A DNA stretch of 45,174 nucleotides from Terriglobia bacterium (lineage in GTDB: Bacteria > Acidobacteriota > Terriglobia > UBA7540). The translations under genes were made by a program, and so were the position numbers. The notes below the pieces were generated by a model that did no database searches, was not told the DNA's origin, and saw only the letters and a list, made by a program, of their open reading frames with translations. The stretch is from assembly GCA_020072655.1 (NCBI GenBank), contig JAIQGH010000006.1, forward strand, positions 1 through 45,174, written 5' to 3'. Shown here one piece after another: positions 1-45,174 of this stretch. Numbering within the stretch: position 1 is the first letter of the stretch; every line of letters begins with the position of its first letter.

Positions 1-694
1 TCTGGAGGAAGTCCTCGTACTGCTCGATCCCGAGCCCGGAGCGGCCGACAGCGTTCACGCTACCCCGCGTGACGGTGAAATTCAGACCAAAAGGATTACC
101 GAAAGCCATCACGGTATCTCCCGGCCGCAAGGTGCTCGAATCTCCCCACGGAACCGTGGGGAGGTTCTTGGCGTCCACCTTGATCACCGCAATGTCCGAC
201 CTCGGGTCCGCCCCAACGACCTTGGCTTTGAAAACGCGGCGATCGGAAAGCATCACTTCAATCTCCGTGGCCTTGGCAATCACGTGGTTATTGGTCACGA
301 TATAGCCATCGGCCGAAACGATGACCCCACTGCCCAAGGCATGTTCGCGCTGCTCGCGTGGAATCCCAAATTGGCCGAACATGTCCCCGAAAAACTGGCG
401 AAAGAAGGGATCCGTGAAGAAAGGCGACTGCTGAACCTTGATGACCTGCGTGGTGCGAATATTGACGATTGCCGGCGTGACGGTTTCCGCGATCTTCTCA
501 TACGCGTGATTCTGCCGCTCCAGTTCTTGGAAATCCGGCCCATCCAGCCCCTGCCCATCGGCCAGGGCAAAGCGGGGTGACCCGTGCTGCCCCAAGTAAA
601 CAACGCCCGCCAAGGCCAAGCACAGAACTCCGATCAGAGTCAGGCTTAGGCCAAAGAGATTCTCCCGAAGTAGCGTTCTGCACGATCGCTGCAT
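1..694 (-). CDS. HtrA/Deg-family periplasmic serine protease (3' end beyond window)
   Basis: Translating the minus strand from the ATG at 694 gives 231 open codons running off the window edge. A GGAGG ribosome site lies just upstream (about 702-707). The N-terminus has a hydrophobic signal anchor (about residues 13-35). The trypsin-like domain follows, with the catalytic His in TNNHVI and the catalytic Asp in RSDIAV, then GDTVMAFGNPFGL as in DegP/DegQ. The GNSGG serine and any PDZ domains would lie left of position 1 and cannot be checked. The family degrades or refolds damaged envelope proteins. The F-rich stretch before the protease core (PFFTDPFFRQFFG) resembles the regulatory LA loop of Deg proteases. 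Partial gene; the family call is secure, the exact paralogue is not. Confidence 0.93.
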   Translation of the reverse strand, partial: MQRSCRTLLRENLFGLSLTLIGVLCLALAGVVYLGQHGSPRFALADGQGLDGPDFQELERQNHAYEKIAETVTPAIVNIRTTQVIKVQQSPFFTDPFFRQFFGDMFGQFGIPREQREHALGSGVIVSADGYIVTNNHVIAKATEIEVMLSDRRVFKAKVVGADPRSDIAVIKVDAKNLPTVPWGDSSTLRPGDTVMAFGNPFGLNFTVTRGSVNAVGRSGLGIEQYEDFLQ

Positions 695-889
695 GATTTT
701 TCTCCTCCAGAGTTCTACGTCTGGTTCATTTTCCCCTGTCGATGGCTCCAATGCACCATTATTCAATAGGATGCACAAAGCTCCGGGGGAGGTTTCCTCT
801 CTGGCACACCTCCCAGGCGCGTCTCATGAAGGATTGGACGTTGTTCGATCTGAAGGGCGTGGCGGCAAGCGCACGCCGGGGCGGAGGAG

Positions 890-2851
890 TCAAGCGTAAG
901 ACTTGAACATCTCGATCAGCGCGTCCGCGACCCGGGGGTCATACCGCCCCTGCTCGGCGCCTTTCCGCAACTCGCTCAAAGCCACGCGCTGGTCCCAGGC
1001 ATCCCGGTAAGGACGCCACGCGGTCAGTGCGCTGTAGGCTTCCGCCAGGCCCGTGATCCGCGCTCCCAGGGGAATCTCTTCGCCCGCGAGCCTATCGGGG
1101 TAGCCTTTGCCGCTCCACATTTCATGGTGGTGGAGGACGATCTCGTGCAGGCGGGAATCCACGTATCCGAGCCGCTTCAGGGAGGCGACGCTTTCCTGCA
1201 CGTATTTCTCGAGGAGCTTGGATTCCTGTTCCGTCAGGCTGCCCGCGCGGTTCAGGATATGGTGCGGGACCGCCTCCTTGCCGAGATCCTGCACATAGCC
1301 CGCCTGCAGGATGAGCTTCCTCGAATCTTCGCTCAGACCCAGATGGTCGGCCAAGGCATAGGAGAGCAAGGCCACACAGCGGCCGTGTCCGATCGCCCCG
1401 TCCAGCGCTTCTACGGCCAGCACCAGCTCCTCGGGCACCTCGAGCTCCTTCTCCACCGGCAGATACCTCTTCGCCAGCCGGGGAGGAATAACCGCCGGAT
1501 CCCCCCAGCGGTCGCGGAGGCCGCTGATCTCGTAAACGGTCACGCGGGACAACTTGCCCTTGAGCTGGATCTTCTCGTATTCGTCGCGCTTCATGAGGGC
1601 GTCGGCGTAAGCCACTTTGATATCCGTAGCGTCGGGCTGGAGTGCCAATGCCCGTTCGAAGTGGCGGATCGCCGCCGTCGCGTCGTGAAGCTGGAAATTG
1701 GCTTTTCCCACCTCGTAGAGGAGTTGGGGGGTCTCGCCTTGCCGCGCCAACTGCTCTTCGAGCTCATTGAGGCGTTCGACGAGTTCGGCGTCGCCCTGGC
1801 GTCCCAGGCCAGTGTTGCGCAGCTTCGTGACGGTTACGAAGGGCTCGACCGCCCGGTAAGTGGGCTCGTCGATATAAACCTTGTCGGGCTGGCAGATTTC
1901 TTCCAGGCGCTTGGCGACATTAACGCGGTCCCCCAGCGCGCTGTAAGCTTGCCGGCGTACTCCCAACATGCCGATGATCGTGCTGCCCGTGGCAATTCCG
2001 ATCCGCAGCCGCCAGGGCAGGCTCAGCTTCTTGACCTTCTCTTGCATCTTCCAACCCGCCAGCACGGCCAGCAGCGCATGGCGGTCGTAATCGACCGGCG
2101 CGCCAAACTCCACCATCACGCCGTCGCCCATGTACTTGTCAATGTGGCCCCGGAAGACTTCAATGATGGGCTCGATCTGCCCCAAAAACGCGTTCAACTC
2201 GTCCAGCACCACATCCGGCCGGTTGCGATCCGAATAGGTCGTGAAGTTCGTCAGATCCGTAAACATGATGCTGATTTCGCGCTTCTCGAAGCGCAGCTTG
2301 CCTTCCGTCGCGAGTTTGGCCACGACCGGGTCCATCGTGGCGTAGAGGGCCTTCTCAACTTTCTCCTTCATCTCTTCCGCCACCCGGCTGCGTTTGAGCT
2401 CCTCCAGGAGTTGCCGGGTCTCTTCGAAGCCCCGCACCAGTCTTTCCTGAAGCGAACCCACCGCGGCGCTGGAAAGAATCAGGAACCCGCCCCAGAAAGA
2501 GATCAGCAGCAGAGCCGAAATGCGATTGCCCTCCACCGTGAACGAGTCGGGGTAATAGTAGGCGATCAGAACCATAACCAGGATGGAGAGCGTGGCCCCC
2601 AGCGTGGCTTTCCGTTTGCCCAGAAAGTACGCCGCCGCCAGCACCGGCAGGTAGAAGAAATTCAGGAAGGCCGTGCGGTTATGGGGAAAGAGATAGAACA
2701 CCGCCATCACCAGAAGTCCGATCAGGATGACAAAGAAAGGCTCCAGGTGCCGGGCAAAGGCGTTTCGGAGGCGGTCCGGCCACGTTCCGGCAAGGACCGT
2801 GGGCAACTCCGCACTCAGGGTGCGGGAAGAACGCGATTGGGGTTCGCTCAT
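890..2851 (-). CDS. Membrane adenylate cyclase fused to TPR and a degenerate HD-GYP domain
   Basis: 653 residues. Residues 36-130 form about four membrane segments. A coiled-coil-like linker (135-170) leads to a class III nucleotide cyclase domain (about 190-345). The metal aspartates (D199 in FTDLTNF, D243 in MGDG), the purine-specifying K239 and D308, and N311/R315 in GDRVNVAKRLE are all present, so adenylate cyclase activity is predicted. A TPR-like repeat (375-425) and an HD-GYP-like domain (about 465-650) follow. In the latter, the HD dyad reads QD (Q521-D522) and the later ligand His is Y550. HHH (574-576) and GYP (583-585) remain. So c-di-GMP hydrolysis is doubtful, and the domain may be a sensor or partner module. 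It is monocistronic with a good promoter at 2900-2928. Confidence 0.88.
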   Translation of the reverse strand: MSEPQSRSSRTLSAELPTVLAGTWPDRLRNAFARHLEPFFVILIGLLVMAVFYLFPHNRTAFLNFFYLPVLAAAYFLGKRKATLGATLSILVMVLIAYYYPDSFTVEGNRISALLLISFWGGFLILSSAAVGSLQERLVRGFEETRQLLEELKRSRVAEEMKEKVEKALYATMDPVVAKLATEGKLRFEKREISIMFTDLTNFTTYSDRNRPDVVLDELNAFLGQIEPIIEVFRGHIDKYMGDGVMVEFGAPVDYDRHALLAVLAGWKMQEKVKKLSLPWRLRIGIATGSTIIGMLGVRRQAYSALGDRVNVAKRLEEICQPDKVYIDEPTYRAVEPFVTVTKLRNTGLGRQGDAELVERLNELEEQLARQGETPQLLYEVGKANFQLHDATAAIRHFERALALQPDATDIKVAYADALMKRDEYEKIQLKGKLSRVTVYEISGLRDRWGDPAVIPPRLAKRYLPVEKELEVPEELVLAVEALDGAIGHGRCVALLSYALADHLGLSEDSRKLILQAGYVQDLGKEAVPHHILNRAGSLTEQESKLLEKYVQESVASLKRLGYVDSRLHEIVLHHHEMWSGKGYPDRLAGEEIPLGARITGLAEAYSALTAWRPYRDAWDQRVALSELRKGAEQGRYDPRVADALIEMFKSYA

Positions 2852-2899
2852 AGAGTTTTTGCCTGTTAACGAGAGTCCGCGTCAATCCTCTGCGGTCGT

Positions 2900-2928
2900 A
2901 ATATAGGCCTTCTCGGGGCTGGCGGCAA
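2900..2928 (-). promoter_or_regulatory. Sigma70-type promoter for the cyclase fusion
   Basis: On the minus strand, TTGCCG (2923-2928) and TATATT (2900-2905) are separated by 17 bases. The spacing and hexamers suit a housekeeping promoter. The predicted transcription start is about 40 bases before the ATG at 2851. Confidence 0.5.
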
Positions 2929-3128
2929 TAAGCAAATGGCGGACTCGGATGGGGGCTCAGCGTCACTCTGTTTCGAGCAAACCACGCCGTTCCACGTATT
3001 GTCGTGGCGGATGGGTCCTCGGCTCCATCCCTAACAGGACGCTGAAGAACCTCCCACGTCGTCATCTCCGATGGCTGGAGTCCGATGGTCCGACGCCCTT
3101 CATCGGACCTGAAATCGGACCTGAGGAG

Positions 3129-3392
3129 TCCCGACGCTTTCAGTCGGGACGACGAAGGATCTCTGCATTTGCTTGATTCTGCACACACGGGGATCTTTCG
3201 TGGAGTTTGCCCTGACCGCCAACTGAAGAGGTTTCTTCGCAGAGTTTATCCTGAGCAGAATGCCGAGATCCTTCGCTGCGCTCAGGATGACAACCGAGCA
3301 GCTCAGCACGACAAGCGAAGGGCCCGGGATGGCGACCGGGGAATGTCACCCTGAGCCCGTTCGCTTCGCTCAGGGTAAACTCCGCGAAGGGC
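3129..3392. repeat. Cluster of dispersed palindromic repeats of the CCTGAGC/GAAGGATC type
   Basis: The gap 2852-3393 holds no convincing gene. It contains a hairpin CCCGAC/GTCGGG at 3129-3147. Several copies of a mosaic repeat follow, such as GAGATCCTTCGCTGCGCTCA near 3265-3285 and CACCCTGAGCCCGTTCGCTT near 3349-3368. Short reading frames here are made of repeat and have no family signature. The same motif family recurs at 3753-3860. Such elements are a known type of dispersed intergenic repeat in many bacteria; copy number in this genome cannot be seen here. Confidence 0.7.
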
Positions 3393-3393
3393 C

Positions 3394-3669
3394 TCAGCAT
3401 TTCCCTTTCCCGAACCAATCCTGGCTCAAGTCTCTCCACGCGGGATTACTCGCGAGAATCAAGCCTACTTTCTTTGCGCGCACCCAGCCTTTAATCTTTT
3501 TCTCGCGCTGGATGGCGGCGCGGATATCTCCGAAGGTCTCGTAGTACACCAAGCGGTTGATGTTGTACTGGCGCGTGAATCCTGGGAGCAGCTTGCGTTT
3601 GGGTTGGAGCACGCGCTTCTCCAGGTTGCTGGTCACACCCGTGTAGAGCGTGCGCGTGTTATTGGTCAT
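3394..3669 (-). CDS. GIY-YIG superfamily endonuclease-like protein, N-terminus lost
   Basis: 91 residues resembling the small stand-alone GIY-YIG proteins (UvrC N-terminal fold): TLYTGVTSNLEKRV, then NRLVYYE and REKKIKGWVRAKK. Family members normally start a little earlier with a YYVYIM-like strand that supplies the first catalytic Tyr. Here the codons before the ATG at 3669 read Tyr-stop-Val-Tyr-Ile, so a TAA (3679-3681 on the plus strand) has removed that strand. The usual His after the first Arg is replaced (VLQPK where many relatives have a QHK/EHK motif). It sits among dispersed repeats and looks like a decaying gene, though the remaining frame is intact. Function unknown; nuclease activity is doubtful. 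Confidence 0.65.
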   Translation of the reverse strand: MTNNTRTLYTGVTSNLEKRVLQPKRKLLPGFTRQYNINRLVYYETFGDIRAAIQREKKIKGWVRAKKVGLILASNPAWRDLSQDWFGKGKC

Positions 3670-3752
3670 TATGTAGACTTAGTAGGTTTTCACCGCGAGG
3701 AGTCTACCACCGAAAAGGCCCCGTCACCTCACCAGCACGAGCGCCTCATGGA

Positions 3753-3860
3753 TGTCACCCTGAGCCCGTTCAAGGGGCGAAGGGTCCCTGCAGTTTCTTG
3801 GCGAAATGCGGAGATCCTTCGCTTCGCTCAGGATGACAGCCGGGGGGTTCAGGATGACAC
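3753..3860. repeat. Dispersed repeat, second cluster
   Basis: The sequence carries CACCCTGAGCCCGTTC near 3757, GAGATCCTTCGCTTCGCTCA near 3812 and a further GGATGACA unit near 3852. These are the same motifs as at 3129-3392, in the same orientation, on the other side of the GIY-YIG remnant. No gene is supported between 3670 and 3975. Confidence 0.65.
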
Positions 3861-3975
3861 GTTTCACTTTTTTCCGTGCCACGGCACTGGCTCCTGTCCC
3901 GTTCGGTGATTCCATGAACGGGCTTCTGCGCCCTGGCAAGAGACAAGTGGCCCATCGGCTACACCCGCCGTCGTC

Positions 3976-6900
3976 TCAGTCGGCTTTCACCTTCAGCAGC
4001 ACGAGCGTCTGGTCGTCTTCAAGGGGCGCGCCGCCCTCAAACTCGCGCACATCGGCGAGAATCCGCGCGGCAACCCTTTCCGCGTCCCCCTCGGCCGCGC
4101 GAATGACAGCGCTCACCAGACGCCCGACGCCGAAGCTCTCTCCCCGCGCGTTCCGAGTTTCTGTCAGACCGTCTGTATAGAGCACCAGAACCGCCCCGGG
4201 CGCGAGCGTAACCCGTTCGGAATGGTGGCTGGCCTCCGAAAAAAGTCCCAGGGGCAGCCCGGTCGGTTGCAGGAACCGCGCGTTGCCGTCGGTAACCACC
4301 AGGGGTGGGTTATGCCCGGCATTGACGTACTCCAGCTCGCGCCGCGCGTCGTCGTAAACGGCATAAACCATCGTGCAGTATTTGGCGTCCCGCGAGGAGG
4401 CATAAAGCTGGCGATTGAGCTTGCGCACGAGGTCGGCGAGACTCTCCGCGGTCACGGCCTGTTCACGCAGCAAGCGCTGGACACTCGCCATCAACAGGCA
4501 AGCCGACATCCCCTTGCCCGACACGTCGCAGATGGCAAGCCCCAGCCGCTGGTCGGAGAGCTCGAGGAAGTCGTAGTAGTCGGCACCCGTGGCCCGCGCC
4601 GGGAAACAGTACCCCACGACCTGGGCGCCAGCGAGACGCGGCACGATACTCGGAAAGAGCTGGGCTTGCACGTCGCTGGCGTCTTCGAGTTCCCGGCGAA
4701 GCTCGCGGTCCCGCGCCACCTCTTCGAAAAGGTCGATGTTCTCGAGCGCGATGGCGGCCTCCCGCGCCACCGTGGAGAGCAAGTCCAGTTCATCAGCGTC
4801 GTAGAAGTCCCCCGAATTCTTGGTCCCCAGCACCAGCAGGCCCAGAAGTTCGTGCCGCCGCTTCAGGCCTAAAACCACCGCCGCCAGCAATATCCCGAGA
4901 CGGTCCGCGGCGCTGCGGACGACTGTAGTCAGCTCAGGTTTGTACGGGGACACTTCCACTTCAAAAGGCCGCACTTCGGATCGCAGATACTCACAAAACG
5001 CCTCATCGGGAGCGAACTCCATGTCCGCTGCGCCGGCGGGCAGTCGCCCCTTACCTCGCACGAGCCGCAGCTTCTTCGTCTGGCGATCAAGCGCGAGGAG
5101 GCAGACCCAGTTTGTCCCCATCGCCTTGGACAAAACCTCTGCCAGTTGCGTTGCCAGGGTTTCGCGGTCGAGGAGATGCGGCAGGCCGCGGGCAATATTC
5201 ATCAGCCGTTCGCGGAATTCAAAGGCCGTGCGGTCGAACGTCCGGTCCGCCAGAAGTCGCAGACGCCCTCGGAAGGGCATCGTGATCAGCACGGTCAGCA
5301 AAACGGCGACCATCACGGCCGGCGCCGACTTCGCTAGCAGGCTTCCGGCCAGAACCCAGCTCGCGGCAGCCCAGATCACGATGAACAACGCGAGAGGAGG
5401 CAGCCCCATCAGCGTATGCCGTAAGAGGCGGCGAAACAGCAAGTGAAGGCTGTAAGGTTTTACCGCGCTCACCGCGTAAGCGGCAGCAAGCGGCGCCACC
5501 CAGCCTGTCGCCGCGAGCGTCCCGGCACGGAAGACCGAGAAGAATCGGCGCATGCTTTCGCCGGTGAAGAGCCCTTCCATTCCGATCGCCAGCAAGGCCA
5601 CGAGGCCGCCGACCGCCGCCAGCCCAAGCCCCAAGATCATCCAGCGAATCTGATCCCGGCTGCGCCGCTCCGGCGGGCGGAGGAAATTGGCTCGCAAGCT
5701 CACAACCCAGGTTACAAGCGCCACGAGACCTGCGAAGATTAACAGGCCGCGCCCCAGATTCCCCCCAAAGCTAGGCACCCGACGCTCGGCCCACCACCCC
5801 ACTAAGGGCAGGGCGCTCACGCCATAAAGGGTGTACCGCATCCCCTTTCGCGCACCTAGCAGGTGATTACCCTCTGGGAACACCAGCCCAAAATGAAGAA
5901 ACACGATGGGCAGCAACGCCCACAAGCCGGCGACCCCCAAAAGAACCCGGTCGAGTACGAACTGCGGCCAGGCGCTCGCCATCCACCAGCCCAGCCGCTG
6001 GATCTCTTCGGAGGAAAGGCGATAAGGCAGCGGGGCCGTCACCGGGGCATTGCCCACGAGCGAGGATTGCCCGCTCACGAGCGCCATGAGCAAGAGCAGA
6101 AGGATATAGAAGGCGCGGGCAGGCGCGCTCGCGCGACGCAGCCCGTAGACAACCAACGCCAGCAAGGCATACAGGCCCACGGTGGTTAGGATGAGGTGGT
6201 TCGCGCGCATCGTGTGGCGCAAGTCTTCCTGGTCGGAAGGAAAGGTAAAGCCATCGAGAGCGCGGGCGTCAGGGTCATACAGGCCGTAGCGGATCGCCGT
6301 ATGGTCGTCCCGCCGCGCCAGGACCAGACCGTCGAGGGTCTGCTCCCAGGGCCAAAGCTCCAGCCGCCCCAGCGGCTGGGGGGAAGTCGTCAGGCGGTCG
6401 AAGACGTACCATCCCCAGGAATTCTCTCCCCACTCACGCCGCGTCGCCGCCGAACCTCCCCCAGCGGGAAGAGGCGCGACGCGGAAGAAATAAGTCCGAC
6501 CGTCCGCGGCAAAGAAACCATTCGGCTGGACACCCGAGGCTACGATCTCATCGGAAGGGTTGACGAAATCGTGCGCCCGGATGTCGGTCCGCTCTTCGCC
6601 CCCGTAGTAATAGAGGCGGCCATCGCTGGACCATGCCTGCCACAGGACATCGCTTCGCTCCGGAAGCGTCCAGAGTGTTTCGCCTGACTGCGCGTCGATG
6701 ACGGACGGCTGCGGTGGAGGAAGGTATATCTTCGTGCCATCCGGAGACACCTGCGGCAGCCTGCCTCCACCGGCGGCGAGGCCTCGCGCCAGAGACTGGA
6801 CTCGGCCGGTGAGGGTCTCGATCTTTTCCAGGACGGCCTCCCGCCCTTCGACGTTCAAGATAAAGAGAAACTCACCGGCGGGAGACCAGGCGAGGAGAAC

Positions 6901-7470
6901 CGGTTGTCGCAAATGAAATTCTGCCGGAAGCGGGACCGGCGACGCTTGCGGCTGCTGCATGTCGAAGATCGTCAGTTGTTCCTCCGGCGGGCCGGCAGGC
7001 GGGCCGCCCGGCACGCCCCTCGGCGGCGGAGGACGGACGAATGCCAGCTTGGTTCCGTCCCGGCACCAGCGCGGTTCTCGCCCGAGGCTGAGGTCGAGAT
7101 GAGTCAGAACCAGCAACCTCTCGTCCGCATTGGCTACCAGGGTCGCCCGCGTGCGATGTTGATCCACAACGGCAAGGTGGTCGGCGTTCGACCAGTGGAT
7201 TGTCCCTGCTTCCATGGGATAGCGTCCCACTTGCCGACCTTCTGGAGTCGCAACAACCAGGTCGAACCCGCCCTCGGACCCCAGCCCGCTGGCCGCCGTC
7301 GCATCAAAGTACGCGAAGTACTTGCCATCGGGCGCGGGAACCGGGAAGCGGGAATTCAAGGGCGCGGTGAATCCCGCCCAGAGCAGAAAGCCCACGAGCA
7401 GGAAAATCGCCAGCCCGCCCGCCAGGAAAATCAACAGTGAGAATCGTGGCGACTTCAAATCGGAGAGCAT
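3976..7470 (-). CDS. Propeller / multi-TM / GAF / SpoIIE PP2C phosphatase
   Basis: About 1164 residues from the ATG at 7470. An upstream GTG in the same frame (7527) lies before the promoter at 7493-7520 and is unlikely to be the start. An N-terminal membrane segment (about 7-33) precedes a TolB/WD40-like beta-propeller region (about 40-420), predicted to be periplasmic. A block of seven or eight membrane helices (about 430-720) follows. Then come a GAF domain (about 770-930) and a SpoIIE-type PPM phosphatase (about 960-1160). The phosphatase metal aspartates are visible in GADYYDF, CDVSGKGMS, YTDGLTE and EDDQTL. The family dephosphorylates STAS anti-anti-sigma proteins in partner-switching pathways. 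The substrate is not encoded nearby. An envelope sensor with a cytoplasmic phosphatase output is the natural reading. Confidence 0.85.
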   Translation of the reverse strand: MLSDLKSPRFSLLIFLAGGLAIFLLVGFLLWAGFTAPLNSRFPVPAPDGKYFAYFDATAASGLGSEGGFDLVVATPEGRQVGRYPMEAGTIHWSNADHLAVVDQHRTRATLVANADERLLVLTHLDLSLGREPRWCRDGTKLAFVRPPPPRGVPGGPPAGPPEEQLTIFDMQQPQASPVPLPAEFHLRQPVLLAWSPAGEFLFILNVEGREAVLEKIETLTGRVQSLARGLAAGGGRLPQVSPDGTKIYLPPPQPSVIDAQSGETLWTLPERSDVLWQAWSSDGRLYYYGGEERTDIRAHDFVNPSDEIVASGVQPNGFFAADGRTYFFRVAPLPAGGGSAATRREWGENSWGWYVFDRLTTSPQPLGRLELWPWEQTLDGLVLARRDDHTAIRYGLYDPDARALDGFTFPSDQEDLRHTMRANHLILTTVGLYALLALVVYGLRRASAPARAFYILLLLLMALVSGQSSLVGNAPVTAPLPYRLSSEEIQRLGWWMASAWPQFVLDRVLLGVAGLWALLPIVFLHFGLVFPEGNHLLGARKGMRYTLYGVSALPLVGWWAERRVPSFGGNLGRGLLIFAGLVALVTWVVSLRANFLRPPERRSRDQIRWMILGLGLAAVGGLVALLAIGMEGLFTGESMRRFFSVFRAGTLAATGWVAPLAAAYAVSAVKPYSLHLLFRRLLRHTLMGLPPLALFIVIWAAASWVLAGSLLAKSAPAVMVAVLLTVLITMPFRGRLRLLADRTFDRTAFEFRERLMNIARGLPHLLDRETLATQLAEVLSKAMGTNWVCLLALDRQTKKLRLVRGKGRLPAGAADMEFAPDEAFCEYLRSEVRPFEVEVSPYKPELTTVVRSAADRLGILLAAVVLGLKRRHELLGLLVLGTKNSGDFYDADELDLLSTVAREAAIALENIDLFEEVARDRELRRELEDASDVQAQLFPSIVPRLAGAQVVGYCFPARATGADYYDFLELSDQRLGLAICDVSGKGMSACLLMASVQRLLREQAVTAESLADLVRKLNRQLYASSRDAKYCTMVYAVYDDARRELEYVNAGHNPPLVVTDGNARFLQPTGLPLGLFSEASHHSERVTLAPGAVLVLYTDGLTETRNARGESFGVGRLVSAVIRAAEGDAERVAARILADVREFEGGAPLEDDQTLVLLKVKAD

Positions 7471-7492
7471 AAGGGGCACGCAGACGCCGGAG

Positions 7493-7520
7493 ATTATACC
7501 GTTCGGGGGTTGCCAAACAA
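7493..7520 (-). promoter_or_regulatory. Promoter for the propeller-SpoIIE gene
   Basis: A perfect TATAAT on the minus strand (7493-7498) lies 16 bases from TTGTTT (7515-7520). Transcription would start near 7486, leaving a leader of roughly 16 bases before the ATG at 7470. This supports that ATG over the upstream GTG at 7527. Confidence 0.6.
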
Positions 7521-7547
7521 GTCCCACCTGTCAATCGGCAGGACGCA

Positions 7548-7576
7548 TTGCAGGCTCGCGTGGTTTCTAGTAGTAT
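7548..7576 (+). promoter_or_regulatory. Promoter for the penicillin acylase family gene
   Basis: TTGCAG (7548-7553) and TAGTAT (7571-7576) are 17 bases apart on the plus strand. Transcription would begin near 7583, about 50 bases before the ATG at 7633. It faces away from the minus-strand promoter at 7493-7520, so the two genes are divergently transcribed from one short region. Confidence 0.5.
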
Positions 7577-7632
7577 GCCTCGCTTCACGAGAAACTCTGC
7601 ATTCGCTTAGGAGACGACGGCTCCCCGCGCGG

Positions 7633-10062
7633 ATGAACCAAACTCCTCCCTCTCGGCTCCAAGTGGATTCCCAGATCAGCCGGATCCTCCGCAAGTCGCT
7701 GCTGACGGTTGTCGCGGCAATTCTCGGGCTACTGGTTGCCGCCGTTGCCTGGGCCTATTGGCGCGCCCACGCCTGTCTGCCGCAGCTCGAAGGGACCATC
7801 CAATTGCCGGGGCTTTCCGCGCGCGTCGAGATTCTCCGTGATGCGCGCGGAGTGCCGCACCTTCGCGCGCAGTCCTTCGACGACTTGCTTTTCGCCCAAG
7901 GTTATGTGACCGCCCAGGATCGGCTGTGGCAGATGGACCTGAGCCGCCGGCTGGCGCAGGGAGAGCTGGCCGAAATCCTCGGCGAGCGGGCGCTGCGGCT
8001 GGATGTTGAGAATCGCACCCTCGGCCTGCGACAGATGTGCGAACGAGCTATCGCGGAATTCGACCCCGAAAGCCGGCAGATGCTTACCTCGTACGTCCGC
8101 GGGGTAAACGCTTTTATCTCAACTCACCGGAATCTTCTTCCCATCGAATTCCTAATCTTGCGCTACCAGCCCCGGCCTTGGCGGGAGGTTGATTCCTTTG
8201 CTGTGGCCGCGAATATGTGGAAGGTCCTCAGCACCTCCTGGCCGCAAGACCTGATCCGCGAGCGGATCCGCGCCAGAGTCGCCCCAGACCTCTATGCCAA
8301 TCTCTTCCCTGACCACTCTCCGCTCGACCATCCGGTGGCAGAGTTGGGAGCTGGCACTGGACAAACATCACAATTTCTGCGCGCGCCTCCAGGGCCCGCG
8401 AATCCCGACCCCAGGCTGAATGCGCTGCTAACCATCGCTTCTCCCCAGGCCCTGAGCACGGGGCAAGGCAGCAATGGCTGGGTTGTCGCCGGCAGGCATA
8501 CCGTGAGCGGGAAGCCGCTGCTGGCCAACGACCCTCATCTTCGTCACAGTGTTCCCAGCGTCTGGTACATGATCGGTTTGAAGGCGCCGGGCGTTGATGT
8601 CTTGGGCGCGACTTTTCCGGGACTTCCGGCGGTCATTCTTGGCCACAACGAGAGGATTGCCTGGGGTGCCACGAACACCGGCCCGGACGTGCAGGATCTT
8701 TACGTCGAGACCTTCAATCCCCATGAGCCAAGCCAATATCTCCACAACGGCCGCTGGAGCGAGGCGGAATCGCGCGAAGAGATCATCCGGGTTCGAGGCC
8801 GAGCGGACTACCGCCTGAAGGTTCGGGTCACGCGGCACGGACCCGTCATCTCGCGCGAGGGCAACCGTGACCTCGCTTTACGCTGGACAGCGCTCGAACC
8901 ACACGCGATGGCTTATCCTTTCTGGAAGATCGACCGCGCGCGCAACTGGGAAGAATTTGTCGCGGCGTTGCGGGATCTTGCCGGCCCGATGCAGAACTTT
9001 GTGTACGCGGACGCAGATGGCAACATTGGCTATTACGCAGCGGGCTGGGTGCCGGTCCGCCGCCGCGGCGACGGCTCGGTACCCGTGGACGGCTCGACCG
9101 ACGACGATGACTGGACGGGTTACATCCCTTTCGAGAAGCTGCCGCACTCCTTCAATCCATCGAGCGGTATGCTGGCTACTGCCAACGGTCGCATCGTGCC
9201 GGACGGGTACCCGTATTTCCTTACGCACGCATGGGACCCTCCCTACCGTACGGCGCGCATCTATCAACTGTTGGAGGCAGGCGGTAAGTTCGCGGTGGGC
9301 GACATGCTGAGGATTCAATTCGACATCCATGCCATCTACTTCGCCTGGTTGGCCAAACAATTGCTAAGTGCGGCGGAGCAATATCCGCCCCAAGGTTCTG
9401 ACGCTCAATTCGCATTGGCCGCGCTGCAAGGTTGGGACGGCGAAGCGCGGGCCGATTCCGCGGCGCCGCTGATATGCGAGGTCACTAACCGCGCTCTCTA
9501 CGAGCGGATTCTGAAGCCCAAGCTGGGTAATGATCTCTCCGACTATTCCTGGCCGTTGAGTTCGGTCTTCATTCAGAACGTCATCGAGAACCGGTGGAAC
9601 CGCTGGCTTCCGCCGGGCGACCGGGATTTCAACGTGACCTTGGTGAAGAGCCTCGAGGAGGGGGTGCGGCTGATTCCACAGATGGCCGGCAGCTCAGACT
9701 ACGCCACTTGGCGATGGGGTGACACCATCCGACTGACCTTTCGCCACCCCCTGGACTCTCTCCCGCTGCTCGGGCGCCTGCTCGATATTGGGCCTTTTCC
9801 GCAGTCGGGAACACACACGACGGTAAAAGATACGACGCCTTCCGGCGGGGTATCCATGCGCATGGTTGTTGACTTCGGCCATCTCGATTACTCGGTCCAG
9901 AACATCACCCTCGGCGAATCGGGCCAGGTTTTCAGCCCGTACTATCGCGACCAGTTCGAGGCGTGGTACGAGGGCAGCAGCTTTCCGATGGCCTTCAGCG
10001 ACGCGGCCGTCCAGCAGGCAACTCGCCACCGGCTGGTGCTTGAGCCCGCGGTCGCACACTGA
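7633..10062 (+). CDS. Penicillin acylase family (Ntn-hydrolase) protein
   Basis: 809 residues from the ATG at 7633. The frame opens earlier at a TTG (7510), but that lies upstream of the likely promoter. An N-terminal hydrophobic anchor (about 16-38) indicates export. The alpha-chain region (FAQGYVTAQDRLWQMDLSRR) is followed by the autocatalytic Gly-Ser junction GQGSNGWVV. Ser280 would be the new beta-chain N-terminus and nucleophile. NDPHLRHSVPSVWY and GHNERIAWGATN, both typical of the family, follow. Family members cleave amide bonds of beta-lactams, acyl-homoserine lactones or other N-acyl compounds; the substrate cannot be deduced here. It is followed after 18 bases by the M61 peptidase, so the two are probably co-transcribed. 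Confidence 0.92.
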   Translation: MNQTPPSRLQVDSQISRILRKSLLTVVAAILGLLVAAVAWAYWRAHACLPQLEGTIQLPGLSARVEILRDARGVPHLRAQSFDDLLFAQGYVTAQDRLWQMDLSRRLAQGELAEILGERALRLDVENRTLGLRQMCERAIAEFDPESRQMLTSYVRGVNAFISTHRNLLPIEFLILRYQPRPWREVDSFAVAANMWKVLSTSWPQDLIRERIRARVAPDLYANLFPDHSPLDHPVAELGAGTGQTSQFLRAPPGPANPDPRLNALLTIASPQALSTGQGSNGWVVAGRHTVSGKPLLANDPHLRHSVPSVWYMIGLKAPGVDVLGATFPGLPAVILGHNERIAWGATNTGPDVQDLYVETFNPHEPSQYLHNGRWSEAESREEIIRVRGRADYRLKVRVTRHGPVISREGNRDLALRWTALEPHAMAYPFWKIDRARNWEEFVAALRDLAGPMQNFVYADADGNIGYYAAGWVPVRRRGDGSVPVDGSTDDDDWTGYIPFEKLPHSFNPSSGMLATANGRIVPDGYPYFLTHAWDPPYRTARIYQLLEAGGKFAVGDMLRIQFDIHAIYFAWLAKQLLSAAEQYPPQGSDAQFALAALQGWDGEARADSAAPLICEVTNRALYERILKPKLGNDLSDYSWPLSSVFIQNVIENRWNRWLPPGDRDFNVTLVKSLEEGVRLIPQMAGSSDYATWRWGDTIRLTFRHPLDSLPLLGRLLDIGPFPQSGTHTTVKDTTPSGGVSMRMVVDFGHLDYSVQNITLGESGQVFSPYYRDQFEAWYEGSSFPMAFSDAAVQQATRHRLVLEPAVAH

Positions 10063-10080
10063 TCCGCAGATTTGGAGACA

Positions 10081-11982
10081 ATGGAAAGATCGGCTGAAAC
10101 CACTCCGTGCAATTCCAGACCGCGCGCTCTGAGACTCTTGCGGCTTGCCTTTGTGTCGCTGGCTGTAGTCGCCGCTGCCGCCGCGGGGCAGAACGCCACT
10201 GCGGCGCCGCTCGCGATTCAGTACAGGCTCCGCCTGCTGCGGCCTACTACGCACCTGCTGGAAGTCGAGATCGCGGTCTCCGGCGTCACCGACTCGGGGT
10301 TGGACTTCATCCTTCCGGCATGGGCACCCGGCCGCTACGCGATCTACGACTTCGCCAAGAACGTTCAGGAATTCGAGGCGGTAGACAATCAGGAACACCC
10401 GCTGGCGTGGTCGAAGCTCGACAAGCAGACTTGGCACGTCGAGACCTCCCTCCCGCCGGGCGGCGAAGTGAAAGTTCGCTATCGCGTCTTCGCCAATGAC
10501 CTCACCGGGTCGTTCTCGCAGTTCGACACTTCTCATGCCAACTTGGACGGGCCGTCGCTGTTCATGTACATCGCCGGCCACAAGCCCGACCCGCTCACAC
10601 TGACGGTCACGACGCCGGCGGAATGGAAAGTCGTCAGCGGTTTTTCCCTCTCTACGGCGCAACACACTTTCCAGGTTCCCAATTACGACCGCCTCGTGGA
10701 CACGCCGATGGAGATTTCGCCTGAGTGCAAGGTCGAGCAGTTCACTGAGAGCGGCAAGGTCGTCCGTGTCGCGGTGCACAGCTATGCCGACAACGACGGC
10801 GACTCTGCGCAGCTCGTGGACGGGCTGAAGAAGATCGTCCGCGCCGAGCTGGCGATGATGCCCGATCCCGACTTCGAGCATTACACGTTCATTTTTCATT
10901 TTGCGCCGGGAATCCCGCTCGGCGACGGGATGGAGCATTTCAACTCCACGGAAATCATCGCCCGTGGCCCACTCTCGGGCAGCGGACTCGACGAAGGTCT
11001 GGAGACCGCCGCGCACGAATTCTTCCACCTCTGGAACGTGAAGCGGCTGCGCCCGGCGGGGGTGGGACCGTTCGATTACACCCGCGAGCAATACACCCGC
11101 TCGCTCTGGTTCGCGGAGGGTGTGACCACCTACTATGGTTATCTGCTCCTTTACCGCGCGGGGATCTGGACCCGTAAGAAATTCCTCGAGCGCCTGGCGG
11201 GCGAAATCCGCAACCTGGAGAACGAGCCCGGCCGGGCGCTGATGTCGGCGGAGAGTTCCAGCTTTCACGCCTGGTTCTATGACCGTTCGCCGCAGATGCA
11301 GGAAACCAATTTCGCCAACGCGACGATTTCCTACTACAACAAGGGGGCCGTCCTCGCCCTGCTCCTCGACCTCGAGATCCGGGCGCGCACCGAGGGCCGC
11401 AAATCGCTCGACGACGTCATGACGACGATGTATCGCCAGTTCTATGACACGCCCGCCGAGAGCTACTACGCGCCGGGCCGCGGCTACCGAGAGGAAGACA
11501 TCCTGGCAACTGTCAACGAAGTGACCGAAAGCGATTTCGGCGATTTCTTTGCGCAGTATGTGAGTGGGAGGAAGCCTCTGCCTTACAGCTCCACTTTGGC
11601 ACAGGCCGGATTCGTGCTGCGTGTAGAAACCGCGCCGAATTCCCCGCCCAGCTTAGGCGTGCTCACCGAACGCGTACCCCATGGCCTAAAGATCACCGCC
11701 GTCCGACCTGGCCAGGCGGCCGACAAAGGAGGGTTGAGCCGGGACGACATCCTCGTCGCCGTGGACAATCTCTCTCTCGCCACCGCCGAACTTGAAGACC
11801 GCCTGAAGATCTACCCGCCCGGCGCGGAAGTCCCTTTCACTGTGGAGCGTCACGGAAAGGAAGAGAGAATCTCCGTGGTGCTCGGTCCGCCTTCCGCCAA
11901 CGAGTATTCGCTCGAACCTCTCCCGCACCCTGACGCCCGGCAGTTGAAAATCCGCAAGGGCTGGCTGGCCGACGAAAAGTAG
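10081..11982 (+). CDS. M61 family (glycyl aminopeptidase-like) metallopeptidase with PDZ domain
   Basis: 633 residues from the ATG at 10081; an in-frame TTG at 10072 is an alternative. A hydrophobic stretch (about 18-42) is a signal peptide or anchor. An N-terminal beta-domain is followed by the zinc motif HEFFHLWNVKRLRP (H312, E313, H316) and WFAEGVTTYY, which supplies the third ligand Glu. A PDZ domain occupies about 500-610 (GLKITAVRPGQAADKGGLSR). M61 proteins are broad aminopeptidases acting in the periplasm or outside the cell. The gene is downstream of the penicillin acylase gene in the same orientation, suggesting a joint role in peptide or amide breakdown. Confidence 0.92.
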   Translation: MERSAETTPCNSRPRALRLLRLAFVSLAVVAAAAAGQNATAAPLAIQYRLRLLRPTTHLLEVEIAVSGVTDSGLDFILPAWAPGRYAIYDFAKNVQEFEAVDNQEHPLAWSKLDKQTWHVETSLPPGGEVKVRYRVFANDLTGSFSQFDTSHANLDGPSLFMYIAGHKPDPLTLTVTTPAEWKVVSGFSLSTAQHTFQVPNYDRLVDTPMEISPECKVEQFTESGKVVRVAVHSYADNDGDSAQLVDGLKKIVRAELAMMPDPDFEHYTFIFHFAPGIPLGDGMEHFNSTEIIARGPLSGSGLDEGLETAAHEFFHLWNVKRLRPAGVGPFDYTREQYTRSLWFAEGVTTYYGYLLLYRAGIWTRKKFLERLAGEIRNLENEPGRALMSAESSSFHAWFYDRSPQMQETNFANATISYYNKGAVLALLLDLEIRARTEGRKSLDDVMTTMYRQFYDTPAESYYAPGRGYREEDILATVNEVTESDFGDFFAQYVSGRKPLPYSSTLAQAGFVLRVETAPNSPPSLGVLTERVPHGLKITAVRPGQAADKGGLSRDDILVAVDNLSLATAELEDRLKIYPPGAEVPFTVERHGKEERISVVLGPPSANEYSLEPLPHPDARQLKIRKGWLADEK

Positions 11983-11983
11983 C

Positions 11984-12045
11984 GGCGATTTTATATCGCC
12001 ATGACCGCCGCGCATTCAGTCTCGTCGTGGCGACGTGAAGTCGCC
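11984..12045. repeat. Two short hairpins (GGCGAT/ATCGCC and GGCGAC/GTCGCC)
   Basis: Right after the M61 stop there is a 6-bp stem with a 5-base loop (11984-12000). A second 6-bp stem with a 5-base loop (12029-12045) is followed by CCTAC. Neither has a following T-run, so they are not classic terminators. The second has the look of a dispersed palindromic repeat ending in CTAC. Confidence 0.45.
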
Positions 12046-12126
12046 CCTACACGTTTCCTAACAAACCGCGCGCCGGCTCCTTTCCGGCAGCGGCTTGCGC
12101 CGTGCTAGAGTGATAGAATTGCACGG

Positions 12127-13980
12127 ATGCGCGAACCCTTCCTGGCAAGGCTGGAGAAGCGAGTCATCGTCTGTGACGGGGCGATGGGCACGATGCTCTA
12201 CTCCAAGGGCATCTCCTTCGCCCGTTGCTTCGATGAGTTGAACCTTTCCACTCCCCAGCTTGTCAAGGAAATCCATGTCGGATATGTAAAGGCCGGGGCG
12301 GAGGTCATCGAGACCAACACCTTCGGTGCGACCCGGTTCCGCCTTGAGAAGTTCAACTTGGCCGACCAGGTTCGGGAGATCAACCTGGCCGGCGCGCGCC
12401 TGGCGCGCGAAGTGGCGGGTGAGGATCTCTACGTCGCCGGCTCCGTCGGCCCCCTCGGCATTCGGCTCGAGCCGCTGGGCGCTACGTCGTTGGAGGAGGC
12501 CCGAGCAGCCTTTCGGGAACAGATCCAGGCGCTCGTCGAAGGCGGCGTAGATCTCATCATCATTGAGACCATGGCAGACCTGAATGAAGCTCACCAGGCG
12601 CTGCTCGCGGCGCGAGACACAAGCGCTCTCCCAGTCGTCGTGCAGATGACGATCCAAGATGACGGCGCGACGCCCACCGGGACGCTCCCCGAGGAATTCA
12701 CCCGGCAACTCGATGCCTGGGGTGCCGATCTCATCGGCGTGAACTGCAGTGTCGGCCCGGCCACCGTACTCGAAGCTATCGAGCGCATGGCGGGCGTCAC
12801 CCAGAAGAAGCTCTCCGCCCAACCCAACGCCGGCCTGCCGCGCACGATCGAGGGCCGCAACATCTACCTCTGCTCGCCGGAGTACATGGCCACCTACGCG
12901 CGGCGGTTCATCCAGGCCGGAGCACGCCTGGTCGGCGGCTGCTGCGGCACGACGCCGGACCACATCCGCGCCATCAAGGCTGCCGTGCGCTCGCTCGCGC
13001 CGCAGCCCACGCGGACGATGGTGGAAATAGCCGCTCGCCAAGTCCAGGCGCTCGAGCCACCCCCCGTCGAGCAGCGCTCCCGGCTGGGCGAGAAGCTGGC
13101 GCGCGGCGAATTTCCGGTGCTCGTGGAGATTGTCCCGCCCAAGGGTTCCGATCCCACGAAGGAGATCGAAGGCGCGCAGTACCTGCTCGCCCAGGGCGTG
13201 GATGCTGTCGACATCCCCGATGGCACGGGCGCCACGGCCCGGATGAGTGCTCTCACGCTGGCCGCGATTCTCCAGCACCGCGTGGGGATTGAGGTCCTGC
13301 TCCACTACAGCTCGCGCGACAGAAACGTGCTGACGATTCAGTCCGACTTCCTGGGCGCGTACGCGCTGGGGCTGCACAACATCCTGGCCCTCACGCGGGA
13401 CACGGCCCAATATTCCACGGTCCTCGAATCCGGCGTCTTTGAGGTGGATGCCATCGGGCTGGTGAATATCCTGAACAACCTCAACCGGGGCCTGGATGTG
13501 GGGGCCAACCCCTTGGGCACACAGACCGGGTTTCTCATCGGCGTCGGACTCAACCCTTACGCGATGGATGTTGATGAAGAGTTGCGGCGTTTTGAATACA
13601 AGATTGCGGCCGGCGCCAACGTTGCCGTCACGCAGCCCATCTTCGACGCGGAGCGGCTGAGGCAGTTCTTGGAACGCCTCGCCACCGCCGGGTTAGCCCG
13701 GCTTCCTGTGATCGCCAGTCTCTGGCCGCTGACGAGCTATCGCAATGCGGAATTCATGAACAATGAGGTTCCGGGCGTCTCCGTGCCGCCTGCGGTGATG
13801 GAGAGAATGCGCCAGGCCGATACCGGCGAGCGGGCCCGCGCCGAGGGTCTCAAGATCGCCCAGGAGACCTTGCTCGGCCTGCGCGACCTCGTTCAGGGTG
13901 TCCAGATTGCTGCGCCGTTCGGCCGCTACGCCTTGGCCGTGGAGGTGGCGCAGGTTCTGAACCCAAAGGCTAAAGAGTAA
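12127..13980 (+). CDS. yitJ: Bifunctional homocysteine S-methyltransferase / methylenetetrahydrofolate reductase
   Basis: 617 residues. Residues 1-300 are a homocysteine methyltransferase barrel: CDGAMGTMLY, ETNTFGATR and the zinc cysteines in GVNCSVGP and GGCCGTTPDHIRAI. From about 318 (GEFPVLVEIVPPKGSDP) a MetF-type reductase barrel follows, with HYSSRDRN and NILALTRD and TQPIFDAE. The same fusion is known from Bacillus YitJ. It would make methyl-THF and pass the methyl group into methionine synthesis without or beside MetE/MetH. The last codons (PKAKE) lie inside the left arm of a heptamer repeat (13965-13997), so the C-terminal tail is repeat-derived. Confidence 0.93.
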   Translation: MREPFLARLEKRVIVCDGAMGTMLYSKGISFARCFDELNLSTPQLVKEIHVGYVKAGAEVIETNTFGATRFRLEKFNLADQVREINLAGARLAREVAGEDLYVAGSVGPLGIRLEPLGATSLEEARAAFREQIQALVEGGVDLIIIETMADLNEAHQALLAARDTSALPVVVQMTIQDDGATPTGTLPEEFTRQLDAWGADLIGVNCSVGPATVLEAIERMAGVTQKKLSAQPNAGLPRTIEGRNIYLCSPEYMATYARRFIQAGARLVGGCCGTTPDHIRAIKAAVRSLAPQPTRTMVEIAARQVQALEPPPVEQRSRLGEKLARGEFPVLVEIVPPKGSDPTKEIEGAQYLLAQGVDAVDIPDGTGATARMSALTLAAILQHRVGIEVLLHYSSRDRNVLTIQSDFLGAYALGLHNILALTRDTAQYSTVLESGVFEVDAIGLVNILNNLNRGLDVGANPLGTQTGFLIGVGLNPYAMDVDEELRRFEYKIAAGANVAVTQPIFDAERLRQFLERLATAGLARLPVIASLWPLTSYRNAEFMNNEVPGVSVPPAVMERMRQADTGERARAEGLKIAQETLLGLRDLVQGVQIAAPFGRYALAVEVAQVLNPKAKE

Positions 13981-14043
13981 AGGACCAAGGTCAAAGGAAT
14001 TCAGTCGGCCCTTTACTCTTAAGCCTTTACCCTTTAACCTTTG
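13965..14043. repeat. Heptamer repeat pair (AAAGGNT units) forming two facing arms
   Basis: The left arm 13965-13997 reads as units AAAGGCT, AAAGAGT, AAAGGAC, CAAGGTC. The right arm about 14010-14043 reads on the minus strand as AAAGGTT, AAAGGGT, AAAGGCT, TAAGAGT, AAAGG. The arms can pair (15 of 16 bases around CTAAAGAGTAAAGG). The MTHFR stop codon is inside the left arm, and xseB starts 8 bases after the right arm. Confidence 0.75.
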
Positions 14044-14050
14044 TCTGAGC

Positions 14051-14311
14051 ATGACCCAACCACCCAAATCCGGGAAGGTCGAGAGCTTCGAGAAGAATCT
14101 GGAACGGCTTGATGCCATTGTCCGGCAACTGGAAGACGCCGAGCTTCCGCTCGAAAAGGCTCTGCAACTCTATGAGGAGGGGATGAAGCTCTCGGAGGTC
14201 TGTCACCAGCAGCTCGAGGAAGCCGAGGGCCGCGTCGAGATCCTGATGAAGAAAGCCGGCGGCAAGGTCGCGGCGGAACCGTTCGCGCCGGAGGAGTCGG
14301 AATCGGCTTGA
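14051..14311 (+). CDS. xseB: Exodeoxyribonuclease VII small subunit
   Basis: 86 residues, the normal size. SFEKNLERLDAIVRQLEDAE, then LPLEKALQLYEEGMKL and CHQQLEEAEGRVEIL are the XseB helical hairpin. XseB binds XseA to form exonuclease VII, which degrades single-stranded DNA from both ends. XseA is not in this window. The gene overlaps or abuts ispA, a very common gene order (xseB-ispA-dxs), which indicates one operon. Confidence 0.95.
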   Translation: MTQPPKSGKVESFEKNLERLDAIVRQLEDAELPLEKALQLYEEGMKLSEVCHQQLEEAEGRVEILMKKAGGKVAAEPFAPEESESA

Positions 14312-14325
14312 GCCCGACGTCGTCA

Positions 14326-15210
14326 ATGACCCTTCAGCAGTACCTCGAAGCGCAACGGCTCCGGGTGGATGAGGAGCTGGAAAGAATCCTTCCGGGCTCG
14401 GACGAGTACCCGCCCTCCATCCATCAGGCGATGCGGCATTCCGTCTTCGCGGGCGGGAAAAGACTGCGGCCGATCCTCTGCCTGGAAGGCGGACGGCTAT
14501 TCGATGGCGACGAGAAACGCTTGCTACGTCTGGGCTGCGCCCTGGAGCTGATTCATACCTATTCGCTGATTCACGACGACCTGCCGGCGCTCGATAATGA
14601 TGATTTGCGCCGTGGCAAGCCCACGTGCCACAAGGCCTTCGGCGAAGCGACCGCGATCCTGGCCGGCGACGCGCTCCTTACCCTGGCGTTCGAAATCATG
14701 GCAGAGTCAAGCGCGGGGAGCGAGGAGCGAAGATTGCTGGTGATCCGCGAGTTGGCGCGGGCCATCGGGACCCGCAAAGGAATGCTGGGCGGGCAAGTTG
14801 TGGATTTGGAAACAGCGGGCCAAATGACCGGCAGCGCCACTGTCGATTACATTCATTCCGCTAAGACAGGGGCGCTCATCCGAGCCGCCGTGCGCTGCGG
14901 TGCGCTCGACGCCGGCGCGGGGCCGCAAGATCTCGCCCGCCTCAGCACTTACGGCGAGAAGATCGGGCTGGCATTTCAAATCGCCGACGACTTGCTGGAC
15001 GTGACCAGCACCCGCGAAGCACTGGGCAAATCCGTGGGCAAGGACGACCAGCAGCACAAGGCCACTTATCCTGCCATCCACGGCATCGACGAGTCGCGGC
15101 AAATTGCCGGCCAGCTCGTCCGAGACGCCTGCGCCGTCCTGGAGCCCTACGGCCCGCGGGCTCAGCGGCTCCAGCAGATGGCCCAGTATCTGGTCGAGAG
15201 GACGCATTGA
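14326..15210 (+). CDS. ispA: Polyprenyl (farnesyl/geranylgeranyl) diphosphate synthase
   Basis: 294 residues from the ATG at 14326. An in-frame TTG at 14308 overlaps the xseB stop and has a GGAGGAG upstream, so it is a real alternative start. Conserved blocks: GGKRLRP, LIHDDLPALDNDD (first Asp-rich motif), KTGALI and FQIADDLLD (second Asp-rich motif). It condenses IPP with allylic diphosphates to FPP or GGPP for quinones and undecaprenyl phosphate. The stop (TGA 15208-15210) shares a base with the dxs start, so translation is coupled. Confidence 0.95.
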   Translation: MTLQQYLEAQRLRVDEELERILPGSDEYPPSIHQAMRHSVFAGGKRLRPILCLEGGRLFDGDEKRLLRLGCALELIHTYSLIHDDLPALDNDDLRRGKPTCHKAFGEATAILAGDALLTLAFEIMAESSAGSEERRLLVIRELARAIGTRKGMLGGQVVDLETAGQMTGSATVDYIHSAKTGALIRAAVRCGALDAGAGPQDLARLSTYGEKIGLAFQIADDLLDVTSTREALGKSVGKDDQQHKATYPAIHGIDESRQIAGQLVRDACAVLEPYGPRAQRLQQMAQYLVERTH

Positions 15211-17132
15211 TGGAATATCAGTATTTGCCCCGCATCAATTCTCCGGCGGACTTGAAGAAGGTCCCGCGCGAGGAGCTGCCCAAGGTCGCCGAAGAGCTGC
15301 GCGATTATCTGGTGACGGTCGTCTCCAAGGTCGGCGGGCACCTCGCGTCGAGCTTGGGGGCCACGGAGCTGACGATCGCGCTCCATTACACGTTTGACGC
15401 GCCGCGGGACAAGATCGTCTGGGATATCGGCCATCAAGCCTACGTCCACAAGCTCCTGACCGGGCGGCGCGACTGCTTTCCCACCATCCGCCAGTACGGA
15501 GGCCTTTCCGGCTTTCCCGTGCGGGACGAGAGCCCCTACGACACCTTTAATGTGGCGCACGCCGGCACGGCGATCTCGGGCGCGCTCGGCATGGCCGTCG
15601 CCCGCGACCTGCGGGGCGAGGACTTTCACGTCGTCGCGGTCGTCGGCGACGCGGGCTTGACGGTGGGCATGGAGCTTGAGGGCATCAACAACCTCGGCAC
15701 GCTCCAGAAGAAGGTGCTGGTCATTGTGAACGACAACATGATGTCGATTTCACCGAACGTGGGGGCGCTCGCCGGCTACCTCAACCGCATTGTGCATGGC
15801 CAGGCCTATCACCGGTTGAAAGAAGAAGTCGAAAAGCTGATGCTGGCGGTGCCGCGCTATGGAGCCCGGCTGCTCCGGCTCTCGCGGGACATCGTCGAAT
15901 CGGCCAAGACCATCCTGATCCCCGGTCTGGTGTTCGAAGAGCTGGGATTCGATTATGTCGGCCCCATCAACGGCCACAGCATCGACGAACTCCTCGACGT
16001 GCTGGCGCGCGTCAAGGACAATCCCAAGCCGACCGTCGTTCACGTCGTTACCCAAAAAGGCAAAGGCTATCCGCACGCCGAAGAGTTGCCGGTGAAGTAC
16101 CACGGCGTGACGCAGTTCGATATCCCCACCGGCGCATTCCACAAGGTGCCCGGCAAAGCTCCGAGCTACACGTCCGTCTTCGGCAAGACGATGTGCGAGC
16201 TGGCGGAAAAGGACAAGCGGATCATCGCCATCACGGCCGCGATGAGCGAGGGCACGGGTCTGGACGAGTTCGCCCGCCGTTTCCCCAATCGGTTCTTCGA
16301 TGTCGGCATCGCCGAGCAGCACGCGGTGACGTTCGCCGTGGGGCTGGCCTGCGAAGGCTTCCGCCCGGTGGTGGCGATCTACTCGACTTTCATGCAGCGC
16401 GCCTACGATCAGGTGATTCACGACGCCTGCCTGATGCGCGCGCCGGTCGCCTTCGCGCTGGACCGGGGCGGAATCGTGGGCGCGGACGGCCCCACCCATC
16501 ACGGGCTCTATGACCTTGCCTATCTGACGGCGCTGCCCGGCATCGTGGTGATGGCGCCCAAAGACGAAAACGAATTGCGCCACATGCTTTACACAGCGCT
16601 CAGCCTTGAAGGCCCCGCCGCCTTCCGCTACCCGCGTGGGAACGGCATGGGCGTGCCCCTGGATCCCGACTTGAAGCGCCTGGAAATCGGCAAGAGCGAG
16701 ATCCTGCGGGAAGGGGGCGACATCGCCATCCTGGCGCTCGGCAGCATGGTCTACCCCTCACTCGAAGCTGCGGCTAAACTCGATGCCTTGGGCATTCATG
16801 CCACGGTCATCAACGCCCGTTTCGCCAAGCCGTTGGATGAGGAACTGACCTGCTGCCTGGCGGCCGAGAAGCAATTCCTGGTGACGGCGGAAGAGGGAAC
16901 CGAGGCCGGAGGCTTCGGCGCGAACGTCGCCGCCCTGCTCCAGGACCGGAAGATCCCCGCCGGCATCCTGCGCATTGCCGTTCCCGACCGCATCATCCCT
17001 CATGGCGCGCACAACTTACTGCATGCCAAATATGGCCTCGACGCCGATGGCATCGTGGAGAAAATCAAGAAGTACGCCTATGAACGCCCCTTGCGCACGG
17101 AGCTGAAATTTCGCTCGCTCCTCAGGCCGTGA
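15210..17132 (+). CDS. dxs: 1-deoxy-D-xylulose-5-phosphate synthase with atypical ThDP motif
   Basis: 640 residues, normal length. It makes DXP from pyruvate and glyceraldehyde 3-phosphate, the first step of the MEP pathway. The N-domain has VWDIGHQAYVHKLLTGRRD and GGLSGFP. The ThDP segment reads VVGDAGLTVGMELEGINNLG where typical Dxs has GDGA and EALN. The active-site His region is NVAHAGTAISGALG rather than GHSSTSIS. The pyrimidine domain is standard: DVGIAEQHAVTFAVG (with the catalytic Glu), YSTFMQRAYDQVIHD and DGPTHHGLYD. Its place right after ispA supports a true Dxs. The variation suggests a divergent clade rather than loss of function. Confidence 0.92.
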   Translation: MEYQYLPRINSPADLKKVPREELPKVAEELRDYLVTVVSKVGGHLASSLGATELTIALHYTFDAPRDKIVWDIGHQAYVHKLLTGRRDCFPTIRQYGGLSGFPVRDESPYDTFNVAHAGTAISGALGMAVARDLRGEDFHVVAVVGDAGLTVGMELEGINNLGTLQKKVLVIVNDNMMSISPNVGALAGYLNRIVHGQAYHRLKEEVEKLMLAVPRYGARLLRLSRDIVESAKTILIPGLVFEELGFDYVGPINGHSIDELLDVLARVKDNPKPTVVHVVTQKGKGYPHAEELPVKYHGVTQFDIPTGAFHKVPGKAPSYTSVFGKTMCELAEKDKRIIAITAAMSEGTGLDEFARRFPNRFFDVGIAEQHAVTFAVGLACEGFRPVVAIYSTFMQRAYDQVIHDACLMRAPVAFALDRGGIVGADGPTHHGLYDLAYLTALPGIVVMAPKDENELRHMLYTALSLEGPAAFRYPRGNGMGVPLDPDLKRLEIGKSEILREGGDIAILALGSMVYPSLEAAAKLDALGIHATVINARFAKPLDEELTCCLAAEKQFLVTAEEGTEAGGFGANVAALLQDRKIPAGILRIAVPDRIIPHGAHNLLHAKYGLDADGIVEKIKKYAYERPLRTELKFRSLLRP

Positions 17133-17247
17133 GCCTTCCCCATAGAGTCGGCCGGGCGCGGGTCGACCGGCGTGCCTCGAAGCATAACACCCCAGCGTTC
17201 TGTGGCCTCCTCTACCTTCGCAGCCTGCACAGTGCTATCTTTTGGGC

Positions 17248-18003
17248 GTGACGGCCCCTTGTCCAAAACTCCGTGCGGACCGCCTGCTGGTCGAGCGGGG
17301 CTTGGTGGATTCGCGTGAGAGAGCGCAGGCTCTGATCCTGGCGGGGGAGGTGATGGCCGGCGCTCAGAAGGTCGAGAAGTGCGGAACCCTCCTGGGCGCG
17401 GACGTTCCCATCCGCCTGCTCGGCGAGCCGCTCAAGTACGTGAGCCGGGGAGGAGTCAAGCTGGAGGACGCGCTGGAACGGTTTCGCATCGATCCCGATG
17501 GCAAGATTTGCCTCGACATCGGCGCTTCGACCGGAGGCTTTACGGACTGCCTGCTGCAGCACGGGGCGGCGCGCGTGATCGCCGTGGACGTCGGAACGAA
17601 TCAGCTCGACTGGCGACTCCGCCGCGACCCGCGCGTCACGGTGCTCGAAAAGACCAACGCGCGTTACCTCAAGCCGGAGAAGATCGGGACCAAGGTGGAG
17701 TTGGTGACGATGGACGTCTCCTTCATCTCCGCCACCCTCATCTTGCCCGTCGTGCCGCCGCTCCTCACCCCGCACGCGGAACTGCTGGTGCTGGTCAAGC
17801 CGCAGTTCGAGGTGGGACGAGCGGAAGTCGGCAAGGGAGGTGTCGTTCGCGATTCGCGCTTGCGGCAAGAAGCCGTCGCCAAGGTTTCCCGCCGGTTGAT
17901 CGAACTGGGGTTCACGCACATTGCCTCGGTCGAGAGCTGCCTGCCGGGCGCCGCCGGCAACCGGGAGATTTTCCTGCATGCAAATTGGGGAAAACGCGCC
18001 TAG
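17248..18003 (+). CDS. tlyA: TlyA-type rRNA 2'-O-methyltransferase (S4 + FtsJ-like)
   Basis: About 251 residues from a GTG at 17248; a TTG at 17242 is possible. The S4 RNA-binding domain (about 5-65) has RADRLLVERGLVDSRERAQ and PLKYVSRGGVKLE. The SAM-binding Rossmann domain has CLDIGASTGGFTDCLL and MDVSFISATLILP, then LVKPQFEVGR. TlyA homologues methylate 16S/23S rRNA cytidines at the 2'-OH; some are described as hemolysins. It precedes nadK by 63 bases in the same direction, an order seen often. Confidence 0.92.
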   Translation: MTAPCPKLRADRLLVERGLVDSRERAQALILAGEVMAGAQKVEKCGTLLGADVPIRLLGEPLKYVSRGGVKLEDALERFRIDPDGKICLDIGASTGGFTDCLLQHGAARVIAVDVGTNQLDWRLRRDPRVTVLEKTNARYLKPEKIGTKVELVTMDVSFISATLILPVVPPLLTPHAELLVLVKPQFEVGRAEVGKGGVVRDSRLRQEAVAKVSRRLIELGFTHIASVESCLPGAAGNREIFLHANWGKRA

Positions 18004-18066
18004 AATACCTGCGCCTTAATCACCCTTGACATCGAGGCGGCTGGCCGCTGGCGGGTTCTCAACACC

Positions 18067-18930
18067 ATGTCCATCAAACGCGTCGGGATCATTTCCAAGC
18101 CCAAGAAGGCGGAAGTTCGGGAGATCGTGCCGCCGCTCATCCAATGGCTGCGGGAGCGCGCCGTCGAGGTGTTCATCGATAAGGAAACCGGGTCGAATCT
18201 GGAGCGCAGTGAGCGTTCGCTCTCGCGCAACGAGATGCCGGCGAGCGTCGATCTCCTCGTCGTGCTGGGGGGCGACGGCACACTGCTCGCCGCCGCCCGA
18301 GCCCTCAACCGCAAACCCGTGCCCATTCTGGCCGTCAATCTGGGCGGCCTCGGATTCCTGACCGTTATCACGCGCGAGGAGGTTTACGCGACCCTGGAGA
18401 GGGTCCTGGCCGGCGAGCTTCACACCGAACGGCGTGTCCAGATCGAGGGCGAGCTGGTCCGCGCCGACGAAGTCATCTCCTCGTTCCTTGCCCTCAACGA
18501 CGTGGTGCTCAACAAGGGGGCCATCGCCCGCATCCTGGATTTTGACGTGCTCGTCAATGGGCGCTTCATCTCCACTTACAAATCCGATGGGCTCATCGTC
18601 TCGACGCCTACCGGCTCGACCGCTTACTCGCTGGCGGCGGGCGGCCCCATCGTCGCTCCTTCGGTCGAGGCGTTCATCGTCACCCCCATCTGCGCGCATA
18701 CCTTGACCCATCGCCCGCTGGTGCTTCCCGATACCGCTCAAATCGAAGTGGTCGTCAAGAGCCAGCGCGAGGCCGCCTACCTGACCGTGGATGGGCAAGT
18801 CGGGCTCGCCGCCCATAGTGACGACACCGTAAGGCTCCACAAGGCATCCTCGTACGTGGAGATCGTCCAGCCACCCAGCAAAGACTATTTCGAGATCCTC
18901 CGGCAGAAGCTCAAGTGGGGGGAGAGGTAA
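18067..18930 (+). CDS. nadK: NAD kinase
   Basis: 287 residues. It phosphorylates NAD to NADP in the cytoplasm. The GGDGT motif (LLVVLGGDGTLLAAAR), the NLGGLGFLT block, the N-D/E substrate region (LNDVVLNKGA) and PTGSTAYSLAAGGPIV are all intact. Length matches bacterial NadK. A heptamer repeat array begins two or three bases after the stop. Confidence 0.96.
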   Translation: MSIKRVGIISKPKKAEVREIVPPLIQWLRERAVEVFIDKETGSNLERSERSLSRNEMPASVDLLVVLGGDGTLLAAARALNRKPVPILAVNLGGLGFLTVITREEVYATLERVLAGELHTERRVQIEGELVRADEVISSFLALNDVVLNKGAIARILDFDVLVNGRFISTYKSDGLIVSTPTGSTAYSLAAGGPIVAPSVEAFIVTPICAHTLTHRPLVLPDTAQIEVVVKSQREAAYLTVDGQVGLAAHSDDTVRLHKASSYVEIVQPPSKDYFEILRQKLKWGER

Positions 18931-18932
18931 GA

Positions 18933-19145
18933 GCAGGAGTCAGAAGTCAGAATCCAGAATTCAGAAGTCAGCAGCCAGGAGGCAGGAGCCAGAATCAGAA
19001 CGCCGCAACGTTCGCGCGCGAAATCCATTGGGGCGAGTTTGGGCGGGACTCCGTGTCGGTTCCAAGGGCTGTTCGCCGATTCGGCGCCCGGGCAACAAGG
19101 AAGGGAGTTAGGGGACCTTTCTTCTGAATTCTGAATTCTGATTCC
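18933..19145. repeat. Heptamer repeat pair (TCAGAAT-type units) between nadK and lysA
   Basis: The left arm 18933-18995 is nine heptamers (GCAGGAG, TCAGAAG, TCAGAAT, CCAGAAT, TCAGAAG, TCAGCAG, CCAGGAG, GCAGGAG, CCAGAAT). The right arm 19121-19145 is the reverse complement type: three TCAGAAT units on the minus strand. The lysA stop codon abuts the right arm. About 120 bases of ordinary sequence without a gene lie between the arms. Confidence 0.8.
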
Positions 19146-20386
19146 TACGCAACTTCTCCCGCCATCAGGTCTTCCAGGCGTTCGCGAGGGCGAATGAGTT
19201 CGGCATTCTCGCCGTCAACCAAGACCTCCGCCGGCCGCGGCCGGGTGTTGTAGTTCGAGGCGAGTACGTAACCATATGCCCCGACCGTGAGGATGGCGAG
19301 CAGGTCGCCCGGCGCAACGTCCGGCATCTCGCGGTCCTGCGCGAGGAAGTCCCCCGTTTCACACAAGGGGCCGACCACATCCGCGATCAGCTTCTCGCGT
19401 GATCGGCGCTCGGCCGGGACGACCTCGTGATAGGACCCGTAGAGCGTAGGGCGCATCAGGTCGTTCATGCCCGCGTCGACGACAATGAAGTTTTTCTGTT
19501 GGTTTCGCTTTACAAACAGCACACGCGTGAGCAGCGCCCCGGCATCGCCCACGATGGCGCGGCCGGGCTCCACGATCAGGCGGAAGGAAGTTCCGTGCAC
19601 TCGCGCCGCAACGCCTTCGACCAACTTGTCGAGGGCCAAGGGTTGCTCGTCTGCGTACCGGATACCGTAGCCACCGCCCAAATCCAGAAACTCCACCTCC
19701 ACCCCAGTGGACCGGAGAGCCCGAGCGACACTCAGAATCTCATCCAGCGCCTTCAGGAAGGGCTCCACTTCCAAGATCTGCGAACCGATATGGCAAGCGA
19801 CGCCTCGCGCCCGCAACCATTCGGAGCGGGCCGCGCGACGATAGATCTCCGCCGCCTCATCTTTGGCCACTCCAAATTTGTGAACGATCTGCCCGGTAGA
19901 GATATAAGGGTGCGTCTCCGCAACGACATCCGGGTTGACGCGCACGGCAAAATCGGCGTGTTTCCCGAGGGCCTGCGCGCGGCTTTCGAGCAATTCGAGT
20001 TCGCCCGCCGATTCCACGTTAAACATCAGGATGCCCGCCGCGAGTCCCGCGTCGATCTCCTCCGCAGTCTTCCCGACTCCCGAGAATACAATGCGGTCGG
20101 GTGGGGCGCCGACGCGCAACACGCGCGCCAGCTCACCGCCCGACACAATATCGAATCCGGCGCCGGCCTGGCCGAGCAGGCTCAGGACGCGAAGGTTTGA
20201 GTTGGCTTTGACGGAATAGCAGACCAGGCTGGGGAGCTGCCCAAGCCCCTCGACGAGACAGCGGTAGTTAGCGAGAATCGCGGCGCGGCTGTAAACATAG
20301 GTCGGCGTCCCGAAACGCTCGGCAAGTTGATGGAGCCGGACCGCCTCGCAGCACAGTTGGTCGGATTTGTATTGGAAAACCTGCAT
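19145..20386 (-). CDS. lysA: Diaminopimelate decarboxylase
   Basis: 413 residues. It decarboxylates meso-diaminopimelate to lysine with PLP. The PLP lysine is in CYSVKANSN. HIGSQILEVEPF, FLDLGGGYGIRY and EPGRAIVGDAGALLTRV bind the cofactor phosphate and form the barrel. CETGDFLAQDR contains the active-site Cys from the partner subunit, and GAYGYVLASNYN the C-terminal substrate contacts. The upstream neighbour on the same strand is the GAF-GAF phosphatase (100-base gap), an unrelated function. Confidence 0.95.
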   Translation of the reverse strand: MQVFQYKSDQLCCEAVRLHQLAERFGTPTYVYSRAAILANYRCLVEGLGQLPSLVCYSVKANSNLRVLSLLGQAGAGFDIVSGGELARVLRVGAPPDRIVFSGVGKTAEEIDAGLAAGILMFNVESAGELELLESRAQALGKHADFAVRVNPDVVAETHPYISTGQIVHKFGVAKDEAAEIYRRAARSEWLRARGVACHIGSQILEVEPFLKALDEILSVARALRSTGVEVEFLDLGGGYGIRYADEQPLALDKLVEGVAARVHGTSFRLIVEPGRAIVGDAGALLTRVLFVKRNQQKNFIVVDAGMNDLMRPTLYGSYHEVVPAERRSREKLIADVVGPLCETGDFLAQDREMPDVAPGDLLAILTVGAYGYVLASNYNTRPRPAEVLVDGENAELIRPRERLEDLMAGEVA

Positions 20387-20486
20387 TGGTCGAAAGTCTG
20401 TTGCCCGTCCTCAGGTTCCGAGCGGCCTGCCGCAGCCTTCAGAGGTGCCTCTGACACCCGGCACCCGACGCCCGAAACCTGCCCTT

Positions 20487-22247
20487 TCAGCGGACGCGCA
20501 GGAGCAGAAGCGTCTGGTCGTCACGCCGAGGCCGGCCCTGCTCGAAGCGCGCAATTGCGGCAAAGAGAGTCTCCGTGAGCTCGTGGAGGGGCCTGGCGGC
20601 GCATTCGCGCAGGACACTCTCCAATCGGCGGACACCGAATTCTTCGTGATCGGAACCCGCAGCTTCCTCCAGGCCGTCGGAGAAAAGCGCCAGCAGGTCC
20701 CCCTTTTCGAGGGTGACCGACGTCTCCTGATATTCGGCGTGCTCGAGCAGCCCGAGGGGAACACCCTCGGCCCGGATGGGCTTCACCTTTCCGTGGCGCA
20801 CGAGCAGCGGCAGCGGCATGCCGGCATTCGCGAGGCGCAGGGTGCGCGTCCGGGGTTCCCAGACCGAATAGGCGAGGGTCACGAAATGGCCTTCGATCTT
20901 CCGCTCGAGAAGCCTGACGTTCAACTGCCGCAGCATCTCGGGCGGCGCCGGCTTGAGCGGCGCGAGGCTTCGCAAGATGCCGATCGTCATCGCGCCATAG
21001 AGCGCCGCCGGCGCGCCCTTGCCGCTGACATCGCCGACCGTCAGCGCGTGCCGGTCGCGCCCGTAGGTGAGGAAGTCGTAGAGATCACCCCCCAGCGTCT
21101 GCGCCGGCAAGAAGCGCGCGAAAACGTCCAGCCCCGCGATCACCGGCGAGACCGCCGGCATCAGGTGGAGCTGGATTTCCCGGGCGCGCTCGAGGTCCCG
21201 CTCCATGCGTGACTCGCTGCGCGCCACGCGCTCGTAAAGCCGCGCGTTCTCGATGGCGATGGCGATTTGCGGGGCAAGCGTGGAGAGGGTTCGCACGTGG
21301 TCGTCCGTGAAATACGCCGGCGTGGGGCTTTCCAGGTCCAGCACCCCGATCACGCGGTCGCGATAGATCAACGGCACCACCATTTCAGAGCGTGTCTCCG
21401 GGTTGGCCATGAAGTAGCGAGGATCGGCGCTGACGTCCGGGACCACAATCGTCCGGCGCTGGCTTACCGCGGCGCCGACCAGCCCCTGTCCAAACGCCAC
21501 GGTGCACTTGTCCGCCAGCCGCTCGTCCTGGCGGAGCGACATCACGGCGCTGAGGGTTTTGGACTGCTCGTCGACCAGCATGATGCTGAACCGATGGTAG
21601 TCAATCAGGCCCTTGGTGAGCGTGCCGATGCGGCGCAAAAGGTCGTTCAGCGACAGAACGGAGCTCAACTCGCGGCTGATTTCGTTCAGCAGTTGCAGCG
21701 TCTTCGCCTGCCGGAGGCTACGGCGGTAGAGCCGCGCGTTCTCGATGGCCATGGCGATGCGGCCGGCGAGCAATTCCAGGATGTTCTGATGCTGCTCGGT
21801 AAAGAAATCCGGCCAAGGGGCTTCAAGGTCCACGATGCCGATCAGGCGATTCTTGGCGATCAAGGGCACGGCCAGCTCCGACCGCACGGAGGGGACCGAC
21901 GGGATGTAGGAAGGTTCCAGACGCACGTCCGAGACCCGCACCGACCGGCGGGTTTCAGCCGCGCGGCCGACGATGCCTTCGCCGACTCTGACGCGCAGGC
22001 TCTTGACCACTTCGTCCGGGTGCCCCAGGCTAAAGCGCACCCGCAAATCCCGAGCCTTCTCGTTGTACAGGAGGATAGCGAAGACTTCGTAATCGATCGT
22101 CCGCTTTACGAATTCCGCCACGCGGCCCAGAAGCTCGTCAAGGTCGAGCGTGGAGTTGATCCGCTCGCTCAATTCCAGAAGCAGCGTCAGGAGGTCAATG
22201 AGCTCCAAGGGCCGCACTGAAGGTTTGAGATTGACCGCATCCGCCAT
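20487..22247 (-). CDS. GAF-GAF-SpoIIE PP2C phosphatase (RsbU/RsbP-like)
   Basis: 586 residues, cytoplasmic. Two GAF domains (about 25-180 and 200-345) are arranged in tandem with helical linkers (IAIAIENARLYERV). A SpoIIE-type phosphatase domain (about 360-585) follows. Its metal ligands are present: GGDLYDF, VGDVSGKGAPAAL, FSDGLEEA and RRDDQTLLLL. Such enzymes dephosphorylate anti-anti-sigma factors after sensing a small ligand or redox state. No STAS or anti-sigma gene is adjacent, so its partners lie elsewhere. Confidence 0.92.
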   Translation of the reverse strand: MADAVNLKPSVRPLELIDLLTLLLELSERINSTLDLDELLGRVAEFVKRTIDYEVFAILLYNEKARDLRVRFSLGHPDEVVKSLRVRVGEGIVGRAAETRRSVRVSDVRLEPSYIPSVPSVRSELAVPLIAKNRLIGIVDLEAPWPDFFTEQHQNILELLAGRIAMAIENARLYRRSLRQAKTLQLLNEISRELSSVLSLNDLLRRIGTLTKGLIDYHRFSIMLVDEQSKTLSAVMSLRQDERLADKCTVAFGQGLVGAAVSQRRTIVVPDVSADPRYFMANPETRSEMVVPLIYRDRVIGVLDLESPTPAYFTDDHVRTLSTLAPQIAIAIENARLYERVARSESRMERDLERAREIQLHLMPAVSPVIAGLDVFARFLPAQTLGGDLYDFLTYGRDRHALTVGDVSGKGAPAALYGAMTIGILRSLAPLKPAPPEMLRQLNVRLLERKIEGHFVTLAYSVWEPRTRTLRLANAGMPLPLLVRHGKVKPIRAEGVPLGLLEHAEYQETSVTLEKGDLLALFSDGLEEAAGSDHEEFGVRRLESVLRECAARPLHELTETLFAAIARFEQGRPRRDDQTLLLLRVR

Positions 22248-22511
22248 GTGGTTAAGCCGCCAGCCGCCAGGCCGGCAGCTTCCTCAAGAATCGCCACGGG
22301 CGCGCTCGGGCCCGGCCGGTTTGCCCCGGCTTCGAGCATGGCGTTCTACCTGTGCGCCTCCCAATCAACACTACCCCTTTGCGCGCTGCCGCGGACCAAC
22401 TACGGGCGGCCCGGCCTATCGCACGCAACCAAATCCCTGCGCCAAAAAAGCTCTTCATTGTAACATACTGCTCGGAGGCACCGCCGGCCGCCGCCGGCGC
22501 GCCAAAGACCG

Positions 22512-22850
22512 ATGGATCGTGAGCGATTCGAGAAACTGGTGGAAGAAGCTCTGGGCCGCTTGCCCGAGTACTTCCGCAGCAAGCTCACCAACATTGCCAT
22601 CCTAATCGAGGACCGTCCGCGGCGCGGCAAGCCACGCGGCGGCATCCTGCTGGGGCTTTTCCACGGCATCCCGCTAACCCAGAAGAGCACTTTCCAAATG
22701 GCGCTCCCAGACCGAATCATCATCTATCAGAAAAACATCGAGAGGCTCTGCGCGACGGATGAAGAAATCCGGCGCGAAATCCGCGCCACGGTGCTCCACG
22801 AGTTGGGCCACTACTTCGGGCTGAGCGAGGAGGAGTTGCGCGACATGTAA
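22512..22850 (+). CDS. Small zincin-like metallopeptidase (PF06262 type)
   Basis: 112 residues. The C-terminus carries HELGHYFGLSEEELRDM, the extended HExxHxxGxxxE-type zinc motif of the short predicted metallopeptidases. Upstream features RGGILLGLFHGIPLT and LPDRIIIYQKNIE are typical of that family. No signal peptide. The substrate is unknown. It stands alone between a divergent phosphatase gene and a flavoprotein gene. Confidence 0.9.
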   Translation: MDRERFEKLVEEALGRLPEYFRSKLTNIAILIEDRPRRGKPRGGILLGLFHGIPLTQKSTFQMALPDRIIIYQKNIERLCATDEEIRREIRATVLHELGHYFGLSEEELRDM

Positions 22851-22993
22851 ACCGTTCCGCCTCTTACCGCCTCTGCTCCCCCGGAATAGGGGGCCGACTT
22901 CCGGACGCTCGCCGGCTAACGAGTCCGCGCAACCTTCCAGCGGCGAGACCGTGCGATAATCAAGCCGCAGTCATATACCGCGGGGAGTCACAC

Positions 22994-23596
22994 ATGCTTA
23001 AAGTCCTGCTCATTAGTGGAAGTCCTAAAGCCGAAGGGAACACCGCTCAACTCATCAGCGAATGCGCCAAAGTCATTCAAGAACAGGGTCTGGAGACAGA
23101 AATCGTATCGTTCTCAGAGATGAAGATCGAATCCTGTACGGCCTGCGGGAAATGCACCGAGTTGGGCGTCTGCAGCCTGGAAGACGGGCTGAACGACATC
23201 GTGAAGAAGCTGCGAGGTGCGCAAGGCTTTATTGTCGGCGCTCCGGTCTATTTTGGAACGGCGCGGGGCGATGTGATGGCCGCCCTGCAGCGCATCGGAT
23301 ATGTCTCGCGCATGACCGATCGGTTTCTCTCAGGAAAGGTCGGTGGGGCCATCGCCGTGGCGCGCCGCGGCGGCCAGACGTTCACGCTGCAGGAAATGTT
23401 GATGTTCTTTTTGATTAACGACATGATCGTGCCGGGGTCCACCTATTGGAACATGGTCTTCGGGCGGCTGCCTGGAGAAGTGTGGCAGGACAAGGAAGGC
23501 ATCGACACTATCCGGCACTTCGCGGGCAATGTGGCGAACCTGGTCAAGAAGCTGTTTGGCCCGGAGATTGCCGCGACACCGAACGCTCAGGCTTGA
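22994..23596 (+). CDS. Iron-sulfur flavoprotein / NADPH-dependent FMN reductase family
   Basis: 200 residues with a flavodoxin-like fold. LLISGSPKAEGNTAQL is the FMN phosphate loop. CTACGKCTELGVC (CxxCxxCx5C) is the compact cluster motif of iron-sulfur flavoproteins, and GAPVYFGTARGDV follows. A GGGGAG Shine-Dalgarno-like site precedes the ATG by about 6 bases. It probably transfers electrons in redox stress or aromatic/quinone reduction; the partner is unknown. tsaB begins 12 bases after the stop. Confidence 0.9.
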   Translation: MLKVLLISGSPKAEGNTAQLISECAKVIQEQGLETEIVSFSEMKIESCTACGKCTELGVCSLEDGLNDIVKKLRGAQGFIVGAPVYFGTARGDVMAALQRIGYVSRMTDRFLSGKVGGAIAVARRGGQTFTLQEMLMFFLINDMIVPGSTYWNMVFGRLPGEVWQDKEGIDTIRHFAGNVANLVKKLFGPEIAATPNAQA

Positions 23597-23608
23597 GTTG
23601 GGATTGAA

Positions 23609-24337
23609 ATGCTGGTTCTGTCCTTCGACACTACGAGCGAACACGGCGGGGCGGCGATCTTCCGCGACGCCGACTGCCTGGGGTCGGTGGGTAGCGATTC
23701 CGCAGCCAACTACTCGGTCACCCTGTTTCAGATGGTCGAGCGGCTCGTTCACGATGTGCACACGCTCCCTGGCGTGCCGTCCCGGGGCCTGCAGGATGTC
23801 GAGCTTTTTGCAGTGGCCAACGGCCCGGGGTCATTCACCGGGATCCGCGTGGGGCTGGCCGCAGCGCAGGCCTGGGGGAAAGCTTTCGGCCGACCGGTGC
23901 GGGGCGTCTCTGTCCTCGCGGCGATGGTAGAACAGGCCCGTCCCGAGGCGGAACTGGCCGTCCCCATCCTCGATGCCCGGCGGGGGGAGTTTTATCTGGG
24001 CAGCTTCCGCCGCACCGGGGCCGACGATGATAGACATTTTGTGCCGGAAGATTCTGGCCTGGTGATGAAACCGGCAAGCCTTGCGCGCTACCTCGAAGAG
24101 CGAGCGCACCTCGGCCGGACGATAACGTGCTTGGTTCGGGAGCACGACCGGGCCGCACAGGCCATGCGTGGTGCGATGCCCGGAGGCTTGGGATGGACGT
24201 GCGTGGCCGGAACATTGCTCGCCGCCATTGCCCGCCTGGCAATACGAGCACACCGGGACGGAGAAAATCCCCCGCCTACCGAACTTGACGCGTACTATAT
24301 CCGTCGCTCGGACGCGGAGTTGAATTGGAAGGAATAA
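23609..24337 (+). CDS. tsaB: tRNA threonylcarbamoyladenosine biosynthesis protein TsaB
   Basis: 242 residues with an ASKHA fold. LVLSFDTTSEHGGAAIF at the start and GPGSFTGIRVGLAAA are signature TsaB blocks, followed by LDARRGEFYLG. TsaB works with TsaD and TsaE to make t6A37 of ANN-decoding tRNAs. rimI follows on the same strand, the classic tsaB-rimI order, but the two are separated by a heptamer repeat pair. Confidence 0.95.
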   Translation: MLVLSFDTTSEHGGAAIFRDADCLGSVGSDSAANYSVTLFQMVERLVHDVHTLPGVPSRGLQDVELFAVANGPGSFTGIRVGLAAAQAWGKAFGRPVRGVSVLAAMVEQARPEAELAVPILDARRGEFYLGSFRRTGADDDRHFVPEDSGLVMKPASLARYLEERAHLGRTITCLVREHDRAAQAMRGAMPGGLGWTCVAGTLLAAIARLAIRAHRDGENPPPTELDAYYIRRSDAELNWKE

Positions 24338-24338
24338 G

Positions 24339-24498
24339 TCAGTTGTCAGTTGTCAGTTGTCAGTTGTCAGTTGTGAGTTGTCGGTCGTCAGTCGCCAGAA
24401 GATTGCGTGAGCATGTTTTGGACGCCAAGGCTCAAGCAACCACACACGCCGTTCCCGAGAGTCGCCCAGGGAACTGAGAACTGACAACTGATAACTGA
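24339..24498. repeat. Heptamer repeat pair (TCAGTTG units) between tsaB and rimI
   Basis: The left arm 24339-24394 is five perfect TCAGTTG units followed by TGAGTTG, TCGGTCG and TCAGTCG. The right arm 24471-24498 is GAACTGA, GAACTGA, CAACTGA, TAACTGA, the complement of the same unit. The left arm begins one base after the tsaB stop. The right arm ends about 10 bases before the rimI ATG. Confidence 0.85.
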
Positions 24499-24508
24499 GT
24501 ACCGCACG

Positions 24509-24988
24509 ATGAAAATCGGCTTGGGCGGGAAGGACGCTATTCATGCCCTCCTCGCCTTGCAGCAGAAGGCTCCCGAGGCGGCCCGCTGGACGCAGGGCGA
24601 TTACGAACGCCTGATGGAAGACCCGGGCGGGAAGATCCTGGTCGCCGAACTGGAAACGACCGAACCCCCTAAGCTGATTGGGTTTGCGGCCCTTCATCGG
24701 ATAATCGACGAAGTGGAAGTTCGCAACATGGCGGTCGATCCGGATCATCGCCAGCAAGGCGTCGGTCGCGCACTGCTTTTGGCCGCACGCGAGCACATGC
24801 TGAAAGCCGGAGCCAAGCGCGTCTTCCTGGAAGTGCGTGCCTCGAACAAACCCGCGCAGTCTCTCTACTATTCCATTGGCTTCGCCATGCACTCCATTCG
24901 CAAGAACTATTATCGCGAGCCCGACGAAGACGCCCTCGTGCTCGCTCTGGAGCTTTACCCTCCTACTGTCGTCTCCTCCTATCCCTGA
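24509..24988 (+). CDS. rimI: Ribosomal protein alanine N-acetyltransferase (GNAT)
   Basis: 159 residues with a GNAT fold. VRNMAVDPDHRQQGVGRALL carries the acetyl-CoA loop (QQGVGR). EVRASNKPAQSLYYSIGF is the typical RimI block with the Asn-Tyr pair. RimI acetylates the N-terminal Ala of bS18; other targets are possible. The position downstream of tsaB supports RimI over a generic GNAT. Confidence 0.9.
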   Translation: MKIGLGGKDAIHALLALQQKAPEAARWTQGDYERLMEDPGGKILVAELETTEPPKLIGFAALHRIIDEVEVRNMAVDPDHRQQGVGRALLLAAREHMLKAGAKRVFLEVRASNKPAQSLYYSIGFAMHSIRKNYYREPDEDALVLALELYPPTVVSSYP

Positions 24989-25030
24989 TACCCGGCGAGA
25001 GCCCGCCCCCTGGCTCCCCGCCACTTTCGC

Positions 25031-25059
25031 TTGAACGACCGCTATGGCTATGGTAGGGT
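25031..25059 (+). promoter_or_regulatory. Promoter and strong ribosome site for the DUF465 gene
   Basis: TTGAAC (25031-25036) and TAGGGT (25054-25059) are 17 bases apart. GAGGAGGTGA (about 25080-25089) is nearly a full complement of the 16S rRNA tail. It lies 8 bases before the GTG at 25098 and decides that start. Confidence 0.4.
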
Positions 25060-25097
25060 GTGAAGTACGCCATCCTAGCTGAGGAGGTGACACGCCC

Positions 25098-25322
25098 GTG
25101 AGCAGCCCTACCGAGGCCATCCGGGAGCAGTTGATGGCCACCAGCCCTGAATACCAGCGCCTCCGCGAGGAACACGCCCGCTACTCGGCCGAGCTTGACC
25201 ACCTTTCCAACAAACCTTACCTCAGTGATCAGGAGCAGATGGAAGAGGTGCGGCTCAAGAAGTTGAAGCTGCGTGTCAAGGACCAGATGGAAATGCTGGT
25301 TCGGAAGGCTCGCGTAGGCTAA
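25098..25322 (+). CDS. DUF465 / YdcH-like small coiled protein
   Basis: 74 residues, GTG start with an excellent Shine-Dalgarno sequence. The pattern EYQRLREEHARYSAELDHL, then PYLSDQEQMEE and LKKLKLRVKDQMEML is that of the DUF465 (YdcH) helical hairpin. Members are small cytoplasmic coiled proteins of unknown role. The strong ribosome site suggests high expression. Confidence 0.85.
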   Translation: MSSPTEAIREQLMATSPEYQRLREEHARYSAELDHLSNKPYLSDQEQMEEVRLKKLKLRVKDQMEMLVRKARVG

Positions 25323-25443
25323 TTCCTGGTGCGATGTGCCCTGGGGCCGCAGTGCCTGGAGGGGGGAGGGGATGGTTTTACTCCACAGCTTCCCGGGGTG
25401 GGACTTTATCTAATTGCGGCATCAGAGAGCCTACAATCACCTC

Positions 25444-26064
25444 ATGGTGAAAGAAGGATATTGGTACGGCCTGCCACTGGTGTTGATCGGCGGCGGCCTG
25501 ATTGGGCTGAAGCTGTACGCTGTGGGCGTGTTTTTCCTGCTCGTCGCCCTGTTTGTCCTGAACTTCTTTCGTGATCCGGAACGCGTTATCACTACGGAAC
25601 CGGGCGCAGTCGTATCGCCGGCAGACGGGAGGGTCGTCGAGATCGCCCTGGAGAGCTACGAGGGGCGGCCCGTGCGGCGGGTCAGCATTTTCATGTCGCC
25701 GCTCGACGTGCACGTTAACCGCTCGCCGATCGAGGGTGGGGTTCGCGACGTTGCCTACCGCAAGGGCGCGTTCCATGTGGCCTCAGGGCCGCGCGCTTCG
25801 ATGGAGAACGAGCAGAACGTCTTTACCGTCGCGGGGGATGAGGGAACGGTTGTCGTGAAGCAGATCGCCGGGTTGCTGGCGCGGCGCATCGTTTTTTGGA
25901 AGCGGCTTGGTGACACGCTCGCGCGCGGCGAGCGCGTGGGGCTGATCAAATTCGGGTCACGCGTGGATGTTCTGTTGGCCCTTGAGGTTGAATTACGGGT
26001 CAAAGTAGGCGACCATATCCGGGCGGGGAGCGATGTCCTTGGAACTTCCGGAGCGAAAGCCTAA
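25444..26064 (+). CDS. psd: Phosphatidylserine decarboxylase (short form)
   Basis: 206 residues from the ATG at 25444. Two membrane segments (about 7-45) anchor it. FFRDPER, VVSPADGRVVE and MSPLDVHVNR are conserved. The proenzyme cleavage site is the Gly-Ser in LIKFGSRVDVL, where Ser becomes the pyruvoyl group. It makes phosphatidylethanolamine at the inner membrane. pssA begins inside its 3' end (32-base overlap), which ties the two consecutive steps together. Confidence 0.94.
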   Translation: MVKEGYWYGLPLVLIGGGLIGLKLYAVGVFFLLVALFVLNFFRDPERVITTEPGAVVSPADGRVVEIALESYEGRPVRRVSIFMSPLDVHVNRSPIEGGVRDVAYRKGAFHVASGPRASMENEQNVFTVAGDEGTVVVKQIAGLLARRIVFWKRLGDTLARGERVGLIKFGSRVDVLLALEVELRVKVGDHIRAGSDVLGTSGAKA

Positions 26065-26899
26065 ATTCCAGCGGCAAGGCCCTTTCCGGAGAGGCATCTA
26101 TATCCTCCCGAGCCTCTTTACGGTCGGGACGCTCGTCTGCGGCTACTACGCCGTCCTCTCCACGCTCAGGGGATCACAACTGCTGGCGGCAGGAATTGGC
26201 GCGGGGTTGAGCCTCGTCAGTCTCGACAATGCCGCCAAGGCCATCGGCTGGGCGGTGCTCTTTGACGGCTTGGACGGGCGCATCGCTCGCCTCACCAATT
26301 CTACGTCCGACTTCGGTCGGGAGTTCGACTCGCTCGCCGATGTGATTGCGTTCGGCATCGCGCCGGCTTTTCTCGCGTATGCCTGGGGTGTCCGCTCGCT
26401 CGAGGTGGTCTCTGGCACGCAACTCGTTCAGCACATTCGCCAGATCGGCTGGATCGTCACGTTCACGTTCGTGATCTGCGGGGCAGCCCGGCTGGCGCGT
26501 TTCAATATCGACACCACCAAGGGACTGGGCGACCGCCGCTATTTCGTCGGCTTGCCCATTCCGGCCGCGGCCGGGGTGGTGGCCGCGCTGGTCCACTGGG
26601 CGAAGGATCCGGTAAACGACTGGACGTTTGGGGTCGGCTGGCTGGGCGTCGTCGCCATCCTGTCGTTCTTAATGGTAAGCCGGCTCCGTTACCCGAGCTT
26701 CAAAACTCTTGACCTGCGTCGCCGCCGCCCCTACGTGGCGATCATCCTCATCGGCTTGGTGGTCTGGGCCATCTGGGCGTTCTCCGAGCCGGTATTGCTC
26801 ACGATTGCTCTAACCTATGGCCTCTCGGGGCCCGTAGCACGGCTGACCTCGCGGTTCCGCCCTCACCCGCCAGCGCCTGAAGAGGTCCACGCTTCATGA
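26033..26899 (+). CDS. pssA: CDP-diacylglycerol-serine O-phosphatidyltransferase
   Basis: 288 residues, multi-pass membrane protein. The CDP-alcohol phosphotransferase motif is complete: DGLDGRIARL, then GREFDSLAD with the metal aspartates. GLPIPAAAGVVAALVHW is another family block. It makes phosphatidylserine, the substrate of the upstream Psd. The start overlaps psd and the stop overlaps the next gene (ATGA at 26896-26899), so the three are translationally coupled. Confidence 0.94.
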   Translation: MSLELPERKPKFQRQGPFRRGIYILPSLFTVGTLVCGYYAVLSTLRGSQLLAAGIGAGLSLVSLDNAAKAIGWAVLFDGLDGRIARLTNSTSDFGREFDSLADVIAFGIAPAFLAYAWGVRSLEVVSGTQLVQHIRQIGWIVTFTFVICGAARLARFNIDTTKGLGDRRYFVGLPIPAAAGVVAALVHWAKDPVNDWTFGVGWLGVVAILSFLMVSRLRYPSFKTLDLRRRRPYVAIILIGLVVWAIWAFSEPVLLTIALTYGLSGPVARLTSRFRPHPPAPEEVHAS

Positions 26900-27978
26900 C
26901 GTCTTCCCGCCAGGGTTACCGCGTCGGCGTTCTCGGCGCCTCCTCGCTGCTTGGCCAAGAACTGCTGCGAGTGCTCCAAGACCGCCACTTCCCTACCTCC
27001 CGCCTGCTGACTTTCGAGGAGGAAGAGGATCTCGAACTGCCGATCCTCGACTTGGCGGGACAGGCTGAGTTTGCGCGCGCCGATGAGGAGCTGTCGCCGG
27101 GTGATCTGGATTTCCTTTTCCTTGCTGGCCGCAGCAGTTCCGCCTCGCTGGGGGGGGAATTTCTCCGGCGGGCCCTGGAGGCCACCCGCCAACCCGCGGG
27201 CGGGGCGGGCGGGCCTCGGGAGCTCAGCCCCTGGATCATCGACCTCGCGGAGGGCATCGAGGAAAAGGAAACGCCGGCCGCGACCCTGCGCATCCCCTTC
27301 CTGGAGCGGGCCGGGCGGACCCTCCATCCATCACCCGAGTCGCGGAGGCTCGGTTCCCCTCACCCGGCCGCCATCGTCCTGAGTGCCTTGCTCTCCCGGC
27401 TCACGGCACGCTTCCATCTGCACTCTGCCGTGGCCCAGGTCTTTTTTCCGGTCTCGGAAATCGGCCCGCGTGGCATCGAGGAGCTACAGAAGCAGGCGGT
27501 CAACTTGCTGAGCTTCCAAAAGATCCCGCAAACCGTGTTCGGAGCGCAGTTGGCGTTCAACCTCCTCGGCCGGCTGCCTGGCAAACAAGCCGTCAGCCTG
27601 GAGTGTTTTGAGGACCGCATCCGCCGTCAGTTGCGACAATACCTGACAGAGCCGGTCCCCCTGCCCGCCTTGCAGCTATTTCAGGCGGCGGTGTTCTATT
27701 CGCTGGCCGTTTCCCTTTACGTTGAAACCGATCAGGCCATGTTGCCCGAGGCACTTGAGGCCGCCCTGCAGGGCGAGCATGTGCAGCTTCGACGCCGGTC
27801 CGAACCCCCTCCCTCGCCGGTCGAGGCGGCTGGCTCGGGTGATATTTTGGTGGACAACGTCACCGCCGACCAGGAGCATCCCACGGGCTGCTGGATTTGG
27901 TCAGTCGTCGACAATATCCGTCTGGCCGCGGAAAATGCCGTTGAGATCGCCGGAACCCTTCAGGAGCGACTGCAGTAA
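26896..27978 (+). CDS. Aspartate-semialdehyde dehydrogenase-like protein lacking the catalytic Cys
   Basis: 360 residues. The N-terminus has an Asd/ArgC Rossmann start (YRVGVLGASSLLGQELLRVL), and the C-terminus aligns with Asd (DNIRLAAENAVEIAGTL). Where Asd has the N-P-N-C-T nucleophile region, this protein has SPHPAAIVLSALLSRL (about 153-168) without Cys. It is therefore unlikely to act on aspartyl phosphate. It sits between pssA and lptE in a coupled cluster, far from lysine or threonine genes. A structural or regulatory role at the envelope is possible but not shown. Confidence 0.75.
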   Translation: MTSSRQGYRVGVLGASSLLGQELLRVLQDRHFPTSRLLTFEEEEDLELPILDLAGQAEFARADEELSPGDLDFLFLAGRSSSASLGGEFLRRALEATRQPAGGAGGPRELSPWIIDLAEGIEEKETPAATLRIPFLERAGRTLHPSPESRRLGSPHPAAIVLSALLSRLTARFHLHSAVAQVFFPVSEIGPRGIEELQKQAVNLLSFQKIPQTVFGAQLAFNLLGRLPGKQAVSLECFEDRIRRQLRQYLTEPVPLPALQLFQAAVFYSLAVSLYVETDQAMLPEALEAALQGEHVQLRRRSEPPPSPVEAAGSGDILVDNVTADQEHPTGCWIWSVVDNIRLAAENAVEIAGTLQERLQ

Positions 27979-27989
27979 AGCAACGGACG

Positions 27990-28128
27990 AATTCTGAATG
28001 ATGAATGATGAACTCCCATCGTGCCATGGCATATACGGCGCAGCGCGGCGACCCCTGAGCAATGCCGCTGGACGCGCGCCCGCTCTCTGTCTCCTGCCTT
28101 TTGCCTTCTGCCTTCTGGCTCTTTCCTT
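27990..28128. repeat. Heptamer arrays inside the 5' end of lptE
   Basis: 27990-28013 is a short array of GATGAAT-type units that supplies the lptE start codons (27998 and 28001). 28094-28128 is five heptamers (CTGCCTT, TTGCCTT, CTGCCTT, CTGGCTC, TTTCCTT) read in frame as the hydrophobic core of the signal peptide. Confidence 0.75.
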
Positions 28129-28600
28129 AGCCTGCGGCTATCACGTCGCGGGGCGCGGGGACCGCCTGCCCACCGACGTCAAGACCATTGCTGTGCCCAT
28201 TTTCACCAACTCCACCAGCAAGTACCGGATCGAGCAGCGAGTTTCGGCGGCGGTCACCCGCGAGTTCATCGAGCGCACGAAGTTCCGCGTCACCCCCGAG
28301 CCGGCGGGCTCCGATGCCGTCTTGAAAGGGGAGATCAAAGACATCCGCTCGGGGGTCATCACTTTCGACCTTTCGACGGGCCGCGCCACCACGCTCCAGG
28401 TGCAGGTGGTCGCGGCTGTTGATCTCGTTGACCAGCACACCAAGAAGGTCCTTTTCTCCAATCACAACTACATCTTCCGCGAGGAGTACCAAATCAGCCA
28501 GAACCCTACCGCGCTCTTCGAGGAAGAGGATCCGGCGCTTGACCGCCTCTCGCGCGACATCGCCCGCACGCTGGTCACAGAGATTCTGGAGAATTTCTAA
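27998..28600 (+). CDS. lptE: LPS-assembly lipoprotein LptE with repeat-derived signal peptide
   Basis: 200 residues. After a hydrophobic stretch (about 27-45), LSLACGYHVAGRG gives a lipobox-like Cys followed by the GYH start typical of LptE. KTIAVPIFTNSTSKYRIEQ and the later NPTALFEEEDPALDRLSRD match the LptE (RlpB) fold. LptE plugs the LptD barrel in the outer membrane for LPS insertion. The predicted n-region is long. The ATGs come from a heptamer array and the hydrophobic core from another, so the exact start is uncertain. The gene lies between the Asd-like gene and holA, and lptE next to holA is a common order. Confidence 0.88.
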   Translation: MMNDELPSCHGIYGAARRPLSNAAGRAPALCLLPFAFCLLALSLACGYHVAGRGDRLPTDVKTIAVPIFTNSTSKYRIEQRVSAAVTREFIERTKFRVTPEPAGSDAVLKGEIKDIRSGVITFDLSTGRATTLQVQVVAAVDLVDQHTKKVLFSNHNYIFREEYQISQNPTALFEEEDPALDRLSRDIARTLVTEILENF

Positions 28601-28713
28601 GCAGGGGCGCAGACACGTCCTTCCCAACGCATAGCCATCCGAAGTAAACTGCCGCTTTCAAGGCCGCCGGGGGCCGGTGTCGAAGATGGCGCCGGCTGAG
28701 GGACAGACTCAGC

Positions 28714-29829
28714 ATGGGTCCAACGGTATTCATCGCCACTTTGCGTAAGGGCAAGGCAGGGCCGGCGTATTTTCTGCGCGGGCCGGACCGCTTCCTTCAG
28801 GATGAGTGCCGCTCGGCCATCGCCGCGTCGCTCGCTCCCGAGGCGCGCGAATGGTGCTTGGCGGAGATCGAGTTTGAGCCGGGACGCCTGGCACGCGAGC
28901 TCGATGGCGCGAGCCAGATGCCGATGCTGGGCGGCCACAGTTTCCTCGTCTTCTCCGATCCCGAAGACTTCAAGCGCGCCTCGGACGCGGAATACGAGGC
29001 GTTGGATGCCTATCTCGAGCGTCCGTCGCCATTTGCCACGGTCGTCTTCATTGCCTCCGAGCCCGACCGTCGGCGACGCTTCATCCAATTGCTCGAGAAG
29101 AAGGCTCAGGTGGTCGAGATGCGGCCACTCGTCGCGCGCGAGGCGGCCGAGTGGTTGCGGGATTACCTCTCGAAACGCGGCGTAGAAATCGCCCCGGACC
29201 TAGCCGAGGAAATTGCCGTCAAGTTTGAAGTCAGTCCCGACTCGCGCGGAGAGAGCCACAAGGCCGGCGTCAACCTCCTCTGGCTGCGGACGGAGATGGA
29301 AAAGCTGCTCACCGGGAAGCCCGGCGGCCAGAGGATCGAGCGCGACGACCTGGACTTGCTTGTCGTCTTCCGCGAAGAGCACGAAATCGGCAAGCTCCTC
29401 GCCGCCATCGCCGAACGCAAATTCCCGGAGGCGCTGGCGCAGCTTCGCGCCCTGCTCGCCAGCAAAGAGCCCGAGACCCTAATCCTCTGGTGCATCGGCG
29501 ACTTGATCCGCCAAACGCTCAAGGCTGGCGTGCAACCGCAGTTCGGGCGAAGGCTCTCGCCTTACGGAGGCGAACGCGGCGGGTGGGGGCGGTTCGCCAA
29601 TCCCTTCTCCGCGCATGAGATCGCTCCCCGCGCGCTCGGTAGCTACTCCCGACAGGAATTGAGCCAAGCGCTGCGAGCCGTTCGCCGCGCTGATCTCGGC
29701 ATCAAGTCTTCCTGGAAGGATTCGAAAATCCTGTTGGAATTCCTCCTGTGGCAGATTATCGTCGGAAAGGCCGCCGAGACACTGGAGTACATCGGCGAGA
29801 CCCTGCCCGCCGAGACCGCCGACGCTTGA
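28714..29829 (+). CDS. holA: DNA polymerase III delta subunit
   Basis: 371 residues. YFLRGPDRFLQDECRSAI, FASTVVFIASEP-like strand (here FATVVFIASEPDRRRRF), VEMRPLVAREAAEWLRDYL and GDLIRQTLKA follow the HolA order: AAA+-like domains I-II and a helical C-terminal collar. Delta opens the beta clamp during loading. An insertion with Gly/Arg-rich sequence (about 275-295, RLSPYGGERGGWGRF) sits before the last helices. Confidence 0.9.
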   Translation: MGPTVFIATLRKGKAGPAYFLRGPDRFLQDECRSAIAASLAPEAREWCLAEIEFEPGRLARELDGASQMPMLGGHSFLVFSDPEDFKRASDAEYEALDAYLERPSPFATVVFIASEPDRRRRFIQLLEKKAQVVEMRPLVAREAAEWLRDYLSKRGVEIAPDLAEEIAVKFEVSPDSRGESHKAGVNLLWLRTEMEKLLTGKPGGQRIERDDLDLLVVFREEHEIGKLLAAIAERKFPEALAQLRALLASKEPETLILWCIGDLIRQTLKAGVQPQFGRRLSPYGGERGGWGRFANPFSAHEIAPRALGSYSRQELSQALRAVRRADLGIKSSWKDSKILLEFLLWQIIVGKAAETLEYIGETLPAETADA

Positions 29830-29932
29830 CCGGCGACGCCTTGGATGCCGCCATCATCCAATCGGGCACGCGGGATGAAGCGAAGGGCACACGGAGAGGC
29901 CGCGCTCGCCAAAGTTAATTTGTCCCGAAAAC

Positions 29933-30196
29933 CTAGGTCAGCGCGTTGTAGCGGAGGGTGAGCCGCGACTTATAGCGCGCGGCGGTGTTGGGATGAAGGA
30001 TGCCTTTGTGGATCGAGTGATCGATGAGCGCCAGCGTCGGCCGGAGCAGGGCCTGCGCGGCGGACTTATCCTTGGCCTCCAGGGCCGTGCGCAGCTTGCG
30101 GATCTGGTGTCGCAATCGCGTGGTGTGCACGCGGTTGGTGATGGTGCGCTTGTGGATCTGCTTGATGCGCTTCAGTGCGGACTTGTGGCTTGCCAC
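29933..30196 (-). CDS. rpsT: 30S ribosomal protein bS20
   Basis: 87 residues, highly basic. HKSALKRIKQIHKRTITNRV at the start, then KGILHPNTAARYKSRLT at the end, are the bS20 signatures. It binds 16S rRNA early in 30S assembly. It is divergent from hpt with about 42 bases between starts and convergent with holA. Such lone rpsT genes near holA are common. Confidence 0.96.
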   Translation of the reverse strand: MASHKSALKRIKQIHKRTITNRVHTTRLRHQIRKLRTALEAKDKSAAQALLRPTLALIDHSIHKGILHPNTAARYKSRLTLRYNALT

Positions 30197-30238
30197 GGAT
30201 TCTCCTTTTGAGCAGAATGCGAATTTCCAATTTATCAG

Positions 30239-30811
30239 ATGCCTCTGGAATCGTCAACGCGAATGGCCGTGGAATCAACCGCGCCCGGCGCTGAACTCGA
30301 AATCCTCTACGATGCGGAAGCGATCGCGCGCCGCGTGCGCGAGCTGGCCGCACAGATTTCCCAGGAGTACCAGGGAAGGCCTGTGCGGCTTGTCGGTATC
30401 CTCAAGGGCGCGTGGGTCTTCATGGCGGACCTGGTCCGGCAACTTGACCTCGAAGTGACGGTTGATTTCCTGAGCTTCGCAAGCTACGGGGACGCCGCGC
30501 AGCCTTCTGGTATCGTTAAGATCACCAAAGATCTCGATCAAAGCATCGCGGGACAGGATGTACTCGTCGTCGAGGACATCCTCGATACCGGGCAAACGTT
30601 CGAATACCTGCGCGGCGTGCTGGAGGCCCACAAACCTCGCTCGCTCAAAGCCGTCACCTTGCTCGACAAACCTTCGCGGCGGGTGCGCCCCGTCCAGGCC
30701 GACTACGTCGGCTTCACGATCCCCGACATCTTCGTCGTCGGCTACGGGCTCGATTACGCGCAGAAGTATCGCAACCTGCCGGACATCCGCGTTCTCCGAG
30801 CCAAGATGTAG
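30239..30811 (+). CDS. hpt: Hypoxanthine phosphoribosyltransferase
   Basis: 190 residues from 30239; an ATG at 30263 is an alternative. VRLVGILKGAWVFMADLVRQ and VVEDILDTGQTFEYL (the PRPP-binding loop) are diagnostic, with the YVGFTIPDIFVVGYGLDYAQ C-terminal block. It salvages hypoxanthine and guanine to IMP and GMP. The stop codon lies inside the outer stem of a palindromic repeat (30808-30857). Confidence 0.95.
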   Translation: MPLESSTRMAVESTAPGAELEILYDAEAIARRVRELAAQISQEYQGRPVRLVGILKGAWVFMADLVRQLDLEVTVDFLSFASYGDAAQPSGIVKITKDLDQSIAGQDVLVVEDILDTGQTFEYLRGVLEAHKPRSLKAVTLLDKPSRRVRPVQADYVGFTIPDIFVVGYGLDYAQKYRNLPDIRVLRAKM

Positions 30812-30857
30812 CGCCGGGCTTCAGCCCAGCATCTGCCGCCCTAAAGGGCGGCGCTAC
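30808..30857. repeat. REP-like double hairpin bounded by GTAGCGCC / GGCGCTAC
   Basis: The outer inverted octamers GTAGCGCC (30808-30815) and GGCGCTAC (30850-30857) enclose two hairpins: GGGCT/AGCCC (30816-30827) and GCCGCCC/GGGCGGC (30835-30852). No T-run follows, so it looks like a dispersed REP rather than a terminator. It shares the TAGCGC end with the repeats at 39691, 40174 and 43421. Confidence 0.7.
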
Positions 30858-30920
30858 GGTCACAAACCCGTTTACAAACCCCGCAACCGCATCCCATAAT
30901 GACTGCGAACTCTCCGCGTC

Positions 30921-33548
30921 ATGAGCGATTTCTCCACCCCGCTGATGCGCCAGTACAGCGCCATTAAGGCGCGGCATCCAAACGCGCTGCTCTTGTTTCG
31001 CCTGGGCGATTTTTACGAACTCTTCTTCGAGGACGCAGTCGTCGCCGCGAAGGAGCTCCAGATCACCCTCACCTCACGCAACAAGGAGAAGGGCCAGCCT
31101 ATTCCCATGTGCGGCGTGCCGTATCACGCCGCGGAAGGTTACATCGCCCGGCTGATTCGCAAAGGCTTCCGCGTCGCCGTTTGCGACCAGATGGAGGATC
31201 CGCGCTTCGCCAAGAAGCTCGTCAAGCGCGAAGTCACCCGCGTCGTCACTCCCGGCACGGCCACCGACCCGCAGCTTCTCGAACCGCGCGAAAACAACTA
31301 TCTGGCAGCAGTGGTAGAACAAAACGGCTCGCTGGGCCTGGCGCTTGCGGACTTGTCGACCGGCGACTTCCGTGCCACGGAGTTTTCCGGAGCGGAGGCC
31401 GGCGCGCGCTTCCGTGAAGAACTCGACCGCCTGCGCCCGCGGGAACTTCTTGTTCCTGGTGACGCCTCCTCGAGAGCTTCATCTGAGATATCAAATCTCA
31501 AATCTGAGATTCCCGGCTTCACCCAGACCCGCCTGGACGATTGGGTCTTCAATCACGACTATGGCGCGCGACAGTTGCGCGACCATTTCCGCGTCGCGAC
31601 GCTCGAGGGCTACGGCCTCGCCAGCCACCCGCTGGCCGTCGCCGCCGCGGGGGCCATCCTCCACTATGTGCGCGAGACGCAGCGCGGCTCGCTCGCCCAC
31701 CTCGACGGCATCCGTTTCTACGAGCAGCAGGACGCACTGATCCTCGACCCCGCGACGCTGCGCAATCTGGAACTTCTGGAGCCGGCGTTTGGCGGCACCC
31801 GCGACACGACGTTGCTCGCCACCCTCGACCAGTGCGTCACCGCTTTCGGCGCGCGACTGCTGAAGCATTGGCTGCTTCACCCGTCGATCGATCCCGGGGA
31901 GATCACCGCCCGCTGGGAAGGCGTGGGCGAGTTCATCAAGGAGACAATCACCCGGGAAGAATTGCGTCGCGTGCTGGGCAGAATCTACGACCTTGAACGC
32001 TTGCTCAGCAAAGTGACGCTGGAGACGGCCAACGCGCGCGACTTGCTGGCCCTGAAGCAATCGCTCAGCCAACTGCCCCTCCTCAAGCAGCACCTGACTT
32101 CCTTGCGTGCCCCGCGGCTCATGAACATCCACGGCCGGCTCGATGAGCTCGCCGACGTCCACGAGCTGCTCGAGAAATCCATCCATCCCGAACCGCCGGT
32201 GCTGCTCACGGAGGGCAATCTGATCCGGCCCGGCTACCATACGGAGCTCGACGAGCTCCGCAGCTTGAGTCAGAACAGCAAGCAGTTGATCGCCCAGATC
32301 GAATCGCGCGAGCGCGAACGCACGCACATCGCATCGCTCAAGGTGCGGTTCAACAACATCTTCGGGTACTACATCGAGGTCTCGAAACCCAACCTGCACC
32401 TTGTCCCGGCCGACTACGAGCGCAAACAGACGCTCGTGAACGCCGAGCGCTTCACCACGCCGGAACTCAAGGATTTGGAAGCCAAGATCCTCGACGCCGA
32501 AGAACGGATGCAGGCGCTGGAGCGCGACCTCTTTCTCGAAGTTCGTCGCCAGGTGGGCGGCGAATCGCGCCGCATTCGCCAGACCGCTCAGGCGCTCGCC
32601 GAACTCGATGTGCTGGCCTGCTTCGCCTGGCTGGCCGCGGAGCGCAGTTTTCACCGGCCCGAAATCTCCGAGGACGGGGAACTCGTCATCGTTCAGGGGC
32701 GCCATCCCGTCGTCGAGCGCATCTGCGAGGCCGAGCAAGCCGGCCGGTTCGTGCCCAACGACCTCTACATGAATTCAACTTCCGACCGCATCCTCCTCAT
32801 CACCGGCCCCAACATGGGCGGGAAATCGACTTATCTCCGCCAGGCGGCGCTCATCAGCTTGATGGCGCAAATGGGAAGCTTCGTGCCCGCCGAGCGCGCC
32901 AAGCTGCCGATTTTCGACCGCATCTTCACTCGCATCGGCGCCTCGGACAACCTCGCGCGCGGACGGTCGACATTCATGGTGGAGATGACGGAAGTCGCCG
33001 GCATCCTGAATATCGCCACGCCGCGCAGCCTGGTGTTGCTCGACGAAGTGGGGCGCGGCACGGCAACCTTCGATGGTCTTGCCATCGCCTGGGCGGTGGT
33101 CGAGCACTTGCAGACCCACCGGCAGGCGAAAACCCTCTTCGCCACGCACTACCACGAGCTCACGGAGCTTGCGGACCTGCTCCCCGGCGTGCGCAACTAC
33201 CACGTTTCGGTGAAGGAATCGGGAGCGAACATCGTTTTTCTACGCAAAGTCGAGCCGGGCAGCGCCGACAAGAGCTATGGCATTTACGTGGCGCGCCTCG
33301 CAGGCCTGCCGCCGGCGGTCATCGAGCGGGCCCGAGAAATTCTGACTCGCCACGAGCAGAGCGAGCACACGTTGAGCGAGAAACTCGCCTCTCGCCGCGC
33401 GGCGGACGAGCCTGGCGCGGTCCAGTTGACCATCTTCACGCCCCTTAACGCCGAGGTCGTGCGCGCCATCGACCAAGCCGACCTCGACAACCTCAAGCCC
33501 CTCGAGGCTCTTAACCTTCTCGCCGAGCTGAAGAAACAGATCAAATGA
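30921..33548 (+). CDS. mutS: DNA mismatch repair protein MutS
   Basis: 875 residues, MutS1 length. The mismatch-reading Phe is in [13 protein letters not shown] (F-x-E). Walker A is [12 protein letters not shown], and the Walker B/signature region is [16 protein letters not shown]. The C-terminal dimerisation tail is [11 protein letters not shown]. It recognises mispairs and recruits MutL (not in this window). Residues about 188-198 ([11 protein letters not shown]) are encoded by a heptamer repeat (31482-31512) inserted in frame in the connector region. The following gene starts within the stop codon (ATGA at 33545-33548). Confidence 0.96.
31482..31512. repeat. Heptamer repeat within mutS
   Basis: The units TCTGAGA, TATCAAA, TCTCAAA and TCTGAGA (31482-31509) lie in the mutS frame and encode part of [11 protein letters not shown]. 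The base composition (AT-rich) differs sharply from the surrounding GC-rich gene, supporting a later insertion. Confidence 0.75.
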
Positions 33549-34585
33549 TTGCGTGCTCAGTTGCGGAAACGGGTCAGCTTCTCCTTTTGGAAGTCGGCCT
33601 AGACGAGCCCGCACGCAACCTTGAGTCGCTGCTGCGTTCTGTCCAGCCTGCCGGGGTGATCATCCGGGTTGGGCGACCGACGAATAAGGGGAAGCTCCGC
33701 ACGTTGTTGGTCAAGATCTCCCGCGCGCTTGGAATAAACGCACTCCTTGGAGCGCGCGGAGATGGGCTACCCGGGATGTTTCGACTACCCGTCCCTGGTC
33801 CGACAAGAACCGGCCAACAGGAACTGAGAATTATGGAAGCCCTCGCAGAAATACGCGGAGCGCTGCTCCGGGCGTTGGGTTTCAATATTGACTTCACGCT
33901 TTCTGTTGACCTAACGGAATCTGGCCGTCCGTTTGCGCCGGAGAGCAACGCGCGGCGGGTGGCTGTCCTCGCGCGGGCCTATGTCTCTGGATTGCGCCGT
34001 CAGGGAGTGCTGGCCTGCGCCGGAGCCTTTCCGGGACTGGCGAGCGTTGAGACAGACAAGGATTCCGGGGCGTCGGTAAGCGCCAAATCGATGGCCGCCT
34101 TGTGGCAAGAAGACCTGACCCCCTTCCGAGAGCTTCTCCCGCGCCTGCCGCTCCTCGCGATGAGCCCCGCCGCCTACGAGGCGTACGACTTCGACGTGCC
34201 GCGTCCGGCAATGCTATCTTCGAATGTCGTCACGGGCTTGCTTCGCGTTAAGCTCGGGTATCGCGGGGCTGTGGTAGCGCACCTCCCTCAACTCGAGCAG
34301 ACAGCAGGAAAAATCGAAGTGGGCGAATCAGCCGTCAAAGCTTTTGAGGCAGGCTGCGACCTCATCGTCGTGCGCGGAGACAAGACCTCTGTGGAACAGG
34401 CGGTTCAGGCGACCAGCGGCGCGCTCGGATCAGGAAAAATCTCACGCGAGCGCCTGCAGGAATCGCTGGGTCGAATTCGAGCTCTCAAGAGGCGACTGGC
34501 GGCTCAGAAGCGGCGAGCTTCACCGCGGGCAGTTCAACAGATTGCAGAGCGGATTGGGCAGCTCGCGAGAGATTCCGAGACCTGA
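33545..34585 (+). CDS. GH3 / NagZ-like protein without catalytic residues
   Basis: 346 residues. The order of blocks follows the GH3 beta-N-acetylhexosaminidase (NagZ) barrel: a family-like [13 protein letters not shown], then a position equivalent to KHFPGHGDT that reads [14 protein letters not shown] (about 157-170). A position equivalent to the TDDL nucleophile loop reads [12 protein letters not shown] (about 241-252). [18 protein letters not shown] follows, as in NagZ. Both the His dyad and the nucleophile Asp are missing, so hydrolysis is not expected. It is coupled to mutS and lies just before anmK, a peptidoglycan recycling gene. It may bind muropeptides or regulate recycling. No signal peptide. 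Confidence 0.7.
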
Positions 34586-34595
34586 GGGCAGAACC

Positions 34596-35774
34596 TTGAC
34601 GAAGAAGAACTGGAGAGCCCGTCTGGTGCTGGGGCTGATGTCGGGAACCTCGATGGACGGCGTGGACGCCGCGCTCGTGGAGATCAGCGGCTCGGCGGAA
34701 AGGCCGCGCGTGCGCCTGCGCTCGTTCACCACCACGCCCTATCGGCCCGAGGTGCGGCAACGGATCGCGCGCCTGGCTGCCGGGGAATCCAGTAATGCGG
34801 GCGTCATCAGCCAGCTCAATTTTCTGCTCGGCGAGGTCTTCGCAGAGGCGGCACTCAAGCTTTGCCGTCACGCTGGGGTTTCTCCTCGGCAGCTTACCGT
34901 CATCGGCTCGCACGGCCAGACGATCTATCACCAAGGGCTGCACGCGACCGAAGGTGGACGACAAATCAAAAGCACACTGCAGATCGCCGAACCCGCCGTG
35001 ATCGCCGAGAGAACCGGAGTTCCCGTGATCGCCGATTTTCGCGCCGCCGACATCGCCGCGGGCGGCCAAGGCGCGCCGCTGGTGCCGATGGTGGATTATC
35101 TGTTGCTTCGCGACGAGCGCGAGGGCCGCGTGGCGCTGAATATCGGCGGAATCGCCAATGTCACCGTGATTCCCGCGCACGCACGGCCTGAGCAGGTCTT
35201 TGGCTTCGACACGGGACCGGGCAACATGGTGATTGACGCCCTCATGCGCCGCTTCACCAGGGGTCGCAGATCTTACGATGCGGGCGGCGGCGTGGCCTCG
35301 CGCGGAAAGGTCATTGAGCCCGCTCTTGCCGGCGCACTCCGTCATCCGTTCATTCGCCAGCCGCCTCCGAAAAGCGCTGGCAGGGAGCAATTCGGCCAGT
35401 TGTTTGTAGCGTCGAATTTTCTGGCGCGGCGGCGGACTCGCTTCGAAGACGCGGTGCGCACCGCGACCGAACTCACGGCGCGAACCATCGCCGACGCGCT
35501 CGAACGCCTTGTATTTCCTCGTGCAAAAGTCCACCGGCTGATTGTCTCCGGCGGCGGCGCGCACAATCGCTTCCTTCTCAAGCGGCTCCGAGAGCTATTG
35601 CCTCAACTCTCCATCAACCTCTCCGACGATTTCGGCCTCCCCGTGGATGCGAAGGAGGCCATGGCCTTCGCTCTTCTCGCCGACCGCACCCTGCATAGTC
35701 TGCCCGGCAATCTGCCCAGCGTCACCGGCGCCCGTCGGGCGGTCGTGCTCGGCAAACTCGTGAGCCACAGTTAG
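34596..35774 (+). CDS. anmK: Anhydro-N-acetylmuramic acid kinase
   Basis: 392 residues from the TTG at 34596, which has a GAGGG upstream at about 8 bases; the frame is open further upstream but that part overlaps the previous gene and has no family match. VLGLMSGTSMDGVDAALVEI is the AnmK nucleotide motif. VIGSHGQTIYH, ADFRAADIAAGGQGAPLVP and FDTGPGNMVID are also typical. The enzyme converts 1,6-anhydro-MurNAc to MurNAc-6-phosphate in cell wall recycling. The stop overlaps the convergent MBL gene by 4 bases. Confidence 0.93.
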   Translation: MTKKNWRARLVLGLMSGTSMDGVDAALVEISGSAERPRVRLRSFTTTPYRPEVRQRIARLAAGESSNAGVISQLNFLLGEVFAEAALKLCRHAGVSPRQLTVIGSHGQTIYHQGLHATEGGRQIKSTLQIAEPAVIAERTGVPVIADFRAADIAAGGQGAPLVPMVDYLLLRDEREGRVALNIGGIANVTVIPAHARPEQVFGFDTGPGNMVIDALMRRFTRGRRSYDAGGGVASRGKVIEPALAGALRHPFIRQPPPKSAGREQFGQLFVASNFLARRRTRFEDAVRTATELTARTIADALERLVFPRAKVHRLIVSGGGAHNRFLLKRLRELLPQLSINLSDDFGLPVDAKEAMAFALLADRTLHSLPGNLPSVTGARRAVVLGKLVSHS

Positions 35775-36559
35775 AATCGGAAAACCGGAGTGGGCGCGGA
35801 CTGGCTGGCCAGGCTCAGTTCGAGTGCCTTGCCGCGTCCGCGGGCGGAGAGCGCTTCCAGGGCGCTCATGCGGGCGATCTCGGGGTGGTTGTTGTTTTGG
35901 CTGAGGTGGGCAAGCACGAGGACGCGCGCCGCGCCGTCGAAATCCTCGCGCAGGAATTCTGCCGTCGCCAGATTCGACAGGTGGCCGTGACGGCTCATCA
36001 CCCGCTGTTTGACGACCCACGGGTACGGGCCCACCTTGAGCATCTCGAGGTCGTGGTTGGATTCAAAAATCAGGCAGTGGCAGCCCGCGACATGTCGCTT
36101 GACGAGCTCGGGGATGTACCCGAGGTCGGTGACCAAGCCGATGCCGATACCCTGCGTGTCGAAGCGAAAGGCGACGGGGTCGGCGGCGTCATGGGGAACC
36201 GTGAAGGGAGTAATCTCGATATCACCCACCGCGAACGTCTCGCCGGGCTTGAAAAGCTCGAAGGCTTTGGCGCGCCGGCCCCAGCGGATAGCGTCGCAGG
36301 TGGCTTCGTTGAGGTAGATGGGGGTAGCGCGGCCGGCCGCGTCGCGGGTGAGCGATTCGAGGCCTCGTACGTGGTCGCTATGCTCGTGGGAGATGATCAG
36401 AGCATCGAAGCCGTTGGCCTGTTCATCGGCGGCCGCGAGGCGCGCTATGGTTTCCCGCCGGCTAAAGCCCGCGTCGACGAGCAGCTGGGTCTTCTCGGTC
36501 GCAATCAACGTGGCGTTACCATGACTCCCACTGCCGAGAACACAGACGCGGACGCTCAA
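35771..36559 (-). CDS. Metallo-beta-lactamase fold hydrolase (WalJ/YycJ-like)
   Basis: 262 residues, TTG start with AAAAGGA upstream. VLGSGSHGNATLI at the start, then the metal site HEHSDHV, PHDAADPVAFRF, ESNHD and SRHGHLSN are characteristic of the YycJ/WalJ subfamily of MBL-fold exonuclease-like proteins. In Firmicutes it is linked to the WalRK pathway, but here it stands without those genes. A TATAAT (36613-36618) supplies a likely promoter on this strand. Confidence 0.9.
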   Translation of the reverse strand: MSVRVCVLGSGSHGNATLIATEKTQLLVDAGFSRRETIARLAAADEQANGFDALIISHEHSDHVRGLESLTRDAAGRATPIYLNEATCDAIRWGRRAKAFELFKPGETFAVGDIEITPFTVPHDAADPVAFRFDTQGIGIGLVTDLGYIPELVKRHVAGCHCLIFESNHDLEMLKVGPYPWVVKQRVMSRHGHLSNLATAEFLREDFDGAARVLVLAHLSQNNNHPEIARMSALEALSARGRGKALELSLASQSAPTPVFRF

Positions 36560-36612
36560 TCCGATGATCCTTTTTCGGAGCGATTCCGCAACCGCTCCGA
36601 GGCTTGAGGAAG

Positions 36613-36618
36613 ATTATA
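36613..36618 (-). promoter_or_regulatory. -10 element upstream of the MBL hydrolase gene
   Basis: A perfect TATAAT on the minus strand, about 54 bases before the TTG start at 36559. No good -35 hexamer is visible at 16-18 bases. The interval 36560-36855 contains no supported gene. Confidence 0.35.
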
Positions 36619-36855
36619 GTCCACGGGAGCAGGGTCACGCAGAAGAAATCCTCGCGGACAAAATCGTGGAGCCCACTACAGCTTCGATCGGCTGTATCCG
36701 GTCGTCGCCAGCACGCCGACGGAGCCGCCGGTGCAGTTTCTTCAGCTTTTGGCTTGTTGGACATATTGTGATTTCCGGCGTTGCCTACGCGAGCTGTCGC
36801 GCGCACCTCGCAAGACCGTGGCGGGCCCGCGTGAGAAGGACCTTAGGCCGGGCGA

Positions 36856-37506
36856 TCATGCTGCGGAATCAGCTTCGACGGGCAGCGGCTCATTGTCCAC
36901 TCCGGGTGGCATCAGACGATGTTCAGTAAAGAAAAGGCGGAGAGCCTGCTCGATCCCCCACGCGGACTCGGTGTGCTCTGGGTAAGTGATCACGCGCACT
37001 TCAGAAGTGAACCGGTCGCTGGCGCCTAAGGCGTCGTGGAGCCCCTCGGTCAAGCGCTCGGCCACACGATAGGCGGCGTCCGAGCCAGCCCCGGGTAGTA
37101 GAATTCCGAAGACTCCCGGCGCAAACAGGTAAATCGAATCCTCCCGTCGCAAGCGGCGGGTCAGCGCCTTGGCGGCGTCTCCGAACGCCGCCCATATCTC
37201 ATTCTGATCGCTAATCTCGGGCGCGGAGACCAGGCGAACGACCAGGCGCGACAGCGGCTGGTCGGTGCCCGAGGCGCGCCTAACCTCCATCGGCAGACGG
37301 TCCTGGAAATGGCTGTACTCGGGCAGCGTTTTCAACAGGTCATGGCTGGCCTGGCGCCGCAGGGCGAGGTTTTGCATCTGCTCGTCAAGTAACAGCTTGC
37401 GGAGGTTGCGCATCGCCAGGTGACGATCCAATACGACTCGGGCCGGAATTGACCGAGGCAATCGTCCTGCCATCCACCGCGAGCCTGTAAGTCTCGCGGG
37501 TCTCAT
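36856..37506 (-). CDS. Degenerate GGDEF-like domain protein, possible frameshift near its start
   Basis: 216 residues as an open frame. Residues about 60-185 follow the diguanylate cyclase fold (PEYSHFQDRLPMEVRRA, then DSIYLFAPGVFGILLPG and AYRVAERLTEGL). The GG(D/E)EF loop reads APGVF, so no cyclase activity is expected. The first about 30 residues look like non-coding sequence. Another frame from a TTG near 37530 reads SHWIEIVDETRETYRLAVDG, which looks genuine, and ends out of frame near 37430. Removing one base there would join the two. Either the gene starts at the ATG at 37413 or it is frameshifted. A TATAAT lies upstream at 37561-37566. Confidence 0.6.
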   Translation of the reverse strand: MRPARLTGSRWMAGRLPRSIPARVVLDRHLAMRNLRKLLLDEQMQNLALRRQASHDLLKTLPEYSHFQDRLPMEVRRASGTDQPLSRLVVRLVSAPEISDQNEIWAAFGDAAKALTRRLRREDSIYLFAPGVFGILLPGAGSDAAYRVAERLTEGLHDALGASDRFTSEVRVITYPEHTESAWGIEQALRLFFTEHRLMPPGVDNEPLPVEADSAA

Positions 37507-37954
37507 CCACGATTTCGATCCAATGGGAAGCCAAACTGAGGGCTTGCTTAGAGTGCTAATATTATAACTTCCTTATCTTCAGGACGTTCTGAACTCCCTG
37601 TGCTGAACGCCATGCCGCAGGCCGCAAGGAGCCCAAGGCGCGGGACCTCCAGGCAAGGTACCCGATTTCAGTTCGGAAAGGCTTCTGCCACACCTTTTTG
37701 CTGTCCCAAACGTAGGCATGAGTCTCACGCCCGAGACAACGGGCGGAACGGGCATTTTGTCGTGCAGGACGCAAACGGAAGATGGGGCAAAATGGGACAC
37801 CTTCGTCGTGGATTGACTAGGTTCAGGGATTGCGGATGGCCAGTTCGAGCCAAGGATTCTGCCAGAGCGAAGAGGATGCTGCAGGCTTTGTTCGGGGGGT
37901 TCGGAAGGGGCGGAACGGAGAGACCTCGGACCGATCAGCGTTTGGAATGCACCG
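37507..37954. other. Gap without a supported gene upstream of the GGDEF-like gene
   Basis: About 450 bases. 37561-37566 is a TATAAT on the minus strand without a clear -35. A plus-strand frame of 134 codons (37600-38004) has no recognisable domain, no ribosome site and runs into the end of the NtrC-type gene, so I do not call it. Confidence 0.5.
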
Positions 37955-39331
37955 TCATTCCGCAGCTTCCGACGCGTCTTCAGCCAGCAAGCGGTAAAGC
38001 GTAGCGCGGCTGACCCCGAGGATTTCGGCCGCCTGGACCTTATTCCCGCCCACGCGCTCGAGGACGCGCAGGGCGTGGCGCCGCTGAATTTCTTCCAGGG
38101 TTATGAACTCGTTGTCTTCCCCCGCGCCTTTGGGAATGGCTGCCCCGAACCGCGCCGGCAGGTCGCGGACATCAACGGTGTCCCCCTCGACCAACATGCA
38201 GGCATGGCCGAGGACATTTTCCAGTTCGCGGACATTTCCGGGCCAACTATATCGCGCCAAGATTGCCTGGGTGCGATAGGCGAGGCGCGCGAGGGGCTTG
38301 TTATATTGGGCCGCGAAGCGCTCCAGGAAGTAGCGCTCGAGCAGCGGCAAGTCCTCCTTGCGATCGGCCAGGCGAGGCAGCCGAATCTCGATCATGCAAA
38401 GTCGATAGTAGAGGTCCTCGCGAAACTTCTGATGGGCGACCTCCGCCTCCAGATCCCGATTGGTGGAGGCGACGACGCGCACGTCCACCTTGCGCGTGAC
38501 GGGCGAGCCGACGCGCTGGATCTGCTGGTCTTGCAGCACGCGCAGAAGCTTGGCCTGAGTAGCCATCGGCATCTCGCCGATTTCGTCGAGAAGCAAGGTG
38601 CCGCCCTGCGCGTACTCGAACAGGCCAATCTTGTCCTGGGTAGCGCCAGTGAAGGCGCCCTTCACATAGCCGAAAAGTTCGCTCTCGAAGAGCGTCTCGA
38701 CCACCGCGGCGCAGTTGCAGACCACGAAGGGGCCGGCGCGGGAAGGGCTCAAGCGATGCAAGGCGCGGGCCACCAACTCTTTGCCGCAGCCGGTTGGTCC
38801 GGTCACCAGCACCGTGCGGAAATGGGGCGCGACCCGCCGGATGCGCGCGAAGACCTCCAGCATCAGCGGGCTCTTGCCCACGATTCCCTCAAACTGCGAG
38901 GCTTCCAGGAGCTCGCGCTCCAAGTGCAAGGCCCGCTGTCTCTGCTGCGCGTCGGCAACCAAGCTGCCAACCCGTTCCCGGAGCTTTTCGAGGGAGATGG
39001 GCTTGGTGAGGTAATCGCAGGCGCCCTTCTGGATGGCCTCGACGGCGGAGTCCGTCGAGTAGTGTCCGGTCAGCAGGATCACGTCGATGCTGGGGTCGAC
39101 TTCCACGATCCGCTCGAGCATTTGCATGCCCGTCAGCTTGGGCATGATCAGGTCGAGGATGGCAATTTTCGGGCGGCGGCGCAGGACTAACTCCAGCCCC
39201 TGTTCGGAATCCGAGGAAGTGAGGATTTCGACGCCGTCCTGACTCAGGGCTGCTTTGATGAGGTCGAGGGTAAGGGGATCATCGTCGACCGCGACCAAAG
39301 TGACCGGCGCGGCATCTGAGGTCTTGTTCAT
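37955..39331 (-). CDS. NtrC-family sigma54-dependent response regulator
   Basis: 458 residues. The receiver domain (about 10-125) has the phospho-acceptor Asp in AILDLIMPK and DDDP at the acidic pocket. The AAA+ domain has Walker A GPTGCGKE, the sigma54 loop GAFTGA and Walker B GGTLLLDEIGEMP. The C-terminal Fis-type helix-turn-helix is VQAAEILGVSRATLYRLL. All elements for ATP-driven open complex formation are present. No cognate histidine kinase is in the window. I found no convincing sigma54 promoter (TGGCAC-N5-TTGC) next to it, so its targets are elsewhere. Confidence 0.95.
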   Translation of the reverse strand: MNKTSDAAPVTLVAVDDDPLTLDLIKAALSQDGVEILTSSDSEQGLELVLRRRPKIAILDLIMPKLTGMQMLERIVEVDPSIDVILLTGHYSTDSAVEAIQKGACDYLTKPISLEKLRERVGSLVADAQQRQRALHLERELLEASQFEGIVGKSPLMLEVFARIRRVAPHFRTVLVTGPTGCGKELVARALHRLSPSRAGPFVVCNCAAVVETLFESELFGYVKGAFTGATQDKIGLFEYAQGGTLLLDEIGEMPMATQAKLLRVLQDQQIQRVGSPVTRKVDVRVVASTNRDLEAEVAHQKFREDLYYRLCMIEIRLPRLADRKEDLPLLERYFLERFAAQYNKPLARLAYRTQAILARYSWPGNVRELENVLGHACMLVEGDTVDVRDLPARFGAAIPKGAGEDNEFITLEEIQRRHALRVLERVGGNKVQAAEILGVSRATLYRLLAEDASEAAE

Positions 39332-39690
39332 AGGCGCCGCCCGGCGCGCCCCTCGGCGGGCCGTACGGAGATAGGTTTAATTGCCATCGGCAGGAACCAA
39401 ACCGCCGTCCGGCGGGCGCGTCACTGTCAGGATCCTGCGTCGCGTGCTCGACGCAGTAGCCAAGGCAAACCAGCGCAAAGAGGCAACGCGCTCTCCAATG
39501 CATATCGGCATGGGCCGATATGAAGATTATCTAATTATTCGCGGGCTGGCGCAGAACGTTGCGGGTAGTGGGCTCTTGTACGCGGCTGGCGCCCCGATGA
39601 CGTCCATGGAGGCGATCTCGCGTGGCGACTGTCTTGAAGTGATCACGCCGGGGAGGCAGACTCTCCCACGGCATGCCATTCTACAAGAGA
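39332..39690. other. Gap upstream of the NtrC-type gene
   Basis: No gene is supported in about 360 bases. The notable element is the perfect palindrome at 39501-39522. The rest shows no recognisable element. Confidence 0.5.
39501..39522. promoter_or_regulatory. Palindrome CATATCGGC/GCCGATATG, operator-like
   Basis: Nine-base perfect arms (39501-39509 and 39514-39522) with a 4-base centre. It lies 170 bases upstream of the NtrC-type regulator's start in an AT-richer patch. It could be a binding site for a dimeric regulator; no further evidence. Confidence 0.3.
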
Positions 39691-39724
39691 GTAGCGCGGA
39701 CCTCCGTTTTTGAGGTCCGCGGCT
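39691..39724 (+). repeat. Left REP (TAGCGC-type hairpin)
   Basis: Starts TAGCGC and contains the perfect 9-bp stem GCGGACCTC/GAGGTCCGC (39695-39703 and 39711-39719) with a 7-base loop. It ends in GGCTC. The reverse complement is found at 40141-40174. Confidence 0.8.
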
Positions 39725-39771
39725 CTGGTTCCGTAATGGCGTTCCGCGGCTTGTGTTTTCGCGGACGTTCG

Positions 39772-40138
39772 TTAGATTCGCGTTCGGGGATCGGAAGGCA
39801 AGCTCACGCGGTCAATGGTCAAACCGCAGCGTCGCTTTTGCTCTACCGCCTTCATCCCGGAATACTCATTCACGCTCGACCATGGCCAATCTTGCGGGCG
39901 GCGTACCAGGCCGGCTTTGACAGGGTTCAAGTGAAGGTACTCGACCTTCTCGTTGTACTCCTTCACGGTGCGCGCGCCCGGTCGAAGGCAAGCGCCAGCA
40001 AGCGGAAATCGGCCTCAGCGAGCTTGGCGCGCCCTTCGCGCAGGCGCACCGTGATGAAGAAATATCGGTCCGAAAGAAAGGGACGAGGGAGCCGCGACAC
40101 GGCGCAAGAATACGACACACTAAACGCGATTGCCAGAT
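39772..40138 (-). pseudogene. Transposase of the Y1/REP-associated family, middle deleted
   Basis: Two fragments on the minus strand lie in different frames. The first (about 40138-39975) reads [20 protein letters not shown] and then [10 protein letters not shown], the N-terminal part of RAYT proteins. The second (39966-39772) reads [20 protein letters not shown] followed by [14 protein letters not shown], the C-terminal part. The centre, which holds the HUH metal motif (HWHA) and usually over 60 residues, is missing. The join near 39970 is out of frame. The gene cannot make an active transposase. Confidence 0.85.
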
Positions 40139-40140
40139 GA

Positions 40141-40174
40141 GAGCCGCGGACCTCAAAAGCGGAGGTCCGCGCTA
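40141..40174 (-). repeat. Right REP, inverted copy
   Basis: Reverse complement of the left REP with one change. The stem is GCGGACCTC (40146-40154) and GAGGTCCGC (40162-40170), with a 7-base loop. Confidence 0.8.
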
Positions 40175-40218
40175 CTCGCTGAGGCTTTATTCACGAGATT
40201 CTTGGGCAAGACCGGCGA

Positions 40219-40680
40219 TCAAGGCCTTTGAGACATGATTCGCGAGAGCAGAAAGAAGAGGGCGCAACCGACAGCGGAGCCGAACAGCGTCGCAAAGCCA
40301 ATGCCAAAGGTCAGGTGCCCCAGGATGTGATGCAGCGGAGTGCCATGGGGAGAGAATTCTGGCACCGAATAGATATTGTATGTGCGGGTCAGCGCAGCAA
40401 AGGCGACAGCGGCAGAAATCAGCAGTTGTTCCCACACGACCAGGAGGAAGACCGAAAGGACGACATTCGCATAGCTGCCGAACCGCCGCGCGTATATTAG
40501 CAACACCGCCAGGAAAATGGCGACAACAGTCGCGAGCGTTACGCTCACCCAGTGCAGGACCCACCTGGGCGCACCCGCGAAGCCCAGGACTATCCGCAAC
40601 ATCCAGGCGGCGGTGATGAACGCGAACAGGGGCGCCAGCAGCTGCACATGTTCCCGGAAGCTGTGTCCGCGAACGATCAT
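40219..40680 (-). CDS. Small four-helix membrane protein of unknown function
   Basis: 153 residues with about four predicted membrane segments (about 12-34, 42-63, 72-95 and 124-147). A loop with HGTPLHHILGH lies before the last segment. No family recognised. Its ATG overlaps the stop of the upstream SpoIIE phosphatase by 4 bases (40677-40680), so it is made together with that phosphatase and may be its membrane partner. Confidence 0.75.
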   Translation of the reverse strand: MIVRGHSFREHVQLLAPLFAFITAAWMLRIVLGFAGAPRWVLHWVSVTLATVVAIFLAVLLIYARRFGSYANVVLSVFLLVVWEQLLISAAVAFAALTRTYNIYSVPEFSPHGTPLHHILGHLTFGIGFATLFGSAVGCALFFLLSRIMSQRP

Positions 40681-41651
40681 AGTGCCTCCTCGGTCGAACC
40701 CGTTGCGCGCACAAGCACGAGTGTCAAGTCATCTTCGAGTTCATCTCCCGACCAGTCGCGCACCGCGCCAACCACAGTGTGCTGGATCTCGTTCAGCGGT
40801 CGCGAAGCGTTGGCGATGAGAAGCGACGCCAGACGTTCTTCGCCGAATTCGCTGCCATTCGTCACGCCTGCCTCGGTGACACCGTCAGAGTAAAGCGCTA
40901 AGAGGTCGCCGGGCGAGAGTTCGACTTCGCCCACCACGTGGGTCACATCCTCAAGGACGCCAAGCGGTGGCCCGCTGGCCACAAGTCGCAGCCGTTCCCG
41001 ACCGCCGATCAGCAGCGGCGGCAGGTGTCCAGCATTGACGAAACGCAGGCGGCGCGTGGCGGGGTTCCACTCGGCGTAGAAGACCGTGGTGAAGCGGGAA
41101 TCACCCGACACCTGCAAGAGGTGGCGGTTGAGATCAGCCAACAGGAAGTCCGGCGCTCGCCCCGAAGACGCCAACGTGCGCAGCACGGCATGAACGGTGG
41201 ACATCAGAATGGCGGCGGAGATCCCCTTGCCACTGACGTCAGCGATGGCAAAGGCCAGGCGGCCGTCGGGCAGTGAAATGACGTCGTAGTAATCGCCGCT
41301 GACACCGCGCGCCGGAACGCACACCGCGCAGAATTCCAGACCCTTGTGGACGGGGAAACGTTGCGGGAATAGCGCCTGCTGGACTTGCAGCGCGAAGCTG
41401 AGCTCTGCTTCTTTGCGTGCCAGCTCCCGGCGGCTGGCCCGGAGCTCGTGCTGCACGCGGTAGAGCGTCATGCCGAGCACGGCCACGGCGCTGGTGCCGC
41501 CGAACGTCAGGCCCCAGGCCACCAGCTCCGATTTCCCCAACAGGCCGCGGCCAACGTACAGCAGGATGCCCGCGCCGACAAGCAAGCCAGTAAGGTAGAG
41601 CCGGTCGCGCATCGCTCGGCTCGGCGTGAACCAAGCACGGATTTCCATCAT
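40677..41651 (-). CDS. Membrane-anchored SpoIIE-type PP2C phosphatase
   Basis: 324 residues. Two membrane segments (about 18-36 and 44-62) are followed by a helical linker (RASRRELARKEAELSFALQV) and a SpoIIE domain (about 95-315). Metal residues are seen in SGDYYDV, IADVSGKGISAAI, YSDGVTEA and EDDLTLVL. It has no GAF domain, so the signal may come from the membrane part or the coupled protein. Start ATG at 41651, or one codon later. Confidence 0.92.
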   Translation of the reverse strand: MMEIRAWFTPSRAMRDRLYLTGLLVGAGILLYVGRGLLGKSELVAWGLTFGGTSAVAVLGMTLYRVQHELRASRRELARKEAELSFALQVQQALFPQRFPVHKGLEFCAVCVPARGVSGDYYDVISLPDGRLAFAIADVSGKGISAAILMSTVHAVLRTLASSGRAPDFLLADLNRHLLQVSGDSRFTTVFYAEWNPATRRLRFVNAGHLPPLLIGGRERLRLVASGPPLGVLEDVTHVVGEVELSPGDLLALYSDGVTEAGVTNGSEFGEERLASLLIANASRPLNEIQHTVVGAVRDWSGDELEDDLTLVLVRATGSTEEAL

Positions 41652-41793
41652 TCGTCCCGGATTGTAGCAGTATAGGCGCTAACGCTTCTGCTGTGACAGC
41701 CTTCTTTCGGCTGCACGTTGTCAGTATTCCACTTCAGACCGGTCCACGCGTCTGCAAGGAGCCGATGAGCAGCAGCTAAATCTTTCGCACTTG

Positions 41794-42021
41794 CTAGTGG
41801 AGATCAAGCCCGAAAGCGGGAACGCCTTGGGCAAGAGTCTCTACGGGGAGGAGCTTCCCTTCGGTCCCAGTGCCCTGACCGGCTGCTGACTCTGTGATTG
41901 AGAGAGTCCCCTTGCCTTCTGAGTATGCGAGGCGGTTCTGATTGTAACAGCGGTAGTTCAGGCGCTCGGCTTGGGCCGCGCAGCAAAACAGAACAGCTCC
42001 GGCGATCCACAGCGTCTTCAT
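41794..42021 (-). CDS. Small secreted protein of unknown function
   Basis: 75 residues. MKTLWIAGAVLFCCAAQA is a good signal peptide with cleavage after AQA. The mature part begins ERLNYRCYNQ and is Gly/Thr rich. The ATG overlaps the stop of the upstream 419-residue protein by 4 bases (42018-42021), which argues for a real, coupled gene. No family recognised. Confidence 0.6.
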   Translation of the reverse strand: MKTLWIAGAVLFCCAAQAERLNYRCYNQNRLAYSEGKGTLSITESAAGQGTGTEGKLLPVETLAQGVPAFGLDLH

Positions 42022-43277
42022 CCGGTAAGCCAGGGTGCGTCGAGCATGACCTGACGCCAGGTCCAGCCGGCGCCGGCGACGATCGAAATCAGGGGATCGC
42101 GCAGTTCGTCCACGCTGAAGCTCCAGGAATAGCTCAGGTCGGGCGTGATCCGCCCATCCTTGATTTGGAGCCCCAGCACGGTCTCGCGCTGTTCCTCGAA
42201 GAAGGTGATCCCTCGCTCGGCCCGATAGCTGAGATTCGCGCCGCCGAGACCGGCGGAGGCGTCGAATGCCGCGCGGTACTCCAGCACGCGGACGGTCCGG
42301 TCCGCCTCGTCAAGCCGCAGACGGTAACGGATCAGTTGCCTCATGCGGTGGGCGCGCATCTGGTCGAGCCAGGTCGCATCCGCATAGCGCCATTCCGCAA
42401 TCACTTCGTCGGGCCGGTCGCCCGGGCGGACCGTGAACGGGACAGCCGTGCGGGCGACGCCGAGCAGTCTGTCGCGCAGGGTTGCGGCCGGCACCGGCGC
42501 CACGCCCGCCAGCGCCGGAAAAGTGGCGGCCCAGGTCGACAACCGCACAAAAACCCACGAGACGAACAGCCCGTAAACCAATACGCCGCTGAGTAGCGCC
42601 GCTAAGCCGCGGTTTGAGATGCGGTCCGGCGGTCCGGTCGGGCGCGGCGCGCTCGGCGAGGGCCTTTGCAGCCGCCGTTCCACTGCGGCGCGGTTCGCGC
42701 CCATGACATGAACCACCTGCGCGCCGTCCTGAAACTGAAACGAGGCGATGCCCTCTCGCTCGATCAGCACGCCTTCATGCCCAGCGACCTGCGTGAGAGG
42801 GGGAGGCGGGTCGCCGTGCTCAGTCCTCAGAAATGCAGCCGCGGCTGCGGCATCGGGGTACCGAACTGTCGAAATGGAAGTGCCATCCGGGTAGGTGGCG
42901 AGCTTCGCCTCCACGACACCGAGCATGCCCCCGGCGATGTCGGTGACCGTGGGTGCGGCCTCTTCGGCCCGCGCCGCTCCGCGCTCTTGCGACGAATCTT
43001 TCCATGCCTGCGGCCCGAATATGGCGAGGCCGGCGACCCAAGGCAGCAGGATGAGGCCGGCAAACGCGCCGAAAAAGACGATGGCGCGACGGTCCCCCAT
43101 CTTCCAGTACAGGAGCGTCAAGACTGCCGCGGCTATGAGGCCGAAGATGGTCAGGAATAGGGTCGGGAACTGGTCCACGCGTCTGGCGTGTAACCAGGCA
43201 ATCAGTAGCGACGCCGCAGCCATGAGGATGAAACCGGCTATGACCCCAAGCGCCATCAGGTTGACGCGAGTGTCCAC
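42018..43277 (-). CDS. Uncharacterised membrane protein with a periplasmic domain
   Basis: 419 residues from the GTG at 43277, chosen because AAGGAGG lies 5 bases upstream; the frame is open further back but that part is mostly repeat. There are membrane segments at about 8-28, 38-58 and 70-92, then a soluble stretch with DIAGGMLGVVEAKLATYPDG and a Val/Ala-rich fold (about 110-215). Another membrane segment (about 230-255) precedes a C-terminal soluble domain (about 290-415). No family recognised. The soluble part looks like a ligand or sensor module, but this is only inference. Confidence 0.75.
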   Translation of the reverse strand: MDTRVNLMALGVIAGFILMAAASLLIAWLHARRVDQFPTLFLTIFGLIAAAVLTLLYWKMGDRRAIVFFGAFAGLILLPWVAGLAIFGPQAWKDSSQERGAARAEEAAPTVTDIAGGMLGVVEAKLATYPDGTSISTVRYPDAAAAAAFLRTEHGDPPPPLTQVAGHEGVLIEREGIASFQFQDGAQVVHVMGANRAAVERRLQRPSPSAPRPTGPPDRISNRGLAALLSGVLVYGLFVSWVFVRLSTWAATFPALAGVAPVPAATLRDRLLGVARTAVPFTVRPGDRPDEVIAEWRYADATWLDQMRAHRMRQLIRYRLRLDEADRTVRVLEYRAAFDASAGLGGANLSYRAERGITFFEEQRETVLGLQIKDGRITPDLSYSWSFSVDELRDPLISIVAGAGWTWRQVMLDAPWLTG

Positions 43278-43420
43278 CCACACCTCCTTGGCCTTCCCGT
43301 AGGCAGGCGTGCTCTCCGAAATTTCCCTTTTGGTATTTCCGAGGGCCAAAACATACCACACACCGCCTCGTTTTGGAGCGCTTTGTTTCGGGCTCCATCC
43401 AACCGGCCCCCCAAAGCATG

Positions 43421-43504
43421 TAGCGCCGTCCGCAGACACCGCAGAGCTGCGCTCTGCGCCAGCCAACGCGAACAAACAAAACGGGAGTGACGAGCCCTCC
43501 CTAC
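43421..43504. repeat. Dispersed palindromic repeat upstream of the membrane protein gene
   Basis: TAGCGCC at 43421 starts a composite element with the perfect stem CGCAGAGC/GCTCTGCG (43440-43447 and 43451-43458). A GGGAG/CTCCC pair ending in CTAC (43484-43504) closes it. The TAGCGC head matches the REPs at 30809 and 39691. The whole gap 43278-43768 has no supported gene. Confidence 0.6.
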
Positions 43505-43768
43505 AACGCTCTCCTGACTATTTTTGATACATCTTTCCGAAACGGGGACAGGTGGCCCGCACACTGGGCTGCAACCGTATTCTCCGTCGACGCCAACTTC
43601 TTTCCTTGCAGCGCGGTGCAAGTCGCACCCGCCCGCCCAGCTTAGGCCCGTCGAGTGCTCTTGAGGCAACTGCCAGTGGTCGCACGGTGTCCATCCGGGG
43701 ATCGACCCGCTCGCAATTCAGACAATATGGCGATGCCGGACGACCTCGGGAACTGGGAGGGAAAAGAC

Positions 43769-44857
43769 ATGAAGGAGCGCGTTTTGGTGGTTGATGACGA
43801 ACCGAGCATCTGCCTCCTGCTGGGCGAAAGGCTGGAGCACGAGGGTTACGGGTGTCGGACCGCCCTGAGTGGTGAAGAGGCGCTGGAACTGATGGCCAGC
43901 GACCCCGCCGATTTGGTGATTTCCGACTTGCGGATGCAAGGCATATCGGGCATGGCCCTTCTGGAAGAGGTCCGGACCAAGTACCCTCACACAGCATTCA
44001 TGGTCGCCACCGGCGTGGACGACATTAAGGTCAGTATCGAGGCCATGAAGAAGGGGGCCTGCGATTACTTGGTGAAGCCTATCCAACTCGAAGGCGTCGT
44101 GGCGAGCGTGGAGCGCGCCCTGGAAAAAAAGCGGATGGCGATTGAACTCGAAAACTATCGCCGCAACCTGGAGTTCATGGTCGAGCAGCGCACGCGCCAG
44201 CTCCAGTCGGCCATGCGGCGGGTGGAATTGACGTATGACGAGACGCTGGAGGCCCTCGGCGCGGCGCTCGACTTGCGCGACACGGAGACGGCGGGGCACT
44301 CCGAGCGCGTCAGCCGGTATGCCCTGGAGATGGGCAAGGCAATGGGTTGCACGAGCGATCAGCTCAAGCAGATCCGGCGCGGTTCCTACCTCCACGACAT
44401 CGGCAAAATCGGCATCCCGGACTCGATCCTGCTCAAGGAAGGCAAGCTCACCGCCGAAGAAACCAACGCGATGCAGTGCCACGTGCGCATTGGCTACAAC
44501 ATCGTTTGCCGCATCGCCTTTCTGGCGGGCGCGGCGGAGATTGTTCTCACGCATCACGAACGCTTTGACGGCACGGGTTATCCGCAGGGGCTGGTCGGGG
44601 CGGAGATTCCTCTGGGGGCCAGAATTTTCGCGGTCGCCGACACCCTGGATGCCATGACCAGCGATCGCCCTTACCGCAGGGCTTTGTCTTTCGTTGCCGC
44701 ACGCGAGGAGGTGCGCCGCTGCGGCGGCACACAATTCGACCCCAAAGTGGCGAAGGCTTTCCTCAGCATCGAACTCGGGACATGGATGAACATTCACGAC
44801 CTCGTGAACCGCCGACACCGCACCGAAGATCTCGACACGGTTCTATGCCCGACATAG
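43769..44857 (+). CDS. HD-GYP response regulator (c-di-GMP phosphodiesterase)
   Basis: 362 residues from the ATG at 43769, which has GGGAGG 8 bases upstream; the frame is open further back without a ribosome site. The receiver domain (about 4-120) has VVDDEPS and the phospho-Asp in LVISDLRMQ. A coiled linker precedes the HD-GYP domain (about 175-345): GHSERVSRYA, LHDIGKIGIPD, CHVRIG, LTHHERFDGTGYPQGL. All metal residues are present, in contrast to the broken HD-GYP at 890-2851. It degrades c-di-GMP on phosphorylation by an unseen kinase. Confidence 0.95.
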   Translation: MKERVLVVDDEPSICLLLGERLEHEGYGCRTALSGEEALELMASDPADLVISDLRMQGISGMALLEEVRTKYPHTAFMVATGVDDIKVSIEAMKKGACDYLVKPIQLEGVVASVERALEKKRMAIELENYRRNLEFMVEQRTRQLQSAMRRVELTYDETLEALGAALDLRDTETAGHSERVSRYALEMGKAMGCTSDQLKQIRRGSYLHDIGKIGIPDSILLKEGKLTAEETNAMQCHVRIGYNIVCRIAFLAGAAEIVLTHHERFDGTGYPQGLVGAEIPLGARIFAVADTLDAMTSDRPYRRALSFVAAREEVRRCGGTQFDPKVAKAFLSIELGTWMNIHDLVNRRHRTEDLDTVLCPT

Positions 44858-44989
44858 GGTGGAATCGCTCGGCCAAGCGGATACCAACCTCATGAAAGCC
44901 TTATGGACGAGAAGGAGCAAGCGCGACTGCAGGTTGCAATCAGGCGCAAGCCGCGGATCGCATGAGAAAATCTCGAGCTTTTCGTGGGT

Positions 44990-45174
44990 TTATCGCGGCT
45001 CCCCGCGCACGCTTGTGGAAGTCAGGATGACGATGTCCACACGCCGATTGCGCGCCCGGCCCTCGGGAGTATCGTTGGATTCGATGGGCTTGAATTCCCC
45101 GTAGCCTGCGGCAGACAATTTCTCCGGAGAGAATCCAAACTGACGGACCAGATAGGCAACAACCGAAGTGGCGC
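44990..45174 (-). CDS. OmpA/MotB C-terminal domain protein (5' part beyond window)
   Basis: Minus-strand codons entering from the right edge end at a TAA (44990-44992). 61 residues are readable: VVAYLVRQFGFSPEKLSAAG, then YGEFKPIESNDTPEGRARNR and RVDIVIL. This is the peptidoglycan-binding end of OmpA/MotB proteins (the NRRVDI block). The N-R-R-V-D-I-V-I-L ending and spacing resemble MotB, so a flagellar or gliding motor stator is likely, but OmpA or Pal-like proteins cannot be excluded. Confidence 0.85.
   Translation of the reverse strand, partial: ATSVVAYLVRQFGFSPEKLSAAGYGEFKPIESNDTPEGRARNRRVDIVILTSTSVRGEPR

Follow-up and report, generated by a model that had tools for sequence, protein, structure and literature searches.

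We analysed a stretch of 45,174 nucleotides (hereafter, the window) from an Acidobacteriota MAG, whose closest named relatives are 'group 13' and Terriglobia MAGs; DNA of MAGs forms the basis of the data throughout. The gene at 27998–28600 (+) encodes a 200-aa LptE (PF04390, E = 6.8e−15, 56.2 bits against a curated cut-off of 23), with the LptE domain of the mature protein at 28178–28582 (+). It is present in a single copy in the genome, which also encodes LptD and signal peptidase II, and it is preceded by an aspartate-semialdehyde-dehydrogenase-like (asd-like) gene (PF02774, 26896–27978, +, its TAA stop ending at 27978) and followed by holA. The c-region and lipobox (..LSLAC) occupy 28121–28135 (+), Cys46 (28133–28135) being the predicted lipidation site; the segment matches the PS51257 pattern, with a lipobox that ends in Cys after a charge-free hydrophobic stretch. 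This Cys is invariant among 14 LptE proteins of the family, a group of soil Acidobacteria, and the invariant CGY of the mature protein comes next.

Upstream of the lipobox, lptE runs through two arrays of heptamers. The left array (27995–28012, +) comprises 2.6 perfect copies of TGAATGA (TGAATGATGAATGATGAA) and is kept in the sister species (CTGAATGATGAATGA). Just three perfect lag-7 runs with at least 11 matches, this array among them, occur in the window, where shuffles give an expectation of 0.05; perfect runs of at least 11 at lags 4–6, 8–11, and 13 were absent across the window. As proposed in an earlier note on this DNA, this array supplies the start codons: it holds ATG 27998 and ATG 28001, the sole in-frame ATG, GTG, or TTG codons upstream of the mature Cys, although no clear Shine–Dalgarno sequence precedes ATG 27998. 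The right array (28086–28120, +), composed of TGCCTTY units, forms the h-region, and its in-frame CTGCCTT-TTGCCTT-CTGCCTT encodes the hydrophobic core LLPFAFCLL (residues 32–40, codons 28091–28117, +), as that note had also read it. The lag-7 score of the right array (25/35 in 42 nt) was equalled by 3 of 20,000 dinucleotide shuffles, at a purity of only ~80%, and in all three frames the array reads as variants of CLLPFAF/CLLPSAF. The two arms consist of different heptamers and are not complementary.

Between the arms lies a non-conserved core (28013–28085, +) that would encode a long n-region. The first seven residues of the window LptE (MMNDELP) contain neither Lys nor Arg, while Arg occurs at positions 17, 18, and 26, and the net charge of the n-region is approximately +1 in the window and −1 in the sister species (G001). 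The PROSITE lipoprotein rule calls for Lys or Arg within the first seven residues, which the window LptE lacks and a more distant LptE (locus L107, beginning MPR) has. This poor n-region counts against a signal-peptide role of this N-terminus.

Comparison of the window with G001, where the 5′ end of lptE lies at a contig edge (L031), revealed that the start MMNDE(L/F)P is retained, that the intervening core has diverged to the point where alignment fails, with the frame preserved by a net 3-nt change, and that the segment LCLLPFAFCLL differs by seven synonymous and no replacement changes (P = (13/33)^7 = 0.0015). The comparison of lptE 5′ ends advocated in the earlier note thereby favours its view of the locus. 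It is conceivable that the array is instead kept for a role as DNA or RNA (regulation, RNA structure, or translation control), with LptE starting elsewhere or non-canonically. Such a role would fit the mostly intergenic location of heptamer arrays near start codons, the absence of net positive charge in the G001 n-region, and the translational roles proposed for TAACTGA repeats (MacGregor 2015, PMC4679880). We nevertheless consider it unlikely, given the purely synonymous changes, the lack of any other in-frame start, and the RNA fold of the lptE gap, which is not unusually structured (z = −0.34) and contains no conserved in-frame palindrome or hairpin; RNA structure therefore offers no explanation of the conservation of this gap. 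Moreover, at L080, at L107, and in an OpuAC gene of genome G009 (see below), the ATG stands well ahead of the array and the n-region is short, so that the array must be translated. Taken together, the synonymous changes and the unstructured gap RNA indicate that the array appears to be conserved as a peptide. Within genus g3, pN/pS of the h-region was 0.4–1.0, pointing to weak constraint there.

A period-7 h-region was significant (p < 0.025) in 13 of the 28 family lptE genes tested, with units that included TTCTGCC (L071, L077, and L086, the first two carrying long arrays), CTGTCTA (L075), and TTTTGCC/TTTTGTC (L080). Locus L080 has lost the left arm and retains the right array as h-region in a compact form (MPMKRAERFPSFCLLSFTLCFLVWAGAC), and at L075 the entire two-armed element is in frame, with KQESGVGRRDTGYW encoded by its purine-rich arm and CLLSTVYCLL by its pyrimidine arm. 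The more distant L107 (53% identity), which is not a family member, carries a perfect (TTTTGCC)5 encoding MPRSILDFCLLPFAFCLLPFFSSC, with its ATG 1 nt past the stop of pssA directly upstream; asd was not found at this locus. L099/L100, likewise outside the family, have a TCTTTTC-type array, and L123 and L131 were left out of the firm cases. The remaining family lptE genes possess ordinary signal peptides with the same terminal Cys; at loci with a short spacer, such as L010 and L013, asd and lptE share an ATGA in which stop and start overlap, and the signal peptides span ~20–25 residues. The earlier note had regarded a homologous, non-repetitive signal peptide in relatives as an argument against its reading. 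Non-repetitive peptides ending in the same Cys do occur (e.g. L073, L076, L079), but their sequence is unrelated, which implies that the ancestral signal peptide was replaced rather than absent.

Heptamer arrays are widespread in this genome. In a ~1 Mb (1.0 Mb) sample, consisting partly of contigs picked for carrying TTCTGCC arrays, we counted 73 period-7 arrays versus 0–2 for periods 5, 6, 8, 9, and 10; shuffled sequence had none. The arrays were intergenic in 65 of 84 cases and touched the 3′ end of a gene in a further 11, the first array of a gap lying a median of 4 nt past the stop and the last a median of 15 nt ahead of the next start. Arrays frequently come as inverted pairs that share a unit, which changes from gap to gap, and 17 of 32 array pairs were strongly complementary. 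A fixed order with the purine arm always first was rejected, since this held for only 14 of 28 codirectional pairs, with six reversed. The window itself contains further intergenic two-armed elements at 13960–14042, 18934–19141, and 24338–24498, all with inverted arms and each built of a different unit, and the element at 13958–14045 folds into a stable hairpin (z = −3.2). The exact period of 7, the gap-specific units, and the inverted arms reaching from stop to start may reflect a templated or strand-switching replication error.

Arrays also touch genes other than lptE. An rdgB/HAM1-like gene (by eye; L204, 18633–18663, on the ~38.6 kb G000:C153) has its predicted start within a TTGTCAC array (LSLVNRHSPLVLHLASANLGK), and this start region was apparently remodelled by the array. 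In genome G009, in-frame heptamer arrays lie inside the bodies of a truA-like gene (L170, 4203–4238) and a protein kinase-like gene (L231, 8817–15325); they are insertions tolerated in coding sequence.

In the same 1 Mb sample, lptE was the only one of 293 hydrophobic N-termini to be encoded by an array, so that the idea of many array-made signal peptides in this genome was rejected and repeats appear to make export signals only occasionally. These counts bear on whether the window LptE simply has an ordinary Leu/Phe/Cys-rich signal peptide, its DNA looking repetitive by chance or composition. Signal peptides are of low complexity, many relatives have ordinary ones, and the weak constraint within g3 would agree with such an account. 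Yet the rarity of the score among shuffles, the lack of a second case among the hydrophobic N-termini, the match between the lptE units and the intergenic arrays of the genome (control 0–1), and especially the perfect array of L107 and the long TTCTGCC arrays of L071 and L077 largely refute it, leaving it very improbable.

The frame in which an array is read matters little. Since seven is not a multiple of three, any 7-bp unit encodes one and the same 7-residue peptide, merely rotated, in each frame, and the lptE array could be used whatever the frame. The earlier note went further and held that pyrimidine-rich units always yield a hydrophobic peptide, which stands only in part. Stop-free heptamers make up 88–100% of those with five or more pyrimidines, and all of those with six or seven; however, mean hydropathy exceeds 1.5 in only 28–30% of the latter, and 39 of the 84 real arrays have a stop in some frame on the pyrimidine strand. 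Overall, 19–30% of pyrimidine-rich heptamers are both stop-free and strongly hydrophobic, TTCTGCC and TTTTGCC being among these favourable units.

Across 39 family genomes, an unbiased scan for TTYTGCC arrays located closely ahead of TGCRGC returned nine matches, of which six were lptE and another was an OpuAC-type substrate-binding lipoprotein (PF04069) of genome G016. This lipoprotein takes its ATG from the left array and its h-region from the right array, like lptE, and its G009 orthologue has an array-made h-region too (MKLSLLTLSLLRFRLLPTAFCLLLASFLLPAC); the other readable orthologues mostly have ordinary signal peptides. In an FN3 lipoprotein of genome G020 (L261, 2488–3525), a CCCGATT element lies inside the n-region of the signal peptide. 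Pattern matches at L286 and L288 were rejected, as they code for no signal peptide, and array-made signal peptides as a general rule were rejected in samples of G009, G003, and G020, where, apart from one FN3 lipoprotein, the best matches were arrays that precede cytosolic genes. A strict class-wide scan of 399 genomes, with a pattern requiring three TTYTGCC units and TGCGGC, recovered the lptE locus of the window only. The broader proposal of the earlier note, that repeats may create new export signals, thus gains from conservation in the sister species, recurrence in the family, the distant and seemingly independent L107, and OpuAC, but applies rarely.

Based on these sequence comparisons, we propose, with a probability of about 0.8, that LptE owes its Sec/SPII signal peptide to the domestication of an intergenic heptamer element. 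A two-armed element, similar to those that occupy the gaps of this genome, would have settled ahead of lptE, past the asd-like gene, and taken the place of the start and signal peptide that lptE originally had. The lptE frame would then have begun in the left array and continued through the core, read as an n-region of unusual length, into the pyrimidine-rich right array, which would form the h-region directly ahead of the old lipobox Cys; the array peptide, FCLLPSA/FCLLPFA (rotated), could have served in any frame. We infer that the array peptide would direct Sec export and processing by signal peptidase II.

Within the domestication reading, repeated recruitment can be set against a single event in the ancestry of the family, after which the units drifted. 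Members of g3 and g9 are all of the xCLLLSxxCLLLFPAC type and form one supported clade, in keeping with a single event. On a tree of asd, lptE, and holA, however, the repeat-type h-region required eight changes, the backbone of g1, g4, g17, and g16 is without resolution, and the non-repeat loci L073, L076, and L078 are interspersed; owing to this weak backbone, the number of origins is uncertain. Units also differ among loci, the distance between CLL and Cys in array-type LptE ranges over 6–9 residues, neither L107 nor L099/L100 belongs to the family, and OpuAC was recruited separately, so that a single recruitment falls somewhat short of even odds. We further put forward, as a tentative idea less probable still, that two-armed elements are inherently shaped like signal peptides, the purine arm being charged (e.g. 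GRRQKAE) and the pyrimidine arm hydrophobic (FCLLPSA) in every frame. Gap elements ahead of exported proteins would then be convertible, and conversion would have happened repeatedly (several times in lptE, in OpuAC, and in the FN3 lipoprotein), providing a way for export signals to arise and turn over.

Searches of the available literature for heptamer arrays serving as signal peptides yielded no report, and comparison with known systems places the present case as follows. Rickettsia palindromic elements, reportedly described by Ogata et al. in 2000, are incorporated in frame within conserved genes. They share with the present arrays this in-frame placement of repeats, but such an element is a conserved palindrome, whereas here the core is unconserved and the lptE arms are non-complementary. 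The enterobacterial mobile repeats RU-1/RU-2 (Delihas 2007, PMC2759123) are similar in that relatives carry unrelated signal peptides; they differ as units of 103–168 bp with fixed sequence, whereas we describe 7-bp arrays of many unrelated units, for which the frame is immaterial, in a conserved LPS-transport lipoprotein gene sampled across many species. In-ORF tandem repeats of Borgs likewise generate new protein segments, but their unit lengths are always divisible by three (PMC9879509), as opposed to seven here. TAACTGA heptamers of Beggiatoaceae, Cyanobacteria, and Bacteroidetes are intergenic and sit just upstream of starts (PMC4679880). They too are 7-bp direct repeats before starts, with few in ORFs and those chiefly near termini, yet they have one dominant unit, and the available part of that paper proposes a translational role and describes none in signal peptides, while the arrays studied here have many units, often in inverted pairs. 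Recruitment of repeats into coding sequence is thus already known, and heptamer arrays acting as a signal peptide are most likely a new version of it.

The origin and turnover of signal peptides are otherwise hard to trace, and the lptE loci offer a concrete natural series in which the signal peptide of an LPS-transport lipoprotein would have been replaced by intergenic repeats; with ordinary, freshly repetitive, and decayed versions within one family, the question becomes testable. A non-triplet repeat unit would be tolerable in coding DNA when each frame yields a usable peptide. These findings suggest that junk-like repeats can turn into ready-made signal peptides.

Follow-up and report, generated by a model that had tools for sequence, protein, structure and literature searches.

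A nagZ ortholog lacking its catalytic residues at the mutS-anmK locus of a Terriglobia family

NagZ, a GH3 beta-N-acetylglucosaminidase, is a single-domain enzyme with solved examples from Pseudomonas, Burkholderia, and Vibrio; YbbD of Bacillus is a two-domain protein. A structural account places the NagZ nucleophile on strand g and the Asp-His dyad on loop e, together with a Lys-His pair on strand e, an Arg on loop d, and an Asp on strand c, with Lys-His and the strand-c Asp holding GlcNAc in subsite -1 (PMC6987092). Translationally coupled overlapping genes with overlaps of -4 and -1 are known as well (PMC10666635).

The locus examined here lies in a 45,174-nt window, the whole stretch of DNA analysed, from a Terriglobia bacterium (contig JAIQGH010000006.1), and its central gene is designated X. 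X shares with NagZ the domain, the predicted barrel, and the gene neighbour anmK, and it is the ortholog of the intact nagZ flanked by mutS and anmK in the class. Unlike NagZ, the window copy lacks the nucleophile, the dyad His, Lys-His, and the strand-c Asp. Compared with known coupled genes, a -4 overlap occurs alike at mutS/X and, in many genomes devoid of X, at mutS/anmK; here, however, the middle gene is a dead enzyme, and the coupling is putative. As in pseudoenzymes generally, the predicted fold and purifying selection are kept while catalytic residues are lost across a clade, but X differs from them in that it has been deleted more than once, truncated to a stump in one genome, and has taken up inserts in frame, with the overlap junctions kept. 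A literature search, whose coverage left most subscription journals outside, showed, among the papers listed, no account of a dead NagZ between mutS and anmK.

Identity, predicted fold, and active site

The sequence-only reading described a protein of GH3/NagZ barrel order placed next to mutS and ahead of anmK, and this arrangement is found as described: the ATG of X overlaps the mutS stop by 4 nt, and anmK follows after 10 nt (Table 1). X scores 89.7 bits against Pfam GH3_N (PF00933), for which the cut-off is 27, so the family assignment is not a matter of chance. The NCBIfam beta-N-acetylhexosaminidase equivalog NF003740 gives 78.6 bits, far below its cut-off of 207, although this cut-off by itself tells little, because the intact nagZ of G037 likewise falls below it at 201 bits. 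A phmmer search against solved structures matched 26 distinct sequences, all of which we take to be GH3, annotated as hexosaminidases, N-acetylglucosaminidases, glycosyl hydrolases of family 3, BglX, beta-glucosidase, and the lipoproteins YbbD and LpqI.

The AlphaFold2 model of X has a mean pLDDT of 87.0 and a pTM of 0.88. It was built from an alignment of X of the window with 23 relatives; as most of these are active enzymes, it indicates that the X sequence suits the GH3 fold rather than proving that X folds. The top Foldseek match is 3tev, a GH3 glycosidase (E 6.8e-20), and VIA-align gives, among the matches listed, 3lk6_D, a GH3 glycosidase from Bacillus, with Z 36.1 over 332 aligned residues and an rmsd of 3.2. 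The claimed barrel order is in agreement with both the domain score and the model confidence, and structure prediction with overlay, the check proposed earlier, returns a GH3 barrel whose best solved matches are GH3 glycosidases. X is thus predicted to be a TIM-like barrel of GH3 type.

Table 1. Positions of X, its altered sites, its neighbours, and the stump found in a related genome
Feature	Position	Strand	Basis or remark
mutS, 875 aa, upstream partner	30921..33548	+	Pfam MutS_I to MutS_V; adjacent in relatives
ATGA overlap of mutS stop and X start, 4 nt	33545..33548	+	sequence; exactly -4 in 12/14 loci checked
pseudo-nagZ (X), 346 aa, ATG	33545..34585	+	GH3-type barrel (predicted) without catalytic residues; PF00933, AF2 model, PDB matches, residue table
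Arg71, site of the strand-c substrate-binding Asp	33755..33757	+	residue table
Altered KHFPG loop [14 protein letters not shown], residues 157-170	34013..34054	+	Lys-His replaced by Gly160-Ala161
Asp-x-His dyad site	34055..34063	+	Asp171-Lys-Asp173: Asp171 kept, dyad His replaced by Asp173
Altered nucleophile loop/strand [10 protein letters not shown], residues 243-252	34271..34300	+	nucleophile Asp replaced by His246
Gap between X stop and anmK, 10 nt	34586..34595	+	up to the likely TTG start of anmK
anmK, anhydro-MurNAc kinase, 392 aa	34596..35774	+	PF03702 366.9 bits; NF007148 482.6 bits
Stump of X in G008, 75-codon ORF, in frame	L179 2342-2569	reverse complement	between mutS and anmK

Residue positions were taken from an alignment to active relatives. 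By this residue table both altered loops, the KHFPGHGDT loop and the nucleophile loop, had been read correctly, and the catalytic elements are gone as claimed, with His246 in place of the nucleophile, Asp173 in place of the dyad His, and Gly-Ala in place of Lys-His. The KHFPG loop combines substrate binding with the dyad and is not an acid/base element alone, the acid/base of NagZ being the Asp-x-His dyad just after it. The window copy is among the most changed of its family and, of 13 scored, the sole copy without both Lys and His of the Lys-His pair. From these replacements we infer that X no longer hydrolyses muropeptides. The muropeptide sensor suggested in the sequence-only reading is unlikely as one that uses the old pocket, because the residues that hold GlcNAc in subsite -1 are absent from the window copy and the active-site loops vary freely among homologues in the family.

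Catalytic loss and constraint across the family

The GTDB family of the window (f1) is represented by 39 genomes, of which 15 carry a complete or partial X. Only 4 of these 15 copies retain the nucleophile Asp and 1 of 14 the dyad His, while all three catalytic residues occur together in none of the 14 resolvable copies; an assembly gap leaves G007 resolved only at the nucleophile, where it retains DDLD. G002, G016, and G024 have Asp at the nucleophile place with the dyad lost, and G009 keeps Asp-Thr-His with Tyr at the nucleophile place. Since the copies have lost different residues, the f1 ancestor probably still had its catalytic residues, with loss occurring more than once. Retention of the nucleophile or the dyad in some copies, and of the His of Lys-His in 11 of 13 (the Lys in 7 of 13), would fit an X that remains catalytic by another mechanism or on another substrate, but nucleophile and dyad coincide in no resolvable copy, and the replacements at the nucleophile site (H, N, Y, F, and P) include no fixed acidic residue, leaving this explanation very improbable.

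Across the class, 94 of 399 genomes match the profile at E <= 1e-60, and 12 of these belong to f1. The set outside f1 comprises 80 rows from 79 of 82 genomes (G039 twice; G189, G305, and G395 left out), and all seven active-site residues are intact in 80 of 80 rows, under a score cut that favours well-kept genes and could miss rare dead copies outside f1. These intact relatives also lie between mutS and anmK wherever the flanking sequence shows it, including G037 of the sister family. Catalytic loss therefore appears, by this residue comparison, to be a trait of f1 and not a quirk of one genome. A sequencing or assembly error in the window, one of 209 contigs in an incomplete assembly, has negligible probability: the frame is open, the sister copy in G017 has features in common, and a dead or partly dead site occurs in 15 f1 genomes (in G007 at the nucleophile only), so that independent genomes of the family rule it out.

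Selective constraint was estimated with MG codon models, in which partly saturated distances make the omega values relative guides. Omega is 0.177 for eight f1 copies of X and 0.177 for eleven, and 0.148-0.153 where the window lineage makes up most of the set. By comparison, eleven active copies from another family give 0.095, AnmK gives 0.087-0.090, and MutS 0.068. A five-copy subclade (G001, G004, G012, G018, and G020), with Tyr or Phe at the nucleophile site and no dyad His, has an omega of 0.181, and fixing omega at 1 costs 245 lnL units there; a value of 1 fits far more poorly in each of the X sets modelled. Dead X is still constrained, about half as strictly as active NagZ.

These values bear on plain decay, in which the need for NagZ has gone and X is drifting, simply uninterrupted so far. 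Loss of catalytic residues by different routes, repeated full losses, change faster than in MutS and AnmK, and an omega about twice that of active relatives would all fit such drift. An omega near 0.18 in dead copies against 0.095 in active ones nevertheless argues that this is not plain decay, which is already disfavoured by the rejection of omega 1. Indels are in frame, overlaps are kept, and no interruption is seen in resolvable copies apart from the gapped G007, whereas a simple simulation leaves only 3.6% of ORFs open at 0.1 random changes per site; decay by itself is accordingly improbable. Loop conservation among homologues, for which the sequence-only reading named free variation as a refuting outcome, gives a divided result: the active-site loops do vary freely, but purifying selection acts on the remainder of the protein, which makes "decaying gene" an incomplete answer.

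S167, M183, A184, L198, F216, G231, A245, and G297 are fixed in 11 of 11 f1 copies and variable in active ones, lying away from the catalytic residues, and the loop YKAYDFD.PRPA after strand f is kept in X. Conversely, D71, R77, D171, H173, H208, D246, and M250 vary in f1, whereas no fewer than 17 of the 18 active rows have them unchanged. An omega well below 1, together with the fixed residues, favours a role at the protein level. X could thus be a working pseudoenzyme, folded and non-catalytic, binding AnmK, a muropeptide stem, or another partner through other surfaces and tuning recycling; the kept loop, the good predicted fold, and the strong rejection of omega 1 in the dead subclade are consistent with this. 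It ranks second among the explanations, plausible while falling clearly short of an even chance. The loss of GlcNAc-contact residues counts against it, as does divergence within the window's genus, where G000 (the window's genome) and G001 are 91% identical in MutS and 39% in X. In the X tree, G000 and G017 pair on long branches (100/99), while the MutS tree pairs G000 with G001 (100/99); given this conflict, exchange of X within f1 is possible, and the 39% versus 91% contrast may not reflect rate alone. A four-fold-site comparison does not separate fast evolution from horizontal replacement of X, with MutS and X near plateaus and GC3 differing.

Gene junctions, losses of X, and a possible translational link

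The -4 overlap of mutS and X has two exceptions, G002 and G024. A candidate anmK start at -8/-4 relative to the X stop occurs in 10 of the 14 f1 loci with both X and anmK (G002, G004, G007, G009, G011, G012, G016, G017, G018, and G020); the window (+10), G003, G024, and G027 have no such candidate. A promoter and terminator scan of positions 33300-34900 and an Rfam search of the window gave nothing useful. An extra 213 to 709 nt lie between X and anmK in G003 (L150 5322-6056) and G027 (L172 883-1109), where most relatives have a tight junction.

In 16 of the 39 f1 genomes mutS adjoins anmK with no match to X (G005, G006, G010, G014, G019, G021, G023, G025, G026, G029, G030, G031, G032, G033, G036, and G061); the mutS/anmK junction is unreadable in seven others (G013, G015, G022, G028, G034, G035, and G062). 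Those X-less genomes with a MutS row fall into about four groups on the MutS tree, counted by eye. Among 15 X-less loci with a readable junction, a candidate anmK ATG lies at -4 in eight and at -1 in one more, while G025 lost X without a tight mutS/anmK overlap. The stump in G008 begins like the N-terminus of X (51% over 39 aa to G012, E 4.8e-8) and ends like its C-terminus (45% over 20 aa to G000, E 4e-4), both E values referring to a tiny database. It overlaps the mutS stop by 4 nt (ATGA) and the anmK start by 8 nt, and represents one locus in an 85%-complete assembly.

Insertions into X are likewise in frame. In G024 (L167 4113-4187) a palindromic dispersed repeat lies inside X; counted on both strands it has 74 matches in G024, and the window's genome has 5. 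In G011 (L166) a repeated GAVLTAAGPSS-like run occupies the dyad loop. Tolerance of these insertions, and the loss or truncation of X in 17 of 39 f1 genomes with AnmK kept, both weigh against the working pseudoenzyme described above. The sequence-only reading also suggested a scaffold for AnmK, but AnmK is kept in 18 of 18 good genomes of the order, and in 16 f1 genomes it stands beside mutS in the absence of X.

The explanation placed first, at close to an even chance, is that X is a catalytically dead NagZ relic kept as the open, folded link of a coupled mutS-X-anmK translation unit. X in f1 has, by its sequences, lost its catalytic residues in several lineages through different losses. Ribosomes finishing mutS would re-initiate at the ATGA overlap to translate X, and ribosomes finishing X would do so on anmK, the overlaps being observed and the coupling deduced from them. 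An early stop or frameshift in X would then lower AnmK synthesis, so that point decay would be purged, whereas active-site missense changes, in-frame insertions, in-frame internal deletions, and clean deletions joining mutS to anmK would be tolerated, examples of each having been found. X would be retained mainly as an open, harmless, folded link.

The kept frame, the tolerated in-frame damage, and the kept overlaps together favour such a relay role, and a relay role and a protein-level role can both hold. A mere spacer should drift nearer to an omega of 1, yet the dead subclade stays near 0.18; selection for a stable fold could be the source of this low value. The +10 junction in the window, the 98 to 709 nt that separate X from anmK in G003, G027, and G024, and the loosely joined G025 also count against the relay. 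The locus provides a natural series at one syntenic site, running from intact enzyme through dead barrel, in-frame insertion, and stump to clean loss, which lets one ask if a dead reading frame can be held open through its coupling to the gene that follows.

Cell-wall recycling genes in these genomes

AnmK is present in 35 of 40 genomes of the order, and in 18 of 18 with completeness of 90% or more and contamination of 5% or less; MurQ exceeds its cut-off in 35 of 40 and NamZ in 36 of 40. Among the loci read, only G002, G004, G020, and G024 hold a second GH3 gene that shows the NagZ pattern, KHFPGHGDT followed by DSH or NSH and after that TDAL.M. The search for a second true nagZ, suggested together with the sequence-only reading, found no canonical copy elsewhere in the window's genome (96% complete, so that a missed gene is possible), and GH20 was not found in it either. 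Its five other GH3 places are unlike NagZ, those at C20, C53, C122, and C168 carrying KHYAVHSGPEP or KHFAVHSGPEP motifs, and that at C131, a 681-aa open frame truncated where its contig stops, having a similar non-NagZ look.

AnmK is retained in genomes where no canonical NagZ is seen, which raises the question of how anhydro-MurNAc is supplied in a family with AnmK and MurQ but no recognisable NagZ. A broader proposal, rather unlikely as a whole, is that f1 gave up NagZ, that dead X serves chiefly as a translational relay from mutS to anmK with selection guarding its frame, and that AnmK is fed independently of NagZ, perhaps through a cluster of NamZ, an SSF symporter, and MurQ.

Other features of the window's genome were annotated. 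A likely MurNAc salvage cluster at G000:C122 40000-50000 (L240 2270-8951) contains a fusion of a beta-lactamase domain with NamZ (about 736 aa), an SSF sodium symporter, murQ, and an EPSP-synthase-family gene that is probably murA. On the reverse strand of the window, positions 36856-37506 hold a 216-aa ORF with no Pfam match at E 0.001, and positions 37955-39331, near anmK, encode an NtrC-type response regulator with a sigma-54 activation domain.
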